Source: Pusillibacter faecalis
GTDB taxonomy: Bacteria; Bacillota; Clostridia; Oscillospirales; Oscillospiraceae
Length of the DNA stretch: 64,000 bases
NCBI RefSeq assembly: GCF_018408705.1
Contig: NZ_AP023420.1
Location: 1,922,001 to 1,986,000 of the forward strand
Reading direction: 5' to 3'
Shown: positions 1 to 64,000 of the stretch, in pieces
Layout of the letters: each line of letters starts with the position of its first letter
Numbering within the stretch: position 1 is the stretch's first letter
The notes under the pieces: model-generated
Seen by the model: only the letters and a program-made list of their open reading frames with translations
What the model was told of the DNA's origin: nothing
Databases searched by the model: none
Position numbers and translations under genes: made by a program

Positions 1-1
1 G

Positions 2-421
2 GTAGGAATTGCCGCCATTGTTATGGGCTCCCAGATGCTGATCTGCTATGGAAGCAAGATTGCGATTTTATTGGGAGTGCCCGCTGGGATCATCGGGGTG
101 ACTATGGTGGCGATAGGAACCTCCCTGCCAGAATTGGTGACGACTTTGACCGCCATTTCCAGGCGGGAGGCGTCCATGTCTGTTGGAAACATCATCGGGG
201 CCAATGTGATTGACCTGACCATGATTCTGCCGGTATGCTCTGCAGTCTCCGGCGGCCGGCTGACCTTGAGCCGTCAGACCATCGGCCTGGATATGCCGGT
301 ATGCCTTGGAATGTGCGCCCTGGCAGTTCTTCCGCCGCTGATCAAGGGAAGATTTTATCGCTGGCAGGGAGTTTTGATGCTGGCAGCCTACATCGTCTAT
401 GTGGCGGCATTGGTCCGCTGA
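2..421 (+). CDS. Sodium/calcium (CaCA) family cation antiporter, C-terminal part
   Basis: The open frame enters from the left edge of the window, so only the last 139 codons are present. The fragment is almost wholly hydrophobic and carries the alpha-repeat signature GTSLPELVT, followed about 25 residues later by GNIIGANVIDL; both are typical of the second alpha-repeat of CaCA antiporters (YrbG/CaxA-like), where the acidic residue lies in the ion pathway. The family exchanges Ca2+ for Na+ or H+ across the cytoplasmic membrane. Four to five membrane segments remain. The gene ends at a strong hairpin terminator. Substrate ion is not predictable from this fragment. Confidence 0.88.
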   Translation, partial: VGIAAIVMGSQMLICYGSKIAILLGVPAGIIGVTMVAIGTSLPELVTTLTAISRREASMSVGNIIGANVIDLTMILPVCSAVSGGRLTLSRQTIGLDMPVCLGMCALAVLPPLIKGRFYRWQGVLMLAAYIVYVAALVR

Positions 422-426
422 AAAAA

Positions 427-449
427 GGCCGGAGCACATTGCTCCGGCC
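427..449. terminator. Bidirectional intrinsic terminator between convergent genes
   Basis: A perfect 10-bp stem (GGCCGGAGCA with its complement) closes a 3-base loop. It is flanked by six A on the left and TTT on the right, so it can end transcription of the antiporter on the plus strand and of the NUDIX operon on the minus strand. Confidence 0.8.
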
Positions 450-613
450 TTTCGCATGCCTTAAAACCAAGAAATACTCCTGGGATGGGAAGAGACAGCC
501 AAGAGCGGGGAAAGCCGGGAAAGGGGGCCATCCTGCATGTGTTTCACAGGACCCCAAAACCCCGCGCTGTAAGGGGCACTCTTTTAACACGCTGGCTATG
601 CTGCCCCTGGTTT

Positions 614-1228
614 TCATGGCGCCGTTTGTGCCAGATCCCGAACAATCCGGGCGGTCATGCCCCAGATGACGTGTCTCTGCCAATACCAGACTGGAACATC
701 CACCTTGCCCCGGGACCAGGGATAGTCCTGAGAAATGCCAACAGCCTCATAGGGAAAGCCCTCGGGCAGCTGTGGGAGAAGATCATAGGAGTAAAGCTCT
801 GGCGCTGTGTTTTGAAAGAAGGCAAAGGGGACGGTAAAGACCTCCGCCACCTCAGCGGAGGAAGGAGAGATGGCGGCGTAACCCTCTGGGGAGATCAGAC
901 CTAAATAGGGGCGAAGCAAAAAGCCCCGCTGATTGCAGATAAAGTCCGGAGTACCCAGCAGCTGGATTTGAGAGCGGGGAATCGAGAGCTCCTCCTCTGT
1001 CTCACGAAGAGCACATTCCGCAGGCGTCTCCTGTGACTCCAGCCTGCCGCCTGGGAAGCATACCTCCCCTCCCTGGCGCAGTTGTGCGGCCCGGACCTCA
1101 AAGAGAAGGTGCACGCCATCCGGCTGCTCCAGCAGCGGGCATAGAACAGCATATTCATTCCGGGCGCCCAGCAGTCCCGGCTGATGGCCGTCAAAACGAC
1201 GGCGCAGGGCCTCCAATGCCGCGCTCAT
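614..1228 (-). CDS. NUDIX hydrolase, CoA pyrophosphatase (NudL/YeaB) type
   Basis: This 204-residue protein has a full NUDIX box around residues 60-82 (GRLESQE, then RETEEEL), giving the acidic residues that bind the catalytic Mg2+ or Mn2+. Just before it lies LRQGGEVCFPGG, matching the UPF0035 signature of the NudL subgroup, which hydrolyses CoA and acyl-CoA to phosphopantetheine and 3',5'-ADP. It is cytosolic by composition. Its ATG overlaps the stop codon of the upstream lipid kinase by four bases (ATGA), so the two are translationally coupled. The CoA preference comes from the family motif; other nucleoside diphosphate derivatives remain possible. Confidence 0.88.
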   Translation of the reverse strand: MSAALEALRRRFDGHQPGLLGARNEYAVLCPLLEQPDGVHLLFEVRAAQLRQGGEVCFPGGRLESQETPAECALRETEEELSIPRSQIQLLGTPDFICNQRGFLLRPYLGLISPEGYAAISPSSAEVAEVFTVPFAFFQNTAPELYSYDLLPQLPEGFPYEAVGISQDYPWSRGKVDVPVWYWQRHVIWGMTARIVRDLAQTAP

Positions 1229-2112
1229 AGCAACATTGTGAGCGACCGCTGGTGGTTTTCAATTTCCACAGCGGGAACGCTGGCGGCATATTCCCCATCC
1301 AGAGACCAAGGCAGCTCCTCCTGGGTTTCCAGATGGAGAGAGGAGACGTGACGAAAGACCAGTCCCTCTCGATCATACTGCTGATTCAAAAGAGCCAGGA
1401 CCAAATTTTGCAGGTCTTGCGGGGTGCGGGGGCTGGGAATCAGAAGCAGCTCAAATTTTCCGTCATCCAATACGACACGCTCTGGATTGAGCTTCATCAG
1501 CCCTCCGATGGAGGTGGAGTTGCACACGGCGCCGAATAGATAGCTTCCATCCAGAACCTCCCCATCCGCGGTCAGCCGAATCTGATAAGGACGAAGAGAG
1601 TTCAGGTCTTTCATGCCCTCCAGGATATAGGCAAGATGCCCCAGGGCATTCTTGGCGGCCTGGGGAGCGGTGTAGGAGCTGCGGGTAAAGGCGCCGAAAG
1701 AGGCAACATACACGAAATAGCGTTCATTCCAGCGCCCGATATCCAGGGCGCGGCGCTGGCCGTGGAGAATCTGGTCCGCCGCAGCGGCCGGGTCAGAGGA
1801 GATGTGGAGACTGGCGGCAAAATCATTGGTGCTGCCCCGGGGAAGATAGCCAAGCAGAGGCCGCTGCTCCAGGGACATCAGACCGGAGATGGTTTGATTC
1901 AGCGTGCCGTCACCGCCCACAGCTACCACCACATCAGTATCCTCACCGCATTCAGCGGCAATCTTTATAGCGTCTCCAGGGGACTCGGTCTGGCGGATAG
2001 ACAGCAGATATCCAGCTTGGGAGAACAGGGCCGCCGCGTCAAACAGCGGGCCGCGGGGTTTGCTGCGGCCGGCTGTGGGGTTTACAATCATGAGAAGCTT
2101 TTTTTGCACCAT
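1225..2112 (-). CDS. Diacylglycerol kinase-family lipid kinase (YegS/DgkB/BmrU type)
   Basis: The 295-residue product opens with KLLMIVNPTAGRS and has the nucleotide-binding GGDGTLNQ motif near residue 65, both diagnostic of the DAGK catalytic fold. These enzymes phosphorylate diacylglycerol or related lipids with ATP, recycling the diacylglycerol released by lipoteichoic-acid or polar-lipid turnover. The ATG chosen lies ten bases after GGAGG; an in-frame upstream start (base 2193) would lie inside the promoter. Downstream the NUDIX gene overlaps by four bases. A TTGCAA/TATACT promoter drives the pair. Exact lipid substrate is unknown. Confidence 0.9.
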   Translation of the reverse strand: MVQKKLLMIVNPTAGRSKPRGPLFDAAALFSQAGYLLSIRQTESPGDAIKIAAECGEDTDVVVAVGGDGTLNQTISGLMSLEQRPLLGYLPRGSTNDFAASLHISSDPAAAADQILHGQRRALDIGRWNERYFVYVASFGAFTRSSYTAPQAAKNALGHLAYILEGMKDLNSLRPYQIRLTADGEVLDGSYLFGAVCNSTSIGGLMKLNPERVVLDDGKFELLLIPSPRTPQDLQNLVLALLNQQYDREGLVFRHVSSLHLETQEELPWSLDGEYAASVPAVEIENHQRSLTMLL

Positions 2113-2164
2113 AGGAAAAATGCCTCCTGCAAATGAACCGCAAGTGTTAAATTGGCGTAAAGAC

Positions 2165-2216
2165 AGTATAGCACGGGAAAAACGGGATTGCAATTCCCGG
2201 GGACGGCGTGTAGAAT
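2165..2216. promoter_or_regulatory. Divergent promoters sharing one -35 hexamer
   Basis: TTGCAA at 2188-2193 is its own reverse complement. Leftward it pairs with TATACT (2165-2170) at 17 bp to serve the lipid kinase; rightward it pairs with TAGAAT (2211-2216), also at 17 bp, to serve the AI-2E permease. Both promoters use the same -35 bases, so they should exclude each other. Confidence 0.65.
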
Positions 2217-2240
2217 AATCTTAACAAGGGGGTAACGGTC

Positions 2241-3464
2241 ATGAGACAGAAAGAGCAGCATATCAAATGGGGGCTGACGGCGTTCTGTACGGTGGCCGCT
2301 ATTTTGCTATTTTATGACACACTTTTTGGCAGCCGGTTTCTTCTGAAAACCTGGCGGCAGTTTTTAGGGGCCACCACACCAATTCTCTATGGCGCGTTTA
2401 TGGCTTATCTGCTGGCGCCGGTTGTCAACTGGTTTGACGGTGTCGCGGCCAGGGGGCGGCTGGCACCCAAGAGCGGCACCCGCGGACGAAGCGTTCCCCT
2501 GTGGGTTCGCTCTGCCAGCATTCTGCTGACCTGGGCGCTGATCGGTGTGCTATTCTATCTGTTGGCCTCCGTACTGCTGCCGGAGCTCTATAAAAGCGTG
2601 CTGCAGCTGGCCTCCAATGTGGAGAACTACTATAATACGATCAGCGGCTGGGTTGTGCATATGCTGGAAACCTATCCCTCTATAGAGGCTTGGGTGACTG
2701 GGCAGATGAATACTTATTATGATGCCATGGAGACGTGGGTACAGACGGAGCTGCTTCCGCAGGCCACCGCGGTGATGACGATTGTATCCGGAGGCGTTTT
2801 CGGCGTGGTGGCATTTCTGGGCGACCTGCTGGTGGGGGTGATCGTCTCGGTCTATTTTCTGGCTACCAAGGAGATTTGCGCCGCCCAGGCACGAAAGATT
2901 GTATGCGGCTTGTGCACAAAAAAGCATGTCTATTGGATTTTACGCGGTGTGCATAAAGTGGACAGTATCTTCTCTGGCTTCGTTCGGGGAAAGCTGCTGG
3001 ACTCCCTGATTATTGGTGTGCTGTGCTTTTTTGGCTGCTCGATTTTGGACTTCCCCTATACGCCGCTGGTGTCGGTGATCGTGGGAGTCACCAATGTGAT
3101 TCCCTTCTTTGGCCCCTTCCTGGGGGCGATTCCCAGCGCGTTTTTGATTCTGCTGGCCTCTCCCATCAAAGCGGTGTATTTTGCCATTTTTGTGCTGGCG
3201 CTTCAGCAGCTGGATGGTAATGTCATTGGTCCAAAAATTTTGGGAGACAAAACGGGCCTTTCCAGCTTGTGGGTGATTTTCGCCATCTTGGTGGGCGGAA
3301 GCTTTTTCGGCGTGGTGGGCATGTTCTTCGGCGTGCCGGTGTGCGCATGCATTTACAGCGCCCTGGAGTTTTATGTGAATGTCCGGCTGCGGAAGAAGAA
3401 TCTTCCAGTGGAGACGGAGACATATACGACTGATACAGCAGCTGCATCACCAGAGGACCTGTGA
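2241..3464 (+). CDS. AI-2E (PerM/YdiK/YtvI) family transporter
   Basis: The 407-residue protein has about eight membrane helices: two N-terminal ones, a long soluble stretch near residues 90-160, then the conserved C-terminal block with VTNVIPFFGPFLGAIP and LQQLDGNVIGPKI, both hallmarks of the AI-2E exporter superfamily. Members export small molecules, or in YtvI/PerM-like cases act in spore or envelope physiology or Na+/H+ exchange, so the family name should not be read as proof of autoinducer transport. The start follows AAGGGGGT by eight bases. The stop overlaps a possible GTG of the next gene, suggesting co-transcription. A paralogue lies at 10698-11876. Confidence 0.9.
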   Translation: MRQKEQHIKWGLTAFCTVAAILLFYDTLFGSRFLLKTWRQFLGATTPILYGAFMAYLLAPVVNWFDGVAARGRLAPKSGTRGRSVPLWVRSASILLTWALIGVLFYLLASVLLPELYKSVLQLASNVENYYNTISGWVVHMLETYPSIEAWVTGQMNTYYDAMETWVQTELLPQATAVMTIVSGGVFGVVAFLGDLLVGVIVSVYFLATKEICAAQARKIVCGLCTKKHVYWILRGVHKVDSIFSGFVRGKLLDSLIIGVLCFFGCSILDFPYTPLVSVIVGVTNVIPFFGPFLGAIPSAFLILLASPIKAVYFAIFVLALQQLDGNVIGPKILGDKTGLSSLWVIFAILVGGSFFGVVGMFFGVPVCACIYSALEFYVNVRLRKKNLPVETETYTTDTAAASPEDL

Positions 3465-3469
3465 TCAGA

Positions 3470-4624
3470 ATGCCCATGGAAACCATCCTGAATTCCCGCG
3501 GCAGCATAAGAGCGATGAAAACTTTTTTTCAAAAACATCAAAGACTCCATATTTGGCTGCTGACAGACCTTAGTCTCCTGGCTGTTTTTTGCCTGGTCAG
3601 GGAAAACCGGACTTGGATGAATGCCTTGGCCAAACATGTGGCGGGGCCGCTGCGGCAGACGGTGGGACGGCTTTGCTACCGGACGGAAATCTCTGTGATG
3701 GAAGTGCTGGCGGTACTGCTGGTGCTTTTATGCGCCGGATACGTCGTCGGAAGCGGAATTGCCGTTGTTAGAGCGGCAGGACACCGGGGAGACCGGGCTT
3801 ACAGCGCGGTGCTGGGCGCAGCTTGCGCCGCGTTGACGCTTTACGCCGGAACCTGTCTTTTGTGGGGGGTTCATTTCTGGACGGATTCCTTTCAGGATCA
3901 ATCCGGGATTACCGCCCAACCGGTGGCACAGGAGGATTTGCTGGCAGTAACCCAATACTTCGCAGACAAAACGGCGGAGGCGGCAGATGACGTGTCCCGG
4001 GATGCGGAAGGATTGTTTGATGTGCCGAGAGAAGACATTCTCTCCGCCAGCACTACGGTATATGATGTGCTGGAGCAGGAGTTTCCCTTCCTGGAATTTG
4101 ACGATCCAGGGGTAAAGGCTATGGCATTTTCGCGGCTGATGAGCATCATGGATTTTACTGGTGTTTATTGTGCTTGGACCGGAGAGAGCAATGTGAATGT
4201 GGACAGTCCCGCATGTCTTCTTCCGGCGACTGTGGCGCATGAGCTGGCCCATCAGCGGGGAATTGCATCGGAACAGGAGTGTAATTTCCTGGGAGTGCTG
4301 GCTTCCACCACTAGCGGTAATCCGGCCTATGTGTACGCCGGCTGGCTCTCCGGCTATATTTATCTGGGAAACGCCCTATACCGGGTGGACCCGGAGAGCT
4401 ACTGGGCCATCCGCAATGCCATGCCCGATACAGTGAAAGCGGATCTGGCTTACAATAATGCCTACTGGGCGCAGTTTCAGGACAGCGTGGTGCAGACTGT
4501 CTCTAACCAGGTTTACGATGGGCTGCTGAAAGCCTATGGCGATGAGCGGGGCATCCAGTCCTATGGAACGGTGGTGGATCTATTGGTGGCTTATTATCGA
4601 GATTTAGCGCAAGAAAAGCCATAA
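3470..4624 (+). CDS. DUF3810 family membrane-anchored zinc metalloprotease-like protein
   Basis: About 384 residues with two or three N-terminal membrane helices and an extracytoplasmic or cytosolic domain containing HELAHQRG near residue 260, an HExxH zinc-binding motif. This arrangement is that of the DUF3810 family, presumed metallopeptidases of unknown substrate. The GTG at 3461 sits only three bases after AGAGGA, so ATG 3470 (spacing 12) is preferred; ATG 3476 and ATG 3515 are alternatives, the last starting just before the first helix. The gene follows the AI-2E gene without a gap and ends at a perfect terminator hairpin. Confidence 0.82.
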   Translation: MPMETILNSRGSIRAMKTFFQKHQRLHIWLLTDLSLLAVFCLVRENRTWMNALAKHVAGPLRQTVGRLCYRTEISVMEVLAVLLVLLCAGYVVGSGIAVVRAAGHRGDRAYSAVLGAACAALTLYAGTCLLWGVHFWTDSFQDQSGITAQPVAQEDLLAVTQYFADKTAEAADDVSRDAEGLFDVPREDILSASTTVYDVLEQEFPFLEFDDPGVKAMAFSRLMSIMDFTGVYCAWTGESNVNVDSPACLLPATVAHELAHQRGIASEQECNFLGVLASTTSGNPAYVYAGWLSGYIYLGNALYRVDPESYWAIRNAMPDTVKADLAYNNAYWAQFQDSVVQTVSNQVYDGLLKAYGDERGIQSYGTVVDLLVAYYRDLAQEKP

Positions 4625-4626
4625 AA

Positions 4627-4653
4627 AGATAACGGGCCAACGGCCCGTTATCT
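4627..4653 (+). terminator. Strong intrinsic hairpin after the DUF3810 gene
   Basis: A perfect 12-bp stem (AGATAACGGGCC and its complement) closes a three-base loop immediately after the stop codon. The usual T-run is missing on the plus side, but AAAAA precedes the stem. Confidence 0.7.
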
Positions 4654-4670
4654 CTGAAGTGAATGGGAAC

Positions 4671-4703
4671 AGCCTGGGGGGATTGCTGCAATCCTCCCAG
4701 GCT
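4671..4703. terminator. Second hairpin in the intergenic region
   Basis: AGCCTGGG-type arms of 14 bp with one G-T pair enclose a short loop and are followed by GTCTTTCC. It may be a back-up terminator for the DUF3810 gene or end transcripts arriving from the transglutaminase gene on the other strand. Confidence 0.45.
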
Positions 4704-4975
4704 GTCTTTCCTGTTAAACCAAGGCCGCCATCCGGGGCGGTCCGTCAGGTGTGATAGCGATCCTGCGCGCCTCAAAATCATCGCGCCAAGGGACCCGCAG
4801 TGTTTGACGGAATGTTACCATGCATACTGGCTGCCGTCTCCGAAAGAGCACCGGAACGCCTATGCCACTCTGACGGTATTGCCCGGCAGGCAGTGCGCTG
4901 CCAGCAAAAACCGCCGCACCAAGGAGAACCAGTACTGTTGGAGGCTTGGCTATCCATCTGACGGCTTTCTAATTT
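4704..4975. other. Intergenic stretch without a supportable gene
   Basis: Between the hairpins and the end of the transglutaminase gene no ORF has a start and ribosome binding site. On the minus strand the frame from about 4970 to 4714 has no stop (about 84 codons) and includes a hydrophobic signal-like segment, but its only ATG comes late. It is listed as a finding, not as a gene. Confidence 0.4.
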
Positions 4976-6400
4976 TTACCAGGGGTGCTGTTGCCAGGAC
5001 TCCGCAGGCGTCATGGCAAAAAAGGTATAGTCCGGGGTGGGACCACTGTCTCCCCATGTAGTATCAATGTGGACCTCGGTTCCATCCAGGCTGGCGACAG
5101 TCCAGATATGGCCACTGTTGGAGAGGGCGTAGCAGTCAATTCCCTCCAGTTTTAAAAGCAGATTATAGGCACCAGTATAACCGTCGCACACGGCAGTGCC
5201 CTCTGTAAACAGGCTGTAGGGAATATGGCTGAGGGAATTCTCTGTGGCATCATAGTCATACACACAGTTTTCACAGATCCAGGTATAGTAAACCCGGGCT
5301 TTTTCCCGCTCCGTCATATCGGAGGTCACAAGACCCTCCTCCCACATTTGGTCGTGAACAGCGATGGCGGAATCCATGGCGGCGGTTCGATAGGTTTCGA
5401 TTTGTGAAGAGGTCAGATCCACGGCAGAAAAGGTCAGTGTCATGCTCCCGGATGGATGGAAAGAACAGGTGACGCTGTTATAGCTTTGCTCACAGTAACT
5501 TTTGGTGATGGACAGAGCCTTTTCCATCACCTGTCGTGCCTGGATGGCAGAGATACCGGAATACTGCAGAGTCAGCTGATTGCTGCCGGAAGAGAGCATA
5601 TAGCGAATGTCCTGGGCAATTTCCTCCGTTGTTGTGGGAGAGGCGATATAGCGCCCGGGCTCCACCAGGTCCGCCAAGGCAGTGCCCTGTGCGCTCTCCG
5701 TCAAATTCCAGGAGGGGGTCACCCGAAGGGAGGGGTCCACCATCCGGGTCAGCATGGCGGCCGCAGCACCGCGGGTAATCGAGGCGTCCGGCAGGAAAGA
5801 ACCAGTCTCGTCACTGCCAAGGCATATGCCCTTGCGGTACAAGGACAGGATATCCTGATAATAGGGAGTGTACTCTGTCACATCGGTCAAAAAGCGGCGG
5901 GAGGCATAGGCCTGGGTGATCAGGTCCGTGTGGATGGAGGGCAGTGTCTCCTCCGGCAAAATGTTTGTCAGAATATGGGCCATCTGGGCCCGGGTAGCGA
6001 TGCTGGAGAGCTCATTGTCCAGGGCTTTGTCCAGCACACCCTCTGCTTGGAGATAGCGCAGATACTGTCCGGCGACAGAACCGCCGTCACTGCCGTAGGC
6101 GGCAGGACCCGACTCTGGGTCCCCGGTGCGGTAGAGGCTTCGGATGCGTGCTGCAAAAATGACCGCCTGTCCCACCGTCAGGGGATCTGTCAAGCCAAAG
6201 GTGCCGTCGGCCTTTCCGACGGAGAGACCGTACTCATACAGCGCGGAGACATTGTCATAAAAGACAGAATCCGCGGAAAGGTCAGAAAATTGGTTATGAT
6301 AGGTCTGGACCCGGGAGAAATTGCCGTCCTGCGCGGCCAGCGCCGGTGTGGTCAGCAACAGTCCCAGAGCCAGGAGAAGGGCATATGTGCGTTTTTTCAA
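4976..6400 (-). CDS. Secreted S-layer-homology protein with transglutaminase-like domain
   Basis: The 474-residue protein starts with a classic signal peptide (KKRTYALLLALGLLLTTPAL followed by AA). Residues 35-230 hold about three SLH-like repeats (YGLSVGKADGTFG, GICLGSDETGSFLPDASITR), which usually anchor proteins to secondary wall polymers. Residues 350-470 form a transglutaminase/protease-like domain with a Cys in TAVCDGYT, a His in GHIW and an Asp in HIDTTWGD, the expected triad. The start is a TTG six bases after AAGGAG; there is no in-frame ATG before the signal peptide. The stop comes soon after the catalytic core. It is likely a cell-surface enzyme; its substrate is unknown. Confidence 0.9.
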   Translation of the reverse strand: MKKRTYALLLALGLLLTTPALAAQDGNFSRVQTYHNQFSDLSADSVFYDNVSALYEYGLSVGKADGTFGLTDPLTVGQAVIFAARIRSLYRTGDPESGPAAYGSDGGSVAGQYLRYLQAEGVLDKALDNELSSIATRAQMAHILTNILPEETLPSIHTDLITQAYASRRFLTDVTEYTPYYQDILSLYRKGICLGSDETGSFLPDASITRGAAAAMLTRMVDPSLRVTPSWNLTESAQGTALADLVEPGRYIASPTTTEEIAQDIRYMLSSGSNQLTLQYSGISAIQARQVMEKALSITKSYCEQSYNSVTCSFHPSGSMTLTFSAVDLTSSQIETYRTAAMDSAIAVHDQMWEEGLVTSDMTEREKARVYYTWICENCVYDYDATENSLSHIPYSLFTEGTAVCDGYTGAYNLLLKLEGIDCYALSNSGHIWTVASLDGTEVHIDTTWGDSGPTPDYTFFAMTPAESWQQHPW

Positions 6401-6430
6401 AGAGAGCTCCTTTCCAGTATCACCATGTGC

Positions 6431-7405
6431 TCAGGTGCAGATATGCAGGTCCTCTGCCACACGGTCCTCTACATAGGGGTTCAGATATTCATTTACCAGG
6501 GCCAGGGTGGCCTCGGTGTCCAGATAGATATAAGGGGAGTGCCACTCACTGGGCAGGGTGGAGAAACTGATGGCGTCGGCGCCCATGCCGATGGCCTCCT
6601 TTCCGAGCCATGCAAGGTTTCCAACCGTCAGGTCCGTCTCCACATAGGTCTGAAAAATTTTCACAAAGTCATCAATCTTGTCCAGATTTCCGACGGTTAG
6701 AACCTGCTTGGCCACGGCCTTGAGAAAATTCTGCTGGGTCTCCATGCGGCCGATATCCTGTGTGGCATAGCCCTCCCGAAAGCGGACCACCTTCAGCGCG
6801 TCGGCGCCGCTGAGCGTCTGCACGCCTTTTGAGATATGAATATAGAGATTTTGATAGGGGTCCTCATAATTCATGTTGATGGGCACGTCAAAGGTTACGC
6901 CGCCGATGGCGTCCACCAGGGCGACAAAGCCTTGCAGGTCCACGGAAACCGTGTAGTCCACCGGAATGCCCAGCTGATCTGAGATCGTCTGCGCCAGCAG
7001 GTCAATGCCGCCGGCGTTATAGGCATAGTTGATTTTTTGGTTGCGGCCGTGGATGATGGATTTGGTATCCCGGGGAATACTCACTCCGTAGATATAATTG
7101 TTTTCGGCATCTACAGCCACTAAAATGTTGGTGTCGCTGCCGCCGTTATGATCATCCACGCCGGAGACCAGGATGGTGTAGAAATTCGGCTTGCGCTCCA
7201 GATGGGAACGCAGAGCCTCCGACTCCAGGTCAGTGGTGTCTGTGCTGTCATCCAGAACCGGGTCCTCCGGTGTTTTCTGTTCCGGGGCCTGAAACAGTTT
7301 GTTGTAACCGACAAAAAGGGTCACAGCCACCAGCAGCACCAGGACAAGGGCGAGACGTTGGTTCAGCTTACTGCGCTGACGGCGGGAGGAACGGGCTCTG
7401 GACAT
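6431..7405 (-). CDS. LytR-CpsA-Psr (LCP) family protein
   Basis: A basic cytoplasmic start (MSRARSSRRQRSK) is followed by one membrane helix at residues 18-38 and a large extracytoplasmic LCP domain. GGSDTNILVAVD and YGVSIPRDTK are the characteristic strands, with Arg and Asp residues that hold the polyprenyl pyrophosphate substrate. LCP enzymes transfer wall teichoic acids or other glycopolymers from lipid carriers to peptidoglycan. At 324 residues it is of normal length. It lies just upstream of the SLH-transglutaminase gene on the same strand (30-base gap), making an envelope pair. A TTGTGT/TATAAT promoter precedes it. Confidence 0.92.
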   Translation of the reverse strand: MSRARSSRRQRSKLNQRLALVLVLLVAVTLFVGYNKLFQAPEQKTPEDPVLDDSTDTTDLESEALRSHLERKPNFYTILVSGVDDHNGGSDTNILVAVDAENNYIYGVSIPRDTKSIIHGRNQKINYAYNAGGIDLLAQTISDQLGIPVDYTVSVDLQGFVALVDAIGGVTFDVPINMNYEDPYQNLYIHISKGVQTLSGADALKVVRFREGYATQDIGRMETQQNFLKAVAKQVLTVGNLDKIDDFVKIFQTYVETDLTVGNLAWLGKEAIGMGADAISFSTLPSEWHSPYIYLDTEATLALVNEYLNPYVEDRVAEDLHICT

Positions 7406-7446
7406 ACGAAACAGCTCCTTCGAGGATTTACATAATACTGTTCCTT

Positions 7447-7475
7447 ATTATATAGCCCGTCCCAGGAAAACACAA
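7447..7475 (-). promoter_or_regulatory. Sigma-A-type promoter for the LCP operon
   Basis: On the minus strand TTGTGT (7470-7475) is followed at 17 bp by TATAAT (7447-7452), about 40 bases before the LCP start codon. Confidence 0.6.
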
Positions 7476-7479
7476 GAGA

Positions 7480-7506
7480 AAAAATAGCGGCTTTGCCGCT
7501 ATTTTT
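7480..7506 (-). terminator. Terminator of the spoIIID operon
   Basis: A perfect 12-bp stem (AAAAATAGCGGC with its complement) with a 3-base loop overlaps the stop codon of the small gene at 7499 and gives a T-run on the minus strand. Confidence 0.8.
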
Positions 7507-7795
7507 CTCCATCAGACGGCGTTTGTTCAACAGTTAGCTGCTCCAGGAGCGACTTGATATCTGCCAGCAGTTGATTCTGGTAGGAAAGCGCGCAGTGAAT
7601 ATAATACAGTGCGGTATCAATTTGTCCGGGAGCCATGGATCTGGCCGCCTGGCGATTTGAGGCCGGCGGCACCTCCGAGCCGTCCACCGGATGAGGCCAT
7701 CGGCGGACCTCCGGCTCTGTAAAAGCAGGGGTGCCGGATTGTTTGGCAGCAGTGGCCCGAATTTGCCGGCCTCGTCCGCCGGAATGATTTGCCAT
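7499..7795 (-). CDS. Small uncharacterised protein downstream of spoIIID
   Basis: This 98-residue protein starts at an ATG seven bases after GGAGGG. The first 60 residues are Gly/Arg/Pro-rich and look disordered (ANHSGGRGRQIRATAAKQSG). The last 38 form a probable helix with ALYYIHCALSYQNQLLADIKS, which could be a small dimerising or docking helix. No domain was recognised. It is only 23 bases from spoIIID and shares its terminator, so it is probably expressed in the mother cell during sporulation. That role is inferred from position alone. Confidence 0.6.
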   Translation of the reverse strand: MANHSGGRGRQIRATAAKQSGTPAFTEPEVRRWPHPVDGSEVPPASNRQAARSMAPGQIDTALYYIHCALSYQNQLLADIKSLLEQLTVEQTPSDGEK

Positions 7796-7818
7796 CAGGA
7801 TTCCCTCCTTGTGCGGCG

Positions 7819-8067
7819 TCAGACGCCGCGGTACTTTTTGCGGGTGGCGATGCCGCCCCGGATATGCCGCTGAGCTTTGTTCACCTCCAGCACCTCCTTC
7901 ACCTGGCTGTACAGAGCCCCGTTGAATTGGGGCAGCCGCTCCGAGATGTCCTTGTGGACGGTGCTTTTGCTGATGCCGAACTTCTGTGCGGCGGCGCGGA
8001 CCGTGGTCCGGTTCTCTATGATGTAAAGAGCCAGGCGTTCTGCCCGCTCCTCCATATTTTCTTTCAA
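7819..8067 (-). CDS. spoIIID: Stage III sporulation transcriptional regulator SpoIIID
   Basis: The 82-residue protein matches SpoIIID along its length: EERAERLALYIIENRTTVR, then the helix-turn-helix KFGISKSTVHKDISERLP, then the C-terminal basic helix with IRGGIATRKKY that contacts DNA outside the HTH. SpoIIID is a mother-cell DNA-binding protein that activates or represses many sigma-E and sigma-K genes. The most family-like start is a TTG at 8067; ATG 8055 is the alternative, and neither has an ideal ribosome binding site. A sigma-E-like promoter lies about 30 bases upstream. Confidence 0.95.
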   Translation of the reverse strand: MKENMEERAERLALYIIENRTTVRAAAQKFGISKSTVHKDISERLPQFNGALYSQVKEVLEVNKAQRHIRGGIATRKKYRGV

Positions 8068-8097
8068 ACACCTTCACTCCCCGCCTCTAGTTGGTCC

Positions 8098-8126
8098 ATC
8101 CTATGCGCAGATGCGGGGGAATATGA
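8098..8126 (-). promoter_or_regulatory. Sigma-E-like promoter of spoIIID
   Basis: Read on the minus strand, TCATATT (8120-8126) and CATAGGAT (8098-8105) are 14 bp apart. This closely follows the Bacillus sigma-E pattern (a -35 ending in ATATT and a -10 beginning CATA). Known sigma-E control of spoIIID supports the call. Confidence 0.7.
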
Positions 8127-8583
8127 CGGACACAAAAGCCCTGGGGAACCGCTCGAAAGGCCCGCCGCATGCCTTGGGGAACACTGGACATGCTTCCCCT
8201 CCAATCAGGCAGACAGGAAAATGGCAGCGGCGAGAGTGAAAAGTGGGGGGGGGAAAACAGGATTATGAAGAAAAGGCATGGGGAATATCCGTCATCCGCA
8301 GAAAAAAGCTGTGCCTGGAACAGGTCCAGACACAGCAGGGGGAGTGATTCTCCATCAGAGGCAGGAAAAAATGACCTCTCCGGTAGAGAAGCGGCGATGA
8401 TTCGCTCATAAAACTTCATGCAGAATTCAGCGCACCGGGCACACAGAAAGATCCAGGAGTGCACGAAGTGATTGCGGCTCCTTTCCGGGTGCCCCGCAAG
8501 GGAGAGGAGATGGCGTCTGCTTGCTATGCAAACACAAGCAGGCAGAATCTGTCCAGCCATGGTCAGCTAGGAAAACGGATGGA
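8127..8583. other. Gene-free interval between spoIIID and the membrane protein gene
   Basis: About 455 bases. A minus-strand ORF of 157 codons spans it but shows no recognisable fold, unusual composition and no ribosome binding site. A weak CTGTGCCTGG...CCAGACACAG inverted repeat lies near 8310-8337. I see nothing else supportable. Confidence 0.4.
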
Positions 8584-9468
8584 TCACGGCGCCTGTCGAT
8601 CCTCAGGCGGGGCATCCAAATGTTCCTCCGCCTGACGCAGATAGTCCTGTTCCTCGGTCTTTTTGCTGGGGACAAAACTCTGCGCCGGTGTCCGTTTGGC
8701 GCCCTTGCTGCGGGCATAGAAAAAGCCGGTGACAGAGAACACCACCGCGCCGATGAAGTTCACAAACAGGTCCTTCATGGTGTCAATGATGCCAATGTCC
8801 AGATAGCCGCCAAGGCCCAGACTCTGACCGTTAATGACCACATCCTGGATATCTGGGATGGTTACAACCTTGTTGGAGCGGGTGACATCCAATGCGGAGC
8901 TGTGGATGGCGTGAACCACTGTATCCCGCTGCATGTCTGTGCCCAAAAAGAAATCCATGCTGAATTCAAAAAATTCCCACAGCACGCCGATGGTCATGGA
9001 GAAACAAAAGGCCACCAGAGCCAAAAACAGCGGGGAGAGATCGAAGGTTAATCGCTCGTCATTGTTCAGGAGCATCACCAGGGAAAAGCCCACGGCTGCG
9101 CAGAGAAAGCCGTTCAAGGTGTGAAGCATGGTATCCCAGCCGGGAATCACCACATAAAAGGCGTTGACTTCACCTAGAATTTCTGCCGCGAAAATGAAGC
9201 ACAAAATGGTAATCTCCAAAGGCGGCGGCAATTCAATTCGCAGCTGCACCTGCACCCAACTGGGGAGATACAGCAGCACAATAGTCAGCGCACAGAAAAA
9301 GGTGCCCTCATAGTTCCTAAGCATCACTTGGCGGACCAAGATGATCAGCACCAGCAGCCGCAGAATATAGAACACAATGAAAGAGCTCTTGTGCTCCCGC
9401 AGCTCCTTGGCCATAGCCTCTTTTAAAATTTTGCGATAAGGTTTTTTTTCATGTTTCTTTTGTTTCAT
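8584..9468 (-). CDS. Multi-pass membrane protein (YjdF/DUF2238-like)
   Basis: The 294-residue protein begins with a basic 28-residue tail and then has about six membrane helices. Key features are PGWDTMLHTLNGFLCAAVGF (residues 108-127), with a Asp-Thr-x-x-His pattern, and GVLWEFFEFSMDFFLGTDMQRD (shortened here to its core WEFFEFS), which recur in the YjdF/DUF2238 family of integral membrane proteins of unknown function. The C-terminal 45 residues are charged and cytosolic. The start follows AAAGGAA by five bases. Nothing in the neighbourhood suggests a substrate. Confidence 0.7.
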   Translation of the reverse strand: MKQKKHEKKPYRKILKEAMAKELREHKSSFIVFYILRLLVLIILVRQVMLRNYEGTFFCALTIVLLYLPSWVQVQLRIELPPPLEITILCFIFAAEILGEVNAFYVVIPGWDTMLHTLNGFLCAAVGFSLVMLLNNDERLTFDLSPLFLALVAFCFSMTIGVLWEFFEFSMDFFLGTDMQRDTVVHAIHSSALDVTRSNKVVTIPDIQDVVINGQSLGLGGYLDIGIIDTMKDLFVNFIGAVVFSVTGFFYARSKGAKRTPAQSFVPSKKTEEQDYLRQAEEHLDAPPEDRQAP

Positions 9469-9522
9469 GGCAATTCCTTTCCTGGGGGATTGGCGTACCG
9501 GGGACCCCTATAGGATAGCACA

Positions 9523-9552
9523 AGGATGCCCCGCTGGCAAGCAGGGCATCCT
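9523..9552 (-). terminator. Probable terminator after the DUF3169 gene
   Basis: Thirteen-base arms (AGGATGCCCCGCT against AGCAGGGCATCCT, one mismatch) close a short loop. The minus-strand T-run is weak (TTGTG). Confidence 0.45.
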
Positions 9553-9595
9553 GATTCCGTTAGATTTTCAATACCGGGGCTGAGAACAAAGTCTT

Positions 9596-10354
9596 CTATG
9601 CTCCTCGCGCACCAAGACGAATGCACGCCAAGATGTAACTCACCTGCAGCACAGCCCAGATGAGCAACACCGCCACCATGGGCAGAAGGCCGATGGGAAG
9701 GACATAGCTGAGCAGCAAAAGCACCAGCCACAGGGCAATGCAGGCACGATTGGCCGCCTGAAAGGCCTGGTAAGATGCCTGGCCGATTTGGGCCCGCTCG
9801 GCTTCGTCACAGGTGTTATACCACTTTTTCTGGAATTTGCTGTCGTATACACTGACCTGCTTTTCCGGGTTCATCCGGCGAACCAGGTCTACAATTTTCT
9901 GCTGCACCAGGACGACCAGCGCCACGGAGACCAGCATTTCTCCTACGATCAGCAGAGCCATCCGCCCGCTGTCCGTGTAGAGGACGCCGACCGCGATAAA
10001 GAAGAAGTCCAGAATGGTTGCCAGGGAAGAGCAGAGCAGCGTATAATTGAGCTTCCTATCCACTTGATCCGGAAGCGTCTCGTCCTCTCCATCCCAAGCC
10101 ATATAGAGCCGCTTGGCAGAGAGATAGAATCCCAGGCAGATAGCCAGCAGAACGCCGGAGGTAACAGGGATTCCCCAGGGGGCAGCAGCTTGCAAAACCC
10201 CGGTGAGCCATGCCTCCACGGAATCTGCCAGATGAAGGTCACTGGCAATTCCACCGGCAAGCCCGGCAAAAAAGCCCAGCACGCCGCCCAGGAGAACCCA
10301 CAGCAAAAATTTCGGAAAGGCTTTGCGGTTGATCCCCTTATCATCACGTTTCAT
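9596..10354 (-). CDS. DUF3169 family membrane protein
   Basis: The 252-residue protein has about six membrane helices in three pairs, with a cytosolic loop holding VRRMNPEKQVSVYDSKFQKK, typical of DUF3169. The family is found in Firmicutes next to a small XRE repressor, exactly as here. Its ATG is six bases after AGGAGG and overlaps the end of the regulator gene by 11 bases, so translation is coupled. Function is unknown; such regulator-membrane protein pairs often respond to membrane or antibiotic stress, which is inference only. The longer frame upstream lies inside the regulator. Confidence 0.78.
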   Translation of the reverse strand: MKRDDKGINRKAFPKFLLWVLLGGVLGFFAGLAGGIASDLHLADSVEAWLTGVLQAAAPWGIPVTSGVLLAICLGFYLSAKRLYMAWDGEDETLPDQVDRKLNYTLLCSSLATILDFFFIAVGVLYTDSGRMALLIVGEMLVSVALVVLVQQKIVDLVRRMNPEKQVSVYDSKFQKKWYNTCDEAERAQIGQASYQAFQAANRACIALWLVLLLLSYVLPIGLLPMVAVLLIWAVLQVSYILACIRLGARGA

Positions 10355-10562
10355 GTCGTTCCTCCTCCTGATACGAAAAGATATCCTCCACATGTACCTG
10401 ACAGACCTTTGCCAGCTTCAGGGCCAGTGTGACCGAGGGAGAGTAGTCCCCGCGTTCGATCTGACTGATGGTTTGCCGGGACACGCCCACCAGCGTTCCC
10501 ATCTCCTGCTGATTCACGCCCAAACGGGCGCGGTACTCCTTGAGCCGGTTGTACAGCGGCAT
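10344..10562 (-). CDS. XRE-family (Cro/cI HTH) transcriptional regulator
   Basis: This compact 72-residue protein is almost entirely one helix-turn-helix domain (LGVNQQEMGTLVGVSRQTIS, then QIERGDYSPS), the minimal regulator type seen beside DUF3169 genes. The ATG at 10562 is eight bases after GGGAG; a frame extending to 10652 would run through the promoter. Two inverted repeats at its promoter suggest autorepression of the two-gene operon. It should act as a dimer, since both sites are palindromic. Confidence 0.87.
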   Translation of the reverse strand: MPLYNRLKEYRARLGVNQQEMGTLVGVSRQTISQIERGDYSPSVTLALKLAKVCQVHVEDIFSYQEEERHET

Positions 10563-10599
10563 AGGCGTCGCTCCCTTCTTGCCAATAATAGCAGTCAAA

Positions 10600-10653
10600 A
10601 TGACAATGATCATTGTCATATATAGCATAGCATTGACAAGGATTGTTGTCAAT
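10600..10653 (-). promoter_or_regulatory. Promoter and paired palindromic operators of the XRE/DUF3169 operon
   Basis: The minus-strand promoter is TTGACA (10647-10652), 17 bp, TATGCT (10624-10629). The -35 lies inside an inverted repeat ATTGACAA/TTGTCAAT (10632-10639 and 10646-10653). A perfect 20-bp palindrome, ATGACAATGATCATTGTCAT, covers 10600-10619 just past the -10. Both share the TGACAA/TTGTCA core, so they are probably two sites for the same dimer. Confidence 0.75.
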
Positions 10654-10663
10654 AGAAAAATAG

Positions 10664-10696
10664 AAAAAACCTTCGGAATATTTCCGAAGGTTTTTT
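10664..10696. terminator. Bidirectional terminator
   Basis: A 15-bp stem made of AAAAAACCTTCGGAA and its complement closes a three-base loop and ends in TTTTTT. It terminates the second AI-2E gene on the minus strand directly upstream of the XRE promoter. Confidence 0.75.
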
Positions 10697-10697
10697 G

Positions 10698-11876
10698 CTA
10701 TTTTCGCTTGGGGTCTGGCGGCGCATCCCGCCACCTGCTGGAAGGAACCTTTTTTTCAGCCAGACGGCCTTTGACAAAGGAACGGAACAGCGCGTAGAGC
10801 ACCGAGCACAGGGGAATGAAAAGCAGCATGCCAAGAATTCCCATCAGCTTTCCGCCGAGGGTTACCGCGGCCAGTACCCAGATGGAGGGAAGTCCCACCG
10901 AGGAACCCACCACATGAGGATAGATCAGATTGCCCTCGATCTGCTGTAGCACCAGGAAGAGCACGATGAAAAATAGCGCCTTCCAGGGGTCTGTGACGGC
11001 AATCAGCAGCGCGCCCACGCCGCAGCCAATAAAGGCACCCACGATGGGAATCAGAGCCGTCAGAGCAATCAGAACTCCTACCAGCAGCGCGTAGGGAAGA
11101 CGAAAAATCGTCATAGAGACCACAAACAAGGTTCCTAGGATCACAGCCTCCAGGCACTGACCGGAGAGAAAGCTGGAAAAGGTGCGGTTGGTAAGGCGCA
11201 GAACCTCTAATGTCCGATCCGCTCCCCGGAGGGGCAGAAGAGCGTAGAGAATCTGCCGGACCTGCCGGCTGAGCTTCTCCTTTTGGATCAGGATGTAGAA
11301 GGAGAAAATGAGTCCGATGACAAAGGTGCTGATGCCGCTGACCACGCCGCCAATCAGTCCGCTTCCGGAGGACACCAGGCCGGAGCCAAAATTCTTGGCA
11401 AAATTTACAGCGGCGGCGTACCAATCGTCCCAGGGGATGCTTAGCTCCAGATCCGTCAGGGTTTGCTCCAGCAGCGGAAGATATGCTGCCAGGGCCTCCA
11501 GCTGCTCCCGAAGCCGGTCAAGGGCCGAGGGAATCTGGCGAACAATGGTCATCACCGCATCCGCAATGCCGGGGCCGATCACACTGCTGGCTAGTGTCAA
11601 GACCCCCAGGACAGCCAGCAATGTCAGCACCAGGGCCAGGGGACGGCGGAATTTTGCTCCGCGGCGGCTGTATGGATACAGGTGTCGTTCAATGGCCCGC
11701 ATAGGTACATTCAGAACAAAGGCCAGCGCTCCGCCCAGAAGGAAGGGACTGAGAATGCCAAGCAGCCAGCGCAAAGCTGCCGCAGCCGTTCCCAGGTTTT
11801 GAAGGGCACAGTAAAAAGCCACGCCGCCGCACACCACCGCCAGCAGCTCCGCGATCCTCTGTTTATTCCATTCCAT
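10698..11876 (-). CDS. AI-2E family transporter (second paralogue)
   Basis: The 392-residue protein starts at the ATG opening MEWNKQRIAELLAVV; the upstream part of the frame is the tail of the MATE gene in another frame. It has the same layout as the copy at 2241: two N-terminal helices, a long amphipathic stretch near residues 85-165 (PSALDRLREQLEALAAYLPL), and the C-terminal block with ALIPIVGAFIGCG and LQQIEGNLIYPHVVGSSVG. The transported molecule is unknown. It lies 25 bases after the MATE gene and is probably co-transcribed with it. Confidence 0.9.
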   Translation of the reverse strand: MEWNKQRIAELLAVVCGGVAFYCALQNLGTAAAALRWLLGILSPFLLGGALAFVLNVPMRAIERHLYPYSRRGAKFRRPLALVLTLLAVLGVLTLASSVIGPGIADAVMTIVRQIPSALDRLREQLEALAAYLPLLEQTLTDLELSIPWDDWYAAAVNFAKNFGSGLVSSGSGLIGGVVSGISTFVIGLIFSFYILIQKEKLSRQVRQILYALLPLRGADRTLEVLRLTNRTFSSFLSGQCLEAVILGTLFVVSMTIFRLPYALLVGVLIALTALIPIVGAFIGCGVGALLIAVTDPWKALFFIVLFLVLQQIEGNLIYPHVVGSSVGLPSIWVLAAVTLGGKLMGILGMLLFIPLCSVLYALFRSFVKGRLAEKKVPSSRWRDAPPDPKRK

Positions 11877-11901
11877 TGTATGACGTTCCTTTCGGCGGTT
11901 C

Positions 11902-13245
11902 CTAGACCAGCCGCTTTTTCCGCCACTGGCCTTGTCTGAACCGCAAAGTAAAGAGTGCGCCCCGCAGACCTTCGTCACAGGCCATAGCAACCCAGATTCC
12001 CACCAGGCCCCAGGACAGCGTATGGCCCAGCAGCCAGCCGCCAGCCACCGCGACAATCCACATGCTGAAGATACCGATTGCCACAGGATACCAAACATCT
12101 CCGGCGGTGGTCAGGCAGCGAGTCATGACGATATTCACAGAGCGGCCCACTTCCAAAATAAATTCCACAAGAACAATCTGGCGTCCCAGGGTGTGAATCA
12201 CCGGGTCGTCCGTAAAAATGCTGTAAATGGGGTCGCAGAAGAAAAAAATTACCAATGTTAACAGCTCTGATACCATCAAGGCGATCCGGATGGTGGACCA
12301 TACCCGGGGTGACACCTCCTCCAGCTTCCGGCCGCCCAGCAGATAGCCGAGAATGATCTGGGTGGCCTGCGCCACAGCGATGGAATACACATAAGCGACA
12401 TTTGCCAGCATGCTGGCGTAAACCTTGGTGGCAATCACAGCGGTTCCCATCAGATTGATGAACCGCAGGATAAAAATCTGGGACACATTATAGGACAAGG
12501 ACTCCATTCCGGAGGGCATGGCAATGCCAAGGAGATGCTTGCATGTGGTCCAGGGAAAGGGCCGCAGATATCGCAGGGAGAAGCGGATGGTACACTTACG
12601 CCGCAAGGTCCAGATCACAAGAGCCAGCCCGATTGCCTTGGAAATACAGGTGGACACGGCAGCGCCCGCCACGCCCATGCGGGGCAGACCGAAGAAGCCG
12701 TTGATCAAAATGGCGTTTCCCATGATGTTCAGAAGATTCATTACCACGGAGACGCTCACCACTTCGCGCAGCAGGGTATAGCTCCGTAGCACAGCGCAGA
12801 GCTCGATGTATAACCCCTGCAGCAGCACAGCGCCACCCACGATCCGGGTGTACAGGCAGGCACCTGAAAAGGACTCCGCCGGCGTCCGCAGCAACGTAAA
12901 GAGCACCTCGGGCGCCAGCAAGAGCAGCAGCCCCATTCCCAGGCTGAACACGGCGCTGACGGCGGTGCCCACGGTGGCGATTTCATTGCAGGCATCGCCA
13001 GTTTTTCCAGCGCCGATGTGCTGAGTCAGCAGAATCGTGGTGGCAGCGCTCATGGTTTCCAGGACAATAATCACCACGTTCATCACCTGGTTGCCGTTGC
13101 CGATAGAGGCCACGGCAGCAGAACCGAAGTGAGAGATCATGAACTGGTCCATGTTTCCCACCAGCAGCTGTAAAAGCAGCTCGGCAAAGATGGGCAGGGA
13201 CAGGTAAAAGACCCGGCGGGTCTGGGGAGAAACATGAAGTGTCAT
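11902..13245 (-). CDS. MATE family multidrug/cation efflux transporter
   Basis: The 447-residue protein has about 12 helices in two homologous halves. GNMDQFMISHFGSAAVASIG near residue 33 and the corresponding GTAVIATKVYASMLANVA region in the second half are family marks. MATE proteins expel cationic compounds using Na+ or H+ gradients. The start is an ATG eight bases after GGAG; the frame extends 29 codons upstream without ribosome binding site. A TTGTAT/TATACT promoter at 17 bp lies 52 bases upstream of the start. Substrate is not predictable. Confidence 0.92.
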   Translation of the reverse strand: MTLHVSPQTRRVFYLSLPIFAELLLQLLVGNMDQFMISHFGSAAVASIGNGNQVMNVVIIVLETMSAATTILLTQHIGAGKTGDACNEIATVGTAVSAVFSLGMGLLLLLAPEVLFTLLRTPAESFSGACLYTRIVGGAVLLQGLYIELCAVLRSYTLLREVVSVSVVMNLLNIMGNAILINGFFGLPRMGVAGAAVSTCISKAIGLALVIWTLRRKCTIRFSLRYLRPFPWTTCKHLLGIAMPSGMESLSYNVSQIFILRFINLMGTAVIATKVYASMLANVAYVYSIAVAQATQIILGYLLGGRKLEEVSPRVWSTIRIALMVSELLTLVIFFFCDPIYSIFTDDPVIHTLGRQIVLVEFILEVGRSVNIVMTRCLTTAGDVWYPVAIGIFSMWIVAVAGGWLLGHTLSWGLVGIWVAMACDEGLRGALFTLRFRQGQWRKKRLV

Positions 13246-13296
13246 AAAAACGGCTCCTTTATCCGACAGAAAAACGTTTACGTTCCGCCGAATGCC

Positions 13297-13325
13297 AGTA
13301 TAACCGTCCCTGCTGATCAATACAA
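13297..13325 (-). promoter_or_regulatory. Promoter of the MATE/AI-2E operon
   Basis: Minus-strand TTGTAT (13320-13325), 17-bp spacer and TATACT (13297-13302). Confidence 0.6.
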
Positions 13326-13330
13326 GCGGC

Positions 13331-13376
13331 AAACCGCCAAAAGAAGCCTCACGAGGAAACAGCCTTTTGGCGGTTT
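13331..13376 (-). terminator. Terminator of the aminopeptidase/carbonic anhydrase operon
   Basis: Arms AAACCGCCAAAAG and CTTTTGGCGGTTT (13 bp, perfect) enclose a loop that itself contains CCTC/GAGG. It lies just after the carbonic anhydrase stop codon on the minus strand and overlaps the upstream edge of the MATE promoter region. Confidence 0.6.
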
Positions 13377-13381
13377 CGCCC

Positions 13382-13864
13382 TCAGCCCTTCCGGTATTGC
13401 CGCGCCATGTGCAGATAGTCCTGGGCGGACTCCTGAATGCTCTGGAGCTCCTCCGGCGTCAGCGGGCGGACCACCTTGGCGGGGCTGCCCAAAATCATGG
13501 AGCCGGCGGGGGCGTCCATCTTGCCAGTGACCAGGGCGCCGGCGCCCACGATGCAGTGATCCCCGATTCTGGCGCCGTCCAGCACGATGGAGCCCATGCC
13601 GATCAGAACATGGTCCCCCACCGTGCAGCCATGCAGAATGGCGCCGTGGCCCACAGTGCAGCCTTGGCCCACTACAGTGTTTGCATGGAGAATGACGCCG
13701 TCCTGGAGATTGGTCTCCCGGCCCACAGAGATCGCCCCCTCATCTCCCCGCAAAACGGCGTTATACCAGACGCTGACGCCGGGTGCCAGGTCTACATCCC
13801 CCACCACGCAGGCGCCTTCGCAGATCAGAACATCTGCATCGGTTTTTCTCTGCTCATAAAACAT
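13382..13864 (-). CDS. Gamma-carbonic anhydrase family protein (left-handed beta-helix)
   Basis: The 160-residue protein is built of hexapeptide repeats (LICEGACVVGDVDLAPGVSV onward), giving a left-handed parallel beta-helix with a C-terminal helix. Three histidines in LHANTVVGQGCTVGHGAILH correspond to the zinc ligands of the gamma-class carbonic anhydrases (CamH/YrdA/PaaY group). The family interconverts CO2 and bicarbonate, although many YrdA-like members are untested. The ATG at 13864 is preferred over TTG 13870 because it is six bases after AAGGAA. It follows the aminopeptidase gene by about 50 bases and probably shares its transcript. Confidence 0.88.
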   Translation of the reverse strand: MFYEQRKTDADVLICEGACVVGDVDLAPGVSVWYNAVLRGDEGAISVGRETNLQDGVILHANTVVGQGCTVGHGAILHGCTVGDHVLIGMGSIVLDGARIGDHCIVGAGALVTGKMDAPAGSMILGSPAKVVRPLTPEELQSIQESAQDYLHMARQYRKG

Positions 13865-13915
13865 CTGCAATTCCTTCTTTCTCTCATGTGCGCGGAGGAC
13901 CGCCTCCGCAGGGGT

Positions 13916-15148
13916 TCAGAGCTCCGGCGCAAAGTTGCCGTCTACAAAGACCGGAATCTCCTTTCCGTCATGGGTGGTGCCCAGGATGCTCAAATCCGGT
14001 GTGCCCACCATGAAGTCCACGTGGGTGATGGAATCGTTGAGGCCCCGGGCCTTCAGCTCTTCCTTGTTCATTCGCTGGCCGCCCTCCAGGCAGGGGTACG
14101 CCTCACCGAAAGCGATATGGCAGGCGGCATTCTCGTCAAAAAGAGTGTTGTAGAAGAGAATCTTCTGGTTGGAGATGGGGCTGTCATAGGGGACCAGGGC
14201 CACTTCGCCGAAATAGCAGGCGCCCTCGTCCACGGAAATAGCGGCCTTCAGAGCCTCCTCGCCCTTTTCCGCATGGGCCTCCACGATTTTGCCGTCCTTG
14301 ACCACAAAGTGGAACTTGTCGATGATGGCGCCGTCGTTCACCAGGGGCATGGCAGAGTACACCACGCCATTGACTCCGCTTTTCAGCGGAGAGGTGAAGA
14401 TCTCCTCCGTGGGGATGTTGGCAATATAACTCTGGCCGGAGAGCGTCACATCGTCTCCCGCCTGCCAGATATGCCCCTCCGGCAGCTCTACCGTGAGGTC
14501 GGTGCCCAGGGAGTTGACATAGTGCAGCGACTTGAAGCGCAGGGCATTCAGGCGGTCCAGCCGGCGGTGGAGCGTCTGAAGATGCTCCTGCCACCGCTCC
14601 ACTGCGGAGCCGTCTCCGCGGATGCGCACCGCCTGGAAGATGGCGTTCCAGAGCTTCTCCATGGCTTCCGCCTCCGGGAGACCCGGAAAGACGGTTTTTG
14701 CCCAGCTGGGAATGGGGATGGAGGCGATGCACCAGGGAAAGCCCCCGCACATTTGCAGGCGGTCAAAGTCCTTGAGAGCCTTGCCGCTGGCCTGCTGGGA
14801 GCGGACGATGCGCTGGGGGTCTACGCCTTTGAGGTTCTCTGGGTCCGTGGCGGAAATGGCGAGATAGGCCGCACCCTCCAGGGCGTGGTCATTGAAAAAA
14901 TGCCGCCTCCAGGGGGGGACCGCGTCAAAGACGCCGTCTTCGGCATGCAGGTACTTCATGCGGGTCAAGGCGTCGTCGTGCCAGTTCATCACCACCTCGC
15001 CGCAGCCGGCGTCATAGGCCTCCTGCGCGCACAGGCGGGCGAAGTCGGCGCACTCCACGGGAGCGGAGATGACCAGACGCTGTCCCTTTTGAATATTCAG
15101 GCCCACCCGGGCCAAAAGCCGGGCATATTCCTGCAGAGCATGTTCCAT
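13916..15148 (-). CDS. M29 family metal-dependent aminopeptidase (AmpS/PepS/T type)
   Basis: The 410-residue protein shows the M29 signature elements in order: NIPTEEIFTSP, then VDEGACYFGEVALV, then NAACHIAFGEAYP and ITHVDFMVGTPDL. These supply the Glu, His, Tyr and Asp residues that hold two divalent metals. The enzymes remove N-terminal amino acids from peptides in the cytosol and are of normal length here. The start ATG follows AAAGGATG by eight bases. The gene leads a two-gene transcript with the carbonic anhydrase; no functional link between them is evident. Confidence 0.93.
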   Translation of the reverse strand: MEHALQEYARLLARVGLNIQKGQRLVISAPVECADFARLCAQEAYDAGCGEVVMNWHDDALTRMKYLHAEDGVFDAVPPWRRHFFNDHALEGAAYLAISATDPENLKGVDPQRIVRSQQASGKALKDFDRLQMCGGFPWCIASIPIPSWAKTVFPGLPEAEAMEKLWNAIFQAVRIRGDGSAVERWQEHLQTLHRRLDRLNALRFKSLHYVNSLGTDLTVELPEGHIWQAGDDVTLSGQSYIANIPTEEIFTSPLKSGVNGVVYSAMPLVNDGAIIDKFHFVVKDGKIVEAHAEKGEEALKAAISVDEGACYFGEVALVPYDSPISNQKILFYNTLFDENAACHIAFGEAYPCLEGGQRMNKEELKARGLNDSITHVDFMVGTPDLSILGTTHDGKEIPVFVDGNFAPEL

Positions 15149-15300
15149 ATTGGATTCATCCTTTCCAAAATTGCGAAATGTTGTTTATTGAAGAAGATTA
15201 TACCAGTCAGACAGGGTACAGGGTGTGAACGGAATAAAAATTTTTCCAGGTTCTAAACAGATGCCAGAAATTTTTGGTGGCCCCGCCACATGGGAAGAGG

Positions 15301-16158
15301 CTAGAGAGAAGCGCCTCCGCCGTCCTTGCGCAGGCTGATCAGGGTACCGTTGAGCTCAGCGCCCATGATGAGCGTGACAGCGGTGAGATTCAGCCAGATC
15401 AGCAGAACAATGACAGTACCGATGGAACCGTACAACACCGAGTAGTTGGCAAAGTTATTGACATACATGGCATAGACCCAGCTGATAAACAGCCAGGCGG
15501 CCAGAGCTGCCAGCGTACCGGGCCAGATATTCCGCCAGGGCTGGCGGCCGTCCTGCGCCAAAGCGTAGAGGAAGAACAGTGCGAAATATCCCACCAGAGC
15601 AGACACTGGAAACCGTAGCCGCGCCCACATCCCTGCAGCGACAGCCGGCAGGTGAAAATGCTCCACAGCATAGATGAGAACGCGATCCCCCACAGTCATC
15701 AGCGTCAGGGTCAAAGCGATGGTGATGATCAGCAGCACGGTATACAACAGTGCCTTGACCCGGGGGAGAATCACCCCGCGAGGCGGTCCCAGGTGATAGG
15801 CGGTGCGGACGGAGCGCATCAGAGCGTTGGTGGCGCGCATGGGGAAATAAATGGAGAAGAAGAGGCCGAAGAGCAGTAGCTGCGGGCTGTGGTTGGAGCT
15901 GACATACGTCAAATACATCTCCACCAGATTCAGAACATCTGCCGGTAGGATCGTCCGCAGTGCCTGAATGATGGCAGCCACATCCAGATTCAAAAGGCCC
16001 AGCAGGGCACTGATAAAGATCAGGACTGGAAAGAGCGTAAAAAGCAGATAAAAGGCCAGAGCGGCGCTTTGAATCCCTACATTATGGCGCAGGTACCTGC
16101 GGGTCATTAAATAAATGCCCCGCAGGAAGAGATTTTTAGGCGGGGAGATCGAGCGCAT
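15301..16158 (-). CDS. YihY/BrkB family inner membrane protein
   Basis: The 285-residue protein has six membrane helices and the family marks SAALAFYLLFTLFPVLIF near residue 31 and GTVIVLLIWLNLTAVTLIMG near the C-terminus. It belongs to the YihY/virulence factor BrkB (formerly RNase BN) family, whose transport or structural role is unresolved; the old ribonuclease label is known to be wrong. The ATG is seven bases after GGGAGG. It lies downstream of the ArsC-like gene with a 48-base gap on the same strand. Confidence 0.9.
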   Translation of the reverse strand: MRSISPPKNLFLRGIYLMTRRYLRHNVGIQSAALAFYLLFTLFPVLIFISALLGLLNLDVAAIIQALRTILPADVLNLVEMYLTYVSSNHSPQLLLFGLFFSIYFPMRATNALMRSVRTAYHLGPPRGVILPRVKALLYTVLLIITIALTLTLMTVGDRVLIYAVEHFHLPAVAAGMWARLRFPVSALVGYFALFFLYALAQDGRQPWRNIWPGTLAALAAWLFISWVYAMYVNNFANYSVLYGSIGTVIVLLIWLNLTAVTLIMGAELNGTLISLRKDGGGASL

Positions 16159-16206
16159 GGGAAATCCTCCCTTCCATGGAGAGATCGGGGATCGGATACA
16201 AGGCGC

Positions 16207-16542
16207 TTATTCCCATTGTGCCCAGATGTCCGGACAATAGCCAACGGTGGCCTCCTTGCCGTTGCGGACGATGGGAGTGGCGAAAAGCTCTGGGTGTTCC
16301 AGCAGCTTCTCCTCCTGAGCATCAGGAGTGAGATAGGCCATATATAAATCCTCATAGGCCCGGCATTTTGCATTCACCAGAGCTGCAAAGCCCACGTTCC
16401 GCTTGACGGATTGGTATTCCCGGGGGGATAATCCCTTTGAAGGGACGTCGATATACTGGTATTTGATGCGGCGCTCCTTGAACCACCGCTCCGCTTTTTT
16501 GGTATCAAAGGACTTAGAGGAACCAAAGATCTGGATATTCAT
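16207..16542 (-). CDS. ArsC/Spx-family thioredoxin-fold protein lacking the usual cysteine
   Basis: This 111-residue protein has the ArsC/Spx/YffB fold: a beta strand (NIQIFGSSK), a helix with DTKKAERWFKERRI, KYQYIDV, and the late TPIVRNGKEATVG segment that matches the cis-Pro region of the fold. In arsenate reductases and Spx the first loop carries a redox Cys; here that loop reads GSSKSFDTK with serines and no Cys. It is therefore unlikely to be an arsenate reductase and may be a regulator-like or glutathione-independent relative. Two Cys remain, in NAKCRAYE and GYCPDIW. Confidence 0.75.
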   Translation of the reverse strand: MNIQIFGSSKSFDTKKAERWFKERRIKYQYIDVPSKGLSPREYQSVKRNVGFAALVNAKCRAYEDLYMAYLTPDAQEEKLLEHPELFATPIVRNGKEATVGYCPDIWAQWE

Positions 16543-16580
16543 GGCAGCGCTCCTTGATGATGAAATGGAGGGATTTTCTG

Positions 16581-17297
16581 ATGACAGAGAGTATCAAAAC
16601 GCTGCGGGAGCTGGTTAACGCCTCCAGCAGCATCGTGTTTTTCGGCGGCGCCGGGGTCAGTACGGAGTCCGGCATCCCGGATTTCCGCAGCACCGGCGGG
16701 CTGTACCACCAGGAGTGGAGTTATCCGCCTGAGGTGATTTTAAGCCATAGCTTTTATAAAAGCAACCCCGAAGAATTTTTCCGCTTCTATCGGGCCAAGC
16801 TGCTCGCGCCGGACGCAAAGCCCAATGCCGCCCACAAAAAGCTGGCCCAATGGGAGAAGGAGGGGAGGCTAAAGGCCGTTGTCACTCAAAATATTGACGG
16901 GCTGCACCAGGCCGCGGGCAGTCGGAATGTGCTGGAGCTCCACGGCAGTGTCCACAGAAACTTCTGCGAGCGGTGCGGGAAGTTCTATGGCCTGGATCAC
17001 ATCCTGCACACGGAGGGAGTACCACGCTGTGACTGCGGGGGAATCATCAAGCCCGACGTGGTACTGTATGAGGAGGGGCTCAATGAAGATACCTTACATG
17101 CCGCGGTCCGCACCATCTCTGAGGCGGACCTCATGATGATCGGCGGCACCTCTCTGAATGTCTGGCCTGCGGCGGGACTGATCAACTACTACCGGGGGAA
17201 CCGGCTGGTGCTGATCAACAAATCCGCCGTGGGAAGAGACCTGGATGCGGCGCTGGTCATCACGGAGCCCATTGGCGAGGTTTTGTCTCAGATATAG
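16581..17297 (+). CDS. SIR2-family NAD-dependent protein deacylase (CobB type)
   Basis: The 238-residue sirtuin has GAGVSTESGIPDFRS (NAD-binding), TQNIDGLHQAAGS, the catalytic His in ELHGS, and a zinc ribbon with Cys pairs CERC and CDC. It removes acetyl or other acyl groups from lysines while consuming NAD, releasing nicotinamide and O-acyl-ADP-ribose. The ATG is eight bases after GGAGGG; the in-frame ATG at 16554 lacks a binding site. It is divergent from the ArsC-like gene with only 38 bases between starts, so promoter elements must overlap coding DNA. A GNRA-loop terminator follows. Confidence 0.93.
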   Translation: MTESIKTLRELVNASSSIVFFGGAGVSTESGIPDFRSTGGLYHQEWSYPPEVILSHSFYKSNPEEFFRFYRAKLLAPDAKPNAAHKKLAQWEKEGRLKAVVTQNIDGLHQAAGSRNVLELHGSVHRNFCERCGKFYGLDHILHTEGVPRCDCGGIIKPDVVLYEEGLNEDTLHAAVRTISEADLMMIGGTSLNVWPAAGLINYYRGNRLVLINKSAVGRDLDAALVITEPIGEVLSQI

Positions 17298-17322
17298 AAT
17301 TCCGGATCAAGCAGAGCCCCAC

Positions 17323-17350
17323 ATGGCGCCACCTGAAAAGGTGGCGCCAT
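17323..17350 (+). terminator. Terminator of the sirtuin gene
   Basis: A perfect 12-bp stem (ATGGCGCCACCT and its complement) with a GAAA tetraloop, followed by TTTTTT. Confidence 0.9.
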
Positions 17351-17439
17351 TTTTTGCGTGATTTCAGGAAGAGATGCAAGTTACAGATGAAAAAATGCAA
17401 AAAAAGAAAAGAACATCCAATAATTTTCATAGAATACCC

Positions 17440-17468
17440 TTGATTATGAAAGAACGGCGTGGTAATAT
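17440..17468 (+). promoter_or_regulatory. Promoter of the citrate synthase gene
   Basis: TTGATT (17440-17445), 17-bp spacer, TAATAT (17463-17468). The start codon lies 36 bases further on. Confidence 0.6.
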
Positions 17469-17503
17469 TGCATTATACTAAAAGCACGGGAAGGAGCCTT
17501 GCC

Positions 17504-18889
17504 ATGATCTGGAACGAAAAGCGGGAAAATGCTTACTGCGAGATTACTCCTGCGCTTCTGGCGCTGAAGGAGCAGTGGGAGAAAAAGAACTACATCGATC
17601 CCCGTCTATATAAGGAGTACAACGTGAAGCGGGGGCTGCGGGATGAGGATGGCCGCGGTGTGCTGACAGGGCTGACCCGCGTAGGTGAGATTCAGTCGTA
17701 CCAAGTGACCTCTGGGCCAGACGGAGAGCATATCATCCCAGACGAGGGGATGCTGTACTACCGGGGAATTGACTGTCGGGAAATCGTCAAGGGCTCCGCA
17801 GAGCGGGGGCGCTTTGCCTTTGAGGAGGCGGCCTATCTGCTGCTCTTTGGCGAGCTGCCCACTGCCGATCAGCTCCAGGACTTCTGTGTGCAGCTGGCAT
17901 CCTATCGTACGCTGCCCACCAACTTCTTCCGGGACGTCATCATGAAGGCGCCGCCCAAGGACCTGATGAACACTATGCAGCGGGCGATCCTGACACTCTT
18001 TTGTTATGACGACAAGCCCAATGACGTGGGGCTGGAGAACGTGCTGCGCCAGTGCCTCCAGCTGACTGCCAACATGCCGGTGCTGGCCATCTACGCCTAT
18101 CAGGCCTGGAGGTACAGCCAGGGTGAGAGCCTCTTCATCCACGTGCCGAAGCCAGAGCTCTCCACGGCGGAGAACTTCTTGCGGATGCTGCGGGAGGACC
18201 GGAGCTACACGGAGCTGGAGGCTCGGGTTTTAGACGTGGCGCTGGTGCTGCACGCAGACCATGGCGGCGGCAACAACTCTACCTTTACCAACCATGTGGT
18301 CACTTCCTCCGGAACAGATACGTATTCCGCGATTGCAGCCTCCATGGCCTCCCTGAAGGGTCCCCGCCATGGCGGTGCCAACAGTAAGGTCATGGATATG
18401 ATGGATGATATCAAGACCCATGTCCGGGACTGGGGCAGCGAGGGCGAGATCACCCAATACCTCACGAAGCTCCTGGACAAGGAGGCCTTTGACCGCAGCG
18501 GACTCATCTACGGCCTGGGCCACGCCGTCTACACCCGTTCCGATCCCCGGTGCGAGGTTTTCCGGGACTATGTCCACCGTCTGGCGGGAGAAAAGGGTCT
18601 GGAGCAGGAATTGGCGCTGTACAGCAACGTGGAGAGAATCGGTAAACAGCTGCTGATGGAGCGGCGCCATAAGGACGCCATCTCCACGAACATTGATTTT
18701 TACAGCGGTTTTGTCTATGAGATGCTGGGCCTGCCCGGGGAGCTGTACACGCCGCTGTTCGCGGTGGCTCGTATTTCCGGTTGGAGCGCCCACCGCATGG
18801 AGGAACTCTCCTCCGGCGGCAAGCTGATCCGCCCTCGCTATGAGTGTGTGGAGGAGGTCCGCTCCTATATCCCCATGGAAAACCGCTGA
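17504..18889 (+). CDS. Citrate synthase
   Basis: The 461-residue enzyme shows the three catalytic regions of the family: HADHGGGNNSTFTNHVV with the substrate-binding His, GHAVYTRSDPR with the second His, and NIDFYSGFVYEMLGLP with the catalytic Asp. It condenses acetyl-CoA and oxaloacetate to citrate, feeding 2-oxoglutarate and glutamate synthesis. ATG 17504 follows GGAAGGAG by seven bases; the GTG at 17459 is upstream of any binding site. It stands alone, without aconitase or isocitrate dehydrogenase in this window. An N-terminal extension of about 65 residues precedes the core, as in other clostridial forms. Confidence 0.95.
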   Translation: MIWNEKRENAYCEITPALLALKEQWEKKNYIDPRLYKEYNVKRGLRDEDGRGVLTGLTRVGEIQSYQVTSGPDGEHIIPDEGMLYYRGIDCREIVKGSAERGRFAFEEAAYLLLFGELPTADQLQDFCVQLASYRTLPTNFFRDVIMKAPPKDLMNTMQRAILTLFCYDDKPNDVGLENVLRQCLQLTANMPVLAIYAYQAWRYSQGESLFIHVPKPELSTAENFLRMLREDRSYTELEARVLDVALVLHADHGGGNNSTFTNHVVTSSGTDTYSAIAASMASLKGPRHGGANSKVMDMMDDIKTHVRDWGSEGEITQYLTKLLDKEAFDRSGLIYGLGHAVYTRSDPRCEVFRDYVHRLAGEKGLEQELALYSNVERIGKQLLMERRHKDAISTNIDFYSGFVYEMLGLPGELYTPLFAVARISGWSAHRMEELSSGGKLIRPRYECVEEVRSYIPMENR

Positions 18890-18899
18890 AGGCGCATAT

Positions 18900-18923
18900 C
18901 CCCGCCGGTGTAAACTGGCGGGG
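18900..18923 (+). terminator. Hairpin after citrate synthase
   Basis: CCCCGCC and GGCGGGG arms, extendable to 10 bp with one G-T pair, follow the stop codon. They are followed by AAAAAAA rather than T, so termination is less certain. Confidence 0.45.
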
Positions 18924-18954
18924 AAAAAAATTTATAAAAAAGTGGAATTTTGGG

Positions 18955-18983
18955 TTGACAACAGGGCCGGTTCCAGCTATAAT
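18955..18983 (+). promoter_or_regulatory. Consensus promoter of the tRNA-Leu operon
   Basis: Perfect TTGACA (18955-18960) and TATAAT (18978-18983) hexamers at 17 bp, as expected for a strongly expressed stable RNA. Confidence 0.88.
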
Positions 18984-19016
18984 GATCAAGCAGTCTTTTC
19001 CAGGGGTTGTTGATCT

Positions 19017-19102
19017 GCGGCTGTGCTGGAACTGGTAGACAGGCCAGCTTGAGGTGCTGGTGTCGATTCGACGTGTGGGTTCAAGTCCCGTCAGCCGCAC
19101 CA
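19017..19102 (+). tRNA. tRNA-Leu (anticodon GAG)
   Basis: The 86-base gene has a GCGGCTG/CAGCCGC acceptor stem, CCAGC/GCTGG anticodon stem with loop TTGAGGT, the long variable arm of a class II tRNA, the GGTTCAAGTCC T-arm and an encoded CCA. Confidence 0.96.
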
Positions 19103-19133
19103 GGTCCACTTAAAAAGGGACCTTTCGCCAAAT

Positions 19134-19221
19134 GCGCGAGTGGTGGAATTGGCAGACTCGCTAGATTCAGGTTCTAGTGTCCTTTACGGACGTGCGGGTT
19201 CAAGTCCCGCCTCGCGCACCA
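19134..19221 (+). tRNA. tRNA-Leu (anticodon CAG)
   Basis: The 88-base gene has a GCGCGAG/CTCGCGC acceptor stem, CTAGA/TCTAG anticodon stem with loop TTCAGGT, a long variable arm and an encoded CCA. It is 31 bases from the first tRNA-Leu and shares its promoter. Confidence 0.96.
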
Positions 19222-19259
19222 AAAAAGGAAGACACGCTGAAAAGCGTGTCTTCCTTTTT
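19222..19259 (+). terminator. Terminator of the tRNA-Leu operon
   Basis: A perfect 17-bp stem (AAAAAGGAAGACACGCT and its complement) with a GAAA loop, ending in TTTTT. Confidence 0.92.
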
Positions 19260-19301
19260 GAGTTTACGCCGCAGGCTCCACATACTCACTTTCCCATGCC
19301 C

Positions 19302-19545
19302 GGTGGCAGTGGATTCCGCCTGCGCCGAGGTTTTACCTAACACCTGTAGGCACACAGGTGCGGTTATGCGGTTCGGTGGTTCCGTACCTGGAAGCGGCCA
19401 TATGGGGCCTCCCTTTCGGCGCAAAAGACCAATGCGCCTGTGGCTGCCATCTCAAGAGGATTCAGGGGCCTTGTCAGAGTACGAGGCGTGCTTTTGCAAC
19501 AGTTATACAGGCCATGGGGATGGCGATCTATCCCCATGGCCTGTA
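19302..19545 (+). ncRNA. Candidate structured RNA, unassigned
   Basis: No protein fits this interval, yet it is dense in paired segments: GGTGGCAG (19302-19309) with CTGCCATC (19444-19451); TGCGCCG (19321-19327) with CGGCGCA (19417-19423); CACCTGT with ACAGGTG (19341-19360). CGGCGCA can alternatively pair with TGCGCC at 19433-19438, giving two exclusive folds. A perfect 15-bp hairpin (19506-19545) followed by CTTTTG could be its terminator. I tried SRP RNA, 6S RNA, RNase P and tmRNA signatures and none matched convincingly. Strand and ends are uncertain; no good promoter was found. Confidence 0.35.
19506..19545. terminator. Perfect 15-bp hairpin between convergent units
   Basis: TACAGGCCATGGGGA and its complement enclose a ten-base loop. 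It may end the P-II-like/DUF1538 transcript from the right or the structured-RNA candidate from the left; the T-run is short (CTTTT) and only on the plus side. Confidence 0.55.
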
Positions 19546-19559
19546 CTTTTGCACCGGAG

Positions 19560-20222
19560 TTATTCGTCCTCTAAACGCCGCAGACCTGCGATATCGCAGA
19601 CAGGCAGGGAGAAGACCAGGGATTGGGCGGCTGTCTGCATGCCGGCCTGGGTCATCACGGCCTTCATGATTTCCCGACGATCATCGGCCTTCACCAGAAT
19701 AAACACCAGCTCTCGCTCTGCCGCGATGGAGACACCAAAGAACTTGTGGGCCAAGTCAGTGCCGGTACCTTTCGCGTGGACAGAGGTGCCGCCAGTCGCG
19801 CCCGCGCTGCGGGCCGCTGCCATTACCTGGTCCGTATGGCCCTGGTTCGTGATGACGATCAACAGCTCATGTGTGGATTTACTCTCCATAGTCTCTGGCT
19901 CCTCCTGCCGCAACAAATAATCCCGTGCCGTGGCTCCGCCAATGCTGGACAGCGGCACTGTCATCAGGACGCCCCGGCCAGGGATATCCAGCCACAGTTC
20001 CTTTTCCGCTTGATGCACCAGCTGGGGGGAGCGCTGCGCGATGCACAGCAGCACGGACTTTTCCGTGGCCTCCAAGCCCAGATAGTCCAGGATTTCCGTC
20101 GTGGCTGTTCCGCGGCCCAGGGCAGTTAAAACCAGGGGAATTCCCTGCGATTGATACCAGGCGGCAAACTCTCCGCCACGGTTCCGATCTGTTATGGTGA
20201 TGATCAGAACAGCCTCGTTCAT
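19560..20222 (-). CDS. P-II-like (GlnB-type fold) regulatory protein, two tandem domains
   Basis: The 220-residue protein is a duplication of the P-II/ferredoxin-like fold: residues 1-105 (VLIITITDRNRGGEFAAWYQ) and residues 110-220 (ELLIVITNQGHTDQVMAAAR, then GATGGTSVHAKGTG). The second half has the P-II-like T-loop region and RELVFILVKADDRREIMKAV. The ATG at 20222 is nine bases after GGAGG. It lies 26 bases after the DUF1538 membrane protein, a pairing also known elsewhere in which the P-II-like protein presumably gates or senses for the transporter. Ligand and transported solute are unknown. Confidence 0.82.
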   Translation of the reverse strand: MNEAVLIITITDRNRGGEFAAWYQSQGIPLVLTALGRGTATTEILDYLGLEATEKSVLLCIAQRSPQLVHQAEKELWLDIPGRGVLMTVPLSSIGGATARDYLLRQEEPETMESKSTHELLIVITNQGHTDQVMAAARSAGATGGTSVHAKGTGTDLAHKFFGVSIAAERELVFILVKADDRREIMKAVMTQAGMQTAAQSLVFSLPVCDIAGLRRLEDE

Positions 20223-20248
20223 AGCAGGAGACCTCCTTTCCAATTCTC

Positions 20249-21796
20249 TTACAAGTCAATAATTTCCTCGTCTGTGACGATTTGGGGAGATTTCTCCGGC
20301 GCGGTGCGCTTCAGCTTCCACTGATAGAACAGTCCTAACAACTGGATGGTCAAAAGCGGTGTCATCGCCACCATCGCCACAACGCCGAATGCATCGGTAA
20401 TCACATTGCCGCCCAAGGCTTCACAGGCACCCATGGCAAAGGGCAGCAAAAATGTGGCGGTCATGGGGCCGGATGCCACGCCGCCAGAGTCAAAGGCGAT
20501 GGCAGTAAACATGCTGGGGACCAGAAAGGATAGAATCAATGCCGCCAAGTAGCCAGGTATCAGGAACCAGAAGATGGAAATACCGGTCAGCACCCGGGTC
20601 ATGGCAAGACCAATGGAGACGGCCACACCGATAGACAAGCTGGTACTCATGGCCTTGCCGGGAATGGCGCCGGAGGTGATTTCCTCCACCTGCTTATTCA
20701 GAACATGGACGGCGGGTTCCGCCTGGACAATGAACCAGCCCATCAGCATACCAATGGGGATGAGAATCCAGTGATAGGAGAGGGCGGCAATCTGCTGGCC
20801 CAGATAACTGCCCGCCGGGGAAAAGCCCACATTGACCCCTGTGAGGAAAAGGACTAATCCAAAGTAAGTATAAAGGAGACCAACCACAATTTTCAACACT
20901 TTTTTTCGGGAAAGGTGCAAAGAGACCACTTGAAAAATGGCGAAGAATGCGCCGATGGGCGCAAGACATACCGCCACCTCGTGAAAATACTTTGGAAAAG
21001 CCACGGCAAACAGACTCCACAGGGCACGGGTATCTGTCACAGCTGGGACCTCCGCCGGCGTATAGGCTCCTGAGGCGGGATAGACCAGCGCCAAGATTAA
21101 CACGGCCAAAATGGGGCCAATGGAGCACAGAGCCACCAGGCCAAAGCTATCTTGGGCGGCGTTTTCATCGCTGCGGATAGAGGCTACACCCAGGCCCAGG
21201 GCCATGATGAAAGGGACCGTCATGGGGCCGGTGGTGACGCCACCGGAATCAAAGGCAATGGCAAGAAAATCCTTTGGCACAAAAAGAGAGAGGGCGAAAA
21301 CCACGATATAAAAGCCCACCAGCATCCACTGCAGGGGAACCCGAAAGAGGATGCGCAGCAGGGAAATCACCAGGAAGGCCCCGACACCAATCGCCACAGC
21401 GCCCACCAGAACGGCGTTGGGGACGCTGGGCACCTGCTCCGCCAGAACCTGCAGGTCCGGCTCTGACACCGTGACGATAACGCCGATTAAAAAGCTGATG
21501 GTAATGACCACCCACAGCTTTCTTGACCTGGTCATATGAGCGCCCACCCGCTCACCAATGGGAGTCATAGCTGTCTCGGCCCCTAGAGTGAAAAGGGCCA
21601 TACCAAAGATCAGCAGGACAGCTCCCACTAGAAACGTCAATAACGTGTCTGGCGGTATCGGTGAAATCGTGAAGCACAATACCAGCACAATGGCTGTAAT
21701 GGGCAGCACAGAGGCAAGGGCCTCTCTGGCCTTTTCGTATAAAATGGTTTTCGTCTGTCCCAAATGGTTCTGCCAACTCTGCCGCATACCCTGCAT
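20249..21796 (-). CDS. DUF1538 domain integral membrane protein
   Basis: The 515-residue protein has about 12-14 helices and two inverted-looking DUF1538 repeats. The same motif occurs in both halves: LAIAFDSGGVTTGPMTVPFI near residue 180 and TAIAFDSGGVASGPMTATFL near residue 425, with a conserved Asp and Gly pair likely to bind a substrate or ion. The family is presumed to be a transporter. Start ATG lies seven bases after GAGG. It precedes the P-II-like gene in a two-gene operon, so activity is probably regulated by that protein. Confidence 0.85.
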   Translation of the reverse strand: MQGMRQSWQNHLGQTKTILYEKAREALASVLPITAIVLVLCFTISPIPPDTLLTFLVGAVLLIFGMALFTLGAETAMTPIGERVGAHMTRSRKLWVVITISFLIGVIVTVSEPDLQVLAEQVPSVPNAVLVGAVAIGVGAFLVISLLRILFRVPLQWMLVGFYIVVFALSLFVPKDFLAIAFDSGGVTTGPMTVPFIMALGLGVASIRSDENAAQDSFGLVALCSIGPILAVLILALVYPASGAYTPAEVPAVTDTRALWSLFAVAFPKYFHEVAVCLAPIGAFFAIFQVVSLHLSRKKVLKIVVGLLYTYFGLVLFLTGVNVGFSPAGSYLGQQIAALSYHWILIPIGMLMGWFIVQAEPAVHVLNKQVEEITSGAIPGKAMSTSLSIGVAVSIGLAMTRVLTGISIFWFLIPGYLAALILSFLVPSMFTAIAFDSGGVASGPMTATFLLPFAMGACEALGGNVITDAFGVVAMVAMTPLLTIQLLGLFYQWKLKRTAPEKSPQIVTDEEIIDL

Positions 21797-22210
21797 GCCG
21801 TCACCTCTTCATATGGTCGTTGGATGCCCCTGCGATGTTCTTGGTCAGATTGATCAACAGGAAAACATACGCAGCTGCATTTTATATTAATACAATCTTA
21901 ATATAGCATAGAATTTCAAGAGGGTTCAAGAAAGCGCGTTTCATTTTAACAGTTTTTTCACAGAAAGGTGGACCTATCTTGTCGAAAGAGCCGCTTTAAG
22001 TTCTATCTTAAAATGAAAGACAGCAACATCCAAAAAGGAAAAGCTCAGTCTATTTTACTAAAGGAATCGCCCACATTTTACAGATTCTTTGCTTTCTTCA
22101 TGAAATTCATATTTTTTTGTTTCCCCGGCTTCTCAATGTTCCACATACCATATATAATAAAATATCATAGTTCTGCCTGAGATCAGAGAACTTTATAAAG
22201 GAGAGATGAC
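21797..22210. other. Divergent control region between DUF1538 and the Na/Pi symporter
   Basis: This AT-rich 414-base stretch has no supportable gene. An inverted repeat TATATTAA/TTAATATA (21883-21905, 7-base loop) lies upstream of the DUF1538 operon and could be an operator overlapping its -10. For the symporter, TATAAT with a poor TTCTCA -35 at 17 bp occurs near 22130-22158. A plus-strand ORF of 70 codons here is low-complexity and was rejected. Confidence 0.45.
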
Positions 22211-23959
22211 ATGGATATTTTCTCTGTCTTTACCCTCTGCGGCGGCCTAGCCTTTTTTCTGTACGGCATGACCACCATGTCCAAGAGCCTGGAAAAGATG
22301 GCTGGAGGCCGACTGGAGCAAATGCTTAAGCGCATGACCGCCAGCCCTCTGAAGAGCCTGCTGCTGGGCGCAGGGATTACCATTGCCATTCAGTCATCCT
22401 CCGCCATGACCGTGATGCTGGTGGGGCTGGTGAACTCCGGCGTCATGGAGCTGGGGCAGACCATCGGCGTCATTATGGGGTCCAATATCGGCACCACGCT
22501 GACTGCGTGGATTTTGGCCATGACGGGCATTGAGAGTGAGAATGTCTTTGTCAACCTGCTCAAGCCGGAGAACTTCTCTCCTCTGCTGGCGCTGGCGGGC
22601 ATCATCTTGATCATGGGCTCAAAGAAACAGCGCCGCCGGGATATGGGCCGCATCATGGTGGGCTTTTCCATCCTGATGTACGGCATGGAGCTGATGAAAC
22701 AGGCCGTCAGTCCTCTGGCAGATATGCCGGAGTTTTCCAGCCTCCTGACGGCGTTCAACAACCCGCTTCTGGGCGTTCTGGTGGGCGCGGTATTCACGGG
22801 TGTGATTCAATCCTCCGCAGCCTCTGTGGGCATTTTGCAGGCGTTGGCACTGACCGGGTCCATTACATATGGAATAGCGATCCCCGTGATTATGGGGCAG
22901 AATATCGGCACCTGTGTCACGGCGCTGATCAGCTCTATCGGCGTCAACCGAAACGCGAGGCGGGTGGCGGTCATTCATATTTCCTTTAACATTATCGGCT
23001 CTGCCGTGTGTTTACTCTTGTTTTATGGCGGCGATATTCTGTTCCACTTCCAGTTTTTGAACTACACCGTGGGCGCGCTGGGAATTGCCGCTTGCCACAC
23101 CATTTTCAATGTATTCACCACGTTGATGCTGCTGCCTTTCTCTCGCCAGCTGGAAAAGCTGGCGAGAGCCGTGATCCGTGGCGAGAACAAGGCGGAGGAG
23201 TTTGCCTTTCTGGACCCGCTTCTGCTGCACACCCCCAGTGTTGCCATCAGCGAATGTGTGGCCATGAGCAACCGCATGGGTGAGGTCGCCAGAGAGAATG
23301 TGCATTTGGCCCTTTGTCAGCTGTCTGATTACAGCAATGCCCGGGAGTCTGAGATTCTTGCCAATGAGGACAAGCTGGACATCTATGAGGACCGGCTGGG
23401 CAGCTATTTGGTCCAGATTTCCCAGCATGGTGTATCCATGAATGATATCCGAACGGTGTCCCGCCTGCTCCATGCGATCGGGGATTTTGAGCGGATTGGC
23501 GACCATGCATTGAATCTGCAGGAGTCCGCGCAGGAGCTTCATGAAAAGGAACTTCACTTTTCGGAGCCTGCGAATGAAGAGCTGCAGGTACTGCTGGCGG
23601 CAATGGATGAGATCATGGAGAAAGCCTTTGGGAGTTTCCAGCAGGACAGCGCTGCGATGGCGGTGGAGGTGGAGCCCCTGGAGGAGACAATTGACCGTCT
23701 GATTGAAGAAATTCGCATGCAGCACATCCGCCGCCTGCAGACTGGCGCATGCACCATTCAGTTGGGCTTTGTGTTCAATGACCTGCTGACCAATTTGGAG
23801 CGGGTCAGCGATCACTGCTCCAACATTGCTGTTTCCATCATTGAGGAGCAGGGAGACCAGGTAGACCGCCATACCTACATCAACGAGCTGAAGGAGGAGA
23901 GTGCCTTCAACATGCGGCTCAAGGATAACCTCCAGAAGTACCAGCTCCCAAAAGGCTGA
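22211..23959 (+). CDS. Na+/phosphate cotransporter (NptA/YjbB type) with PhoU-like C-terminal domain
   Basis: Residues 1-310 form the membrane part with the two NaPi-II repeats, each holding a QSSSA-type motif (AIQSSSAMTVMLVG near 60 and VIQSSAASVGILQA near 200). Residues 345-575 are two PhoU-like helical bundles (ANEDKLDIYEDRLGSYLV, HAIGDFERIGDHALNLQE). The protein couples Na+ and phosphate movement, and the PhoU part probably senses phosphate status or metals. At 582 residues it is normal for the fused form. GGAGAG precedes the start by four bases. A GC-rich terminator follows. Confidence 0.93.
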   Translation: MDIFSVFTLCGGLAFFLYGMTTMSKSLEKMAGGRLEQMLKRMTASPLKSLLLGAGITIAIQSSSAMTVMLVGLVNSGVMELGQTIGVIMGSNIGTTLTAWILAMTGIESENVFVNLLKPENFSPLLALAGIILIMGSKKQRRRDMGRIMVGFSILMYGMELMKQAVSPLADMPEFSSLLTAFNNPLLGVLVGAVFTGVIQSSAASVGILQALALTGSITYGIAIPVIMGQNIGTCVTALISSIGVNRNARRVAVIHISFNIIGSAVCLLLFYGGDILFHFQFLNYTVGALGIAACHTIFNVFTTLMLLPFSRQLEKLARAVIRGENKAEEFAFLDPLLLHTPSVAISECVAMSNRMGEVARENVHLALCQLSDYSNARESEILANEDKLDIYEDRLGSYLVQISQHGVSMNDIRTVSRLLHAIGDFERIGDHALNLQESAQELHEKELHFSEPANEELQVLLAAMDEIMEKAFGSFQQDSAAMAVEVEPLEETIDRLIEEIRMQHIRRLQTGACTIQLGFVFNDLLTNLERVSDHCSNIAVSIIEEQGDQVDRHTYINELKEESAFNMRLKDNLQKYQLPKG

Positions 23960-23964
23960 TGGAC

Positions 23965-23991
23965 AAGCCCCGCGCCCACGGCGCGGGGCTT
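23965..23991 (+). terminator. Terminator of the Na/Pi symporter gene
   Basis: Perfect 12-bp stem AAGCCCCGCGCC with its complement, 3-base loop, ending TTT. Confidence 0.85.
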
Positions 23992-24115
23992 TTGACTGCG
24001 GTGGCGCAGACGAATACTGCCGGATAGATTACGGTCCAGGGCGGAGAGCCGCACGTATAAAAGATACGCAGATGGGAAATCCTACCGCTACCAATCAAAT
24101 GAGGAGGATTCCGCC

Positions 24116-24727
24116 ATGTCTGTGGATTTCAAGGACAGCGAGACATTGAAAAATTTAATGCGAGCCTTTGCTGGAGAGAGCCAGGCCCGGAACCGGTATA
24201 CTTTTGCAGCATCTCTGTGCAAAAGCCAGAAGCTCCACGTTTTAGAAGCGGTTTTCCAGTTTACAGCGGGACAGGAAAAGGAGCACGCCGAAATCTTTTA
24301 CAACCATATGAAGGAAATGGCCGGCAGTACCATCCAGATTGACGGCGGCTATCCCGTGGATATTACCAACGATGTGACGGAGCTGCTGCGAATGGCCCAG
24401 CATAACGAATATGAGGAGCACGATCCTGTCTATCGCTCCTTTGGGGAGACTGCAAAAGCGGAGGGCTTTCCTAAAATTGCCGCGTCCTTTTTGCAGATAG
24501 CGCCCATTGAGCAGGGGCACGGCAACCGCTTCGGCCACTTGGCAGACCTGTTGGAGAGCGGGAAGCTTTTTGTATCTGATGTGAAGTGCGCCTGGATGTG
24601 CCTGAACTGCGGCCATGTACAGGAGAGCCTGGAGGCGCCGAAGGTCTGTCCTGTCTGCGACCATGACCAGGGCTATTTCATTCGGTTGGAAATGGCACCG
24701 TATGCCGGTGGATTACTAAAACCATAA
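24116..24727 (+). CDS. Rubrerythrin
   Basis: The 203-residue protein has an N-terminal four-helix diiron domain with GESQARNRY (first Glu ligand), EKEHAEIF and later EQGHGNRF ligand pairs, and a C-terminal rubredoxin-like domain with CLNCG and CPVCDHDQGYF giving the Cys4 iron site. Rubrerythrins reduce hydrogen peroxide with electrons from NADH via rubredoxin and protect anaerobes from oxygen. Start ATG is eight bases after GAGGAGG. It is probably monocistronic: upstream lies the symporter terminator, and downstream a weak hairpin and then a convergent gene. It is the only oxidative-defence gene in the window. Confidence 0.96.
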   Translation: MSVDFKDSETLKNLMRAFAGESQARNRYTFAASLCKSQKLHVLEAVFQFTAGQEKEHAEIFYNHMKEMAGSTIQIDGGYPVDITNDVTELLRMAQHNEYEEHDPVYRSFGETAKAEGFPKIAASFLQIAPIEQGHGNRFGHLADLLESGKLFVSDVKCAWMCLNCGHVQESLEAPKVCPVCDHDQGYFIRLEMAPYAGGLLKP

Positions 24728-24846
24728 AGAGAAATCAGCCTTCATGCGCCCAAGACGCAGACAGGATGGATCAAGCCTTGACTGCGTCTCGGTTCTTTTA
24801 GACCCGCCCGCAGCAGGTTGCTTGTGTTAATGCGTTTGGAAATTAA

Positions 24847-24877
24847 AAAACCGCCTCCCACGCAGGGAGGCGGTTTT
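24847..24877 (-). terminator. Terminator of the ketopantoate reductase-like gene
   Basis: Perfect 13-bp stem AAAACCGCCTCCC with its complement, five-base loop; read on the minus strand it ends in a T-run. It also closes rubrerythrin read-through from the left. Confidence 0.85.
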
Positions 24878-24883
24878 CTCTGT

Positions 24884-25807
24884 TTATTTCTTCAGATAGA
24901 AGGATTGCTTGGCCTGGATCAGCTGGCAGATCACCTCGTTATAGGGCGTGGGAATTCCAGCCTCTTTGCCGGTTTTGACCACGGCGCCGTTGATGATCTT
25001 GATCTCAGTCTCCCGCTGGCGGGTGACATCCTGCAGCATGGAGGAGCGGTTGGTGCCGGTGGCGATGGCTACGTCAAAGGCGTTTTTCAGCTCCGCCTCC
25101 ACATCAAAATGGCAGCCGGTGGCGTTAGCGACAGCGACAGCCTCGCGGACCATGTTCTCCGCCAGGGTGTGCTCATAGGGATTCTCCGCAACCGTGGCGT
25201 TGGTCTGGTCCAGCAGAGCGGTGATGGCATTGATGGCGATGTTGGCGAACAGCTTGTGCCAGATCAGCTGCATCACATTCTCGTGGGCAGCGGCTTCAAA
25301 GCCGGCCTGACGCAGAGCGTCCGCCACCTTCTCTGCATTGGCGTAGGGCCCCTTCAGGGTGCCCACATTGGTGATGCCGCGGCCGGTGTGGCGCACGTGG
25401 CCCGGCTCCAGGAAGGTGCAGCCGTGAGCGGTCGTACCACAGCAGATCTGCTCCTCAGGCACCACCTTGGCGATCTCATCATAGTTGCCGATACCGTTCT
25501 GCAGAGAGAGCACGATGGTGTCCTTACCGATCATGGTCTTGGCGTTTTTCAGCGCGTCCTCCAGCAGCATGTACTTGACAAATACGATCAGCAGGTCCAC
25601 AGGGCCGATTTCGCTGGGGTCTGTGGTGGCGTATTTCGGCGTAAACACAGCGGTTTCACCCTCCGGCTCATCCAGACGGATGCCGTTGGCGCGGATCGCC
25701 TCAATATGCTCCTTCCACACGTCGCAGACATAGACCTCATGTACCTTGCTGAGGTAGCCACCGTAAAGACTGCCCATGGCGCCGCAGCCTAAAAGACCGA
25801 TCTTCAT
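24884..25807 (-). CDS. 2-dehydropantoate 2-reductase family protein (PanE/ApbA type)
   Basis: The 307-residue protein begins with the Rossmann motif GLLGCGAMGSLYGGYL and contains the family's catalytic Lys in FVKYMLLEDAL and the LSLQNGIGNYDEI segment; the C-terminal helical domain has the second conserved Lys in IWHKLFANIAINAI. Family members reduce ketopantoate with NADPH, but many paralogues act on other 2-oxo acids. No other pantothenate gene is nearby, and it borders cluster A, so a role with another substrate is possible. ATG 25807 is eight bases after AGGAGG. TTGATA/TAAGAT promoter at 17 bp. Confidence 0.85.
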   Translation of the reverse strand: MKIGLLGCGAMGSLYGGYLSKVHEVYVCDVWKEHIEAIRANGIRLDEPEGETAVFTPKYATTDPSEIGPVDLLIVFVKYMLLEDALKNAKTMIGKDTIVLSLQNGIGNYDEIAKVVPEEQICCGTTAHGCTFLEPGHVRHTGRGITNVGTLKGPYANAEKVADALRQAGFEAAAHENVMQLIWHKLFANIAINAITALLDQTNATVAENPYEHTLAENMVREAVAVANATGCHFDVEAELKNAFDVAIATGTNRSSMLQDVTRQRETEIKIINGAVVKTGKEAGIPTPYNEVICQLIQAKQSFYLKK

Positions 25808-25852
25808 ATACAATTCCTCCTCGTTTCATTTTGTAGGGGTTTCTTCCTCTGT

Positions 25853-25916
25853 ATCTTAGCAAATGCCAGAAAAATTATCAAGGGGTCAGACCACCGAAAA
25901 CAAAAATTTTTCGGTG
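25853..25916 (-). promoter_or_regulatory. Promoter and inverted repeat upstream of the PanE-like gene
   Basis: Minus-strand TTGATA (25876-25881), 17 bp, TAAGAT (25853-25858). Just upstream, CACCGAAAA and TTTTCGGTG (25892-25900 and 25908-25916) form a 9-bp inverted repeat that could be an operator or a small terminator. Confidence 0.55.
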
Positions 25917-25932
25917 CTTAGCGCAAATATGC

Positions 25933-25961
25933 GGCCCCCTCCCAAAATCAAGGAGGGGGCC
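25933..25961 (-). terminator. Terminator of the NhaC gene
   Basis: GGCCCCCTCC pairs perfectly with GGAGGGGGCC around a nine-base loop, directly after the NhaC stop. Confidence 0.75.
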
Positions 25962-25968
25962 GGAATCC

Positions 25969-27384
25969 TTACATGAAAAAGCCTAGAATCACATAGAGCA
26001 CCATGGAAATGCCGGCAAAACAGCACACATAGGGCATCTGAGTCTTGACGTGGTCGATGATGTTGCAGCCGGTGGTGGCGCAGGACATGATGGTGGTATC
26101 AGAGATGGGAGAGGCGTGGTCGCCGAAGATGGAGCCACCGAACATAGCGCCCGCCACCAGGGGGATGCTGGTGCCCATGTTGGCAGCCATGGGCAGGGCG
26201 ATGACGGCCATGATGGCCATGGTGCCCATGGAAGTGCCGGTGGAGAAGGACAGCAGCATGGAAATGATGAAGGTCAGCAGGGGCAGCAGGGCGGGGGTCA
26301 GCACGCCCAGGAAGATCGAGGAGAGGTAGTTGCCGGTGTCCAGGCCGCTGACCAGGGACCCCATCGTCAAGCCGAAGAGCAGCACGCAGGCAATGGGCAG
26401 CATGGTGGACATGCCATGAATCAGCTCGCTGACCAGTTGATCCAAGGTAAAGAGCTTTTCCACCATGCACATTACAGAGACCACCAGCACGGAAACCATG
26501 CAGCCCCAGAGCAGAGACTGCATGCCGTCGCCCTGGGTGGGGTTGCCGCCGCCGGTCACACACAGCACCGCCAGAATGGTGCCCACCATCGTGGCCATCG
26601 GAATCAGCATGTTCTTGGCCCGGGGCTTCACGCCGCTGACAGGGGCGGAGGACTCTTTGGCATCATGGGCGGCGGAGGCGGGGTCATCCAGCTCGCCAGT
26701 GCGGTTGACTCTCTCCTCGGCCCTCTTCATGGGACCGAAGTCCAGGGAGAAGACAGCAGAAACAAAGGCGAAGAGCACCGCGATGATGCAGTAGAAGTTC
26801 AGGGGGATGGACTGGATCAGCGTGTTGATGGCGGACTCCTCCGCCACGCCGCCAGAGGTGAGGTAGCCGGTCATGGAGGCCAGCCAGCCGCTTAAGGGGA
26901 AGAGCACGCACCAGGGCGTGGAGGTGGTATGTACCAGGAAGGCGGCCTTCTCATGGGAGAGCCTCATGCTGTCGTTTAAGGGGCGGGCCACAGAGCCTGT
27001 GACCATACAGCTCAGGGAGCCGGAGGTGAACACCACGATACCCAGCACCCAGGTGAAGAGAGCCGCCGCCCGCTTGGATTTGATGACGCCCCGCTTTTTC
27101 ACCATGATGTCCACAAACCCCTCGATGCCGCCGGAGCGCTCAATGAGATAGATGAGGGCGCCAATGAGCAGCATGGACATGAGGACAATGGTGTTGCTGT
27201 TGCTCTCGAAGGTATGGACGAGGCTGTAAAAAGTGTCATTGATGCCGGTGAACAGGTGAAAATCAGCCAAAATCCACGATGCGAGGAAAATACCAATGAT
27301 GAGGGCGATGAACACATTCTTGATGGCCAGCGCCAGGGCAATCGTCACCAGCGGGGGGACGATGGACCAAAACCCATATTCCAT
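25969..27384 (-). CDS. NhaC family Na+/H+ antiporter
   Basis: The 471-residue protein has 11-12 helices and the NhaC-family pattern: GFWSIVPPLVTIALALAIKN at the N-terminus, then AGAMFGGSIFGDHASPISDT near residue 420, a signature shared by NhaC-like Na+/H+ and some malate-2H+/Na+-lactate antiporters. The ATG chosen is six bases after GGGAGG; the longer frame reads into the upstream amidohydrolase. It is 61 bases downstream of that gene and shares its transcript, so it may exchange an organic acid or restore the Na+ gradient used by the cluster's TRAP transporter. Confidence 0.87.
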   Translation of the reverse strand: MEYGFWSIVPPLVTIALALAIKNVFIALIIGIFLASWILADFHLFTGINDTFYSLVHTFESNSNTIVLMSMLLIGALIYLIERSGGIEGFVDIMVKKRGVIKSKRAAALFTWVLGIVVFTSGSLSCMVTGSVARPLNDSMRLSHEKAAFLVHTTSTPWCVLFPLSGWLASMTGYLTSGGVAEESAINTLIQSIPLNFYCIIAVLFAFVSAVFSLDFGPMKRAEERVNRTGELDDPASAAHDAKESSAPVSGVKPRAKNMLIPMATMVGTILAVLCVTGGGNPTQGDGMQSLLWGCMVSVLVVSVMCMVEKLFTLDQLVSELIHGMSTMLPIACVLLFGLTMGSLVSGLDTGNYLSSIFLGVLTPALLPLLTFIISMLLSFSTGTSMGTMAIMAVIALPMAANMGTSIPLVAGAMFGGSIFGDHASPISDTTIMSCATTGCNIIDHVKTQMPYVCCFAGISMVLYVILGFFM

Positions 27385-27445
27385 AAAAAACCTCCCTGCG
27401 CCGATGGGCGCAACTTCATTCTGCGGCCACACACAGGCCGTCTGT

Positions 27446-28810
27446 TCATAGCTTCCGGACAGAGCGGCCCAGGTCACCCCGGACCACGCGGCAGTCCCTG
27501 GCCGCAAGCTCTCCGCCGATGAACACATAGTCGATGCCCTCTCCCGGCGACGTGGGCTGGTCAAAGGTGGCATGGTCCCGGACCCGGTCCGGGTCGAAGA
27601 TCACCACGTCCGCGTCGGCACCCACTTGGAGACTGCCCTTGTTGGAAAGCCCCAGCTTGTCCGCCGGCATGGCTGTCATCATCCGAACGGCCTCATAGAG
27701 AGACAGCTTTCCCGTCCGGACAAACTGCGCCAGCAGGCGGGGGAAGGAGCCGGCAGCCCGGGGATGGCCCTGCCCGCCATTCATGATGCCGTCGCTTCCC
27801 AGCATGACGCCGGGATGGCGCAGGGCCATGTCCACGTCAGACTCCTGCATCACATAGCAGACGGTAAGGCACTCCGGCCAATCCCGCCGCACCTCCTCAA
27901 AAATCTCCCGGGTGCAGCGCCGGCCTTTGTAGCGCCCTTCGCATAGTTCCACCACGTCATAGCCGCAGTGATACCGCTCCAGCCAGCCCTCGTCGTAGGT
28001 GGTGGAGCCGATGGCAGTGGAGAAGGCGTAGTAGGGATAGCAGTCGCAGCTCACCCGCAGGCCGTTCATCCGGTAGCTGTCCACCATACGCAAAAAGGCT
28101 TCCATCTGGCCGAAGCCCGCCATAGAGCCGATGTGGGAGACCTGCACGGGAAGCCCCAATGCCGCGCCCACGTCCAGAAATTCCCGGGCGGCGTCAAAGA
28201 CCTCGGCGGCGTCGCTGCGGATGTGGGCGGCGATTAATCCGTCCCGCCCCCGGCAGACGGCGGCGGTCCGCTCCAGTTCCCGCCGGTCAATCCCCGGCAC
28301 ATAGCGGATGCCGTAGGAGATGCCAAAGCAGCCCTGATCCAGCGCCCGGATAAAGGCAGCCTCCATCGTGGTGAGCTCTGCCTCACTGACGGGGGTATAC
28401 TTGTCCATGTGGCCGCAAGCCTCCCGCATATAGGCGTGACCCGCCAGCATGGCGACATTCACAGCGGCGCCGTCCCGGTCGATCAGGTCCAGATAGTCCC
28501 CGGGATCGGCACGGTTGATGCCGCACTGCCCGGCCAGGACCGTGGTGACACCCATACGCAGCATGCAGGGAAAGATGGCGGTGGCATCATCCCGCACCAG
28601 ATGACCGTCAGGCCCCACCGGGTCCTCATGCATGTGGATATCCACAAAGCCGGGAGTCACGACCCGGCCCGCAGCATCAATGACCTGATCAGCCTCAGGT
28701 TGGCTCTCAGTGATAGCCGCCACCCTGCCGTCCTGCAGCAGCAGGTTTAGTTGGGAGCAGATCTGGTTTCTGGGGTCGATGACCAGACCGCCTTTGATTA
28801 ACGTGCTCAT
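27446..28810 (-). CDS. D-aminoacylase/N-acyl-D-amino-acid deacylase family amidohydrolase
   Basis: The 454-residue protein has the amidohydrolase metal motif DIHMHED near residue 58 (HxH), QVSHIGSMAGFG with a further His, LGSDGIMNGGQGHPRAAGSF with the late metal-binding Asp, and the C-terminal beta-sandwich GSLQVGADADVVIFDPDRV. This order is that of D-aminoacylases, which release D-amino acids from N-acyl derivatives, and of related dihydropyrimidinase-like enzymes. Its neighbours (NhaC, AraC regulator, TRAP, M20 amidohydrolase) fit scavenging of an amide-linked compound. A TTGATT/TATTCT promoter at 17 bp lies upstream. Confidence 0.88.
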   Translation of the reverse strand: MSTLIKGGLVIDPRNQICSQLNLLLQDGRVAAITESQPEADQVIDAAGRVVTPGFVDIHMHEDPVGPDGHLVRDDATAIFPCMLRMGVTTVLAGQCGINRADPGDYLDLIDRDGAAVNVAMLAGHAYMREACGHMDKYTPVSEAELTTMEAAFIRALDQGCFGISYGIRYVPGIDRRELERTAAVCRGRDGLIAAHIRSDAAEVFDAAREFLDVGAALGLPVQVSHIGSMAGFGQMEAFLRMVDSYRMNGLRVSCDCYPYYAFSTAIGSTTYDEGWLERYHCGYDVVELCEGRYKGRRCTREIFEEVRRDWPECLTVCYVMQESDVDMALRHPGVMLGSDGIMNGGQGHPRAAGSFPRLLAQFVRTGKLSLYEAVRMMTAMPADKLGLSNKGSLQVGADADVVIFDPDRVRDHATFDQPTSPGEGIDYVFIGGELAARDCRVVRGDLGRSVRKL

Positions 28811-28865
28811 GAAAAGGATTCATCCTCTCTATGACTGTCTGCTGGCAGCCACATATTGATATCAT

Positions 28866-28894
28866 AGAATAGCAGACTTTTCGTGAAAAATCAA
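28866..28894 (-). promoter_or_regulatory. Promoter of the D-aminoacylase/NhaC operon
   Basis: Minus-strand TTGATT (28889-28894), 17 bp, TATTCT (28866-28871), about 55 bases upstream of the start codon. Confidence 0.55.
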
Positions 28895-29006
28895 TCGGCA
28901 GTCTGCACGGAATGCCACTGAAGAAAAGACCCTGTCCGGCCCTTGAAGGGAATCGGGCAAGGAATCGCTGAGGCTGCACGACAGCCCTATGGCGATTGGG
29001 CGAAAT

Positions 29007-29053
29007 GAAAGGCAGGACCTCTGGGCAAAGACGCCTCATCGATCCTGCCTTTC
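29007..29053 (-). terminator. Terminator overlapping the end of the AraC-type regulator gene
   Basis: GAAAGGCAGGA and TCCTGCCTTTC (11 bp, perfect) enclose the regulator's stop codon; the minus-strand side continues ATTTCG. Confidence 0.55.
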
Positions 29054-31288
29054 CCGGTACTGCAATGGTGTCATACCGGTGTACTTTTTGAAGATCCGAA
29101 AAAAGGACTGCAAGTTGTTGAAGCCGACCTGGAACCCAATCTCCTTGACAGATAAGTCTCCACGGGCGGAGAGCAGTTCCTGGGACAGCTTGACACGGCT
29201 GGAATTCAGATAGTCAATGTAGCTGGCACCGTAGTGCTGGCGAAAGACCCGGCTTACATAGGTGGGGCTGTAATTGACATATTCCGAGATGGAGGACAGG
29301 GAGATATCCTGGGTCAGATTGTTGTCGATATACGCCTTGATCCGCTCCGCGTTTTGACGGACGCGGTCGGAAGAAGTGCGCCTCATGGCTTCCGCCGTGC
29401 GCATGCACAGCTCTGTCAGCCAGACTTCCATATCCGGAAGGGTTGCCTTCTTGGAAAGCTCGGACTCCAGCTCCGCCGGAGGTTCCAGTGGGAGCTGCGC
29501 GGACTGAATGATTTCCCCAATGCCGGAGGTCAAATACTGCAGAACGGCCCGGACCTGTTTTGGAGGGACCTGCTGCTGGGAGGCAAAGGTGCGGAAAATT
29601 TCCTGGAGCAGATGGACTGCGCCCCTCCCATCTCCCGTCCGAACACGATTGACAACCTGATGCACGGTTTCAAAATCATAGTAAATCTGGTGGGGCTCCA
29701 CCTGCACTTCTTCAAAATCAATGATGCTGCCCTGCCCCCGATACAGCTTGTAAGCCAGGGCCGCTTTTGCCCGCTGGCAGGAGAGGGGCAGGTCTTCCAC
29801 ACAGCGGCAGATCTGGCCGATTCCCAGCGTCACAGTGATCGGCCAAAGCCCCTCCAGCTCCTCCCGAATCTCCTCGGCCAATGCTCGGAAACTCTGCTTT
29901 CCGATCTCTGGCGGCTCCTCCGAGTGAAGATTGCAGATGATAAGGAGGGTTTCATCATTGAGCTCTGTGGCCGCACAGTAGGCGATGCTGCTGGCACAGG
30001 CGGAGATTTGCGCCTGCATTTGCGCTTTGAGCTCCTGCTTTTCCTGCTCGGAATAGGGCAGGGCATAGTAGTTGTCAATCTGTAGGAAAAAGGCGTTGAA
30101 AAGCGTCGCCTGGAAGGGAACCTCCAAAATACGCACTTGATATAAAACTTCGTCCCGGGAAATTTGCGTGCTGTCTGCCAGGGAGACCAGGAATTTTTTC
30201 AGGAGCAGAGGTCGGATCGCCTCTACCTGTTCATAGACCTCATCCCGTTGGTTAAGAAGCTGATCGTAATAGCCCGCAAGACGCTGGTACTCATCCTGGG
30301 AGGTCTCTGCTTCCGGCTCTGGAAGTGCGGAAATTAGCTGCTCCAAAGGGCTATACAGGACCTTGGTGCTTTGATAAGCCAACAGTAAGCCGATGACACA
30401 GCTGGCCAGCACACTGATCAATAGGGGAATCACCAGAGGAAGCCAACTGTTGTTTCCGGATAAAGCGCCCGTGACATAGGTGTAGCGCCACCCCAGCTGA
30501 GGATTGGTAAATACAGAGTATCGCAGCAAGGCAGACCCTGCCAGTGTCAGGTGGGAACCGGTAGATAGATCAGAATGCGGCAGAGTGATTTTCTGGCTGA
30601 ACTCCAGTTCCTGATCGGAAAATAGAAGATTCCCATCCCGATCAGAGATGTAGAGATTCCGCTTGATATTGTCCTTCAGATCACCGCCCATGGAGAGCGT
30701 AAAAAAGGCGCCCGGATCAATCTGTAAAACTGCAATGGCCTGCGGATCGTTGGAATACGCGGGAATTCCGATGGTAAGAAACATCTTTTGCATTCCGCCT
30801 TCAACAGAGCTGATCTGCATACAGGCAGTGCAGGTGTCCTTCGCCTGCTGGAAGTTATCGGAGAGCTCTTCCTGCAAGCCGTAGGCAATCAGCCCGGATG
30901 AGCTGATCTGCAAGGACTCATAGGGGGAGTAGAGAATGGACTCCTCCACATAGCTGTAGGAATCGGACAGTGTGGAGAGGAGAGTGCAGAGATTGCTGTT
31001 TCGCTCTGTGTCCCGCAGATAGGGCCGCATGGAGAAGTCCACCACAGAAGGGTCTTTGGCCAAGGTGCTGATGCTGCGCATGACGTCCTCCATCATGTAA
31101 TGCACCATTTGGTCGCTCTGAGCCAGCATATTCACTGTCACGCTGCCAAGCTGCTCCAAGGACCGCTGTAAATCCAGAACAAAAATACAAGTGCTCATGA
31201 AGAGCAGAGGAATCAGAGAACAGAGCACCCCCCTGCGGAGTGTTTTGATAAACACGGAATTTCTTGTTTTTTCCTGATTGTTTTGCAT
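29036..31288 (-). CDS. Membrane-anchored AraC-family transcriptional regulator with extracytoplasmic sensor
   Basis: The 750-residue protein has a membrane helix at about residues 20-42, an extracytoplasmic Cache-like domain to about 285, a second helix near 295-320 (LPLVIPLLISVLASCVIGLL), a cytosolic middle domain, and a C-terminal AraC DNA-binding domain with two HTHs (SLSSISEYVNYSPTYVSRVF and VKEIGFQVGFNNLQSFFRIF). Such proteins sense an external ligand and bind DNA directly. ATG 31288 lies seven bases after GGAG. It is divergent from the TRAP operon and probably controls both arms of cluster A. The ligand is unknown. Confidence 0.9.
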   Translation of the reverse strand: MQNNQEKTRNSVFIKTLRRGVLCSLIPLLFMSTCIFVLDLQRSLEQLGSVTVNMLAQSDQMVHYMMEDVMRSISTLAKDPSVVDFSMRPYLRDTERNSNLCTLLSTLSDSYSYVEESILYSPYESLQISSSGLIAYGLQEELSDNFQQAKDTCTACMQISSVEGGMQKMFLTIGIPAYSNDPQAIAVLQIDPGAFFTLSMGGDLKDNIKRNLYISDRDGNLLFSDQELEFSQKITLPHSDLSTGSHLTLAGSALLRYSVFTNPQLGWRYTYVTGALSGNNSWLPLVIPLLISVLASCVIGLLLAYQSTKVLYSPLEQLISALPEPEAETSQDEYQRLAGYYDQLLNQRDEVYEQVEAIRPLLLKKFLVSLADSTQISRDEVLYQVRILEVPFQATLFNAFFLQIDNYYALPYSEQEKQELKAQMQAQISACASSIAYCAATELNDETLLIICNLHSEEPPEIGKQSFRALAEEIREELEGLWPITVTLGIGQICRCVEDLPLSCQRAKAALAYKLYRGQGSIIDFEEVQVEPHQIYYDFETVHQVVNRVRTGDGRGAVHLLQEIFRTFASQQQVPPKQVRAVLQYLTSGIGEIIQSAQLPLEPPAELESELSKKATLPDMEVWLTELCMRTAEAMRRTSSDRVRQNAERIKAYIDNNLTQDISLSSISEYVNYSPTYVSRVFRQHYGASYIDYLNSSRVKLSQELLSARGDLSVKEIGFQVGFNNLQSFFRIFKKYTGMTPLQYRERQDR

Positions 31289-31384
31289 GTGGTGTCTCCA
31301 TCTACTTGCATATTGTGACAGAAAAGAGGCTGCGGGGAGGTCTGGGTTCAGACCGCACAAATCGCCTATCTTTCCTTAAAATAA

Positions 31385-31444
31385 ATTATAGCGATTTAAC
31401 CAAGTGTTTTCAAATTGTTATCACTCACAATTCATGAATATTAC
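31385..31444. promoter_or_regulatory. Divergent promoter region of cluster A with an operator-like palindrome
   Basis: Leftward, TTGAAA (31408-31413), 17 bp, TATAAT (31385-31390) drives the AraC-type gene. A 20-bp inverted repeat (31413-31432; minus strand AATTGTGAGTGATAACAATT) abuts that -35. A weaker rightward pair, TTGTTA (31415-31420), 18 bp, TATTAC (31439-31444), overlaps the repeat and could serve the TRAP operon. Confidence 0.55.
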
Positions 31445-31816
31445 AAACAAAATCGGAAGTTTTTTTGAAATTTGCCTTCCAAAAGCCAAAATGTGCCGAA
31501 AAATGCCGACGGAATTTGTTCAGACGGCACAGAGGTGGAAGAACTGGATTTGTCAGAGCTTCCAGTTGTGAAAATTTACGGGAAGAAGCGGTGACGCAGC
31601 CCTGGAGACCAGAAAATTTGAGCGTCGAGGTTTGGTTTCGTGAGCTTGGAAATTATTGTGAATTTACAGGCAAGGATTCCTCCGCTATGGTAGGCACAGA
31701 AAGCTGCTTCCATGGCTACCCGCAACACGGACATGGGAGTGCTTCAAAACAAAACCCTGAGAAGGGCTTTGTTTTTGGACCAGCCCACCCAATACAACAT
31801 AAAAAGGAGAGAAGTT
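31445..31816 (+). promoter_or_regulatory. Long leader of the first TRAP operon with an attenuator-like hairpin
   Basis: About 370 gene-free bases separate the promoter region from dctP. AACTGGA/TCCAGTT can pair in the middle. At 31746-31775 arms AAAACAAAACCCT and AGGGCTTTGTTTT (one A-C mismatch) form a hairpin followed by T, about 30 bases before the ribosome binding site, in the position of an attenuator. I recognise no known riboswitch class. Confidence 0.4.
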
Positions 31817-32863
31817 ATGATGAGAAGAAAAAGATTCGTAAGCGCCGCCCTTGCCACCCTGTTGGCACTGACCATGACTGCCTGCGGCGGGGATAGCTCC
31901 ACCCCAACGAATGATGAAGGCAGCGGCTCCGACGCAGGGGGGACCCCGGAGTATACGATTAAGGTCGGCCACACCCTCCAGGAGGACACCCCCGCCCATA
32001 AGGCATGGCTGTTGTTTGAGGAGCAGGTGGAGGCCAACAGCGAGGGCCGTATTGCTGTGGAGCTATATCCCAACTCTTCCCTTGGCACCGAGCGCGTGAT
32101 GTTTGAGGCCTGTCAGATGGGCACTTTGGAGGTGGCTTATGGCACCACGTCCGTGCTGGCGAACTTTGATAAAAATATGGAGGTGCTGGACCTGCCCTTT
32201 TTGTTTGAGGACGAGGCGACCGCTCGCGCCGCCATCACCGGAGAACTGGGGACCGCTGCGGCAGCCAATCTGGGCGACATTGGCCTGATCAACCTCACCT
32301 ACATGGAAAACGGCATCCGCCATGTCACCAACAGCTCCCACCCTATCAATACTCCCGACGATCTCCGGGATTTGAAGATCCGGACCATGGAAAATAGCAT
32401 CCACATGAGCTCCTTCACGCATCTGGGCGCATCCCCCACGCCGATGGCATTTACGGAACTGTTCACCGCTTTGCAGCAGGGCACTGTGGACGGCGAGGAG
32501 AACCCGCTCTTTTTGATCCAGACCTCTCGTTTTGAGGAGGTGCAGGATTACCTCTCCCTGACGGGACATTTCTACACGGCTGGCATCGCCACCATCAACA
32601 AAGCCTTCTTTGAAAGCCTTCCGGAGGATTTGCAGACGGTCGTCACAGAAGCCGCCGACGCCGCCCGGGAGGAGGAGTACCGGCTGTGCGATGAGCAAAA
32701 CGCCACAGCTTTGGAGTATCTGAAGACTGAGATGGAGGTCAATGAGATCAGCCCGGAGAACCGGCAGCTCTTTGTGGACGCCACCGCCCCCGTCTATGAC
32801 GAGGTGCGTACCGAGATTGGCGATGAGCTGGTGGACATGGCCTTGGCCGCCCAGGCGGGCTAA
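31817..32863 (+). CDS. TRAP transporter substrate-binding lipoprotein (DctP), cluster A
   Basis: The 348-residue protein has a lipoprotein signal (AALATLLALTMTACGG, Cys near residue 23) and a low-complexity linker, then a DctP domain: YTIKVGHTLQEDTPAHKAW, GTLEVAYGTTSVLANFDKNM, LKIRTMENSIHM (the Arg that binds the substrate carboxylate lies here) and FTELFTALQQGTVDGEENPL. DctP proteins capture organic acids outside the cell and pass them to the DctQM membrane unit. Start ATG is five to six bases after AAGGAGAG; a second ATG follows directly. A GC hairpin separates it from dctQ, as expected for a protein made in excess. Confidence 0.94.
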   Translation: MMRRKRFVSAALATLLALTMTACGGDSSTPTNDEGSGSDAGGTPEYTIKVGHTLQEDTPAHKAWLLFEEQVEANSEGRIAVELYPNSSLGTERVMFEACQMGTLEVAYGTTSVLANFDKNMEVLDLPFLFEDEATARAAITGELGTAAAANLGDIGLINLTYMENGIRHVTNSSHPINTPDDLRDLKIRTMENSIHMSSFTHLGASPTPMAFTELFTALQQGTVDGEENPLFLIQTSRFEEVQDYLSLTGHFYTAGIATINKAFFESLPEDLQTVVTEAADAAREEEYRLCDEQNATALEYLKTEMEVNEISPENRQLFVDATAPVYDEVRTEIGDELVDMALAAQAG

Positions 32864-32883
32864 GGGCTGTTGATTCAAATCAT

Positions 32884-32921
32884 GGTACGGCCGGGGGGGA
32901 GAGCCTCCCTCTGGCCGTGCC
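32884..32921 (+). other. Intercistronic hairpin between dctP and dctQ
   Basis: GGTACGGCC pairs with GGCCGTGCC (one T-G pair), the inner GGGGGGGA with TCCCTCT. There is no T-run, so it more likely stabilises or partly shields the dctP message than ends it. Confidence 0.55.
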
Positions 32922-32947
32922 GCGCTTGAGAGGAGAGATCATTTCAG

Positions 32948-33439
32948 ATGCTGAAAAAATGTTGGGACCATTTTGAGGAGACCATTCTGGTCTACTCCTA
33001 TCTGCTGGTGGTACCGCTGCTGTTTGTGCAGGTGGTTTCCCGCTACGTATTCAATCATTCCCTCTCGTGGTCTGAGGAGCTGGCAAGGTACATCTTCATC
33101 TGGCAGGTCTGGCTGGGCTCCAGCTACTGCGTCAAGGAAAACCGGCATATCCGCATTGATATTTTCACAGAGCATTTATCTCCACAGGTCCGGAAGATCT
33201 ATGAAATTGTAATCACGATGATCAGCATCGCCTTCTGCTGCTTCCTGATTTATAAGGGAAGTGAGGTTGTGATGATGATCACACGCCTGCGCCAGACATC
33301 GCCTGCCATGAGGATTCCCATGCAGGTGATCTATGCCTGCATCCCCATCTCCTGCGCGCTGATGGTGGTGCGGTATGCGGAGCACATTGTCAAGCTGGTG
33401 CGGCCCGCGCCGGCCGCGGCAGAGCAGAGGGAGGGATAA
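32948..33439 (+). CDS. TRAP transporter small permease subunit (DctQ), cluster A
   Basis: The 163-residue protein has four membrane helices. VVSRYVFNHSLSWSEELARY near residue 28, IFIWQVWLGSSYCVKENRHI next and IPMQVIYACIPISCALMVVRY at the fourth helix are the standard DctQ pattern, the Arg and Glu in SWSEELAR being near-invariant. It forms a complex with DctM in the cytoplasmic membrane. The start lies 84 bases after dctP, beyond the intercistronic hairpin, and only three bases separate its stop from dctM. Confidence 0.93.
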   Translation: MLKKCWDHFEETILVYSYLLVVPLLFVQVVSRYVFNHSLSWSEELARYIFIWQVWLGSSYCVKENRHIRIDIFTEHLSPQVRKIYEIVITMISIAFCCFLIYKGSEVVMMITRLRQTSPAMRIPMQVIYACIPISCALMVVRYAEHIVKLVRPAPAAAEQREG

Positions 33440-33442
33440 GCA

Positions 33443-34729
33443 ATGTCACTGGTTGCGCTGTTCGTTCTTTTATTTATAGCCATTTTTGCCACAGTGCCCA
33501 TCGGTATCAGTCTGGGTGGTGCCACGATCCTTACCATGGACTGGTTTACCAGCATGGACACAGTGGTTTCCGCACAGCTTGGCATCACCGGGCTGGATAG
33601 CTTTACGCTCATTGCGATTCCCTATTTCATTTTGGCCGGCGAGTTGATGTCCACCGGCGGTATCTCCCGGCGGATTGTGAATATGGCGCACTGCTTTGTC
33701 AAGAATCTAGTGGGGGGACTTGCCATTATCACAACCTTTGCCTGCACGTTCTTCGCCGCGATCAGCGGCTCCGGTCCCGCCACCGTCTCCGCCATCGGCA
33801 GCATGATGATTCCGGAGATGGAGAAGGAGAAGTACGATAAGGCCTGGGCAACCGCCATCACTTGCTGCGGAGGCATTATCGGCGTCATCATTCCGCCCTC
33901 CATTCCCTTTGTGCTCTTTGGCGTGATTACGGGCTGCTCCATTGGCGAGCTGTTTGTGGCCGGTGTGGTGCCGGGACTTCTGATCTGTGCAGTGCTGTGT
34001 CTGTACAGCTTCTTTGCCTGCAAAAAAAACAGCTATGGCGTGGAAGTGACGACAGATCGCGGACACATGAGCACCTGGGCCACCTTTAAGGATTCCTTTG
34101 CGGCTTTAATGACGCCGCTGATTATCCTCGGCGGCATTTATGCCGGCATCTTTACGCCTACGGAGGCGGCTATCGTTGCTAACGTCTGGGCGCTGATCGC
34201 CGGAAAATTCATCTATAAGGAACTTACCTGGAAGACGCTCAAAACGGCGCTGAAGAATACGGCGCTCACCACCAGCTCCTGTCTATTCACGATTGCCTGC
34301 GCCACCAGCTTCGGTTATCTGCTCACAACGCTGCAGGTCCCCGCCAAGTTCGCCTCGTTCATGATGGGGCTGACCAGCAACAAGTATCTCATTATGCTGA
34401 TGCTGCTGGCATTTCTGTTGGTGATTGGCTGCTTTATGGACAACATCACCTCCATGACCATTTTGACGCCGATCTTCGTACCCATTGTCACAGGGCTTGG
34501 CTATAGCCTGACACACTTCGGCGTTTTCATGACCGTCGCCCTGGCGATTGGGTTTGTCACGCCGCCTTACGGCGCCAATTTGTTTGTGGCTTCCGGTATT
34601 ACGGGCCTGTCCGTGACACAGATTTCCAAAAAGATTTTACCGATGATCGGCGTTTTGATTCTCTGTTTGCTGGTGATTACCTTTGTTCCACAGATCACCA
34701 TGTGGCTTCCCAGCGTGGCCTACAAGTAA
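33443..34729 (+). CDS. TRAP transporter large permease subunit (DctM), cluster A
   Basis: The 428-residue protein has about 12 helices with the DctM repeats: IPYFILAGELMSTGGISRRI near residue 58, AAISGSGPATVSAIGSMMIP near residue 105, IPPSIPFVLFGVITGCSIGE and later FTPTEAAIVANVWALIAGK. It moves substrate inward with Na+ and is the transporter core. It starts three bases after dctQ. The stop is followed within ten bases by a terminator-like hairpin that lies before the M20 gene, so downstream expression may be reduced. Confidence 0.95.
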   Translation: MSLVALFVLLFIAIFATVPIGISLGGATILTMDWFTSMDTVVSAQLGITGLDSFTLIAIPYFILAGELMSTGGISRRIVNMAHCFVKNLVGGLAIITTFACTFFAAISGSGPATVSAIGSMMIPEMEKEKYDKAWATAITCCGGIIGVIIPPSIPFVLFGVITGCSIGELFVAGVVPGLLICAVLCLYSFFACKKNSYGVEVTTDRGHMSTWATFKDSFAALMTPLIILGGIYAGIFTPTEAAIVANVWALIAGKFIYKELTWKTLKTALKNTALTTSSCLFTIACATSFGYLLTTLQVPAKFASFMMGLTSNKYLIMLMLLAFLLVIGCFMDNITSMTILTPIFVPIVTGLGYSLTHFGVFMTVALAIGFVTPPYGANLFVASGITGLSVTQISKKILPMIGVLILCLLVITFVPQITMWLPSVAYK

Positions 34730-34739
34730 GAGAATGGTT

Positions 34740-34771
34740 GTGGGCCAGGAGCGTTGCCGTTCCTGGCCCAC
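34740..34771 (+). terminator. Intra-operon terminator after dctM
   Basis: GTGGGCCAGGA and TCCTGGCCCAC form a perfect 11-bp stem, loop of ten, followed by TTTTATT. It is a good intrinsic terminator, yet the next gene lies 27 bases on without a promoter that I can see, so partial read-through is likely. Confidence 0.75.
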
Positions 34772-34797
34772 TTTTATTAAGAAAGAGAGGTAGCAAT

Positions 34798-36219
34798 ATG
34801 GATATCAACGCGGTCAAAGCCTATATGAACCAGTGGATGGAGGAGAATAAACAGGAGTTTTACACGGCGGCGGACGAGATCTGGGCGTACCCGGAGCTGG
34901 GTTTGGAGGAAACCAGGGCCTTTGGGATTCTCACCGGCCTTTTAAAAAAATATGGCTTTGCGGTGGAGAGCGGACAGGGCGGCATGCCTACCGCCTTTGT
35001 GGCAACGTATGGCACGGGACATCCGGTGGTGGGGATCAACGCAGAATATGACTGCCTGCCGGGGATGTCTCAGAAATGCGACGCGGCTTATCCCTGCCCA
35101 GTGCAGGAGGGAGCCCCGGGGCAGGGCTGCGGCCATAACCTTCTGGGGACCACTGCGGTATTCAGCGCCGTGGCGCTGCGTCATGCGGTGGAGTATTTCC
35201 GGATTCCCTGTACCATCAAGGTTCTGGGCTCTCCTTATGAGGAGGCCAGCGTCGGCAAGGCCCTGATTGGGCGGGAAGGAGTGTACAGGGATTTGGACCT
35301 GATTATGGACTGGCACCCCTGGAACTATAACCGAGCGGACTATGATCGGTGCAACTCCGTTTTCGTCATGAAGTTTCATTTTCACGGCAAATCCGCCCAC
35401 GGAGCCTACCCTTGGGAGGGCAGAAGCGCCCTGGATGCGGGCATGCTCTTTGGCATGTCGCTGGAGATGCTGCGGGAGCATGTCAAGCCCAATGGCCCGG
35501 ATGCGGCCAGTACCATCAACTATACCTTCCAGGACTGCGGGCCCAGCTTTGCCAATGTGGTGCCGGATGTCACCACGGTGCAGCTCTATGGCCGCTTTGC
35601 GGACCTGGAGACCTCCCAGGACGCCTTTGAACGGATTCAGAGCTGTGCCAAGGGGGCCGCGCTGGCAACTGGCACCACCACTGATTATGAGCTGATTACA
35701 TACACCCATCCCAAAATCCCCAACAAGACGCTGGCGGAGGTGGTCCATAGGAACATGGAGCACTACGGCGCTCCGTCCTTTACCCAAGAGGAGCAGGCGT
35801 TTGTCAAGGAGATGCAGGCGTACATGGGCGTGGAGCCCACGGGCCTGGACCTGAGCATTCAGCCCTTCGGTCCCAGCGAGACCATCATCTGCGATACCTC
35901 GGAATTTTCCTGGAATGCGCCGTATGTGACCTTCTGGGTCACAATGGGGCCACAGGGGGTGGGCTGGCATAACTGGATGGTTACAGCCTGTGCCGGAAAC
36001 AGCATCGGGAAAAAGACCATGGACCGGGCGGCACAGATCATGACCTCATCCTGTGCGGAGATCATCACCTCTCCGGAGACAGTGGCAAGAGCCAGGGAGG
36101 AGTGGGAAATGCGCATGGCCGGCCGGACATACCAGTGTTTGCTGCCGGAGGACCATCAGGCGCCGCTAGGGGTGAATCGGGACGTGATGGAGCGGTATTT
36201 CGGCAAGCGCATGGAGTGA
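34798..36219 (+). CDS. M20 family amidohydrolase/peptidase (AbgB-like)
   Basis: The 473-residue protein shows the M20D pattern: GINAEYDCLPGMSQ (metal-binding Asp region), GQGCGHNLLG (Cys/His ligands), GSPYEEASVGK (Glu pair) and the dimerisation domain with FHGKSAHGAYPWEGRSALDA. These enzymes hydrolyse N-acyl or p-aminobenzoyl amino acids, carbamoyl amino acids or indole conjugates. ATG 34798 follows AGAGAGG by about seven bases. Placed directly behind a TRAP transporter, it probably cleaves the imported compound; AbgB-like members often use a partner subunit, which is absent here. Confidence 0.9.
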   Translation: MDINAVKAYMNQWMEENKQEFYTAADEIWAYPELGLEETRAFGILTGLLKKYGFAVESGQGGMPTAFVATYGTGHPVVGINAEYDCLPGMSQKCDAAYPCPVQEGAPGQGCGHNLLGTTAVFSAVALRHAVEYFRIPCTIKVLGSPYEEASVGKALIGREGVYRDLDLIMDWHPWNYNRADYDRCNSVFVMKFHFHGKSAHGAYPWEGRSALDAGMLFGMSLEMLREHVKPNGPDAASTINYTFQDCGPSFANVVPDVTTVQLYGRFADLETSQDAFERIQSCAKGAALATGTTTDYELITYTHPKIPNKTLAEVVHRNMEHYGAPSFTQEEQAFVKEMQAYMGVEPTGLDLSIQPFGPSETIICDTSEFSWNAPYVTFWVTMGPQGVGWHNWMVTACAGNSIGKKTMDRAAQIMTSSCAEIITSPETVARAREEWEMRMAGRTYQCLLPEDHQAPLGVNRDVMERYFGKRME

Positions 36220-36230
36220 GGAGTACTGCT

Positions 36231-37517
36231 GTGGACGAGATCAGAACGCTGCTGGAAGGAGTCCGGCTTCCCCGCATGTTTCGTGTGCGGCAGATATTTG
36301 ACCATACCTGCATCCGGAGAGAGGAACTGAGGAGAACCGTCTCCCATCTGCTGACAGCGGAAAAGCTTGGAAAGCGGATTTGCCCGGGAATGCGGGTTGC
36401 ACTGACAGCGGGCAGCCGGGAGATCTGCAACATGGATGAAATTCTCGCGGCCGCAGTGGAGTGCTTGAAAGAACAGGGAGCAAGGCCGTTTATCGTACCT
36501 GCAATGGGAAGCCACGGCGGGGCGACCGCAGAGGGACAGCGGGAGCTGCTGGCCTCCTATCAGATCACAGAAGAGCGCTGTGGCTGCCCGATCCTCTCTT
36601 CCATGGAGACGGTCCCGATCGGCAGCACGCCAGACGGGCAGACAGTGTTCCTGGACCGGTACGCGGCTGAGGCAGACGGAATCTTGGTTGTGAACCGAAT
36701 GAAGGCTCACACCGGCTTTCGGGGCCGTTATGAGAGCGGCATTTTGAAAATGATGGTAATCGGACTTGGCAAACAGACTGGCGCTGAGGCATGTCACCGT
36801 CGGGGATTCGGCCATATGGCGGAAGATTTGGAGGCCTTTGGGCGGGTTGTCCTGCAGAAGGCGCCCATCCTGGGCGCTATCGCCATCCTGGAAAATGCAT
36901 TCGACGAAACTGCACAGCTGGTGTGGCTGGAGCCGGAGGAAATTCTGGAGCGGGAGCCGGGACTGCTGGAACAGGCTAAAGCCCAAATGCCGCAAATTTT
37001 GCTGCCGGAGTGCGATGTGCTGATTGTCGATGAGATCGGGAAAAATTACAGCGGCACCGGTATGGACCCCAATGTTACCGGCCGGCACGTGACGCCCTAT
37101 TGTTCCGGTGGACTTCGAGTCCAGCGGATTGCCGTCTTGCGCATGAGCGGCAAATCCCATTGCAACGGATACGGGATTGGAGCGGCAGACTGCACCACAC
37201 AGGCGGTTTACCGTACATTGGACCTGCGGGCTATGTATATCAATGGCCTGACCTGCGGAGAGATGGGGCCCTGCCGGATTCCCTGTGTATGGGAAACGGA
37301 AAAGCTTGCCATCCAGGCGGCCGTCCGCATGTGCGAGGGGATTGGGAGACAAGGGCCGCGGATGATCCGGATTCCGAATACACTTTCTCTGGAAAAAATC
37401 ATGGTTTCAGAAAATCTCCGGGCAGAGGTGGAAAAAAATCCCCGGCTGGAAATCCGAGGCGAACCGGAGAACTTCATCTTTGGCGAAGATGGTTGCCTGT
37501 CCTCCTCCATTGGATAG
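36231..37517 (+). CDS. LarA-like (DUF2088) domain protein
   Basis: The 428-residue protein carries the nickel-dependent lactate racemase N-terminal fold: VALTAGSREICNMDEILAAA near residue 60, FIVPAMGSHGGATAEGQREL near residue 85 and NRMKAHTGFRGRYESGILKM near residue 155, the last with the conserved Lys-x-His. LarA racemases epimerise 2-hydroxy acids. However, the diagnostic C-terminal LarA residues are not obvious to me, and many DUF2088 proteins are untested. The start is a GTG seven bases after TGAGGAG. It is the last gene of the TRAP operon and could act on a 2-hydroxy acid product. Confidence 0.78.
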   Translation: MDEIRTLLEGVRLPRMFRVRQIFDHTCIRREELRRTVSHLLTAEKLGKRICPGMRVALTAGSREICNMDEILAAAVECLKEQGARPFIVPAMGSHGGATAEGQRELLASYQITEERCGCPILSSMETVPIGSTPDGQTVFLDRYAAEADGILVVNRMKAHTGFRGRYESGILKMMVIGLGKQTGAEACHRRGFGHMAEDLEAFGRVVLQKAPILGAIAILENAFDETAQLVWLEPEEILEREPGLLEQAKAQMPQILLPECDVLIVDEIGKNYSGTGMDPNVTGRHVTPYCSGGLRVQRIAVLRMSGKSHCNGYGIGAADCTTQAVYRTLDLRAMYINGLTCGEMGPCRIPCVWETEKLAIQAAVRMCEGIGRQGPRMIRIPNTLSLEKIMVSENLRAEVEKNPRLEIRGEPENFIFGEDGCLSSSIG

Positions 37518-37552
37518 GGATCGAGGGAGAGTACGGTTTTATTAGGAATGCA

Positions 37553-37586
37553 CACGGCTCAGGGACCTTACCGTTCCTGAGCTGTG
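37553..37586 (+). terminator. Hairpin after the cluster A operon
   Basis: Fourteen-base arms beginning CACGGCTCAGG, with two G-T pairs and a six-base loop, lie 36 bases past the LarA-like stop. No T-run follows, so termination is uncertain. Confidence 0.45.
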
Positions 37587-37664
37587 CGGTGGACAAGATG
37601 CTTTTTGAAAAAAGCTTGATCAAAAGATGGGCAGATCGCCGCCAAGTACCGCCGCTCTGCAAAA

Positions 37665-37696
37665 AACACCCCGTAACCGGTAAGTTACGGGGTGTT
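37665..37696 (-). terminator. Minus-strand terminator without a present-day gene
   Basis: Perfect 13-bp stem AACACCCCGTAAC with its complement and a T-run only on the minus strand (TTTTTTGC). It probably once ended a minus-strand transcript from the mobile-element remnant to its right. Confidence 0.65.
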
Positions 37697-37806
37697 GGGC
37701 TGACGTTTGCTGCTAGAAAAATACAGGCGAACTGGTTTGCACCCAAACCCAAATCGAAGCGGGTTCGGTTTGGAGCGGAGCGGGGGCACATGAGCTTGCT
37801 CCGACG

Positions 37807-37829
37807 TGGTAGATGATACAGGACTTGAA
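37807..37829 (-). repeat. tRNA-3'-end-like fragment, possible old attachment site
   Basis: These 23 bases match the 3' end of tRNA-Val(GAC) at 53602-53624 at 20 positions (T-arm and acceptor side, starting at the encoded CCA). No tRNA gene is present here. It lies beside an integrase remnant, so it may be half of an old att duplication. Confidence 0.45.
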
Positions 37830-38035
37830 TTGAAGAGAATTCATTTACTCTATACTACTCTGCATGAAATAATTTGAAATTATTTAGCGAGGCTCTGGGC
37901 AAGAGTCCAAGAGCTTTTATCACACCCTGTTGCAGGCTATAAAAAGCAGTTCCCTCTCTCAGAAGGAAGAATTAATTGATTATATTGAAAAAAAGATATT
38001 TATAACGATTTGCTTTTTGAAAAGATACAGATGCA
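37830..38035. other. AT-rich gene-free DNA with a minus-strand terminator
   Basis: I see no gene. AAATAATTTGAAATTATTT (37867-37885) is a small inverted repeat. The hairpin at 38022-38053 is listed separately. Confidence 0.4.
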
Positions 38036-38053
38036 CTATGGCATCTGTATCTT
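38022..38053 (-). terminator. Terminator of the integrase remnant
   Basis: AAGATACAGATGC and its complement (13 bp, perfect) with a six-base loop; the minus-strand product ends TTTTC. It lies immediately behind the integrase pseudogene. Confidence 0.7.
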
Positions 38054-38427
38054 CACTATATGGCCTGCCCGATTACGTTGCACATCGTATCCACCGCTTG
38101 GCACATCATACCCGGCGTGGCGTGAGGGTGCAGGTGCTGAGAGCGAAGCCTGCGCTGTAATGCTCCAGGGGGTGGACGGGGTCTTCGCATCCACCCCGTT
38201 TTTCAGAGAAAAGGTTGCGAAGGTGTGCCTAAGATCGGGAAACCAAATATGTTCCACACCAATGGCTTTTTTCTGCTTCTCCTTGACTCCGGCCTGGATC
38301 TTGCCCGGAAATTTTTTGCTTTCTGCTTCCCGGCTACCAGGTCATAGGACGCCATGAAGAATCTCTTCCACCGGCTGTCCTTCCGCTTGCGGATGCAGCC
38401 CTCACCGTTGCACGTTCCTTTGCCCAT
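38036..38427 (-). pseudogene. Tyrosine recombinase (integrase), internally deleted and frameshifted
   Basis: The N-terminal 45-50 codons (MGKGTCNGEGCIRKRKDSRW) match the AP2-like arm-binding start of Tn916-like integrases. They run straight into the C-terminal catalytic part in another frame: FPDLRHTFATFSLKNGVDAK with the box II Arg and His, then, after another frameshift, LEHYSAGFALSTCTL and QAVDTMCNVIG. About 250 internal codons, including the core-binding domain and the first catalytic Arg, are missing. The usual length is near 390 residues. The start has AAGGGAGAG eight bases upstream and lies just after a DUF6809 gene, the normal order of such elements. Confidence 0.82.
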
Positions 38428-38430
38428 CTA

Positions 38431-38730
38431 TCATCTCTCCCTTCTCGCCAGATCACAGGCCCGATGTTTGTCTTCGGTCTCAAAGTGGCATGGCGGCTGG
38501 TCCGCCAGAAGCTCCTGTTGGATGCCCTGAGCCAGACGATAACCAGAGATGAAGCTGTTGAGACAGGCTTCCTCCCGCAGAGCATTTTCCAGGTCTGCCG
38601 TCTTCAGGAGCAGCTTCTGCTCTGGCTTATTCAGCAGACGGGTGAGGTGCCTGTAGGTCCATTCAATCTTCCTGCCCAGATACTCCGCCCTCCGGGATGT
38701 CGTCTCGAACCTGCAGCAGAGGGCTTTCAT
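38431..38730 (-). CDS. DUF6809-like protein of a mobile element
   Basis: A 99-residue frame reads KALCCRFETTSRRAEYLGRK, EWTYRHLTRLLNKPEQKLLL, LREEACLNSFISGYRLAQGI and ends ACDLARRER. This is the small, helical, charged protein often found immediately upstream of an integrase in Clostridia (DUF6809). Its stop is three bases from the integrase start. The in-frame sequence extends 16 codons further upstream; ATG 38730 is preferred by similarity, though AGGAGG lies 20 bases away. It looks intact, but its partner is dead, so it may be unexpressed. Function unknown. Confidence 0.6.
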   Translation of the reverse strand: MKALCCRFETTSRRAEYLGRKIEWTYRHLTRLLNKPEQKLLLKTADLENALREEACLNSFISGYRLAQGIQQELLADQPPCHFETEDKHRACDLARRER

Positions 38731-38778
38731 ATAATCACGCGTGATGCGCCCCCTCCTGTCAGCGACACACAATGCCAT

Positions 38779-39097
38779 TCTTCACTTAATATCCTTGTTC
38801 CTCTCCTGCCGCAGGAGTAATTTTTATTTGTTACCGTTAGCCAGGTTAAATCACTTCCTCACATTTGACGCAGGAAAGTGGCATGGAATTTGAGGGCAGG
38901 GATCTTTCAAGATGGATGTGTATTTTATGGACCTTGTGGCATAGGTGCTGGCCTTCTTGTCACAAGGACAACTTTTCAAAATGCGGGGTTTATGGGTCAT
39001 TCCCATTAATAATTTCAATTGCATATTACTACGCATTTCTTTGCAAAAATAGTGATAATAACTAAATATAAGCCGGATTTTTATGAATACTGACACA
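38779..39097. other. Gene-free DNA left of the LacI promoter
   Basis: About 320 AT-rich bases without a recognisable gene; a minus-strand frame of 81 codons (38851-39096) has no ribosome binding site or similarity that I can see. It probably belongs to the mobile-element remnant. Confidence 0.4.
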
Positions 39098-39147
39098 TTG
39101 ACAACGTTCCCATAAAAAGTTAGAATACTTCTACAGAAAACGTTCCC
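39098..39147 (+). promoter_or_regulatory. Autoregulated promoter of the LacI-family gene with two operators
   Basis: TTGACA (39098-39103), 17 bp, TAGAAT (39121-39126). Operator-like sites GACAACGTTCCC (39100-39111, over the -35) and GAAAACGTTCCC (39136-39147, near +10) share the AACGTTCCC half of the perfect palindrome GGGAACGTTCCC found further along the cluster. Confidence 0.8.
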
Positions 39148-39168
39148 AAAAGAAGGAGGGAGGATAAT

Positions 39169-40152
39169 TTGATTACGATTAAAGACTTAGCCGCTGCATC
39201 TGGCTTGTCGAAATCCACAGTTTCTCGGGTAATCAATCATTCTCCCAATGTAAAGCCTGAGACGCGGGAACGCGTGATGGAGGCTGTCGAAAAGTTGGGC
39301 TACCAGCCGGATATTCTGGCTCGTGGGATGATTACCGGCATGCTTCCTATGGTGTTGGTAATTGTTGGAGATATTCAAAACCACTACTTTACCCAGGCCT
39401 TGGCAGGTATCGAAACAACCCTGGAAGAACAGGGGTTCATGGTCGTGGTATTTGACAGCAGTTACGACCCAGAGAGGATCGTAACATCTATTCACATGGC
39501 TAAAACCTGCCGCTTTGCTGGAATTATCCCTATGACCGGATTTGGCAGCAAACGGGTCATTTCCACCTTACAGGACTTAGATTGTCCAGTGATATTGTTA
39601 AACTGTCATAGGGACCATGTAGCGTTTGACCGGATCTATGGCGACGACTTTGGCGCCGGATATGCTGCTACTCGGGCACTACTCCGGCGTGGATACCGTC
39701 AAATCTATCACTTCTCCGGCAACTCCACAGAGTCCTTTATCAGCGCGGAGAGGGAGCGAGGCTACCTTGCGGCCATGAAAGAGGCAGGAATCTCAGTTGA
39801 TGGCAGCATGGTGCTCCGAGGTGATCTTCGCCAAGACAGCGGAGCACGGCTGGCAGCGCGGTGTCTAAAGTCGGCAAAGAGTCAGGTAGCCCTTTGCTGT
39901 AACAACTTTTTGATGTGCTTGGGCGCTATGAATTATGCGCAGCAGCATGGCCTGGTCATGTGGAAGGATTATGGAATGGCCATTTGCGAACAACCGCCAG
40001 TCTTCTTTATGAAAAGCGAGTTTATTTATGCGGGCCCCAAGCTCCGGGAGATTGGGAGAGCGGCCGCACAGCTGCTGCTGGATCGCATCAATCATCCAGG
40101 TAGGAAACCAGCAGTTCAGCCGTTTCCAATGTTGGATATATATGACCCATGA
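39169..40152 (+). CDS. LacI/GalR-family transcriptional regulator of cluster B
   Basis: The 327-residue protein starts ITIKDLAAASGLSKSTVSRV, the LacI helix-turn-helix, then the hinge helix VKPETRERVMEAVEKLGYQP. A periplasmic-binding-protein-like sensor domain follows (MVLVIVGDIQNHYFTQALAG, then GFDRIYG-type core near 150-160). The start, read as TTG at 39169, is eight to ten bases after GGAGGGAGG. It should bind palindromic GGGAACGTTCCC-type sites seen at its own promoter and upstream of the TRAP and cupin operons, probably as a repressor released by the substrate. A short hairpin terminator follows. Confidence 0.93.
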   Translation: MITIKDLAAASGLSKSTVSRVINHSPNVKPETRERVMEAVEKLGYQPDILARGMITGMLPMVLVIVGDIQNHYFTQALAGIETTLEEQGFMVVVFDSSYDPERIVTSIHMAKTCRFAGIIPMTGFGSKRVISTLQDLDCPVILLNCHRDHVAFDRIYGDDFGAGYAATRALLRRGYRQIYHFSGNSTESFISAERERGYLAAMKEAGISVDGSMVLRGDLRQDSGARLAARCLKSAKSQVALCCNNFLMCLGAMNYAQQHGLVMWKDYGMAICEQPPVFFMKSEFIYAGPKLREIGRAAAQLLLDRINHPGRKPAVQPFPMLDIYDP

Positions 40153-40175
40153 TCTCCCATCAGATCAGCCTCCCC

Positions 40176-40210
40176 CGCTTTTTGCCTGCCAAAAAGCGAG
40201 GAAGCTTTTT
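40176..40210 (+). terminator. Terminator of the LacI-family gene
   Basis: CGCTTTTTG and CAAAAAGCG (9 bp) with a five-base loop, followed by GAAGCTTTTT. Confidence 0.6.
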
Positions 40211-40211
40211 C

Positions 40212-40336
40212 TATAAAATGGGAACGCTCCCATATTTCGGGTTTGTGCAGGATCTGCATAAACTGCCCGCACAGGTCCGATAAATATTATCCCCCGTTGC
40301 GGGCGATTTTCTTGCACTGTTTTGGGAACGCTCCCA
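40212..40336 (+). promoter_or_regulatory. Control region of the cluster B TRAP operon with two identical operators
   Basis: The 14-bp palindrome TGGGAACGCTCCCA occurs identically at 40219-40232 and 40323-40336, 104 bp apart. The first directly follows TATAAA (40212-40217), a likely -10. The spacing, about ten helical turns, would allow looping by a tetramer. No strong -35 was found. Confidence 0.8.
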
Positions 40337-40447
40337 GAAACAACCTGCTATAGCCAGGAAACGAAGTGCCCGTTCTTACTGGATATGACCGGAGACGGTG
40401 TCTTCGGAACATATAATTTTGCAAATTATAAAAGGAAGGTATGACTT

Positions 40448-41488
40448 ATGAAAAGAAATTGGATGATTCGCGCAAAAAGAATATCAGCGCTACTGTTGGG
40501 AACTGTACTGCTGGGTTCCCTGGCAACTGGCTGCGGCGGCAGCAGTTCCTCTGATAATGACTCTGCTGCCGAGGGGGGCACTACGACCATCCAGATGGCC
40601 ACCGGCGGACAGGATACCCTGCCCAGTTATGCTACAGTGCTGGATGTAATCGATGATATTCAGGAGAACACCGACATTGAGTTCAGCTATTTTGGTTCCC
40701 GTCAGTTGGGCGACGATGCGGAAATCGTGCAGCAGGTCATGGCCGGTACCATTCAGATGGGCGGTACAGCTGCATCTGCCCTGAGCACCTACACGGATTT
40801 GCTGGACGCCTTTACAGTGCCCTTCCTGCTGGATACCTATGAAAAAGAACGGGAGGCTATGGTGAGCGAAGAGGCTCAGGCCATTTTTGATGCCGTGGAA
40901 GAAGAGTTGGGGCTGAAAATCTTTGTGGCCTATGATTCCGGCATGCGCTACTTCGCCAATAATATCCGCCCCATCGAAACCCTGGATGATGTAAAGGGCC
41001 TGGTGCTGCGTGTGGCCCCTGCTGATATTCTGTTAGACTCCTTCTCCGCCATGGGAATCAATCCCTCCACCCTGGCCTATGGCGAATTGTATACCGGTCT
41101 TCAGAATGGTACCATCGACGGTGAGGAAATCAATATTACCTCCATCTATTCCGAAAAGCACTATGAGGTGCTGAAGTATTTCACTGACATGGGTATCTAT
41201 CCCTTCGCTACTGTTATTTTCGCCAACGCTGACTGGTTTAACTCCCTGCCGGCAGATGAGCAGGAGGCTATTCAGAGTGCTTTCACCAACGGCTACAACT
41301 ACCTCTTTGACCAGCACCTGCCTGAGGCGGAGGCTGCCGGCTTGCAGGCAATGGAAGATGCCGGCATTGAAATCTCCAGCGTACAGAATCCACAGGAATT
41401 CCGGGATGCGGTTGCTGATGTGGTAGAGACTTATCGGAACCGGGACGACCTGACCAAAGCTTTTATCGAGATGGCGGAGGGCCTGTGA
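40448..41488 (+). CDS. TRAP transporter substrate-binding lipoprotein (DctP), cluster B
   Basis: The 346-residue protein has a lipoprotein signal (SALLLGTVLLGSLATGCGG, lipobox Cys near residue 29) and a DctP domain. Landmarks are FSYFGSRQLGDDAEIVQQVM, AGTIQMGGTAASALSTYTDL, VLRVAPADILLDSFSAMGIN with the carboxylate-binding Arg, and YTGLQNGTIDGEEINI. It should present an organic acid to the DctQM unit encoded next. Start lies eight bases after AAGGAAGG. It is only distantly similar to the DctP of cluster A, so the two systems probably take different substrates. Confidence 0.94.
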   Translation: MKRNWMIRAKRISALLLGTVLLGSLATGCGGSSSSDNDSAAEGGTTTIQMATGGQDTLPSYATVLDVIDDIQENTDIEFSYFGSRQLGDDAEIVQQVMAGTIQMGGTAASALSTYTDLLDAFTVPFLLDTYEKEREAMVSEEAQAIFDAVEEELGLKIFVAYDSGMRYFANNIRPIETLDDVKGLVLRVAPADILLDSFSAMGINPSTLAYGELYTGLQNGTIDGEEINITSIYSEKHYEVLKYFTDMGIYPFATVIFANADWFNSLPADEQEAIQSAFTNGYNYLFDQHLPEAEAAGLQAMEDAGIEISSVQNPQEFRDAVADVVETYRNRDDLTKAFIEMAEGL

Positions 41489-41526
41489 GCCACCCCGGAA
41501 TCTCTTAAACCAAAGGAGGATTTTGT

Positions 41527-42057
41527 GTGAGAACACTCTTTTCTGCCTACGAAAAACTGATGGATATCATCTACTCCGTGATCCGGATCTGCATTGCCGC
41601 TGCATTGGTGGTTATGGTTGTTGTTACCTTTGTGGAGGTTATTCGCCGCTATGCGTTCGGCCTATCCTTTATCTGGTCTGAGGAATTGGTCCGGTTCCTC
41701 TTGGTAGCTACATCCTTTCTGGGCGGCGCCGCGGCCTATCGGGCCAAGGCTCTGGCTCTGTTGGATCTTGTGACCAGCCGCCTGAACCACGCTACTCAGA
41801 AGATCATCGACATGATCGTGACGATTATGATCATCGGCGTGTGCGGGTATCTCTCGGTGCAAGGCTACGCCTACTCCTTCTCCCCGCAGATTGCCAACAT
41901 GCTCAGTACCGGTTTGGACCTGCAGATGACCTATGTCTATCTGACGATTCCCATCGGCTTTACACTGATTATTCTCTTCGGCATCGAGCATTTGGCCCAG
42001 ACGCTGTTTTTTGCGCCTGATGAGTCAGTCGGAGAACTGAAAGAAAAGGAGGGCTGA
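41527..42057 (+). CDS. TRAP transporter small permease subunit (DctQ), cluster B
   Basis: The 176-residue protein has four membrane helices and the DctQ signature EVIRRYAFGLSFIWSEELVR near residue 38, followed by FLLVATSFLGGAAAYRAKAL and a final helix LTIPIGFTLIILFGIEHLAQ. It pairs with the DctM encoded three bases downstream. The start codon read here is GTG at 41527, six bases after AGGAGG. It has the same length and helix plan as the cluster A subunit, but the sequences differ strongly. Confidence 0.93.
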   Translation: MRTLFSAYEKLMDIIYSVIRICIAAALVVMVVVTFVEVIRRYAFGLSFIWSEELVRFLLVATSFLGGAAAYRAKALALLDLVTSRLNHATQKIIDMIVTIMIIGVCGYLSVQGYAYSFSPQIANMLSTGLDLQMTYVYLTIPIGFTLIILFGIEHLAQTLFFAPDESVGELKEKEG

Positions 42058-42060
42058 TCC

Positions 42061-43341
42061 ATGGCAATTGTTGCCGTTATCTTTGTACTGACCTTGCTGG
42101 GCGGCGTCCCCATGGCGTTCGTCCTGGGATTGACCGGTATTGCACACCTCTTCACAATCGGGGAACCGGCATACATGTCCATTATTACCCAGCGGCTGTT
42201 TACCGGCGTGAATAATTTCTCCTTGATGTGTATTCCTTTCTTTGTCCTGGCCGGAGACCTGATGAACAAGGGCGGCGTTACCAAGCGACTTCTGAACTTT
42301 GCACGGGAGCTGGTGGGCTGGATTCCCGGCGGTATGGCTTACTGCTGCGTGATCCTGGCAATGGTGCTCTCCGCTATCCTGGGCTCCGCCAACGCAGTGG
42401 CGGCTATCCTCTGCGCCATCCTCATCGGAGAGATGGCCAAGGACGGCTATGACGCAGACTTTACCGGCTCCATCATTGCTGCATCCAGCGTGCTGGGGCC
42501 CATCATTCCCCCCAGCGTCACTTTCATCATCTATGGCGTGCTGACGGGTGTGTCTGTGTCCAGAATGTTCATGGCGGGCATTGTCCCCGGTATCATGCTG
42601 GGCATCAGCTACGCACTAATTATTACCTATTACACTAAAAAGAGGGGTTACAAGAAATCCAAGCCTCGCTTTGATCCCAAGGCATGCGGAATTGCCTTTG
42701 TAAAGGCTATTCCTGCTCTGCTGGTACCTGTAGTCATCATCGGCGGTATTATGGGAGGCATTTTCACCCCCACAGAGTCCGGCGCTGTGGCTGTGGTGGC
42801 CGCTGTAGTGGCAGCCATCATTTATCGTTCCTTTGACATCAAGTCTCTGCCTGAGGTCCTGCTGAATACCGGCATGACCACGGCGGCCATTATGCTGATT
42901 GTGGCATTCGGCAACATCATTGGCTGGAGTCTGGCAATCGAAAACATTCCCACTCTGATCACCGAGACGATTCTTTCCATCACTGACAGTCAGATCGTGG
43001 TTATGCTGCTGATTATTGCTTGTCTGTTTGTCATTGGTTGTCTGATGGATGCCTTCGCCGCCATGTACGTGTTTACGCCGGTTTTCTACCCCTTGGCCAT
43101 GGCTGTGGGTCTCGATCCCATCCACTTTGGAATTATCTTCTGCCTGATGCTCACCATTGGTCTGTGCACACCGCCGGTCGGCATGTTGCTGTTCGTGACT
43201 TCTAATATCTCCAAGGTACCCCTGGCCAAACTCAGCAAGTCCATCTGGCCCTTTGTGGCGGCCGCAATGGTGGTGGTCCTGTTGATGACCTTCTTCCCCC
43301 AGATTGTGATGTTCATCCCGAATTGGTTATCCCCCGCATAA
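42061..43341 (+). CDS. TRAP transporter large permease subunit (DctM), cluster B
   Basis: The 426-residue protein has about 12 helices and the DctM landmarks CIPFFVLAGDLMNKGGVTKR near residue 55, SAILGSANAVAAILCAILIG near residue 103, GPIIPPSVTFIIYGVLTGVS and IFTPTESGAVAVVAAVVAAI. It imports the solute bound by DctP using the Na+ gradient. The start is three bases after dctQ, with GGAGGG just inside dctQ. The unusual SANAV in place of SGSA in the first repeat may influence substrate choice. Thirty bases separate it from the DUF6282 gene. Confidence 0.94.
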   Translation: MAIVAVIFVLTLLGGVPMAFVLGLTGIAHLFTIGEPAYMSIITQRLFTGVNNFSLMCIPFFVLAGDLMNKGGVTKRLLNFARELVGWIPGGMAYCCVILAMVLSAILGSANAVAAILCAILIGEMAKDGYDADFTGSIIAASSVLGPIIPPSVTFIIYGVLTGVSVSRMFMAGIVPGIMLGISYALIITYYTKKRGYKKSKPRFDPKACGIAFVKAIPALLVPVVIIGGIMGGIFTPTESGAVAVVAAVVAAIIYRSFDIKSLPEVLLNTGMTTAAIMLIVAFGNIIGWSLAIENIPTLITETILSITDSQIVVMLLIIACLFVIGCLMDAFAAMYVFTPVFYPLAMAVGLDPIHFGIIFCLMLTIGLCTPPVGMLLFVTSNISKVPLAKLSKSIWPFVAAAMVVVLLMTFFPQIVMFIPNWLSPA

Positions 43342-43371
43342 TGTAACAATTTCCGAAAGGACTGAATTCTC

Positions 43372-44265
43372 ATGAGTTTTTCCAAAGATATTCTGAAGGG
43401 TTTTGTGGACATGCATGTCCATGCCGGTCCCTCTGTAGCAGCCCGCAAGGTGGACGCTTACGACATGATGGAGCTAGCTGGTGAGGCCGGTTACAGGGCC
43501 TTTTTGGTGAAGGACCACTATTTCCCCACCATGATGGGTACCCGGATGATCACCGATCACTGCTCGAAGAATGAATGCCAGTGCTTTGGTGGGCTGGCGC
43601 TGAATCGGTCTGTGGGGCTTTTCAACGTTTACGCAGTGGACGCTGCCTGCAACATGGGAGCCAGGACTATCTACATGCCTACGGTCTCCTGCGTGAACCA
43701 CATTGCCGGCCACTCCGGCGGCCACAAGTTTGTAGGTTCCGGTGACAGCTCCGTGGTGGACAATGGCATTGAGTACGTGGACGCTAACGGTCAACTGCAT
43801 CCCGGCGCTGTGGATGTAATTTCCTACATTGCCACAAAGCATCCGGAGGTAGTTCTATGCACCGGCCACGGCACTGCGCGGGAAGTAGACGCTGTGGTGC
43901 GTAAGGCTGTGGAACTGGGGGTCCCCAAAATCTGCGTGAATCATCCACACTTCCTGGTGAACGCTACCTATGAGCAGATGAGGGAGTGGGCCGACCTGGG
44001 CGCCTATATTGAACTGAACGCCGCCGTGTTCAGCTCTATCGCTAAGTCCGGCACCTGTTCCGATGAAATGGCCGGCAAGATACTGGAGATAATTCCCACC
44101 GAAAAAATCGTGCTGGACTCCGATCTCGGACAGAAGGTAAACGTAGATCCTATTACCGGTATGCTACAGTTTATTAACCTGTTGGCAGACCAGTTTGGCA
44201 TCACAGAGGAGCAGATTAACCTGATGGGCAAGAAAACGCCCGCCATGCTGTTGGGACTAGACTAA
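43372..44265 (+). CDS. DUF6282 family putative metal-dependent hydrolase
   Basis: The 297-residue protein resembles the amidohydrolase/PHP superfamily: VDMHVHAGPSVAARK near residue 12 has the HxH metal motif, VKDHYFPTM a further His, CTGHGTAREVDAV and KICVNHPHFLVNAT later His residues, and VLDSDLGQ an Asp at the expected end of the barrel. DUF6282 proteins are uncharacterised. Its place as the last gene of the TRAP operon suggests it opens a ring or cleaves an amide or ester in the imported compound. Ribosome binding site (AAAGG) is weak and 11 bases away. Confidence 0.8.
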   Translation: MSFSKDILKGFVDMHVHAGPSVAARKVDAYDMMELAGEAGYRAFLVKDHYFPTMMGTRMITDHCSKNECQCFGGLALNRSVGLFNVYAVDAACNMGARTIYMPTVSCVNHIAGHSGGHKFVGSGDSSVVDNGIEYVDANGQLHPGAVDVISYIATKHPEVVLCTGHGTAREVDAVVRKAVELGVPKICVNHPHFLVNATYEQMREWADLGAYIELNAAVFSSIAKSGTCSDEMAGKILEIIPTEKIVLDSDLGQKVNVDPITGMLQFINLLADQFGITEEQINLMGKKTPAMLLGLD

Positions 44266-44310
44266 GATTTATCTTCAAGGGAATGAACAGTCAGCAACTA
44301 TACGCGAAAA

Positions 44311-44324
44311 TGGGAACGTTCCCT
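44311..44324. promoter_or_regulatory. LacI-type operator before the cupin/CoA-transferase operon
   Basis: TGGGAACGTTCCCT contains the perfect 12-bp palindrome GGGAACGTTCCC. It matches the sites at 39100, 39136, 40219 and 40323, and lies 68 bases before the cupin start codon. A clear promoter was not found beside it. Confidence 0.8.
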
Positions 44325-44391
44325 TCTAGATTTTTGTGAAACTAAAGTACGAAACCGTTTGTTTATTATTACTAAGAGGAGGAATTTTATT

Positions 44392-44793
44392 ATGGAAAAG
44401 GCAAGCGAAGCAATGTACGGGAATTTTTATGAGGCTCCCTGGCAGCCGGTTCGGGAAGGCATTGGCCGGGTGGTGTTTGCAGGCGCACATGCCAAGGGCT
44501 GCACCCTGGCTCTCGCAGAGTGTCAGAATGGCAACGCTGTGCGTCCTCACACGCACCCCCATGCCCAGTTGGCCATCGTCCTGCGGGGCCAGTGCGACTA
44601 CTATGTGGACGGCAAGCCCTACCGCATGAAGGAAGGTTCCTGGGTTTTTGTTCCTGCTGATGTGGAGCATTACATCCATGTCTATGACAGTGATGTGCCC
44701 GTGATGAACCTGGACGTGTTCTTCCCTGAGCGTATGGAGTACGTGGATGCCTACGATGAGTTTGTGGCAGGCCTGGAGGAAAAGCAGGGCTGA
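44392..44793 (+). CDS. Cupin-domain protein
   Basis: The 133-residue protein is a single cupin: motif 1 is NAVRPHTHPHAQLAIVLRGQ (His-x-His-x4-Gln), motif 2 is GSWVFVPADVEHYIHVYDSD (Pro-x4-His). The His residues should bind a divalent metal. Small cupins of this kind act as isomerases, dioxygenases or sugar-acid isomerases, or as ligand sensors; no closer assignment is justified. The ATG is nine bases after GAGGAGG. It opens the third operon of cluster B behind a LacI-type operator, and a 15-bp hairpin separates it from the CoA-transferase genes. Confidence 0.82.
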   Translation: MEKASEAMYGNFYEAPWQPVREGIGRVVFAGAHAKGCTLALAECQNGNAVRPHTHPHAQLAIVLRGQCDYYVDGKPYRMKEGSWVFVPADVEHYIHVYDSDVPVMNLDVFFPERMEYVDAYDEFVAGLEEKQG

Positions 44794-44835
44794 CCCCAGC
44801 GATCGGTCAGGCAGCTGGCTCCGGCATTTAACGTT

Positions 44836-44869
44836 ACAGCATTTACCAGCACCAGCTGGTAAATGCTGT
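44836..44869 (+). terminator. Hairpin between cupin and CoA-transferase genes
   Basis: A perfect 15-bp stem ACAGCATTTACCAGC with its complement and an ACCA loop. No T-run follows (AATGATT), so it may be a stabiliser or partial terminator. Confidence 0.55.
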
Positions 44870-44912
44870 AATGATTCCGGCAGAAAGTGGCCGGCTGTGA
44901 AGGAGGAAATAC

Positions 44913-45590
44913 ATGGTCAACAAAGTGAAAACCGCTCAAGAGGCGTTAGAAAACCTCCGTGAAGGGGCGGTCATTATGGTGGGTGGGTTTGCAGGTGCGG
45001 GCTCACCTAACGCGTTGTGCGCCATTTTGGCGGAGATGGGCTACCGAAATTTGACGGTGATCAGCTGTGATGCCGGAAGAGCCGGCGTAGGCGTAGGCGC
45101 CCTGCTGCGGCGGGGCATGGTTAAGACGCTGTATGCTTCTCACGTGGGTGTTAACACAGAGGTGGCCGGACGGAAACCCGGCGATGTGGTATATGATGTG
45201 GAGTATCAGCTGATCCCCCAAGGGACTCTGGTGGAACGGATCCGGGCCGGAGGAACCGGCCTGGGCGGATTCCTGACGCCGGTGGGCCTGGGTACTGTTG
45301 TGGAAGAAGGAAAACCCACGCTGGAGCTGGATGGTAGAACCTACCTGGTGGAGCGTCCTCTGCGGGCAGATTTTGCCCTGATCCGGGGTAGCGTGGTAGA
45401 CCGCAGTGGCAACGTGTTCTACAACATGTCCACCCGGAACTTCAACCCCGCGATGGCCTTGGCTGCGGACCACGTGATTGTGGGAGCAGAGAAGGTGGTC
45501 GAAGTGGGAGAATTGGATCCCAACCACGTGATGACACCCGGCATTCTCGTGGAATCCATTGTGGAGGGGGAAGAACCGTGCTGGATATGA
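44913..45590 (+). CDS. 3-oxoacid CoA-transferase-type subunit A
   Basis: The 225-residue protein is a family I CoA-transferase alpha subunit: GAVIMVGGFAGAGSPNALCA near residue 21 (glycine-rich CoA loop), LIPQGTLVERIRAGGTGLGG near residue 95 and YLVERPLRADFALIRGSVVD. Together with subunit B it moves CoA from an acyl-CoA donor (for example succinyl- or acetyl-CoA) to a free acid. Its end overlaps subunit B by 13 bases. It lies next to a thiolase, the arrangement of 3-oxoacid and 3-oxoadipate degradation operons, which fits activation of a 3-oxo acid before thiolysis. Confidence 0.9.
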   Translation: MVNKVKTAQEALENLREGAVIMVGGFAGAGSPNALCAILAEMGYRNLTVISCDAGRAGVGVGALLRRGMVKTLYASHVGVNTEVAGRKPGDVVYDVEYQLIPQGTLVERIRAGGTGLGGFLTPVGLGTVVEEGKPTLELDGRTYLVERPLRADFALIRGSVVDRSGNVFYNMSTRNFNPAMALAADHVIVGAEKVVEVGELDPNHVMTPGILVESIVEGEEPCWI

Positions 45591-46234
45591 AGGAGCGAAT
45601 TGCATGCCGTATTGCCAAGGAATTGAAGTCCGGCGACGTGGTGAACCTGGGAATCGGGCTTCCTGTCAAGGTGGCCTATTTTCTTCCGGAGAACGTGGAA
45701 GTGACGTTTGAATCTGAGAACGGCTTTCTGGGTATTGCTACGGGCAGTGCAATTACTAACCCCAATCCGGACCTGTTGGATGCTGGAGGCCAATATTCCG
45801 CTATCCAGCCCGGCGCCTGTTTCTTTGATTCCGCGGAGAGCTTTGGCCTGATCCGTGGAGGGCATATCGATATTACCGTGCTGGGCGCCATGCAGGTGGA
45901 CGCGCAGGGAAATTTGGCTAATTGGGCTGTCCCTGGCAAACTGGTGGTGGGCATGGGCGGTGCCATGGATCTTGTAACCGGTGCCCGGAAGGTAATCATC
46001 GCCATGCTTCACACCAACAAGGGAGCCTATAAAATCATGAAACAATGCACGCTGCCGCTGACCGCGGTGAGCGTGGTGGATACCATTGTGACGGAGATGG
46101 GGGTTATCCGCGTGACGGAACGCGGTCTAGTTTTAACGGAACGATTTAAGGACTATACCGTAGAGCAGATCCAGGCCGCCACTGAGGCGGAACTGATCAT
46201 CCCCACAGATTTAAAAGTCCTGGAGACCCCCTGA
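45578..46234 (+). CDS. 3-oxoacid CoA-transferase-type subunit B
   Basis: The 218-residue beta subunit contains the catalytic Glu in FESENGFLG (the SENG motif) near residue 50, preceded by VVNLGIGLPVKVAYF; later GGHIDITVLGAMQVDAQGNL and GGAMDLVTGARKVI are typical. The Glu forms the covalent glutamyl-CoA intermediate, so the pair should be active. The GTG at 45578 is seven bases after GGAGGGGG and preferred; ATG 45587 gives an ATGA overlap instead. Substrate acid is not determined by sequence; butyrate, acetoacetate or 3-oxoadipate types are all possible. Confidence 0.92.
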   Translation: MLDMKERIACRIAKELKSGDVVNLGIGLPVKVAYFLPENVEVTFESENGFLGIATGSAITNPNPDLLDAGGQYSAIQPGACFFDSAESFGLIRGGHIDITVLGAMQVDAQGNLANWAVPGKLVVGMGGAMDLVTGARKVIIAMLHTNKGAYKIMKQCTLPLTAVSVVDTIVTEMGVIRVTERGLVLTERFKDYTVEQIQAATEAELIIPTDLKVLETP

Positions 46235-46266
46235 CCTTTGGGACACTACGGAAAGAAGGATATCAC

Positions 46267-47457
46267 ATGAGTGAAATGAAAGACGTTGTCATAGTGAGCA
46301 TGGCCCGTACCGCCACGGGAAAATTTGGTGGTTCCCTACGGGATGTGCCCGCTCCTGTTCACGGCGCGGAGTGTGTGAAAGCCATGGTTCAGCGCACGGG
46401 GATTGACCCTCACGAAATTGACGAGGTGATTATCGGCACTCACTTCCAGGCAGGTATCAAGGCGAATTCTGCCAGACAGTGTGCCCTTTACGCCGGGCTG
46501 CCGGATACTACTCCTGCCTTTACCCCCAACAAAAACTGCGCTACAGCCATGAAAGCCATGCAGTGCGCTGCCCAGTCCATTCAGGTGGGAGACAATGACC
46601 TGGTGATCGCCGGCGGCTGTGAGACCATGAGCGCCATTCCCTACATCGTTCCCAAGGCCCGGTGGGGTTACCGCATGGGACCCGGCCGGTTGGAGGACAG
46701 CATGCTCTACGACGGCCTGGTAGACCCCTTCAAAAATTACCACATGGGAATTACCGCTGAAAACGTGGCCAAGAAGTGCGGAATTACCCGAGAAATGCAG
46801 GATCGCTTTGCCGTGGAGAGCCATCGTCGGGCGGAAAAGGCCTGGGCAGAAGGCAAGTACGACCAGGACATTGTTCCCATCATGGTGCGTCAAAAAAAGC
46901 AGGACGTTGTATTTGATCATGACGAAACGTATATCAAGGATGCTCAGTATGAGAATTTCGCCAAGCTGAAGCCCATCTTCACGCCGGACGGAGGAACCGT
47001 GACCGCAGGCAACGCATCTCCCTGCAACGACGGCTCCGCCGTGGTGATGATGACTACCCCGGAGAAGGCTGCACAGCTTGGCTTGAAGCCTCTGGCCCGC
47101 TATGTGACGGCGGTTTCTACGGCGCTGGACCCTGCCATTATGGGGTATGCCCCAGTCAGTGCAATCGAAAAGCTGGAGAAAAAAACCGGCATCAGCCGCA
47201 AGGATGTGGGGCTCTTTGAACTGAATGAAGCCTTTGCCGCTCAGGCAGTGGCCTGTGTGCAGGACCTACATCTGGACCCGGAGCTGGTGAATGTGAACGG
47301 CGGTGCCATTGCGCTGGGCCATGCAGTGGGCTGCACCGGCTGCCGGATCAGCATGACGCTGATCCGTGAGATGGCCCGACGGAACGTCCGCTACGGCGTG
47401 GCGTCGCTGTGCATTGGCGGCGGTCAGGCCATGGCTATGATGTTCGAGCTGTGCTGA
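46267..47457 (+). CDS. Thiolase (acetyl-CoA C-acyltransferase)
   Basis: The 396-residue enzyme has the three catalytic parts of thiolases: the nucleophilic Cys in PNKNCATAMKAMQCAAQS near residue 89, NGGAIALGHAVGCTG with the His, and CIGGGQAMAMM with the second Cys. It either cleaves a 3-oxoacyl-CoA to acetyl-CoA and a shorter acyl-CoA or runs in the condensing direction. Within this operon, after a CoA-transferase, the degradative direction is more likely. NEAFAAQAVA is also conserved. Start follows AGAAGGA by seven bases. Confidence 0.93.
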   Translation: MSEMKDVVIVSMARTATGKFGGSLRDVPAPVHGAECVKAMVQRTGIDPHEIDEVIIGTHFQAGIKANSARQCALYAGLPDTTPAFTPNKNCATAMKAMQCAAQSIQVGDNDLVIAGGCETMSAIPYIVPKARWGYRMGPGRLEDSMLYDGLVDPFKNYHMGITAENVAKKCGITREMQDRFAVESHRRAEKAWAEGKYDQDIVPIMVRQKKQDVVFDHDETYIKDAQYENFAKLKPIFTPDGGTVTAGNASPCNDGSAVVMMTTPEKAAQLGLKPLARYVTAVSTALDPAIMGYAPVSAIEKLEKKTGISRKDVGLFELNEAFAAQAVACVQDLHLDPELVNVNGGAIALGHAVGCTGCRISMTLIREMARRNVRYGVASLCIGGGQAMAMMFELC

Positions 47458-47489
47458 CGACAGTCATCTAAGAAAGTGAGGCGACAAGC

Positions 47490-48257
47490 ATGCAAATGAA
47501 AAACTTTCTGAAGGAGAAGCTGGCCAGGAAGCCCTATGTGCTGGGAGCCTTCGTGGCATCCTGCAGTCCAACTAATGTGGAGATTCTAGGCATGAACGGC
47601 CTGGATTTTGTGATCCTGGACATGGAGCACTCCCCCCTGGGGCTGGAGACCATGGTAGACATGATCCGGGCCGCCGAGGCCTACGGTATGGTGGCAATTC
47701 CCCGGGTCTACACCATCGAGACAAAGCTGATGCGCCGTGTGCTGGACATCGGTGCTCATGGACTGTTGGTGCCCATGGTCAATACTATGGATGACGCCCG
47801 GTACGTTTTAGACGCCGTGAAGTTTCCGCCCTTGGGCCAAAGAGGCATGAACGCCGGTCGGGGACCTCGCTGGGGTGCTTACGACCACTATATCCAGGAA
47901 GCAAACGACGCGCTCTTTACCATGTTCCAGTGCGAGACCCGCGAGGGACTCCGCAACGTGGAGGAGATGGCAAAACTGGAGGGCCTGGATTCTATTTTCA
48001 TCGGCACTGGTGATCTGTCTCTGGACATGGGACACCCCCAGGATCTCAAGAATCCCGAGGTAGCCGGCGCCATTGACACGATCCTGAATGCCTGTGTGAA
48101 GAACGGGAAAATCCCCGGCATTGTAACCGGCACCCCTGAAGCTGCTGCGGAGCGAATTCATCAGGGCTTCCGGATTGTCACCATTATGAATGATCTGGGA
48201 ATGTTCAAAAAGCAGTCCCAGCTGCAGATCGACAAGGTTCACGCACTCTGTCCGTGA
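47490..48257 (+). CDS. HpcH/HpaI family aldolase/citrate lyase-like protein
   Basis: The 255-residue protein is a TIM-barrel class II pyruvate aldolase: FVILDMEHSPLGLETMVDMI near residue 34 (metal-binding and catalytic region, with the His), IPRVYTIETKLMRRVLDIGA with the Arg that binds the keto acid, GAHGLLVPMVNTMDDARYVL and MFQCETREGLRNVEEMAKLE. FIGTGDLSLDMGHP completes the metal site. The family splits 4-hydroxy-2-oxo acids into pyruvate and an aldehyde. Its presence implies a carbon-carbon cleavage step of that sort in this pathway. Start is after GAGGCG. Confidence 0.9.
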   Translation: MQMKNFLKEKLARKPYVLGAFVASCSPTNVEILGMNGLDFVILDMEHSPLGLETMVDMIRAAEAYGMVAIPRVYTIETKLMRRVLDIGAHGLLVPMVNTMDDARYVLDAVKFPPLGQRGMNAGRGPRWGAYDHYIQEANDALFTMFQCETREGLRNVEEMAKLEGLDSIFIGTGDLSLDMGHPQDLKNPEVAGAIDTILNACVKNGKIPGIVTGTPEAAAERIHQGFRIVTIMNDLGMFKKQSQLQIDKVHALCP

Positions 48258-48304
48258 GAAACAGTGCACAGATCTCACAAGCCAATTTTTGCGAGGTAGT
48301 TTCA

Positions 48305-49081
48305 ATGAAGAATGTACAGTTGGAGGTCGCGGATCAGATCGCGACAGTAACCATTGACCGGCCCAAGGCACTCAACGCGCTGAACACGGAGACTCTGAGC
48401 GAGCTCAAGGAGTGCTTTTCCGAGCTGGAAAAGCAGAAGGACGTCCGGGTGGTGATCTTGACAGGCGGCGGAAACAAGTCCTTCGTGGCGGGCGCGGACA
48501 TCTCCGAGATGGTCAACGCCACGCCGGCGGAGGGCCGGGCCATGTCACTGCTGGCCATGGAGGCGTTCAACAAGCTGGAGAATATGCCCCAGGTGACTAT
48601 TGCGGCCGTTAATGGCTACGCCCTGGGCGGCGGTTGTGAAATCGCCATGAGCTGCGACATTCGGATTGTTGCAGAGAACGCGGTGTTCGGCCAGCCCGAG
48701 TGCGGCCTGGGGATCATTCCGGGCTTCGGTGGCACCCAGCGTCTGGCGCGGCTGATCGGAAAGGGCCGGGCCAAGGAGTTGATCTTTACCTGTGACCGGA
48801 TTGATGCCCAAGAGGCCTATCGTATGGGCCTTGCCAACAAGGTGGTTCCCGCAGACCAGCTGATGAGGGCCTGCCAGGAGATGGCGGGCAGAATTCTCAG
48901 CAAGGGCAGCTATGCGGTGAGCATTGCCAAGAGTATGATCAACGCGGGCATGGATATGGATCTGAACAACGCCCTGAAGATGGAGGCGGATGCCTTTGGC
49001 TTCACCTTCTCCACCCACGACAAGGAGGAGGGCATGACTGCTTTCCTGGAAAAACGCCCAGCCAATTTGACGGATTTTTGA
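48305..49081 (+). CDS. Enoyl-CoA hydratase/isomerase (crotonase) family protein
   Basis: The 258-residue protein has the crotonase oxyanion-hole motifs SFVAGADISEM near residue 66 and NGYALGGGCEIAMSCDIRIV near residue 105, plus FGQPECGLGIIPGFGGTQRL with the two Glu-region acid residues of hydratases. It should add water to, or isomerise, a 2-enoyl-CoA. ATG 48305 follows GAGGTAG by five bases; the frame from 48254 overlaps the aldolase stop and lacks a site. It is the last gene of the operon. A terminator follows. Confidence 0.94.
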   Translation: MKNVQLEVADQIATVTIDRPKALNALNTETLSELKECFSELEKQKDVRVVILTGGGNKSFVAGADISEMVNATPAEGRAMSLLAMEAFNKLENMPQVTIAAVNGYALGGGCEIAMSCDIRIVAENAVFGQPECGLGIIPGFGGTQRLARLIGKGRAKELIFTCDRIDAQEAYRMGLANKVVPADQLMRACQEMAGRILSKGSYAVSIAKSMINAGMDMDLNNALKMEADAFGFTFSTHDKEEGMTAFLEKRPANLTDF

Positions 49082-49089
49082 ATAGGGTG

Positions 49090-49120
49090 ACAGGCGGGAA
49101 TTGTACCAGTTCCCGTCTGT
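49090..49120 (+). terminator. Terminator of the cluster B catabolic operon
   Basis: ACAGGCGGGAA and TTCCCGTCTGT (one G-T pair) with a nine-base loop, followed by TTTTTAC. Confidence 0.85.
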
Positions 49121-49124
49121 TTTT

Positions 49125-50039
49125 ACTTGTATCAAAGAGAAGGTGCTGTTTTTAGGCACTTTTACTGCGAATATTTCATGGCCACATGAGTGTGGCAGCG
49201 GATCTATGTCCGTTAACAGGGTTAGTGAGAAATAGAGAAGACACAGCAGATATTGATTTCGATAGTTACAATCGCACCAGCAAGGCAGCCCCTTGCGGAA
49301 AAATCCCCGACTCCGCCCAATGAGCAGAGCCGGGGGTTGACCAATACGCTGACCAATATCCGGATATCAGTGGGTGGACACAGTGGACAATGACCGCTTG
49401 TCTGTTTTGAAAAAAGTGAAGCCAAACCTACCGGAAAGTGCCCAATCGCAGGTCTTTGACGTCCTTACGGATCTTCGCACGCAGGAGGTCACTGGCTTAG
49501 GTCCGGTAGTCTCTGTCAATTGCCTCTGAATTTGCGCCAATTTGGTAATTTTTTTATTTTTTGCAACTTTTTTGAATGTTTATTTTGTGTTTTCAATTTG
49601 ATCCAAGCCATGCCCCATGCGGGACTTGGAACAGGGAGAATTGGACGGCACTGGGTGGAACTTTTCCCTCTCTGGTCAGAAAAAGGGCACACAGCGTTTT
49701 AAGGATGGAAACAACTCCTTCGAGGCCGCGTTTGGCTTTTCTTCGCCTTAGCGTATCATTATTATTGCCTGATTTTCATGCAGCCGTTTCCTGCTACTGG
49801 ACTCCCGGCTGTTAAAAGTGGGTGCAGTTTTCTGCCCCAGAAAGGAGGTTGGCTGCCGCCTGGAGCAAGCCGACCGCGATGCTTGCCCTACCCAGGTGTG
49901 GGCTGTTTTGCCAGGGCAGAACTTCTCATTTGAACGCAGGGGAGGACAATCTCCTTTATTACAGCATGTCACAATCAACTTGAAATATGTTGTGTATATC
50001 CAGAAGGATATCCGACTGCGGGGGTCTGCCCATAAACAC
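49125..50039. other. Gene-poor stretch, probably degraded DNA
   Basis: More than 900 bases with only short, unsupported frames. A frame around 49415-49510 reads KVKPNLPESAQSQVFDVLTD and may be the worn tail of a regulator, but nothing else of it is left. CCCCGACTC/GAGCCGGGG (49302-49332) is a weak inverted repeat. T-rich DNA lies near 49545-49575. I find no functional gene or RNA here. Confidence 0.45.
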
Positions 50040-50066
50040 AGAACGACTCCAAATCGGAGTCGTTCT
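50040..50066 (-). terminator. Terminator behind the HMGL-type aldolase gene
   Basis: AGAACGACTCC and its complement form a perfect 11-bp stem with a five-base loop; the minus strand continues GTGTTTAT. Confidence 0.6.
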
Positions 50067-50170
50067 GCATGAGAGTATATACATTCAAAGGGAAAGCTGT
50101 TCCGAGTGATCCGGTGAAAGAATCTGTCAGTCGTGAGGAGGACCGCACTCCGGATACTGCCTGTGATCCC

Positions 50171-51163
50171 TTACTTCAGCTTTCCAGCCACTTCCCGGAG
50201 CAGGGACTCCGACGGGTTTTTCCGATCTGCCGTGGAGACCTCGGCAATGAGCTTCAGCAGGCTCACATTCTCCTCTTCGGCCACCCTTTTGAACATGGGC
50301 AGGAAGTTGGAATGACAGCCGGACAGACCCAGCATCAGGTCCGTGGGATTTACCGCCACATGGTAGTTGTACGCTTTCATGATGGGGATCAGCTCCCGGT
50401 CCAGATAATCCAGCAAGGCGTAGAGGTCTACCTCAGGTAGATACCCCTCCTTTTTCAGCGTGGCGGCAGCCAGCTCTGTGGCACAGTTACCAGCGGATCG
50501 GGCCATGCCTAGTAGACCGCAGTCGATCTCGTCTGCTCCGGCGGCTACCGCTGCCAGCGCATTGGCCTGAGAAAGACCCAGGTTGCTGTGACCGTGGAAG
50601 CCCACAGGGATGCTTAAGGAGACCTTGAGGGCTTTTGTGTAAGCGGCGGCCTCGGCAGGGAACATGGTGCCTGCAGAGTCCATGATGGTAATCTTGTCCA
50701 CGCCGGCGGCCTGGAGCATCTTTGCCTCATCGGCCAGCTCTGCAGGGGTGGAGACATAGGCTTTCATCAAAGAGTAGCGGCAGGTAAGGCCGGCGGCCTT
50801 AACCATCTTCACTGCGGCCACGGAACTCTCGCCGTCTCCGGCGTTGGCGCCCACCCGCAGGAAGCTGAGCCCTGCTTCGGCGGCTTTTTGAATTTTTTCT
50901 GCCTTGGCGCACTTAGACAGCAGGAACATCCCGATGCGGCCCCGGGACAAGTAGGGCTGGAGGAGCTGAAAATACTCCTCATCGGATGGCGCCTTGTCAG
51001 CCCCCAGCTGGTCGTATGCTCCCAGGCCTTTGCAGTTGCCCAACTCGATGTCCCGGATGCCGGCAGCCAGCAGGCCTTCTATGATGCTCGTGGTCAGCTC
51101 CAGAGAAAAGCCGTGCCCTACAACATTGCCGCCATCCCGGAGGGTGTTGTCAAATAGATTCAT
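50171..51163 (-). CDS. HMGL-family aldolase, 4-hydroxy-2-oxovalerate aldolase-like
   Basis: The 330-residue TIM-barrel protein begins NLFDNTLRDGGNVVGHGFSL, matching the metal-binding D-x-TLRDG motif, and has GFHGHSNLGLSQANALAAVA near residue 193 with the two metal His residues. The LRDGG form and length fit the DmpG/MhpE group, which splits 4-hydroxy-2-oxo acids into pyruvate and aldehydes, rather than isopropylmalate synthases. No aldehyde dehydrogenase partner is adjacent. It follows a dead TRAP permease by 20 bases on the same strand, so it may be a relic operon or a transferred part of cluster B. Ribosome binding site is weak. Confidence 0.82.
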   Translation of the reverse strand: MNLFDNTLRDGGNVVGHGFSLELTTSIIEGLLAAGIRDIELGNCKGLGAYDQLGADKAPSDEEYFQLLQPYLSRGRIGMFLLSKCAKAEKIQKAAEAGLSFLRVGANAGDGESSVAAVKMVKAAGLTCRYSLMKAYVSTPAELADEAKMLQAAGVDKITIMDSAGTMFPAEAAAYTKALKVSLSIPVGFHGHSNLGLSQANALAAVAAGADEIDCGLLGMARSAGNCATELAAATLKKEGYLPEVDLYALLDYLDRELIPIMKAYNYHVAVNPTDLMLGLSGCHSNFLPMFKRVAEEENVSLLKLIAEVSTADRKNPSESLLREVAGKLK

Positions 51164-51183
51164 AGAAATTTCTTCTTCGCAGG

Positions 51184-52245
51184 TTATTCCATCAAATTGG
51201 GCAGGAATGTGACAACTTCCGGCAAGAAAATAACAATGACCGCCACTAGAATCTCAACCAGAATAAAAGGCAATACCTCTTTCGCCACTCCGACGAAAGG
51301 CCGGTTGGACAAACTGCAACTGACAAACAGACAAGGGCCGAAGGGTGGAGATGCGATTCCAATGCACATCACAAATACCACAAAAAAGCCAAAGAAAATA
51401 GGATCAATTCCATACAACAGAGCTACTGGGTGCAGGATCGGTGCCACAATGATCACCACAGAGAGCGCCTCCATGAACATGCCGGCAATCAGCAAGATTA
51501 CCAGAGTTAGGAACAGAAATACCAGAGAGGAAGAGGACACAGACTGAATAGCCTCAGCCAGAATAGTGGGCACATTATAGTAAGTCACGATCCAGCCAAA
51601 CAGTTGGGCCGTCGTCACCATGATGGAGATTACGACTGTTTGTACCGCACTTTTTTTGAAGATATCCCAGAGCTGGCGAAGGGAGATGCTGCGGTAAACA
51701 AAGAGGGCAACGAAAATGCCGTAGACTGCGGCGATGGCCGCTGCCTCAGTGGCTGTTCAGATGCCAAAGTAGATCGTTACTAGGATGATCACCGGCATCA
51801 GCAGCGCCAGGAAGGAATCACGCACACTGTCCCACAGCTTTCGCCAGGAGAAAGCCACACTTTCCGTGGGCATGTCCCGGCGCTTGGCAATAATGTAGAC
51901 CATAAGACAAAGAAGCAGACAAGTGAGAATTCCCGGTACCACACCGGACATCAGCAGCTTGGTGATGGACTCGCCAGTGGCGACACCATAAAAGATCATC
52001 ATCAGGCTGGGCGGGATCACTGGTCCCAGTGTGCCGCCAATAGCTTGCACAGCTGCGGCGAAATCCTTGGGATAGCCTCGCTTTTCCATCTCAGGATACA
52101 TGAGGCCGCCAATGGCTGCCGTTGTTGCCGTAGCGGAGCCGGAGAGGGCCGCAAAGCAGGAGAGGGAGAGAGCCCATGCAATGGGCACTCCGATCAGCAT
52201 GAAAGCCAAGAGGCTGACCAGCAAAATAATAGGAGTTAATTCCAT
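51184..52245 (-). pseudogene. TRAP large permease (DctM), inactivated
   Basis: Two same-frame pieces make a DctM. The first (MELTPIILLVSLLAFMLIGV) jumps from SLSCFA directly to ALSGSATATTAAIGGLMYPE, so about 65 residues including the first IPFFILAG repeat are missing. At 51757-51759 an in-frame TGA stands inside the conserved GI-F-TATEAA motif, where an amino acid is expected. After it the frame continues TATEAAAIAAVYGIFVALFV to a normal C-terminus ending PNLME. No dctP or dctQ is present. An intact protein would be about 425 residues. Two independent lesions make sequencing error unlikely. Confidence 0.85.
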
Positions 52246-52334
52246 ATGATTATTTCTATTAAGAACGCTGTAAATACAAGGCTTTTCGGAGCCTACGAAC
52301 CACAAAAAATAATATTTGATCTATCATATTACAC

Positions 52335-52370
52335 AAAAAGCCGTCCGGCGTTCAAACCGGGCGGCTTTTT
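52335..52370. terminator. Bidirectional terminator
   Basis: AAAAAGCCG, T, CCGG pairs with CCGG, G, CGGCTTTTT around an eight-base loop. It lies upstream of the dctM pseudogene and left of the integrase remnant. Confidence 0.75.
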
Positions 52371-52459
52371 TGCGTGGATAGACCGGAAGGAGGTGAAAAA
52401 ATAATTGCAGAAATTTAACCCGCAAAATTGTGCAATTTTCACGAAAAAGAGGTTGGTGA

Positions 52460-52692
52460 ATGGAAGATGAAAAATTGAACACAGGCCCCGGTGAGGAGAA
52501 GCTCCCGGAGGCTCCCGCTCCTGTTACGGCTGACGGGCCCCAGGCTCCCGCTCCCGAACAGGCCGCTGTTTCCACACCCCAGCAAGAGGGGCCTGACCAG
52601 CCCGGGCCGAGGTAGAAAAAGAGGAGGCGGCAAAAGAGGCGGAGGAGAAAACGCAGGAGGAACCTCCCGCCGCTGGGGACGGCGAACCGTAA
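52460..52692 (+). pseudogene. Acidic Pro/Glu-rich mobile-element protein, frameshifted
   Basis: After AGAGGTTGGTGA an ATG opens EDEKLNTGPGEEKLPEAPAP and runs 51 codons to a stop. A shift of one base restores EVEKEEAAKEAEEKTQEEPP and a proper end at 52692, just before the integrase. Such low-complexity acidic proteins are common directly upstream of integrases in clostridial elements. The one-base loss near 52613 is the simplest explanation. Confidence 0.6.
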
Positions 52693-52696
52693 AAGA

Positions 52697-53565
52697 ATGG
52701 CCTGGCAGCGAGCGTATCTTGACAACGTCAAAGCATCTACAGTATATCTCTACCAGACAAATATTAAGCTATATATCGCCCCTCATTTGGGCTCACTCAA
52801 ACTGGAAGCATTGACGCCTCTTATTGTGCAACGGTTCTATAATGACCTTCTGCATCCTGAAAAAGAAGACTCACGTCCTTTACCGCCCAAAACAATAAAG
52901 AATATCCATGGGGTATTCTATAAGGTACTCCAGCAGGCAGTTCAATTGGGGATTTGAGGGTCAATCCTTCAGATGCCTGCTGCCCCGTGTAGAAAAGAAG
53001 AATATCCACCCATTGGATGAAGCGCAGATCGCCAAGTTCCTAAAAGCCATCCAAGGCCACCTCCACGAGTATCTGTATCAGACTGCGCTGTTTATGGGCC
53101 TTCGACAAGGTGAGGTACTCGGACTGACATGGGATTGAGTTGCCTTCAAACATGAAACGATCCGGGTTAAACAGCAACTCCGGCGGAAGCAGCAAAAAGG
53201 CGGCGAATACTATATTTCGCCGCCCAAGAACAACAAGGCCAGAGTTGTTACTATCGCTCCCACGGGTAATCGGCATCTTGCGCAAGCAGAAGGCAAAACA
53301 GACAAAGATGCAGCTTTTAGCCGGCTCGTGCTGGAGTAATGAGCATGATCTGATATTTACTAACGGGCTGGGAGGGGTTCTGTCCTATCGGACAGTCTAT
53401 GACTGTTTCAAACAAATCGTGGAGAAGATAGGGACGGCGTCCTCAAGATTTCATGATCTTCGCCACCATTACACAGTTGTGGCGCTCCAGAGCGGGGACG
53501 ACATGAAAACAATGCAGGAAAATTTGGGACACCATGCCGCCGCATTTACCTTTCAGGACAGCAAA
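52697..53565 (+). pseudogene. Tyrosine recombinase (integrase), multiply frameshifted and truncated
   Basis: Pieces in different frames add up to an integrase lacking its N-terminal arm-binding domain: core-binding domain ASTVYLYQTNIKLYIAPHLG and PKTIKNIHGVFYKVLQQAVQ, a stop, then LPRVEKKNIHPLDEAQIAKF with the box I Arg in MGLRQGEVLGLTWD, a stop, a damaged middle, then YRTVYDCFKQIVEKIG and FHDLRHHYTVVALQSGDDMK with the box II Arg. The sequence ends at LGHHAAAFTF, before the catalytic Tyr, and runs into the tRNA-Val terminator. It is related to, but clearly different from, the remnant at 38036. Integration next to tRNA-Val is implied. Confidence 0.85.
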
Positions 53566-53597
53566 AATCCCTTGAAACCGTTGAGTTTCAAGGGATT
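53566..53597 (-). terminator. Terminator of tRNA-Val
   Basis: A perfect 13-bp stem AATCCCTTGAAAC with its complement and a six-base loop, five bases after the tRNA 3' end on the minus strand, ending TTT. Confidence 0.85.
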
Positions 53598-53602
53598 AAT
53601 GA

Positions 53603-53679
53603 TGGTGGACGATACAGGACTCGAACCTGTGACCCCCTGCACGTCAAGCAGGTGCTCTAGCCAGCTGAGCTAATCGTCC
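53603..53679 (-). tRNA. tRNA-Val (anticodon GAC)
   Basis: The 77-base gene has a GGACGAT/ATCGTCC acceptor stem, CCTGC/GCAGG anticodon stem with loop TTGACGT, GGTTCGAGTCC T-arm and encoded CCA. It is flanked at its 3' side by a dead integrase, so it was probably the element's attachment site. Confidence 0.96.
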
Positions 53680-53792
53680 GAAGCGGAACGAATATAGAAT
53701 ACACGACATTGCTGCATTTGTCAACACATTTCTTGCGCCTTTCCTAATTTTTTGTTATACTGATTCCCAAATATATGGGAGGAACAACGCTT

Positions 53793-54527
53793 ATGAGACG
53801 AGTTGCACTGGTGACTGGGGCATCCCGCGGGATTGGCCGCGGGATTGCACTGGAGCTGGCCCGAGAGGGCTGGGATGTCTGCGTCAACTACATCCAGCAT
53901 CAAGAGGCTGCGGAATCGACTGTGAGGGATATCCAAGCTCTGGGGCAGAATGCCGTGGCAATGCAAGCCGATGTAGCGGACGGAGAGGCCGTGGCGAAGA
54001 TGGTGAGCCAGGCGGCGGCGGAGCTGGCACCAATCTCTCTGCTGGTTAACAACGCTGGCATCGCCGGGCAGATGCAGTTTCAGGATATCTCCGATGAGCA
54101 GTGGAACCGCTATCTGGCGGTGAACCTGAGTGGCGCCCGGAATACCATTCGGGCAGTGCTGCCTCACATGCTCACAGAAAAGAGCGGCTGTATCATCAAT
54201 ATCTCTTCCATCTGGGGACTGCGCGGCGCCAGCTGTGAGGCGGCCTATGCCTGCACGAAGGCGGCCTTGATCGGGCTGACCCGCTCTCTGGCGCTGGAGC
54301 TGGCGCCCTCTCAGATTCGGGTGAACTGTGTGGCGCCGGGGGTGATCGAAACGGATATGCTGGAGGCGCTGGGGGACGAGGTCAAGGCGATGCTGGTGGA
54401 ACAGACCCCCCTGGGACGGCTGGGCACGCCGGAGGATATCGCTTACGCCGTCGCATTCCTGGCTTCGAAACGGGCCTCTTTCATCACAGGACAGGTACTG
54501 GGAGCCGAGGGCGGGTTCATTGTCTGA
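53793..54527 (+). CDS. SDR-family oxidoreductase (3-oxoacyl-ACP reductase FabG-like)
   Basis: The 244-residue protein is a classical short-chain dehydrogenase: VALVTGASRGIGRGIALEL (TGxxxGIG cofactor motif), LLVNNAGIAGQ (NNAG), the catalytic Ser in INISSIWG, Tyr and Lys in AYACTKAALIG, and GQVLGAEGGFIV at the end. It should reduce a 3-oxo thioester or other ketone with NAD(P)H. Start is nine bases after GGGAGGA. It stands alone between tRNA-Val and the S24 regulator, away from fatty-acid synthesis genes, so the natural substrate is open. Confidence 0.92.
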   Translation: MRRVALVTGASRGIGRGIALELAREGWDVCVNYIQHQEAAESTVRDIQALGQNAVAMQADVADGEAVAKMVSQAAAELAPISLLVNNAGIAGQMQFQDISDEQWNRYLAVNLSGARNTIRAVLPHMLTEKSGCIINISSIWGLRGASCEAAYACTKAALIGLTRSLALELAPSQIRVNCVAPGVIETDMLEALGDEVKAMLVEQTPLGRLGTPEDIAYAVAFLASKRASFITGQVLGAEGGFIV

Positions 54528-54542
54528 GGTCACTCCGAGGAG

Positions 54543-54571
54543 AAAAAGCGCGGACAGTGTCCGCGCTTTTT
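54543..54571. terminator. Bidirectional terminator between SDR and S24 regulator genes
   Basis: A perfect 13-bp stem AAAAAGCGCGGAC with its complement, three-base loop, flanked by T and A runs. Its right edge touches the S24 regulator's stop codon. Confidence 0.88.
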
Positions 54572-55323
54572 TACACTTTCCCAGGCAGGGGAAGCGTGTG
54601 TATCATCACCCGTCCCATACAGATCAGGCTCCGGCCGCCATCCGGCATCAGCAGAATGTCTGCGTCCGACCGGGCCCGGTTTAAAGAAAACAGGTACACA
54701 ATTCCCACTGGGTCCTTGTAGTACTGCTTGCAAAACATTTCGCCATCCACACAGAAAATGCCAACATCCCCGGGAGCCAAAGGGTCCCGGTTCACATAGA
54801 CCACCGCGCCGTCCGGAATATAAGGGGACATAGAATCCCCTTGGATGCGGACAGCAAACTCCGCCGCTTGAGGTACATCGTCCTCTACCGGGATGCTGTC
54901 AAAGTCCTCGCCAAAGACCGGAGCCGCATAACCGGCCGCCGCTGGACTGCGGTAAAGGGGAATCAGGCGGGACTCCTGCTGGGGGCGGCTGACCTCCAAA
55001 TCATCCCGATAGGCACACAGGGCGTCCACCACAGACCGTACGGTTTCCCTGCCTTTGGGAGAGAGACCTCGGTATTGCTCGAAAAGCCGCCGTTCACTCT
55101 GGGAGAGCACGTGACCTCCGCCTTGAAAGCTGTCCTGAAACAGGGTATTGGGGTCTGTTCCCAGACAGTCAAACAGCCGAAGGAGAATATCCTCCTTCGG
55201 AAAGCTGATCCCGGCCTCGTAGTTGCCAATGGTGGATTGTGAGACCCCTATCTGACGTGCCAAGGCCAGTTGGGAAATCCCCAGCTCTTCCCGGCAGGCC
55301 TGCATCCGTTTTCCAAAGCTCAT
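54571..55323 (-). CDS. LexA-like repressor: XRE HTH plus S24 peptidase domain
   Basis: The 250-residue protein joins a Cro/cI-type helix-turn-helix (ISQLALARQIGVSQSTIGNY, then EAGISFPK) to a C-terminal S24 domain with the nucleophile Ser in IQGDSMSPYIPDGAVV and the base Lys in EMFCKQYYKD. Such repressors (cI, ImmR, HdiR) cut themselves when stimulated by RecA, releasing their targets. ATG 55323 lies seven to nine bases after GGGAGGA. Three AAACAAG/CTTGTTT-type inverted repeats lie upstream. It looks like the surviving regulator of a phage or conjugative element, or a domesticated stress regulator. Confidence 0.9.
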   Translation of the reverse strand: MSFGKRMQACREELGISQLALARQIGVSQSTIGNYEAGISFPKEDILLRLFDCLGTDPNTLFQDSFQGGGHVLSQSERRLFEQYRGLSPKGRETVRSVVDALCAYRDDLEVSRPQQESRLIPLYRSPAAAGYAAPVFGEDFDSIPVEDDVPQAAEFAVRIQGDSMSPYIPDGAVVYVNRDPLAPGDVGIFCVDGEMFCKQYYKDPVGIVYLFSLNRARSDADILLMPDGGRSLICMGRVMIHTLPLPGKV

Positions 55324-55350
55324 GGTGCTTCCTCCCCTCTCGATATCTCT

Positions 55351-55496
55351 ATCATAGTAAATTGAAATGGTTGTGTCAATAAAATTAAACAAGAAACTTG
55401 TTTAACTCCTCTTGACACAGTCGAACATATGTGCTATTATCAAAACAACAAACAAGAATTCTGTTTATAATTTAAGATCAAACAAGTATCTTGTTT
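55351..55496. promoter_or_regulatory. Back-to-back promoters with three operator-like repeats
   Basis: Leftward: TTGACA (55374-55379), 17 bp, TATGAT (55351-55356), for the S24 gene. Rightward: TTGACA (55412-55417), 17 bp, TATTAT (55435-55440). Operators: a 21-bp perfect inverted repeat with AAACAAG and CTTGTTT arms 3 bp apart lies between the -35s (55385-55405); a degenerate copy at 55450-55466; a third with the same arms and spacing at 55480-55496. Confidence 0.78.
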
Positions 55497-55530
55497 TGAT
55501 TGGTTATCGAAAAACTCAAAATAGACATGT

Positions 55531-56649
55531 TTACAGCCAACAGCTGACTGCCAACAAAATAAACAGCAGGATCAGATTGGAAAGTGTGAACCAGAGCAGA
55601 TAGCGCCCGCCCTGTCCCGGATACTCCCGTGCCACCATCTTATAGGAGATCAGGCTGGCCATGGAAGCAATCAGCGTACCCAAGCCTCCCAGATTGCAGC
55701 CAACGATAAGGGGCTTCCACTGGGTGGTGAACCCGGAGAGCAGCAGCGCGGCGGGTACGTTGCTGATGACCTGACTGGTCAGCACAGCTACCAGCTCCAC
55801 GTGGCCATCGAGGAGAGAGGAGAGGAGATTCTGAAAGCCCGCAACAGCCCCCAGGTTTCCGATGAAGATGAAAAGAGCGAGAAAAGTCCCCAGGAGGGAG
55901 TAATCAATCTCTCGCAAAAGCGCCCGATCCGTGAGCAGCAAAAAGATCAAGATAACAGCTGCAATGGCCGTCGGGGAGACCAGCTTGAAGATGCCAAGCA
56001 AACAGATGATAAAGCCCAGAGTGCTCAGTGTCAGCAACCGAGGACTGTTCATCGGAACGTCCAGAGAGATCTCAGGAATGGCAACAGGACGGTGCATCAA
56101 GATCAGCGCTGTAAGCAACACGCCGGAGAGCAGGACATAGGGCAGCATATAGCCGCACAGCTCGCCAAAGCTGATGCCGGATTTTCCATATAAGTAGAGA
56201 TTCTGTGGATTACCCATCGGCGTCAGCATGCTGCCCAGGTTGGCTGCCAGAGTTTGCAGAATCACGAGGGGCACCGCCAGACGCTCCTGGGCGGCCATGC
56301 GCAGTACAATCAAGCCAAACGGTACGAAGGTAATCAGCGAGACGTCATTTGTGATCACCATGCTGCAAAAGAAGGGGAGAAAGACAAGCACCATCAGCAT
56401 CTGACGGGAGGTGGAGGTTTTTCGAAGCAGACAGCCGCCGAAAAAAACAAACAGACCGGCCCTCTGAAACCCCTTCATCACCGCCATCAGACTAAAGAGA
56501 AGCGACAGGGTGTCCCAGTCGATATACGCGAGATAGACACTGCTGGGAGGCACAGCGGCTGTAGAGACCAAAGCCAGTAAAACCGAGACGCAAAGGACGG
56601 CCTCCGCCCGAAAGAAACGGGCACAGGCTTGAAAGTGTGCAGATGTCAT
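55531..56649 (-). CDS. ArsB/NhaD/SLC13-superfamily ion transporter
   Basis: The 372-residue protein has about 10-11 helices and the ion transporter superfamily landmarks WDTLSLLFSLMAVMKGFQRA near residue 42, VITNDVSLITFVPFGLIVLR near residue 100 (the T-N-D region of ArsB/CitM-like permeases), NLGSMLTPMGNPQNLYLYGK near residue 138 and SQVISNVPAALLLSGF near residue 303, the SNVPA motif repeating the first half. It could move arsenite, Na+ or dicarboxylates; sequence alone does not decide. ATG 56649 follows GAGGGG by seven bases. No arsenic genes are nearby. Confidence 0.85.
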   Translation of the reverse strand: MTSAHFQACARFFRAEAVLCVSVLLALVSTAAVPPSSVYLAYIDWDTLSLLFSLMAVMKGFQRAGLFVFFGGCLLRKTSTSRQMLMVLVFLPFFCSMVITNDVSLITFVPFGLIVLRMAAQERLAVPLVILQTLAANLGSMLTPMGNPQNLYLYGKSGISFGELCGYMLPYVLLSGVLLTALILMHRPVAIPEISLDVPMNSPRLLTLSTLGFIICLLGIFKLVSPTAIAAVILIFLLLTDRALLREIDYSLLGTFLALFIFIGNLGAVAGFQNLLSSLLDGHVELVAVLTSQVISNVPAALLLSGFTTQWKPLIVGCNLGGLGTLIASMASLISYKMVAREYPGQGGRYLLWFTLSNLILLFILLAVSCWL

Positions 56650-56855
56650 GGGACAACCCCTCACAGAAAATAAGTTTAGAGACAGGGTGACAGCCGCTGA
56701 TCGGAGCGGTTCACAAAAGCACGTGAAAAATCGCGGACGCTGTGGCGGCCGCGACAAGAACAATATGGGCTGAGGAAGGCCAGCAGCGTCAGAGACCTAT
56801 GAGCGGGATGAGTTCAAAGGACGCGGTGGGGTTTGAACACTGTGGGATGTAAAAA

Positions 56856-56888
56856 AAGTCGGAGTAAGCAGACTGCCCACTCCGACTT
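56856..56888 (-). terminator. Terminator of the tRNA-Thr/tRNA-Tyr operon
   Basis: AAGTCGGAGT and ACTCCGACTT arms on the minus strand are followed by TTTTTTT; the first base pair overlaps the tRNA-Tyr CCA end. Confidence 0.75.
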
Positions 56889-56972
56889 GGTGGGGGAAGG
56901 TGGATTCGAACCACCGAAGTCGTAGACAACAGATTTACAGTCTGCCCCATTTGACCGCTCTGGAATTCCCCC
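56888..56972 (-). tRNA. tRNA-Tyr (anticodon GTA)
   Basis: An 85-base class II tRNA with GGGGGAA/TTCCCCC acceptor stem, anticodon loop TGTAAAT, a variable arm and encoded CCA. Confidence 0.95.
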
Positions 56973-56983
56973 GTATGAAGTTG

Positions 56984-57059
56984 TGGAGCTGGTGGACGGA
57001 TTCGAACCCCCGACCTGCTGATTACAAATCAGCTGCTCTACCAGCTGAGCTACACCAGC
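56984..57059 (-). tRNA. tRNA-Thr (anticodon TGT)
   Basis: A 76-base tRNA with GCTGGTG/CACCAGC acceptor stem, GCTGA/TCAGC anticodon stem and loop TTTGTAA, GGTTCGAATCC T-arm and encoded CCA. It is 11 bases upstream of tRNA-Tyr on the same strand. Confidence 0.95.
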
Positions 57060-57152
57060 AAGTCCCAACAGCAGGATTTATCATATCAGATGACACAGAA
57101 TTTGTCAATATGATTTTTTACTTTTTTATTTTTTTAAGAAGGAGGCATTTTT

Positions 57153-57341
57153 ATGCATCACACACGCCGCGCAAAGCGGCAGACTCCGGTGCGCTGCACA
57201 CTGTGCGGCCGGGAAATCACAGTGGGGGAGGAGTACTGGGACTGTAACGCCAGCCGGATCTGCTGGGAGTGCCTGCCGGAGTATGCCCGGCAAGAGCTGA
57301 CCTCATGCCGGGAAATTCGGGGAAGGGAGGCGGGCCTATGA
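57153..57341 (+). CDS. Small zinc-ribbon-like protein
   Basis: This 62-residue protein follows AAGGAGG by seven bases. CTLCGREITVGEEYWDCNAS then ICWECLPEYARQ give two CxxC pairs plus another Cys, a likely zinc knuckle of the treble-clef kind. It is rich in Arg. It overlaps the next gene by four bases (ATGA) and begins a three-gene cassette ending in a sigma-like protein. No family name is known to me. It might bind nucleic acid or a partner protein. Confidence 0.72.
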   Translation: MHHTRRAKRQTPVRCTLCGREITVGEEYWDCNASRICWECLPEYARQELTSCREIRGREAGL

Positions 57342-57571
57342 CACTGCTGGAAATGTCCGTCCTCTACGCCGAGAGCGCGGACAAGCTCCGAGGGCGGATT
57401 GCGCAGCTGCGGGCGGCGGAGCGGGCAGAGACGGACCCGGAGACCGCACGGAGGCTGCGCCAGCGGGCGGAGAGCCTGCGGCCCCTGCTGCGGGAGACGC
57501 GGGAGTTGGCGGTGCTGACGGCAAAATATTATGACAGGAGCTATCATAAACATGAGAAGTACACCCTTTAA
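57338..57571 (+). CDS. Small helical (coiled-coil) protein of unknown function
   Basis: The 77-residue product is almost all helix: SVLYAESADKLRGRIAQLRA followed by AERAETDPETARRLRQRAES, with heptad-like Leu/Ala spacing and many charges, suggesting a coiled coil. Its ATG lies seven bases after GGGAGG and overlaps the stop of the zinc-ribbon gene; its end overlaps the start of the sigma-like gene by 20 bases. Tight overlap on both sides points to co-regulated, stoichiometric production. Function is not recognisable. Confidence 0.68.
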   Translation: MTLLEMSVLYAESADKLRGRIAQLRAAERAETDPETARRLRQRAESLRPLLRETRELAVLTAKYYDRSYHKHEKYTL

Positions 57572-57848
57572 TACACGCAGCAGCGAATGGATCGGAGACA
57601 TGACGGTATATCTCCGAGAGACCGGGGAGGACAACTCCTTGCAGATGGAGCGTCTGCGGAGGAATCTGCGCCGGGCCAGGGAGCAGGAGCTCACACCGCG
57701 CCAGCGGCAGATGCTGGAGCTCCACTATGATCAGAGACTCTCTGTCACCGAGATTGCAAAAGAGCTGGGACTGCACCCCTCTACAGTCTCCCGCACGTTG
57801 GGACGGGCCAGGGAGCGTCTGCGCCGGTATCTGCGCTACACCCTATAA
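57552..57848 (+). CDS. Sigma-70 region 4-like HTH protein
   Basis: The 98-residue protein has a basic helical start (MRSTPFNTRSSEWIGDMTVY) and a clear region 4-type helix-turn-helix: LTPRQRQMLELHYDQRLSVT, then EIAKELGLHPSTVSRTLGRA, then RERLRRYLRY. Region 2, needed to bind core RNA polymerase and melt DNA, is missing, so it is not a complete sigma factor. YlxM-like or anti-/co-regulator functions are possible. ATG 57552 has AGGAG 11 bases upstream; ATG 57531 has none. Confidence 0.78.
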   Translation: MRSTPFNTRSSEWIGDMTVYLRETGEDNSLQMERLRRNLRRAREQELTPRQRQMLELHYDQRLSVTEIAKELGLHPSTVSRTLGRARERLRRYLRYTL

Positions 57849-57944
57849 ATTTCTCTTGTAGTTTTGCCGGAAAGTCGTATAATCAAAAATATGGGGCATT
57901 CTAATCCTGGTAGGGCATCTTTATCCTGAACGGGAGGGTCACCT

Positions 57945-58829
57945 ATGCTGTATAACACGTTTCACAACCGCTGGCTGCGGCTGATTGCCGCCGTGGCGGG
58001 CGAATTCATCGCCGCCCTTGGCATCAATTTGTTTATCGTGCCTCTGGGCCTGTACTCCGGCGGTACTCTGGGTGTCTGTCAGTTGATCCGTACCCTGATG
58101 CAGACATACCTGCACCTGGATTTTGGGGGCTATGATATTGCCGGCATCCTCTATTTCCTCAGCAACATCCCCATTTTGATCTTTGCCTACAAGGTTTTGG
58201 GGCGGGGACTGGCCATGCGGACAATCGTCTGCACGGTGTCCTATTCCGTTTTTTACAGTCTGATCCCCATCCCCGTTCAGCCCATTGTGGATGATTACCT
58301 AACCGCCTGCCTGTTGGGCGGCCTGCTGACGGGCTTTGGCTGCGGTATTGTGTTGACCTGCGGGTGCAGCAGCGGTGGACTGGACGTGGTGGGGCTTTGC
58401 CTGAGCAAGCGGGGCAGCACCTTTACTGTTGGACGCTTCTCATTGACCTTCAACGCCTTTTTGTATGCGGTCTGTCTGATCCTCTTCCATCCGGAGACGG
58501 CCATCTACTCTGTCATCTATAACTTCTTTACAACCATGGTGTTGGACCGGATGCACCAGCAAAATGTCAATGTACAGGCGCTGATTTTCACCCGGGAGGA
58601 TGAGAGCACCCTGGGCCGGTTCATTATGGAGAAGCTGGGGCGCGGCGTCACCTATTGGCACGGCACCGGCGCCTATACTGGGGACGACATGCACGTGCTG
58701 TGTGTGTGCCTCTCCAAATATGAGATTGAAGAGCTGCTGCACGCGGTGCACAGCATCGATCCCCATGCCTTTTTCACGGTGCAGGAGGGGGTTCGGATTT
58801 ACGGAAACTATCAGAGAAAGGTGGGCTAG
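57945..58829 (+). CDS. YitT family membrane protein (DUF161 plus DUF2179)
   Basis: The 294-residue protein has five or six helices in residues 10-185, with the YitT glycine-rich pieces GEFIAALGINLFIVPLGLYS and GGLLTGFGCGIVLTCGCSSG, and a C-terminal ferredoxin-like DUF2179 domain (YLGT-type segment HVLCVCLSKYEIEELLHAVH, then DPHAFFTVQEG). The family occurs in several copies in Firmicutes and has no settled function; the soluble domain suggests ligand-gated transport. GGGAGG precedes the start. The racemase-like gene follows after four bases. Confidence 0.9.
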   Translation: MLYNTFHNRWLRLIAAVAGEFIAALGINLFIVPLGLYSGGTLGVCQLIRTLMQTYLHLDFGGYDIAGILYFLSNIPILIFAYKVLGRGLAMRTIVCTVSYSVFYSLIPIPVQPIVDDYLTACLLGGLLTGFGCGIVLTCGCSSGGLDVVGLCLSKRGSTFTVGRFSLTFNAFLYAVCLILFHPETAIYSVIYNFFTTMVLDRMHQQNVNVQALIFTREDESTLGRFIMEKLGRGVTYWHGTGAYTGDDMHVLCVCLSKYEIEELLHAVHSIDPHAFFTVQEGVRIYGNYQRKVG

Positions 58830-58833
58830 AGAG

Positions 58834-59496
58834 ATGTGGGAGGCGGAGTGGACCGCGGTTTTGGCGGGGACTCCGGTGGATAGCCGGATGGGAGTCCGGG
58901 TGTTGGCGGAGTATGGGCTGGAGGGACGGGCGTTTCCAATGGCGGAGGACCCCTGGCGGCAGACGGCGTTCCAGCTCTCCACCCCGGCGGAGAAGACCGC
59001 CGCGGTGCGCTCTGTGCTGGAGGGCGTCCGGGAGCAGGGGTGCCGGCGGGTGTTGGTGTACTGCAACTCCCTCTCCGCGGCGGTGGAGTTTGAGCTTTTG
59101 GCAGAGGAGACAGGGCTGCGGATTGTGACGCCGCTGCAGGTCTACCGGGATTTGGCGCCTTGCTTCCGGCGGCTGGGGCTGATCGCCGCCAATGCCCAGG
59201 GGTTGGCGGGGATTGAGCGGACGCTGTATGGGACCAATCCCTCTTTGGAGCTGCTGGGGGCGTGCCTTTTGCCGGTGGTGTTAGCCATCGAGTCCGGCGA
59301 GGCGCCGGAGGTGCTGGTGGAGCGGCACCGCCTGCCGGAGCTGGCGGAATGGTTTCGCGGCTGCGGCATGGAGGCGCTGGTACTGGGCTGCACGCACTTT
59401 CCCTACTTCAAGGCATCTCTCGCGGAGCGGACAAGCCTGCCCCTGCTGGACCCGGCGGAGGATATGGTCCGGCGGCTAAGGCAGTCAGGTACATAG
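58834..59496 (+). CDS. Aspartate/glutamate racemase family protein
   Basis: The 220-residue protein has the two cysteine motifs of cofactor-independent Asp/Glu/hydantoin racemases: VYCNSLSAAVEFE near residue 73 and LGCTHFPYFKAS near residue 188, which would act as the two acid-base residues. The order and spacing resemble glutamate racemase, but at 220 residues it is shorter than MurI (about 265) and lacks the usual N-terminal DSGVGG motif, so its substrate is uncertain. It is nearly adjacent to the YitT gene and followed by a small membrane protein. Confidence 0.75.
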   Translation: MWEAEWTAVLAGTPVDSRMGVRVLAEYGLEGRAFPMAEDPWRQTAFQLSTPAEKTAAVRSVLEGVREQGCRRVLVYCNSLSAAVEFELLAEETGLRIVTPLQVYRDLAPCFRRLGLIAANAQGLAGIERTLYGTNPSLELLGACLLPVVLAIESGEAPEVLVERHRLPELAEWFRGCGMEALVLGCTHFPYFKASLAERTSLPLLDPAEDMVRRLRQSGT

Positions 59497-59529
59497 CTGA
59501 AAACGAAACATAGAAGGAGGAAGTTTCTG

Positions 59530-59847
59530 ATGTCATTCGAGACTGAGGTGATTCCCCTGTTCATCGGCGGCGTGACCGTGGTGAGCGTGTTGGAGCTGTT
59601 TTTTGGCTTGATGCTGCTGCGGAGGCGGCGGGATGTCCGGAAGCTGTTTGCGGGGCATGTCATCAGTATGGCCCTGGGCTTTTTCTTCCTGACCCGAAGC
59701 CTTTTTGCCAACTGGCTGGATATTCAATACGGCATTGCCTCCATCTCCAACTCTGTGAACATCGGTCTGTTCGGCCTTTTGTGGATGGTGAGCGTCGGTT
59801 TCGTGGTGGCCATGGTGGGCCGGCTGACCAGGGAGAGGGAGGCGTGA
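59530..59847 (+). CDS. Small membrane protein of unknown function
   Basis: The 105-residue protein has three predicted membrane helices: IPLFIGGVTVVSVLELFFGL, VISMALGFFFLTRSLFA and SVNIGLFGLLWMVSVGFVVA, joined by short basic loops (LLRRRRDVRKL). No known family was recognised. AGGAGGAAG lies eight bases before the start. Its stop codon overlaps the start of the DHFR-like gene (TGATG), so the two are coupled. Confidence 0.7.
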   Translation: MSFETEVIPLFIGGVTVVSVLELFFGLMLLRRRRDVRKLFAGHVISMALGFFFLTRSLFANWLDIQYGIASISNSVNIGLFGLLWMVSVGFVVAMVGRLTREREA

Positions 59848-60380
59848 TGCGGGAGGTTGTCTTATTCATTGCCATGAGCCTGGACGGCTACATCGCGGAC
59901 GAGCAGGGCGGCGTGGAGTGGCTGCGGGGCCAGGACCCAGGCGCGGCGGACCCGGACAGCTATGCGGACTTCATCCGGGACGTGGACACAGTGGTGATGG
60001 GGTGGAACACCTATCACCAGATCATGACGGAACTCTCGCCGGAGGCGTGGGTCTATGAGGGCCTCACGAGCTACATTGTCACCCATCGCAGCGTGCCTCC
60101 GGCACCAGGGCGGGTATTTACCGCCCAGAATCCCTGCCAGCTGGTGAGGGAGCTGCGGCGCTATCCGGGGAAGCGGATCTGGGTTTGCGGGGGCGCGGGT
60201 CTTTCCCGCCAGCTGATGGAGGCGGACCTCATTGACGTCTACGACATCTCTCTGATTCCGGTTCTGCTGGGGGGCGGCATCCGCCTCTTCGAGCCGTTTG
60301 GCCGCCGGATTTCTCTGCGGCTGGAGCGGACGATGGCAGGCAACGGCATCACGGAGCTGGTCTATACCCGCAGAGCGTGA
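59847..60380 (+). CDS. Dihydrofolate reductase-like (RibD C-terminal type) protein
   Basis: The 177-residue protein opens VVLFIAMSLDGYIADEQGGV, the conserved start of the DHFR/RibD C-terminal superfamily, and has VMGWNTYHQI and the NADPH-loop IWVCGGAGLSRQLMEADLID, ending ISLIPVLLGGGIRLFEPFG. This YwjB/YyaP subgroup contains NADPH-dependent reductases of unknown substrate and is distinct from FolA. The start overlaps the previous stop by one base, with GGGAGAGG close upstream. It is the last gene before the metY T-box leader. Confidence 0.88.
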   Translation: MREVVLFIAMSLDGYIADEQGGVEWLRGQDPGAADPDSYADFIRDVDTVVMGWNTYHQIMTELSPEAWVYEGLTSYIVTHRSVPPAPGRVFTAQNPCQLVRELRRYPGKRIWVCGGAGLSRQLMEADLIDVYDISLIPVLLGGGIRLFEPFGRRISLRLERTMAGNGITELVYTRRA

Positions 60381-60392
60381 GAAAATCTGCGG

Positions 60393-60421
60393 TTGACAAA
60401 TCCGGCGGCGGCTTTTATAAT
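60393..60421 (+). promoter_or_regulatory. Consensus promoter of the metY-metA operon
   Basis: Perfect TTGACA (60393-60398) and TATAAT (60416-60421) separated by 17 bp, seven bases before the T-box leader. Confidence 0.9.
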
Positions 60422-60427
60422 ATTGCC

Positions 60428-60706
60428 CAAAGCGATGACGGAGAGGGACGGGGACACGGAACCTCAGAGAGCCGGCGGGTGGTGTGAGCCGGTGGGAATG
60501 GTCCCCAAGTCCTATGGCTCCTGAGCCGGGAGTTCGAGGGTGCTTTGCGCCGTAGGGCCCCACGCGCACGCTGCGTCAGTGCGAAGGAGTTGCTGGACTC
60601 CGAGAGGGGCGCTGGACCGTGAGGACGGCGCAATTTGAGTGGTACCGCGGAAGCTGTGGCAGCTTTCGTCTCAAAGGAAATTTCTTTGGGACGAGAGCTG
60701 CTTTTT
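60428..60706 (+). promoter_or_regulatory. T-box leader, probably tRNA-Met responsive
   Basis: The leader has the stem I AG-bulge region (CAGAGAGCCGG), the T-box motif GAGTGGTACCGCGG (60637-60650) and a terminator (60659-60701) with a long stem ending in TTTTT. AGGGAC/GGGGAC at 60444-60455 can pair with GTCCCC/GTCC at 60500-60512, which leaves AUG at 60498-60500 as the specifier codon. Uncharged tRNA-Met would bind and allow read-through into metY. Confidence 0.85.
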
Positions 60707-60735
60707 CGTTCCAAGCATCTGAAAGGAGCATATGT

Positions 60736-62019
60736 ATGAGCGATTACCGTCCGGAAACCATCTGCGTCCAGGGGGGCTACACACCCGGAAACGGCGAGCC
60801 CCGCCAGATTCCCATCATCCAGTCCACCACCTTCAAGTACGCCACCTCCGAGGACATGGGGAAGCTCTTTGACCTGGAGGCCAGCGGGTACTTCTATACC
60901 CGCCTCCAAAACCCCACCAATGACGCCGTGGCCGCGAAGATCTCCCAGCTGGAGGGCGGCACCGCCGCCATGCTGACCTCCTCTGGTCAGGCGGCCAACT
61001 TCTACGCGGTGTTCAATATCGCCGGCTGCGGCGACCATGTGGTGGCGTCCTCCACCATCTACGGCGGCACGTACAACCTGTTCCACGTGACCATGAAGCG
61101 GATGGGTGTGGAGTTCACCTTCGTGGAGCCGGACTGTTCTGAGGAGGAATTGGAGGCCGCCTTCCGCCCCAATACGAAGGCGGTGTTCGGAGAGACCATC
61201 GCGAACCCGGCCCTGACGGTGCTGGACATTGAGAAGTTTGCCCACGCGGCCCACGCCCACGGCGTGCCGCTGATTGTGGATAACACCTTTGCAACGCCGG
61301 TGAACTGCCGGCCCTTTGACTGGGGCGCGGACATCGTTACCCATTCCACCACCAAGTATATGGACGGCCACGGAGCTGGAGTGGGCGGCTGCATCGTGGA
61401 TAGCGGCAAGTTCGACTGGCTGGCCCACGCTGACAAGTTCCCCGGCCTCACCACCCCGGACGAGAGCTACCACGGCATCACCTACGCGGAGAAATTCGGC
61501 CTGGGCGGAGCTTTTATCACCAAGTGTACCGCCCAGCTCATGCGGGACTTCGGCTCCATTCAGTCCCCCCAAAACGCCTTTTTGCTGAACTTGGGGCTGG
61601 AGAGTCTCCATGTCCGGATGCCCCGCCACTGTGAAAACGCCCTGGCTGTTGCGCGCTACCTCAAGGAGAGCCCTAAGATCTCCTTTGTCACCTACCCGGG
61701 GCTGGAGGGGGACCGCTACTATGCGCTGGCGCAAAAATATATGCCCCACGGTACCTGCGGCGTGGTGTCCTTTGGCTTCCGGGGCGGCCGGATGGCGGCA
61801 GAGACCTTCATGAAGCATCTGAAGCTGGCCGCTATTGAGACCCATGTGGCTGACGCCCGGACCTGCGTCCTCCATCCGGCCAGTGCCACCCACCGCCAGA
61901 TGAACGACCAGGAGCTGGCAGCTGCCGGTATCACACCGGACCTGGTGCGCCTGTCCTGCGGAATTGAGCACGCGGACGATCTGATCGAGGACATCCGGCA
62001 GGCGCTGGAGGCCGTGTGA
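60736..62019 (+). CDS. metY: O-acetylhomoserine sulfhydrylase (MetY family)
   Basis: The 427-residue PLP enzyme has the Cys/Met metabolism signature: SGQAANFYAVFNIAGCGDHV, VDNTFATPVNCRPFDWGADI and the Schiff-base Lys in HSTTKYMDGHGAG near residue 205. Length and sequence fit O-acetylhomoserine aminocarboxypropyltransferase, which joins O-acetylhomoserine and sulfide to give homocysteine. ATG 60736 follows AAGGAG by eight bases; the earlier in-frame start lies inside the T-box terminator. It is three bases from metA, and control by a Met T-box agrees with this role. Confidence 0.94.
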   Translation: MSDYRPETICVQGGYTPGNGEPRQIPIIQSTTFKYATSEDMGKLFDLEASGYFYTRLQNPTNDAVAAKISQLEGGTAAMLTSSGQAANFYAVFNIAGCGDHVVASSTIYGGTYNLFHVTMKRMGVEFTFVEPDCSEEELEAAFRPNTKAVFGETIANPALTVLDIEKFAHAAHAHGVPLIVDNTFATPVNCRPFDWGADIVTHSTTKYMDGHGAGVGGCIVDSGKFDWLAHADKFPGLTTPDESYHGITYAEKFGLGGAFITKCTAQLMRDFGSIQSPQNAFLLNLGLESLHVRMPRHCENALAVARYLKESPKISFVTYPGLEGDRYYALAQKYMPHGTCGVVSFGFRGGRMAAETFMKHLKLAAIETHVADARTCVLHPASATHRQMNDQELAAAGITPDLVRLSCGIEHADDLIEDIRQALEAV

Positions 62020-62022
62020 GCC

Positions 62023-62961
62023 ATGCCTATCAAGATTCCAAATGAGCTCCCAGCCACCAATGTGCTGACGGCGGAGAACATCTTCGTCATGACGGAGACC
62101 CGGGCCATCACCCAGGACATCCGCCCGCTGCAGATTCTGCTCTTGAACCTGATGCCTACCAAGGTGGACACGGAGACCCAGCTGGCCCGGGTGCTGGGCA
62201 ACACGCCGCTGCAGATTGAGCTGGAGCTGATCGCCCCCAGCGGCCACGTGTCCAAGAACACCTCCCAGGCTCACATGCTGGCCTTTTACAAGACCTTTGA
62301 CGAGGTGTGCGAGCGGACGTTTGACGGCCTTGTGATCACCGGTGCGCCGGTGGAGCTGATGGAGTTTGAGGAGGTGGACTACTGGCCGGAGCTGTGCCGG
62401 ATCATGGAGTGGTCCAAGACCCACGTCCACTCCACCCTTCATATCTGCTGGGGGGCCCAGGCGGGGCTCTACTACCATTATGGCATCCCCAAGCGGGTGC
62501 TGGAGAAAAAGCTCTTCGGCGTCTTTGAGCACACGGTGGAGGACCCGAACTTCATCCTTTTCCGGGGCTTTGACGACACCTTCTGGGTGCCTCATTCCCG
62601 CAATACCACGGTGGACCGGGCAGATATTGAGGCGGTGCCGGCGCTGAAGGTGCTGGCCTCCTCCCGGGAGGCGGGAGTCTATGCCGTGAAGACCGATCAG
62701 GGCCGGCAGGTATTTTTAATGGGCCATGCAGAATACGACCGGGACACGCTGCGCAGGGAGTACATGCGGGATTTGGCGGCGGGCGTGGACATCCAGATTC
62801 CCCAGCACTATTTTCCGGGAGACGATCCCAGCCGAAAGCCCCGGATGAACTGGCGCAGCTGTGCCCATCTGCTCTATGCCAACTGGCTGAACTACTGCGT
62901 GTACCAGACCGCGCCCTATGACATCCGGGACATTGAGCGGGGCATTCGTACGGACAGCTAA
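62023..62961 (+). CDS. metA: Homoserine O-acyltransferase MetA, predicted acetyl-CoA specific
   Basis: The 312-residue protein has the MetA catalytic Cys in [15 protein letters not shown] near residue 143 and the His/Glu pair in MGHAEYDRD near residue 237. The selectivity position lies in [14 protein letters not shown]: a Glu follows Val where E. coli MetA has Gly. By published work on Bacillus MetA this Glu favours acetyl-CoA over succinyl-CoA. Acetylation of homoserine is what MetY needs. Start is three bases after metY; ribosome binding site lies within metY. The operon appears complete for homocysteine formation from homoserine and sulfide. Confidence 0.94.
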
Positions 62962-63043
62962 TAAAGACGGGCCGGGAGCAGAGAGGGGGCAGCCCGCTCT
63001 GCCTGGGGCTATGCCGTTTTTCGGCAATATCTGAAAAATCCGC

Positions 63044-63072
63044 TTGATTTCTGTGTATCAATCGTTTAGTAT
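63044..63072 (+). promoter_or_regulatory. Promoter of the nitroreductase-family gene
   Basis: TTGATT (63044-63049), 17 bp, TAGTAT (63067-63072), 73 bases upstream of the start codon. Confidence 0.6.
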
Positions 63073-63145
63073 GAATATGTAAATAAATTGATGGCATACC
63101 ATGCGATTCGCGCAGGGTGACAGAAAGATTTGAGGAGGAAATCAT

Positions 63146-64000
63146 ATGGATTACAGCGCTCTCATTCAATTTCGCAAGTCGGTCCGTGCCTTTCAGGACA
63201 AAGCCGTTCCTGATGCCGTGAAGCAGGAGCTGGCGGCATACTTCCGTGAGGGTTGCAAGCGGCTGCTTCCGGAACTCAAGACGGAACTCCGTTTTTTTGA
63301 GAAGGACACGCAGTCTGTCCTGGAGGGCGCAGCTGGCTATCAAGAGTTTTTGATTGGTGCGCCCTGCTATCTGGTGATCTTGTCCGAGGCGGCGGAGCAT
63401 GCCGGGGAAAACGCCGGCTACATGGGCGAGGATCTGGTGCTGAAGCTCTCTGATATGGGACTGGACAGCTGCTGGCTGACCTTTACCGATGAAGCCAAGG
63501 TGCGGGAGGCGCTGGGGCTTGACACGCCGCTGCAGGTTGCAGGGGTTCTGGCGTTTGGTTACGGCAAAAAAATGCCCAAAAAGATCCGCCTGAATATCCT
63601 GAGCATGTCCAATGTTAACGCTGCCGCTGTACGGCAGTACTATGCTCCGAAGGTGAGTCTCTATGATATGGTCTTCGCAGATCGGTGGGGCTGCGGCGAT
63701 GGTGTGGACAGCTTGATCGGTGATATGGACAGTATGCTCTGGCGTGCGTTTTATGCTGCGAGCCTGGCGCCCAGCTATATGAACCGCCAGCCCTATGGCT
63801 TTATTCTGCACGGCAGTGATGTGGTCTTGGTGAGAAAGCCGGACGCCTACACAGACGATATTGACGCGCGATTGAACCTGGGTATTGTGCTGCTGCATTT
63901 CTCCGCTGTGGCCTCCCAGCTTTTGGGGAAGCTGAAGTGGGAGATGGGCGGTTCTGACGAAGGTCTGGAGCTTCCGGCTGGCTATTCCGTATCTGCCCGC
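63146..64000 (+). CDS. Nitroreductase-family (TM1586-like) protein, 3' end cut by the window
   Basis: An ATG eight bases after GAGGAGG opens MDYSALIQFRKSVRAFQDKA, the usual nitroreductase start with the FMN-binding Arg-Ser-Val-Arg pattern. The frame stays open for 285 codons to the window edge. The sequence is two-lobed: residues 1-150 end in AGVLAFGYGKKMPKKIRLNI, and residues 170-280 repeat the fold (WRAFYAASLAPSYMNRQPYG, where the Asn-Arg-Gln-Pro sequence matches the FMN-binding S-x-x-N-x-Q-P motif). Such fused forms belong to the putative TM1586-type nitroreductases. Its electron acceptor is unknown. Confidence 0.85.
   Translation, partial: MDYSALIQFRKSVRAFQDKAVPDAVKQELAAYFREGCKRLLPELKTELRFFEKDTQSVLEGAAGYQEFLIGAPCYLVILSEAAEHAGENAGYMGEDLVLKLSDMGLDSCWLTFTDEAKVREALGLDTPLQVAGVLAFGYGKKMPKKIRLNILSMSNVNAAAVRQYYAPKVSLYDMVFADRWGCGDGVDSLIGDMDSMLWRAFYAASLAPSYMNRQPYGFILHGSDVVLVRKPDAYTDDIDARLNLGIVLLHFSAVASQLLGKLKWEMGGSDEGLELPAGYSVSAR

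Follow-up and report, generated by a model that had tools for sequence, protein, structure and literature searches.

A probable local LacI-type regulon with predicted operators at the regulator gene and at TRAP transport and CoA-linked genes of Pusillibacter faecalis

The locus described here belongs to a 64,000-nucleotide stretch of the Pusillibacter faecalis genome (hereafter the window) and unites a regulatory gene with a row of transport and catabolic genes, all on the plus strand. The regulator (39169..40152; 327 aa, TTG start) is assigned to the LacI family by its helix-turn-helix domain (PF00356, 1.1e-18) and periplasmic-binding-protein-like domain (PF00532, 3.3e-24), and carries K15 and S16 in the recognition segment SKSTVSR. 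Downstream are located the TRAP transporter genes dctP, dctQ, and dctM (40448..43341; PF03480, PF04290, and PF06808), a gene for a 297-aa DUF6282 protein (43372..44265; PF19799, 1.1e-62), and genes for a cupin, CoA-transferase subunits A and B, a thiolase, an HpcH/HpaI-type aldolase, and an enoyl-CoA hydratase (44392..49081). The DUF6282 protein found no match among solved structures at E 0.1, and a literature search returned no mention of the term DUF6282. Transcription of the regulatory gene may be ascribed to a sigma-70-like promoter TTGACA-17-TAGAAT (39098..39126, plus strand), which retains 11 of the 12 consensus letters and has counterparts (TTGACA and a −10 box at 17 bp, same location) in two orthologues from the same genus. 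An inverted repeat leading into a run rich in T (40170..40204, plus strand) separates lacI from the intergenic sites considered below; it looks terminator-like by eye and was not flagged in a terminator scan. Around the sites preceding the TRAP genes of the window no good sigma-70 promoter was found, the top candidates attaining about half the score of the lacI promoter; a TATAAT-like box conserved within the genus lies at 40412-40417, and better candidates occur in relatives, for example one whose end falls immediately ahead of the distal site in a same-genus genome (G045) and another lying between the sites in a Lachnospiraceae locus (L024).

The preliminary description placed five copies of a short palindrome at this locus, and a scan of the window recovered every one of them at its proposed position (no strand is assigned to these predicted operators). 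O1 (GACAACGTTCCC, 39100..39111) overlaps the −35 box of the lacI promoter and O2 (GAAAACGTTCCC, 39136..39147) is situated just past the expected start point, at about +4 to +15 if the latter is deduced from the −10 box; in each of the two, one half is degenerate. Two identical copies of TGGGAACGCTCCCA precede the TRAP genes, distal O3 at 40219..40232 (core GGGAACGCTCCC, 40220-40231) and proximal O4 at 40323..40336 (the same core, 40324-40335), separated by 104 bp from start to start, O4 being 77 bp upstream of the TATAAT-like box. O5 (GGGAACGTTCCC, 44312..44323) is found inside the gene row, 5′ of the cupin gene. It does not represent a repeated element, as the 134-bp cupin leader matches itself alone in the genome, and an RNA switch at the locus was likewise rejected, with no Rfam match above threshold between 37400 and 50000. 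With up to two mismatches allowed, the window shows no separate site for the CoA-transferase genes, which would come under control only via operon membership. The same scan gave a sixth match, GGGAATGGTCCC at 60494, devoid of the central CG and located in the leader of a gene which by eye resembles O-acetylhomoserine sulfhydrylase; this leader also contains TGGTACCGCGG, which we take to be T-box-like, and shows no Rfam match above threshold.

The six window matches within two mismatches exceed the mean of 2.97 obtained with shuffled sequences, and by itself this count is weak because 7 of 100 shuffles reach it. Placement in the whole genome is more informative. The exact sequence of O5 is present once in 3.41 Mb, and within one mismatch only ten places exist: three are at the locus, and of the seven outside six fall into open frames of at least 119 aa and one precedes another LacI-family gene, so the rest of the genome does not carry the motif at a comparable frequency. 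The 139 genomic matches within two mismatches predict 0.21 in the 5.2-kb locus versus 5 observed (Poisson probability about 3e-6, a value partly circular because the motif was derived from the same sites). Conservation is the non-circular test: the 21-kb Lachnospiraceae locus contains three exact copies, versus a shuffle mean of 0.003. On the strength of genome-wide placement and conservation, a chance origin of the sites is rejected.

Conservation was followed in five loci, namely the window, two of the same genus (G040 and G045), the Lachnospiraceae locus L024, and a short contig, L025. The regulators of G040, G045, and L024 are 76%, 73%, and 46% identical to that of the window, and their loci preserve both syntenic genes and sites; the L025 contig carries two sites. 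At least one site resides in the lacI promoter region in all five loci, as autoregulation would predict, and at least two lie 5′ of the TRAP genes in four of the five, with one in L025. G040 and G045 keep the TRAP pair together with at least one lacI site each. O1 is identical in G040 and lost in G045, though the −35 box of the latter is kept; O2 is represented by TGGAACGTTCCC at the same location in both. Counterparts of O3 were found in G040, G045, and L024 and none in L025, and those of O4 in all four. O5 is absent from G040, G045, and L024, thus occurring in one of the four cupin-bearing loci. The expectation that the sites would be conserved beside orthologous genes hence holds for lacI and TRAP and fails for the cupin gene. 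All 18 sites collected from the five loci have CG at the centre and A/T at the third position counted outwards from it, and 32 to 34 of the 36 half-sites preserve the outer G letters, partly by selection because sites were picked within two mismatches. Of 149 genomes, three, that of the window included, carry the regulator, and these three are also the ones with a close orthologue of the DUF6282 protein (89-92%).

The identity of the binding protein can be approached via its recognition residues. For LacI-type genes with Lys-Ser at positions 15 and 16, the palindrome (at most one mismatch, 250 bp upstream) accompanies 26 of 78 loci, 22 times exactly, compared with 12 of 4392 control tiles from the same loci; the Lys-Ser loci were chosen partly by a pattern containing SKST, and the 26 positives are not independent because they include the three orthologous loci themselves and six mutual close relatives of the Xanthomonas group. 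The original count comprised 80 loci, and two (L066 and L073, neither with a site) proved not to be Lys-Ser, giving 78. At two mismatches these divide evenly, 39 with and 39 without a site. Among LacI genes with other recognition residues only 1 of 55 has the palindrome, these 55 coming from one class only and the 78 Lys-Ser loci from many phyla. For this comparison 69 of 93 LacI-family matches were used, 12 of which were dropped as the helix-turn-helix pattern was not found; the 57 left consist of the 55 and two Lys-Ser genes, one with a site within one mismatch and one without, the latter not TVSR. Two LacI relatives with Arg-Ser (L109 and L110, 33-34%), scanned over 3.9 kb apiece, lack the palindrome even when two mismatches are allowed. 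In the code of Camas et al. (2010; PMC2978694), as given in the available text, residues 15 and 16 are linked to operator letters 5 and 4. The regulator resembles its TVSR group in possessing TVSR, with Lys-Ser at 15/16, and the operator in its GG at NT-5/NT-4 and in its G at NT-6, a letter associated with Arg-20; the link from Lys-Ser to GG itself comes from the present counts and not from the published table. At the level of sequence, the association appears to fit this code, and association and fit together point to the local LacI protein as the binder.

Two other proteins might be considered in this role. The palindromes could be cre sites of the global regulator CcpA, given that TGGGAACGTTCCCA differs by a single letter from the cre consensus, and that CcpA, a protein of nearly equal length, is the closest solved structure to the LacI-family regulator by sequence. 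In the genome (97.65% complete), however, no gene of ccpA grade was found: none of the six LacI-family genes detected passes the cut-off of 442 bits, the best reaching 187 and the regulator 121. A global motif should moreover be scattered, whereas outside open frames the places within one mismatch are confined to the locus and the region before one other LacI gene; nine DUF6282 stretches without such a regulator adjoining them contain no site within one mismatch, which also runs counter to this assignment. With sites local rather than global, identity with CcpA and cre is rejected as highly improbable. Somewhat less remote, and still unlikely, is the sharing of the sites with a second LacI-family protein, C2:113390 (Val-Ser), whose upstream region contains GGAAACGTTCCC and then GGTAACGTTT with a site one mismatch off the consensus. 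Both proteins have Ser at position 16, the stronger determinant in the available text on the Camas code (PMC2978694), but they differ at position 15 (Val versus Lys), and none of six other Val-Ser genes has a site within two mismatches, a comparison of little weight as only one of the six has TVSR.

The preliminary description also considered looping possible between the two identical TRAP sites, which would require a tetrameric regulator acting in lac operon style. The recurrence of at least two sites 5′ of TRAP in most loci is in line with it, and so are spacings close to whole helical turns, namely 104 bp (9.9 turns) in the window and 63, 159, and 222 bp (6.0, 15.14, and 21.14 turns) in L024; those in G045 (120 bp, 11.43 turns) and G040 (86 bp, 8.19 turns) count against it, however, as does the single site of L025. 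The tetramerisation helix of LacI is C-terminal. No such helix was found in the regulator, whose residues 2-305 of 327 align with 3-307 of 332 in CcpA, so that the match to the CcpA core is almost full-length and, judged by length only, leaves 22 residues at the C-terminus and no room for it. With spacing evidence mixed, looping appears doubtful because the tetramerisation tail is absent, and we regard it as improbable.

The local LacI protein thus remains the preferred binder, and the locus very probably encodes a local LacI-type repressor with operators at its own gene and at the TRAP and CoA-linked genes, released by an inducer. Binding to O1-O5, the dimeric state, repression, and inducer release are what we infer. 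The product of 39169-40152, most likely a dimer, would recognise TGGGAACGTTCCCA-like palindromes; occupancy of O1 and O2 would block its own promoter, and that of O3 and O4, plus O5 in this species, would restrain TRAP uptake and the breakdown genes for DUF6282, cupin, CoA-transferase, thiolase, aldolase, and enoyl-CoA hydratase. The acid taken up, or a compound derived from it, would probably act as the inducer, and O5 probably gives the downstream half of the row an additional block or a control step of its own. The earlier reading is supported as largely right, and the two conditions that it had named for its own refutation both turned out in its favour: the notion of one repressor for itself, uptake, and catabolism is supported by the conserved lacI and TRAP sites, by the association of the palindrome with the recognition residues, and by the nine DUF6282 stretches devoid of both this regulator and any site within one mismatch, and is weakened by the unconserved cupin site and by CoA-transferase genes lacking their own. 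E274 is an invariant Glu in 15 of 15 members of alignment A6, within Cys-Glu or a close variant, and in a fuller alignment a more distant relative has Phe-Asp-Asp at this place, an Asp motif by which other members of the LacI family contact sugars or purines. It may tentatively be suggested that this LacI branch has passed from sugars to a TRAP-imported organic acid or CoA-pathway product and that O5 was gained recently, splitting the gene row into two control units. For the uncharacterised TRAP/DUF6282/CoA-transferase set common to Oscillibacter-type and Lachnospiraceae genomes, the locus supplies a regulator and operators whose pairing can be tested, the inducer of the regulator would hint at the pathway substrate, and the clear association of Lys-Ser with the O5 sequence across several phyla bears on the LacI recognition code.

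In general, the locus gives the impression of a genuine local control circuit of an ordinary sort, which would belong to the already known class of local autoregulated LacI regulons. As in those described by Ravcheev et al. (2014; PMC4052901), judged by the available text, the motif is an even palindrome with central CG, a site lies 5′ of the regulator's own gene, the same motif recurs at neighbouring transport and catabolic genes, and an operon may have more than one site. Of the 182 groups to which pathways are assigned there, 176 fall under carbohydrate metabolism, and the main text does not mention TRAP, whereas the present targets are a TRAP transporter and CoA-linked enzymes. The consensus deduced for CebR2 of Streptomyces (PMC9953190, available text) is identical to the present one, a comparison by operator consensus only; CebR2 differs in being linked by that paper to cello-oligosaccharide uptake and in belonging to another phylum, while the transporter considered here is of the TRAP type.

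Downstream of the LacI-family gene of the window (39169-40152, plus strand; 327 aa, TTG start), in the same orientation, lie dctP, dctQ and dctM of a TRAP transporter and genes for DUF6282, cupin, two CoA-transferase subunits, thiolase, HpcH/HpaI-type aldolase and enoyl-CoA hydratase, the last ending at 49081. All five palindromes of the preliminary description were confirmed along this locus, with starts at 39100 (O1), 39136 (O2), 40220 (O3), 40324 (O4) and 44312 (O5). The lacI promoter (TTGACA-17-TAGAAT, 39098-39126) has its -35 box overlapped by O1, while O2 lies directly past the expected start point, at about +4 to +15. Both O3 and O4 are contained in the 295-bp gap upstream of dctP, past a terminator-like inverted repeat (40170-40204), and O5 falls within the 126-bp gap from the DUF6282 gene to the cupin start (start codon as used here).

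At six, compared with 2.97 on average after shuffling, the number of matches with up to two mismatches in the window is by itself weak evidence against chance. Since the whole genome (3,407,680 bases) holds 139 such matches, the gathering of five in the lacI-cupin stretch by chance is unlikely (probability about 3e-6 at genome rate, the motif itself having been read from these sites). The search for the motif elsewhere in the genome also bore the description out: exact GGGAACGTTCCC occurs once, as O5, and only 10 places lie within one mismatch, three of them being O3, O4 and O5 and six falling within open frames (five on contig C1, all in frames of at least 119 aa, and L014 on C2, inside a 175-aa frame), with the last, L015 on C2, upstream of another LacI-family gene. 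O1 and O2 carry two mismatches each, the level shared by the 139 places, and so are argued for by position and conservation.

Orthologues of the regulator are rare, being present in 3 of 149 genomes with the own genome counted, in the family sample (400) only in the own genome and G045, and in the class sample (391), besides the own genome, as two relatives at 33-34% identity. Same-genus genome G040, whose contig is identical to a record of uncultured Oscillibacter from chicken, keeps the gene row through enoyl-CoA hydratase, the O1/O2 counterparts at the same distance as in the window (36 bp) and a TRAP pair of two GGGAACGATCCC 86 bp apart. The row of G045 is kept through aldolase; its lacI has a single site, and GGGAACGGTCCC and GGGAGCGTTCCC, 120 bp apart, form the pair upstream of TRAP. 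Lachnospiraceae locus L024, found in a named-genome scan (regulator 46% identical), keeps the row through thiolase, with a divergent aldolase, and has exact GGGAACGTTCCC at lacI, two copies upstream of TRAP and an additional weaker GGGAACGTTTTC; the stretches examined in G045 and L024 gave no enoyl-CoA hydratase match. On the short contig L025, the lacI site is exact and dctP is preceded by a single GGGAGCGTTCCC. Matches within one mismatch in these four loci number 3, 3, 3 and 2 vs shuffle means of 0.00 to 0.05. All four keep at least one lacI site and at least one TRAP site. The cupin site is not found in G040, G045 or L024, where the gap is shorter, so that of the four loci formed by these three and the window only the window has it. 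In G040 and G045 the TRAP pair persists with a changed letter two bases from the centre. Each of the seven TRAP operators outside L024 (40220 and 40324 in the window; counterparts in L012, L013 and L025) has one imperfect half, always departing at this base, with a letter that varies by species and is common to both pair members in two of three genomes having a pair.

The control consisted of nine stretches, each 7 to 10 kb long and containing a DUF6282 paralogue (44-55%), eight from same-genus genomes without a regulator match at E 1e-40 (some control genomes being incomplete drafts, completeness down to 60%) and the ninth around the own genome's second copy. TRAP genes were matched in seven, cupin and aldolase in the other two; in these 87 kb the palindrome was absent at up to one mismatch and turned up four times with two. 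The absence argues against a set of sites that comes with this type of pathway and is uninformative on chance, since only about 0.3 matches within one mismatch are expected at genome rate. The second copy (45%; L022 / L196, G000:C1:2219000-2229000) has its own TRAP genes, a thiolase and, by eye, a gene resembling a fumarylacetoacetate-hydrolase relative, the palindrome being absent; TRAP, cupin, aldolase or thiolase genes often adjoin DUF6282.

The genome encodes six LacI-family proteins (PF00356 profile), with recognition residues 15/16 Lys-Ser (window gene), Val-Ser, Thr-Ala, Lys-Thr, Ile-Thr and Pro-Ala, and a search of the 320 bp upstream, allowing three mismatches, gave a site only for the Val-Ser gene besides the window gene. 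Of the 78 Lys-Ser LacI loci, drawn from several phyla and not all independent (three positives are orthologous loci, six Xanthomonas-group relatives), 26 carry the palindrome upstream (250 bp, shorter where the contig ends) within one mismatch and 39 within two, vs 12 and 46 of 4392 control 250-bp tiles from the same loci. With other residues, among 31 genomes of the class, it was found for 1 of 55 genes, the Val-Ser gene itself. This association agrees with the published code, by which residues 15/16 determine operator letters 5/4 in the TVSR group (PMC2978694, available portion). A perfect TGGGAACGTTCCCA also precedes Lys-Ser genes from Chloroflexi, Spirochaetes, Thermotogae and Gammaproteobacteria (L039, L041, L045, L047, L055, L063, L071, L094, L100, L102 and others), whose regulators share only about 26-33% identity with that of the window. 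Upstream of the Val-Ser gene (L015, G000:C2:112000-115000; 1340-1361), GGAAACGTTCCC is directly followed by GGTAACGTTT, centres about 12 bp apart, and a gene resembling by eye a solute-binding protein adjoins; cross-talk of this regulator with the window regulon is possible.

The probable repression of lacI through promoter occlusion, by O1 at -35 and O2 past the start, is well supported by site position, and O2 may be the essential site because G045 keeps O2 alone with an intact promoter. At the TRAP genes, blocked initiation and blocked elongation are both possible: a strong promoter adjoining O3/O4 was not found in the window, G045 has TTGACA-16-CAGTAT ending immediately upstream of the distal site, L024 has TTGCAA-17-TAGTAT between the sites, and in L025 the operator lies 39 bp upstream of the dctP start. 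Looping between the twin TRAP sites, which the preliminary description called possible, is not favoured because the length of the regulator leaves no space for a tetramerisation tail; spacing gives conflicting signals, near whole turns in the window (9.9) and in L024 (6.0, 15.14, 21.14) but 8.19 turns in G040 and 11.43 in G045. O5 could serve as a road-block within the gene row or act on a private promoter.

Elsewhere in the window, a third TRAP large permease (51184-52305, minus strand) is apparently split between one open frame recognised by eye (51184-51621) and another matching PF06808 (51757-52305), and may be a broken gene; an HMGL/DmpG-like aldolase (50171-51163) adjoins it. The leader at 60380-60740 of a gene resembling by eye O-acetylhomoserine sulfhydrylase contains TGGTACCGCGG, which we take to be T-box-like; an Rfam search of this leader returned no family at its threshold.

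The preliminary description, in which one repressor controls itself, uptake and catabolism, was correct in observation and largely right in meaning, and by all the sequence evidence the locus is a conserved, ordinary local regulon of known kind. Local LacI regulons of this autoregulated type, with tandem sites and even palindromes around a central CG, are common, autoregulation reaching 72% and operons with more than one site about 20%, according to the accessible part of PMC4052901. Carbohydrate metabolism is the assignment there for 176 groups out of 182, which would make an organic-acid target a minority case. Sugar acids are a possible substrate, since models of sugar-acid aldolases also hit the local aldolase, with scores below their cut-offs. 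As literature text, the 14-mer and 12-mer matched only the CebR2 paper, and the Streptomyces CebR2 consensus published there, TGGGAACGTTCCCA, is identical to the palindrome described here (PMC9953190, in the part available).
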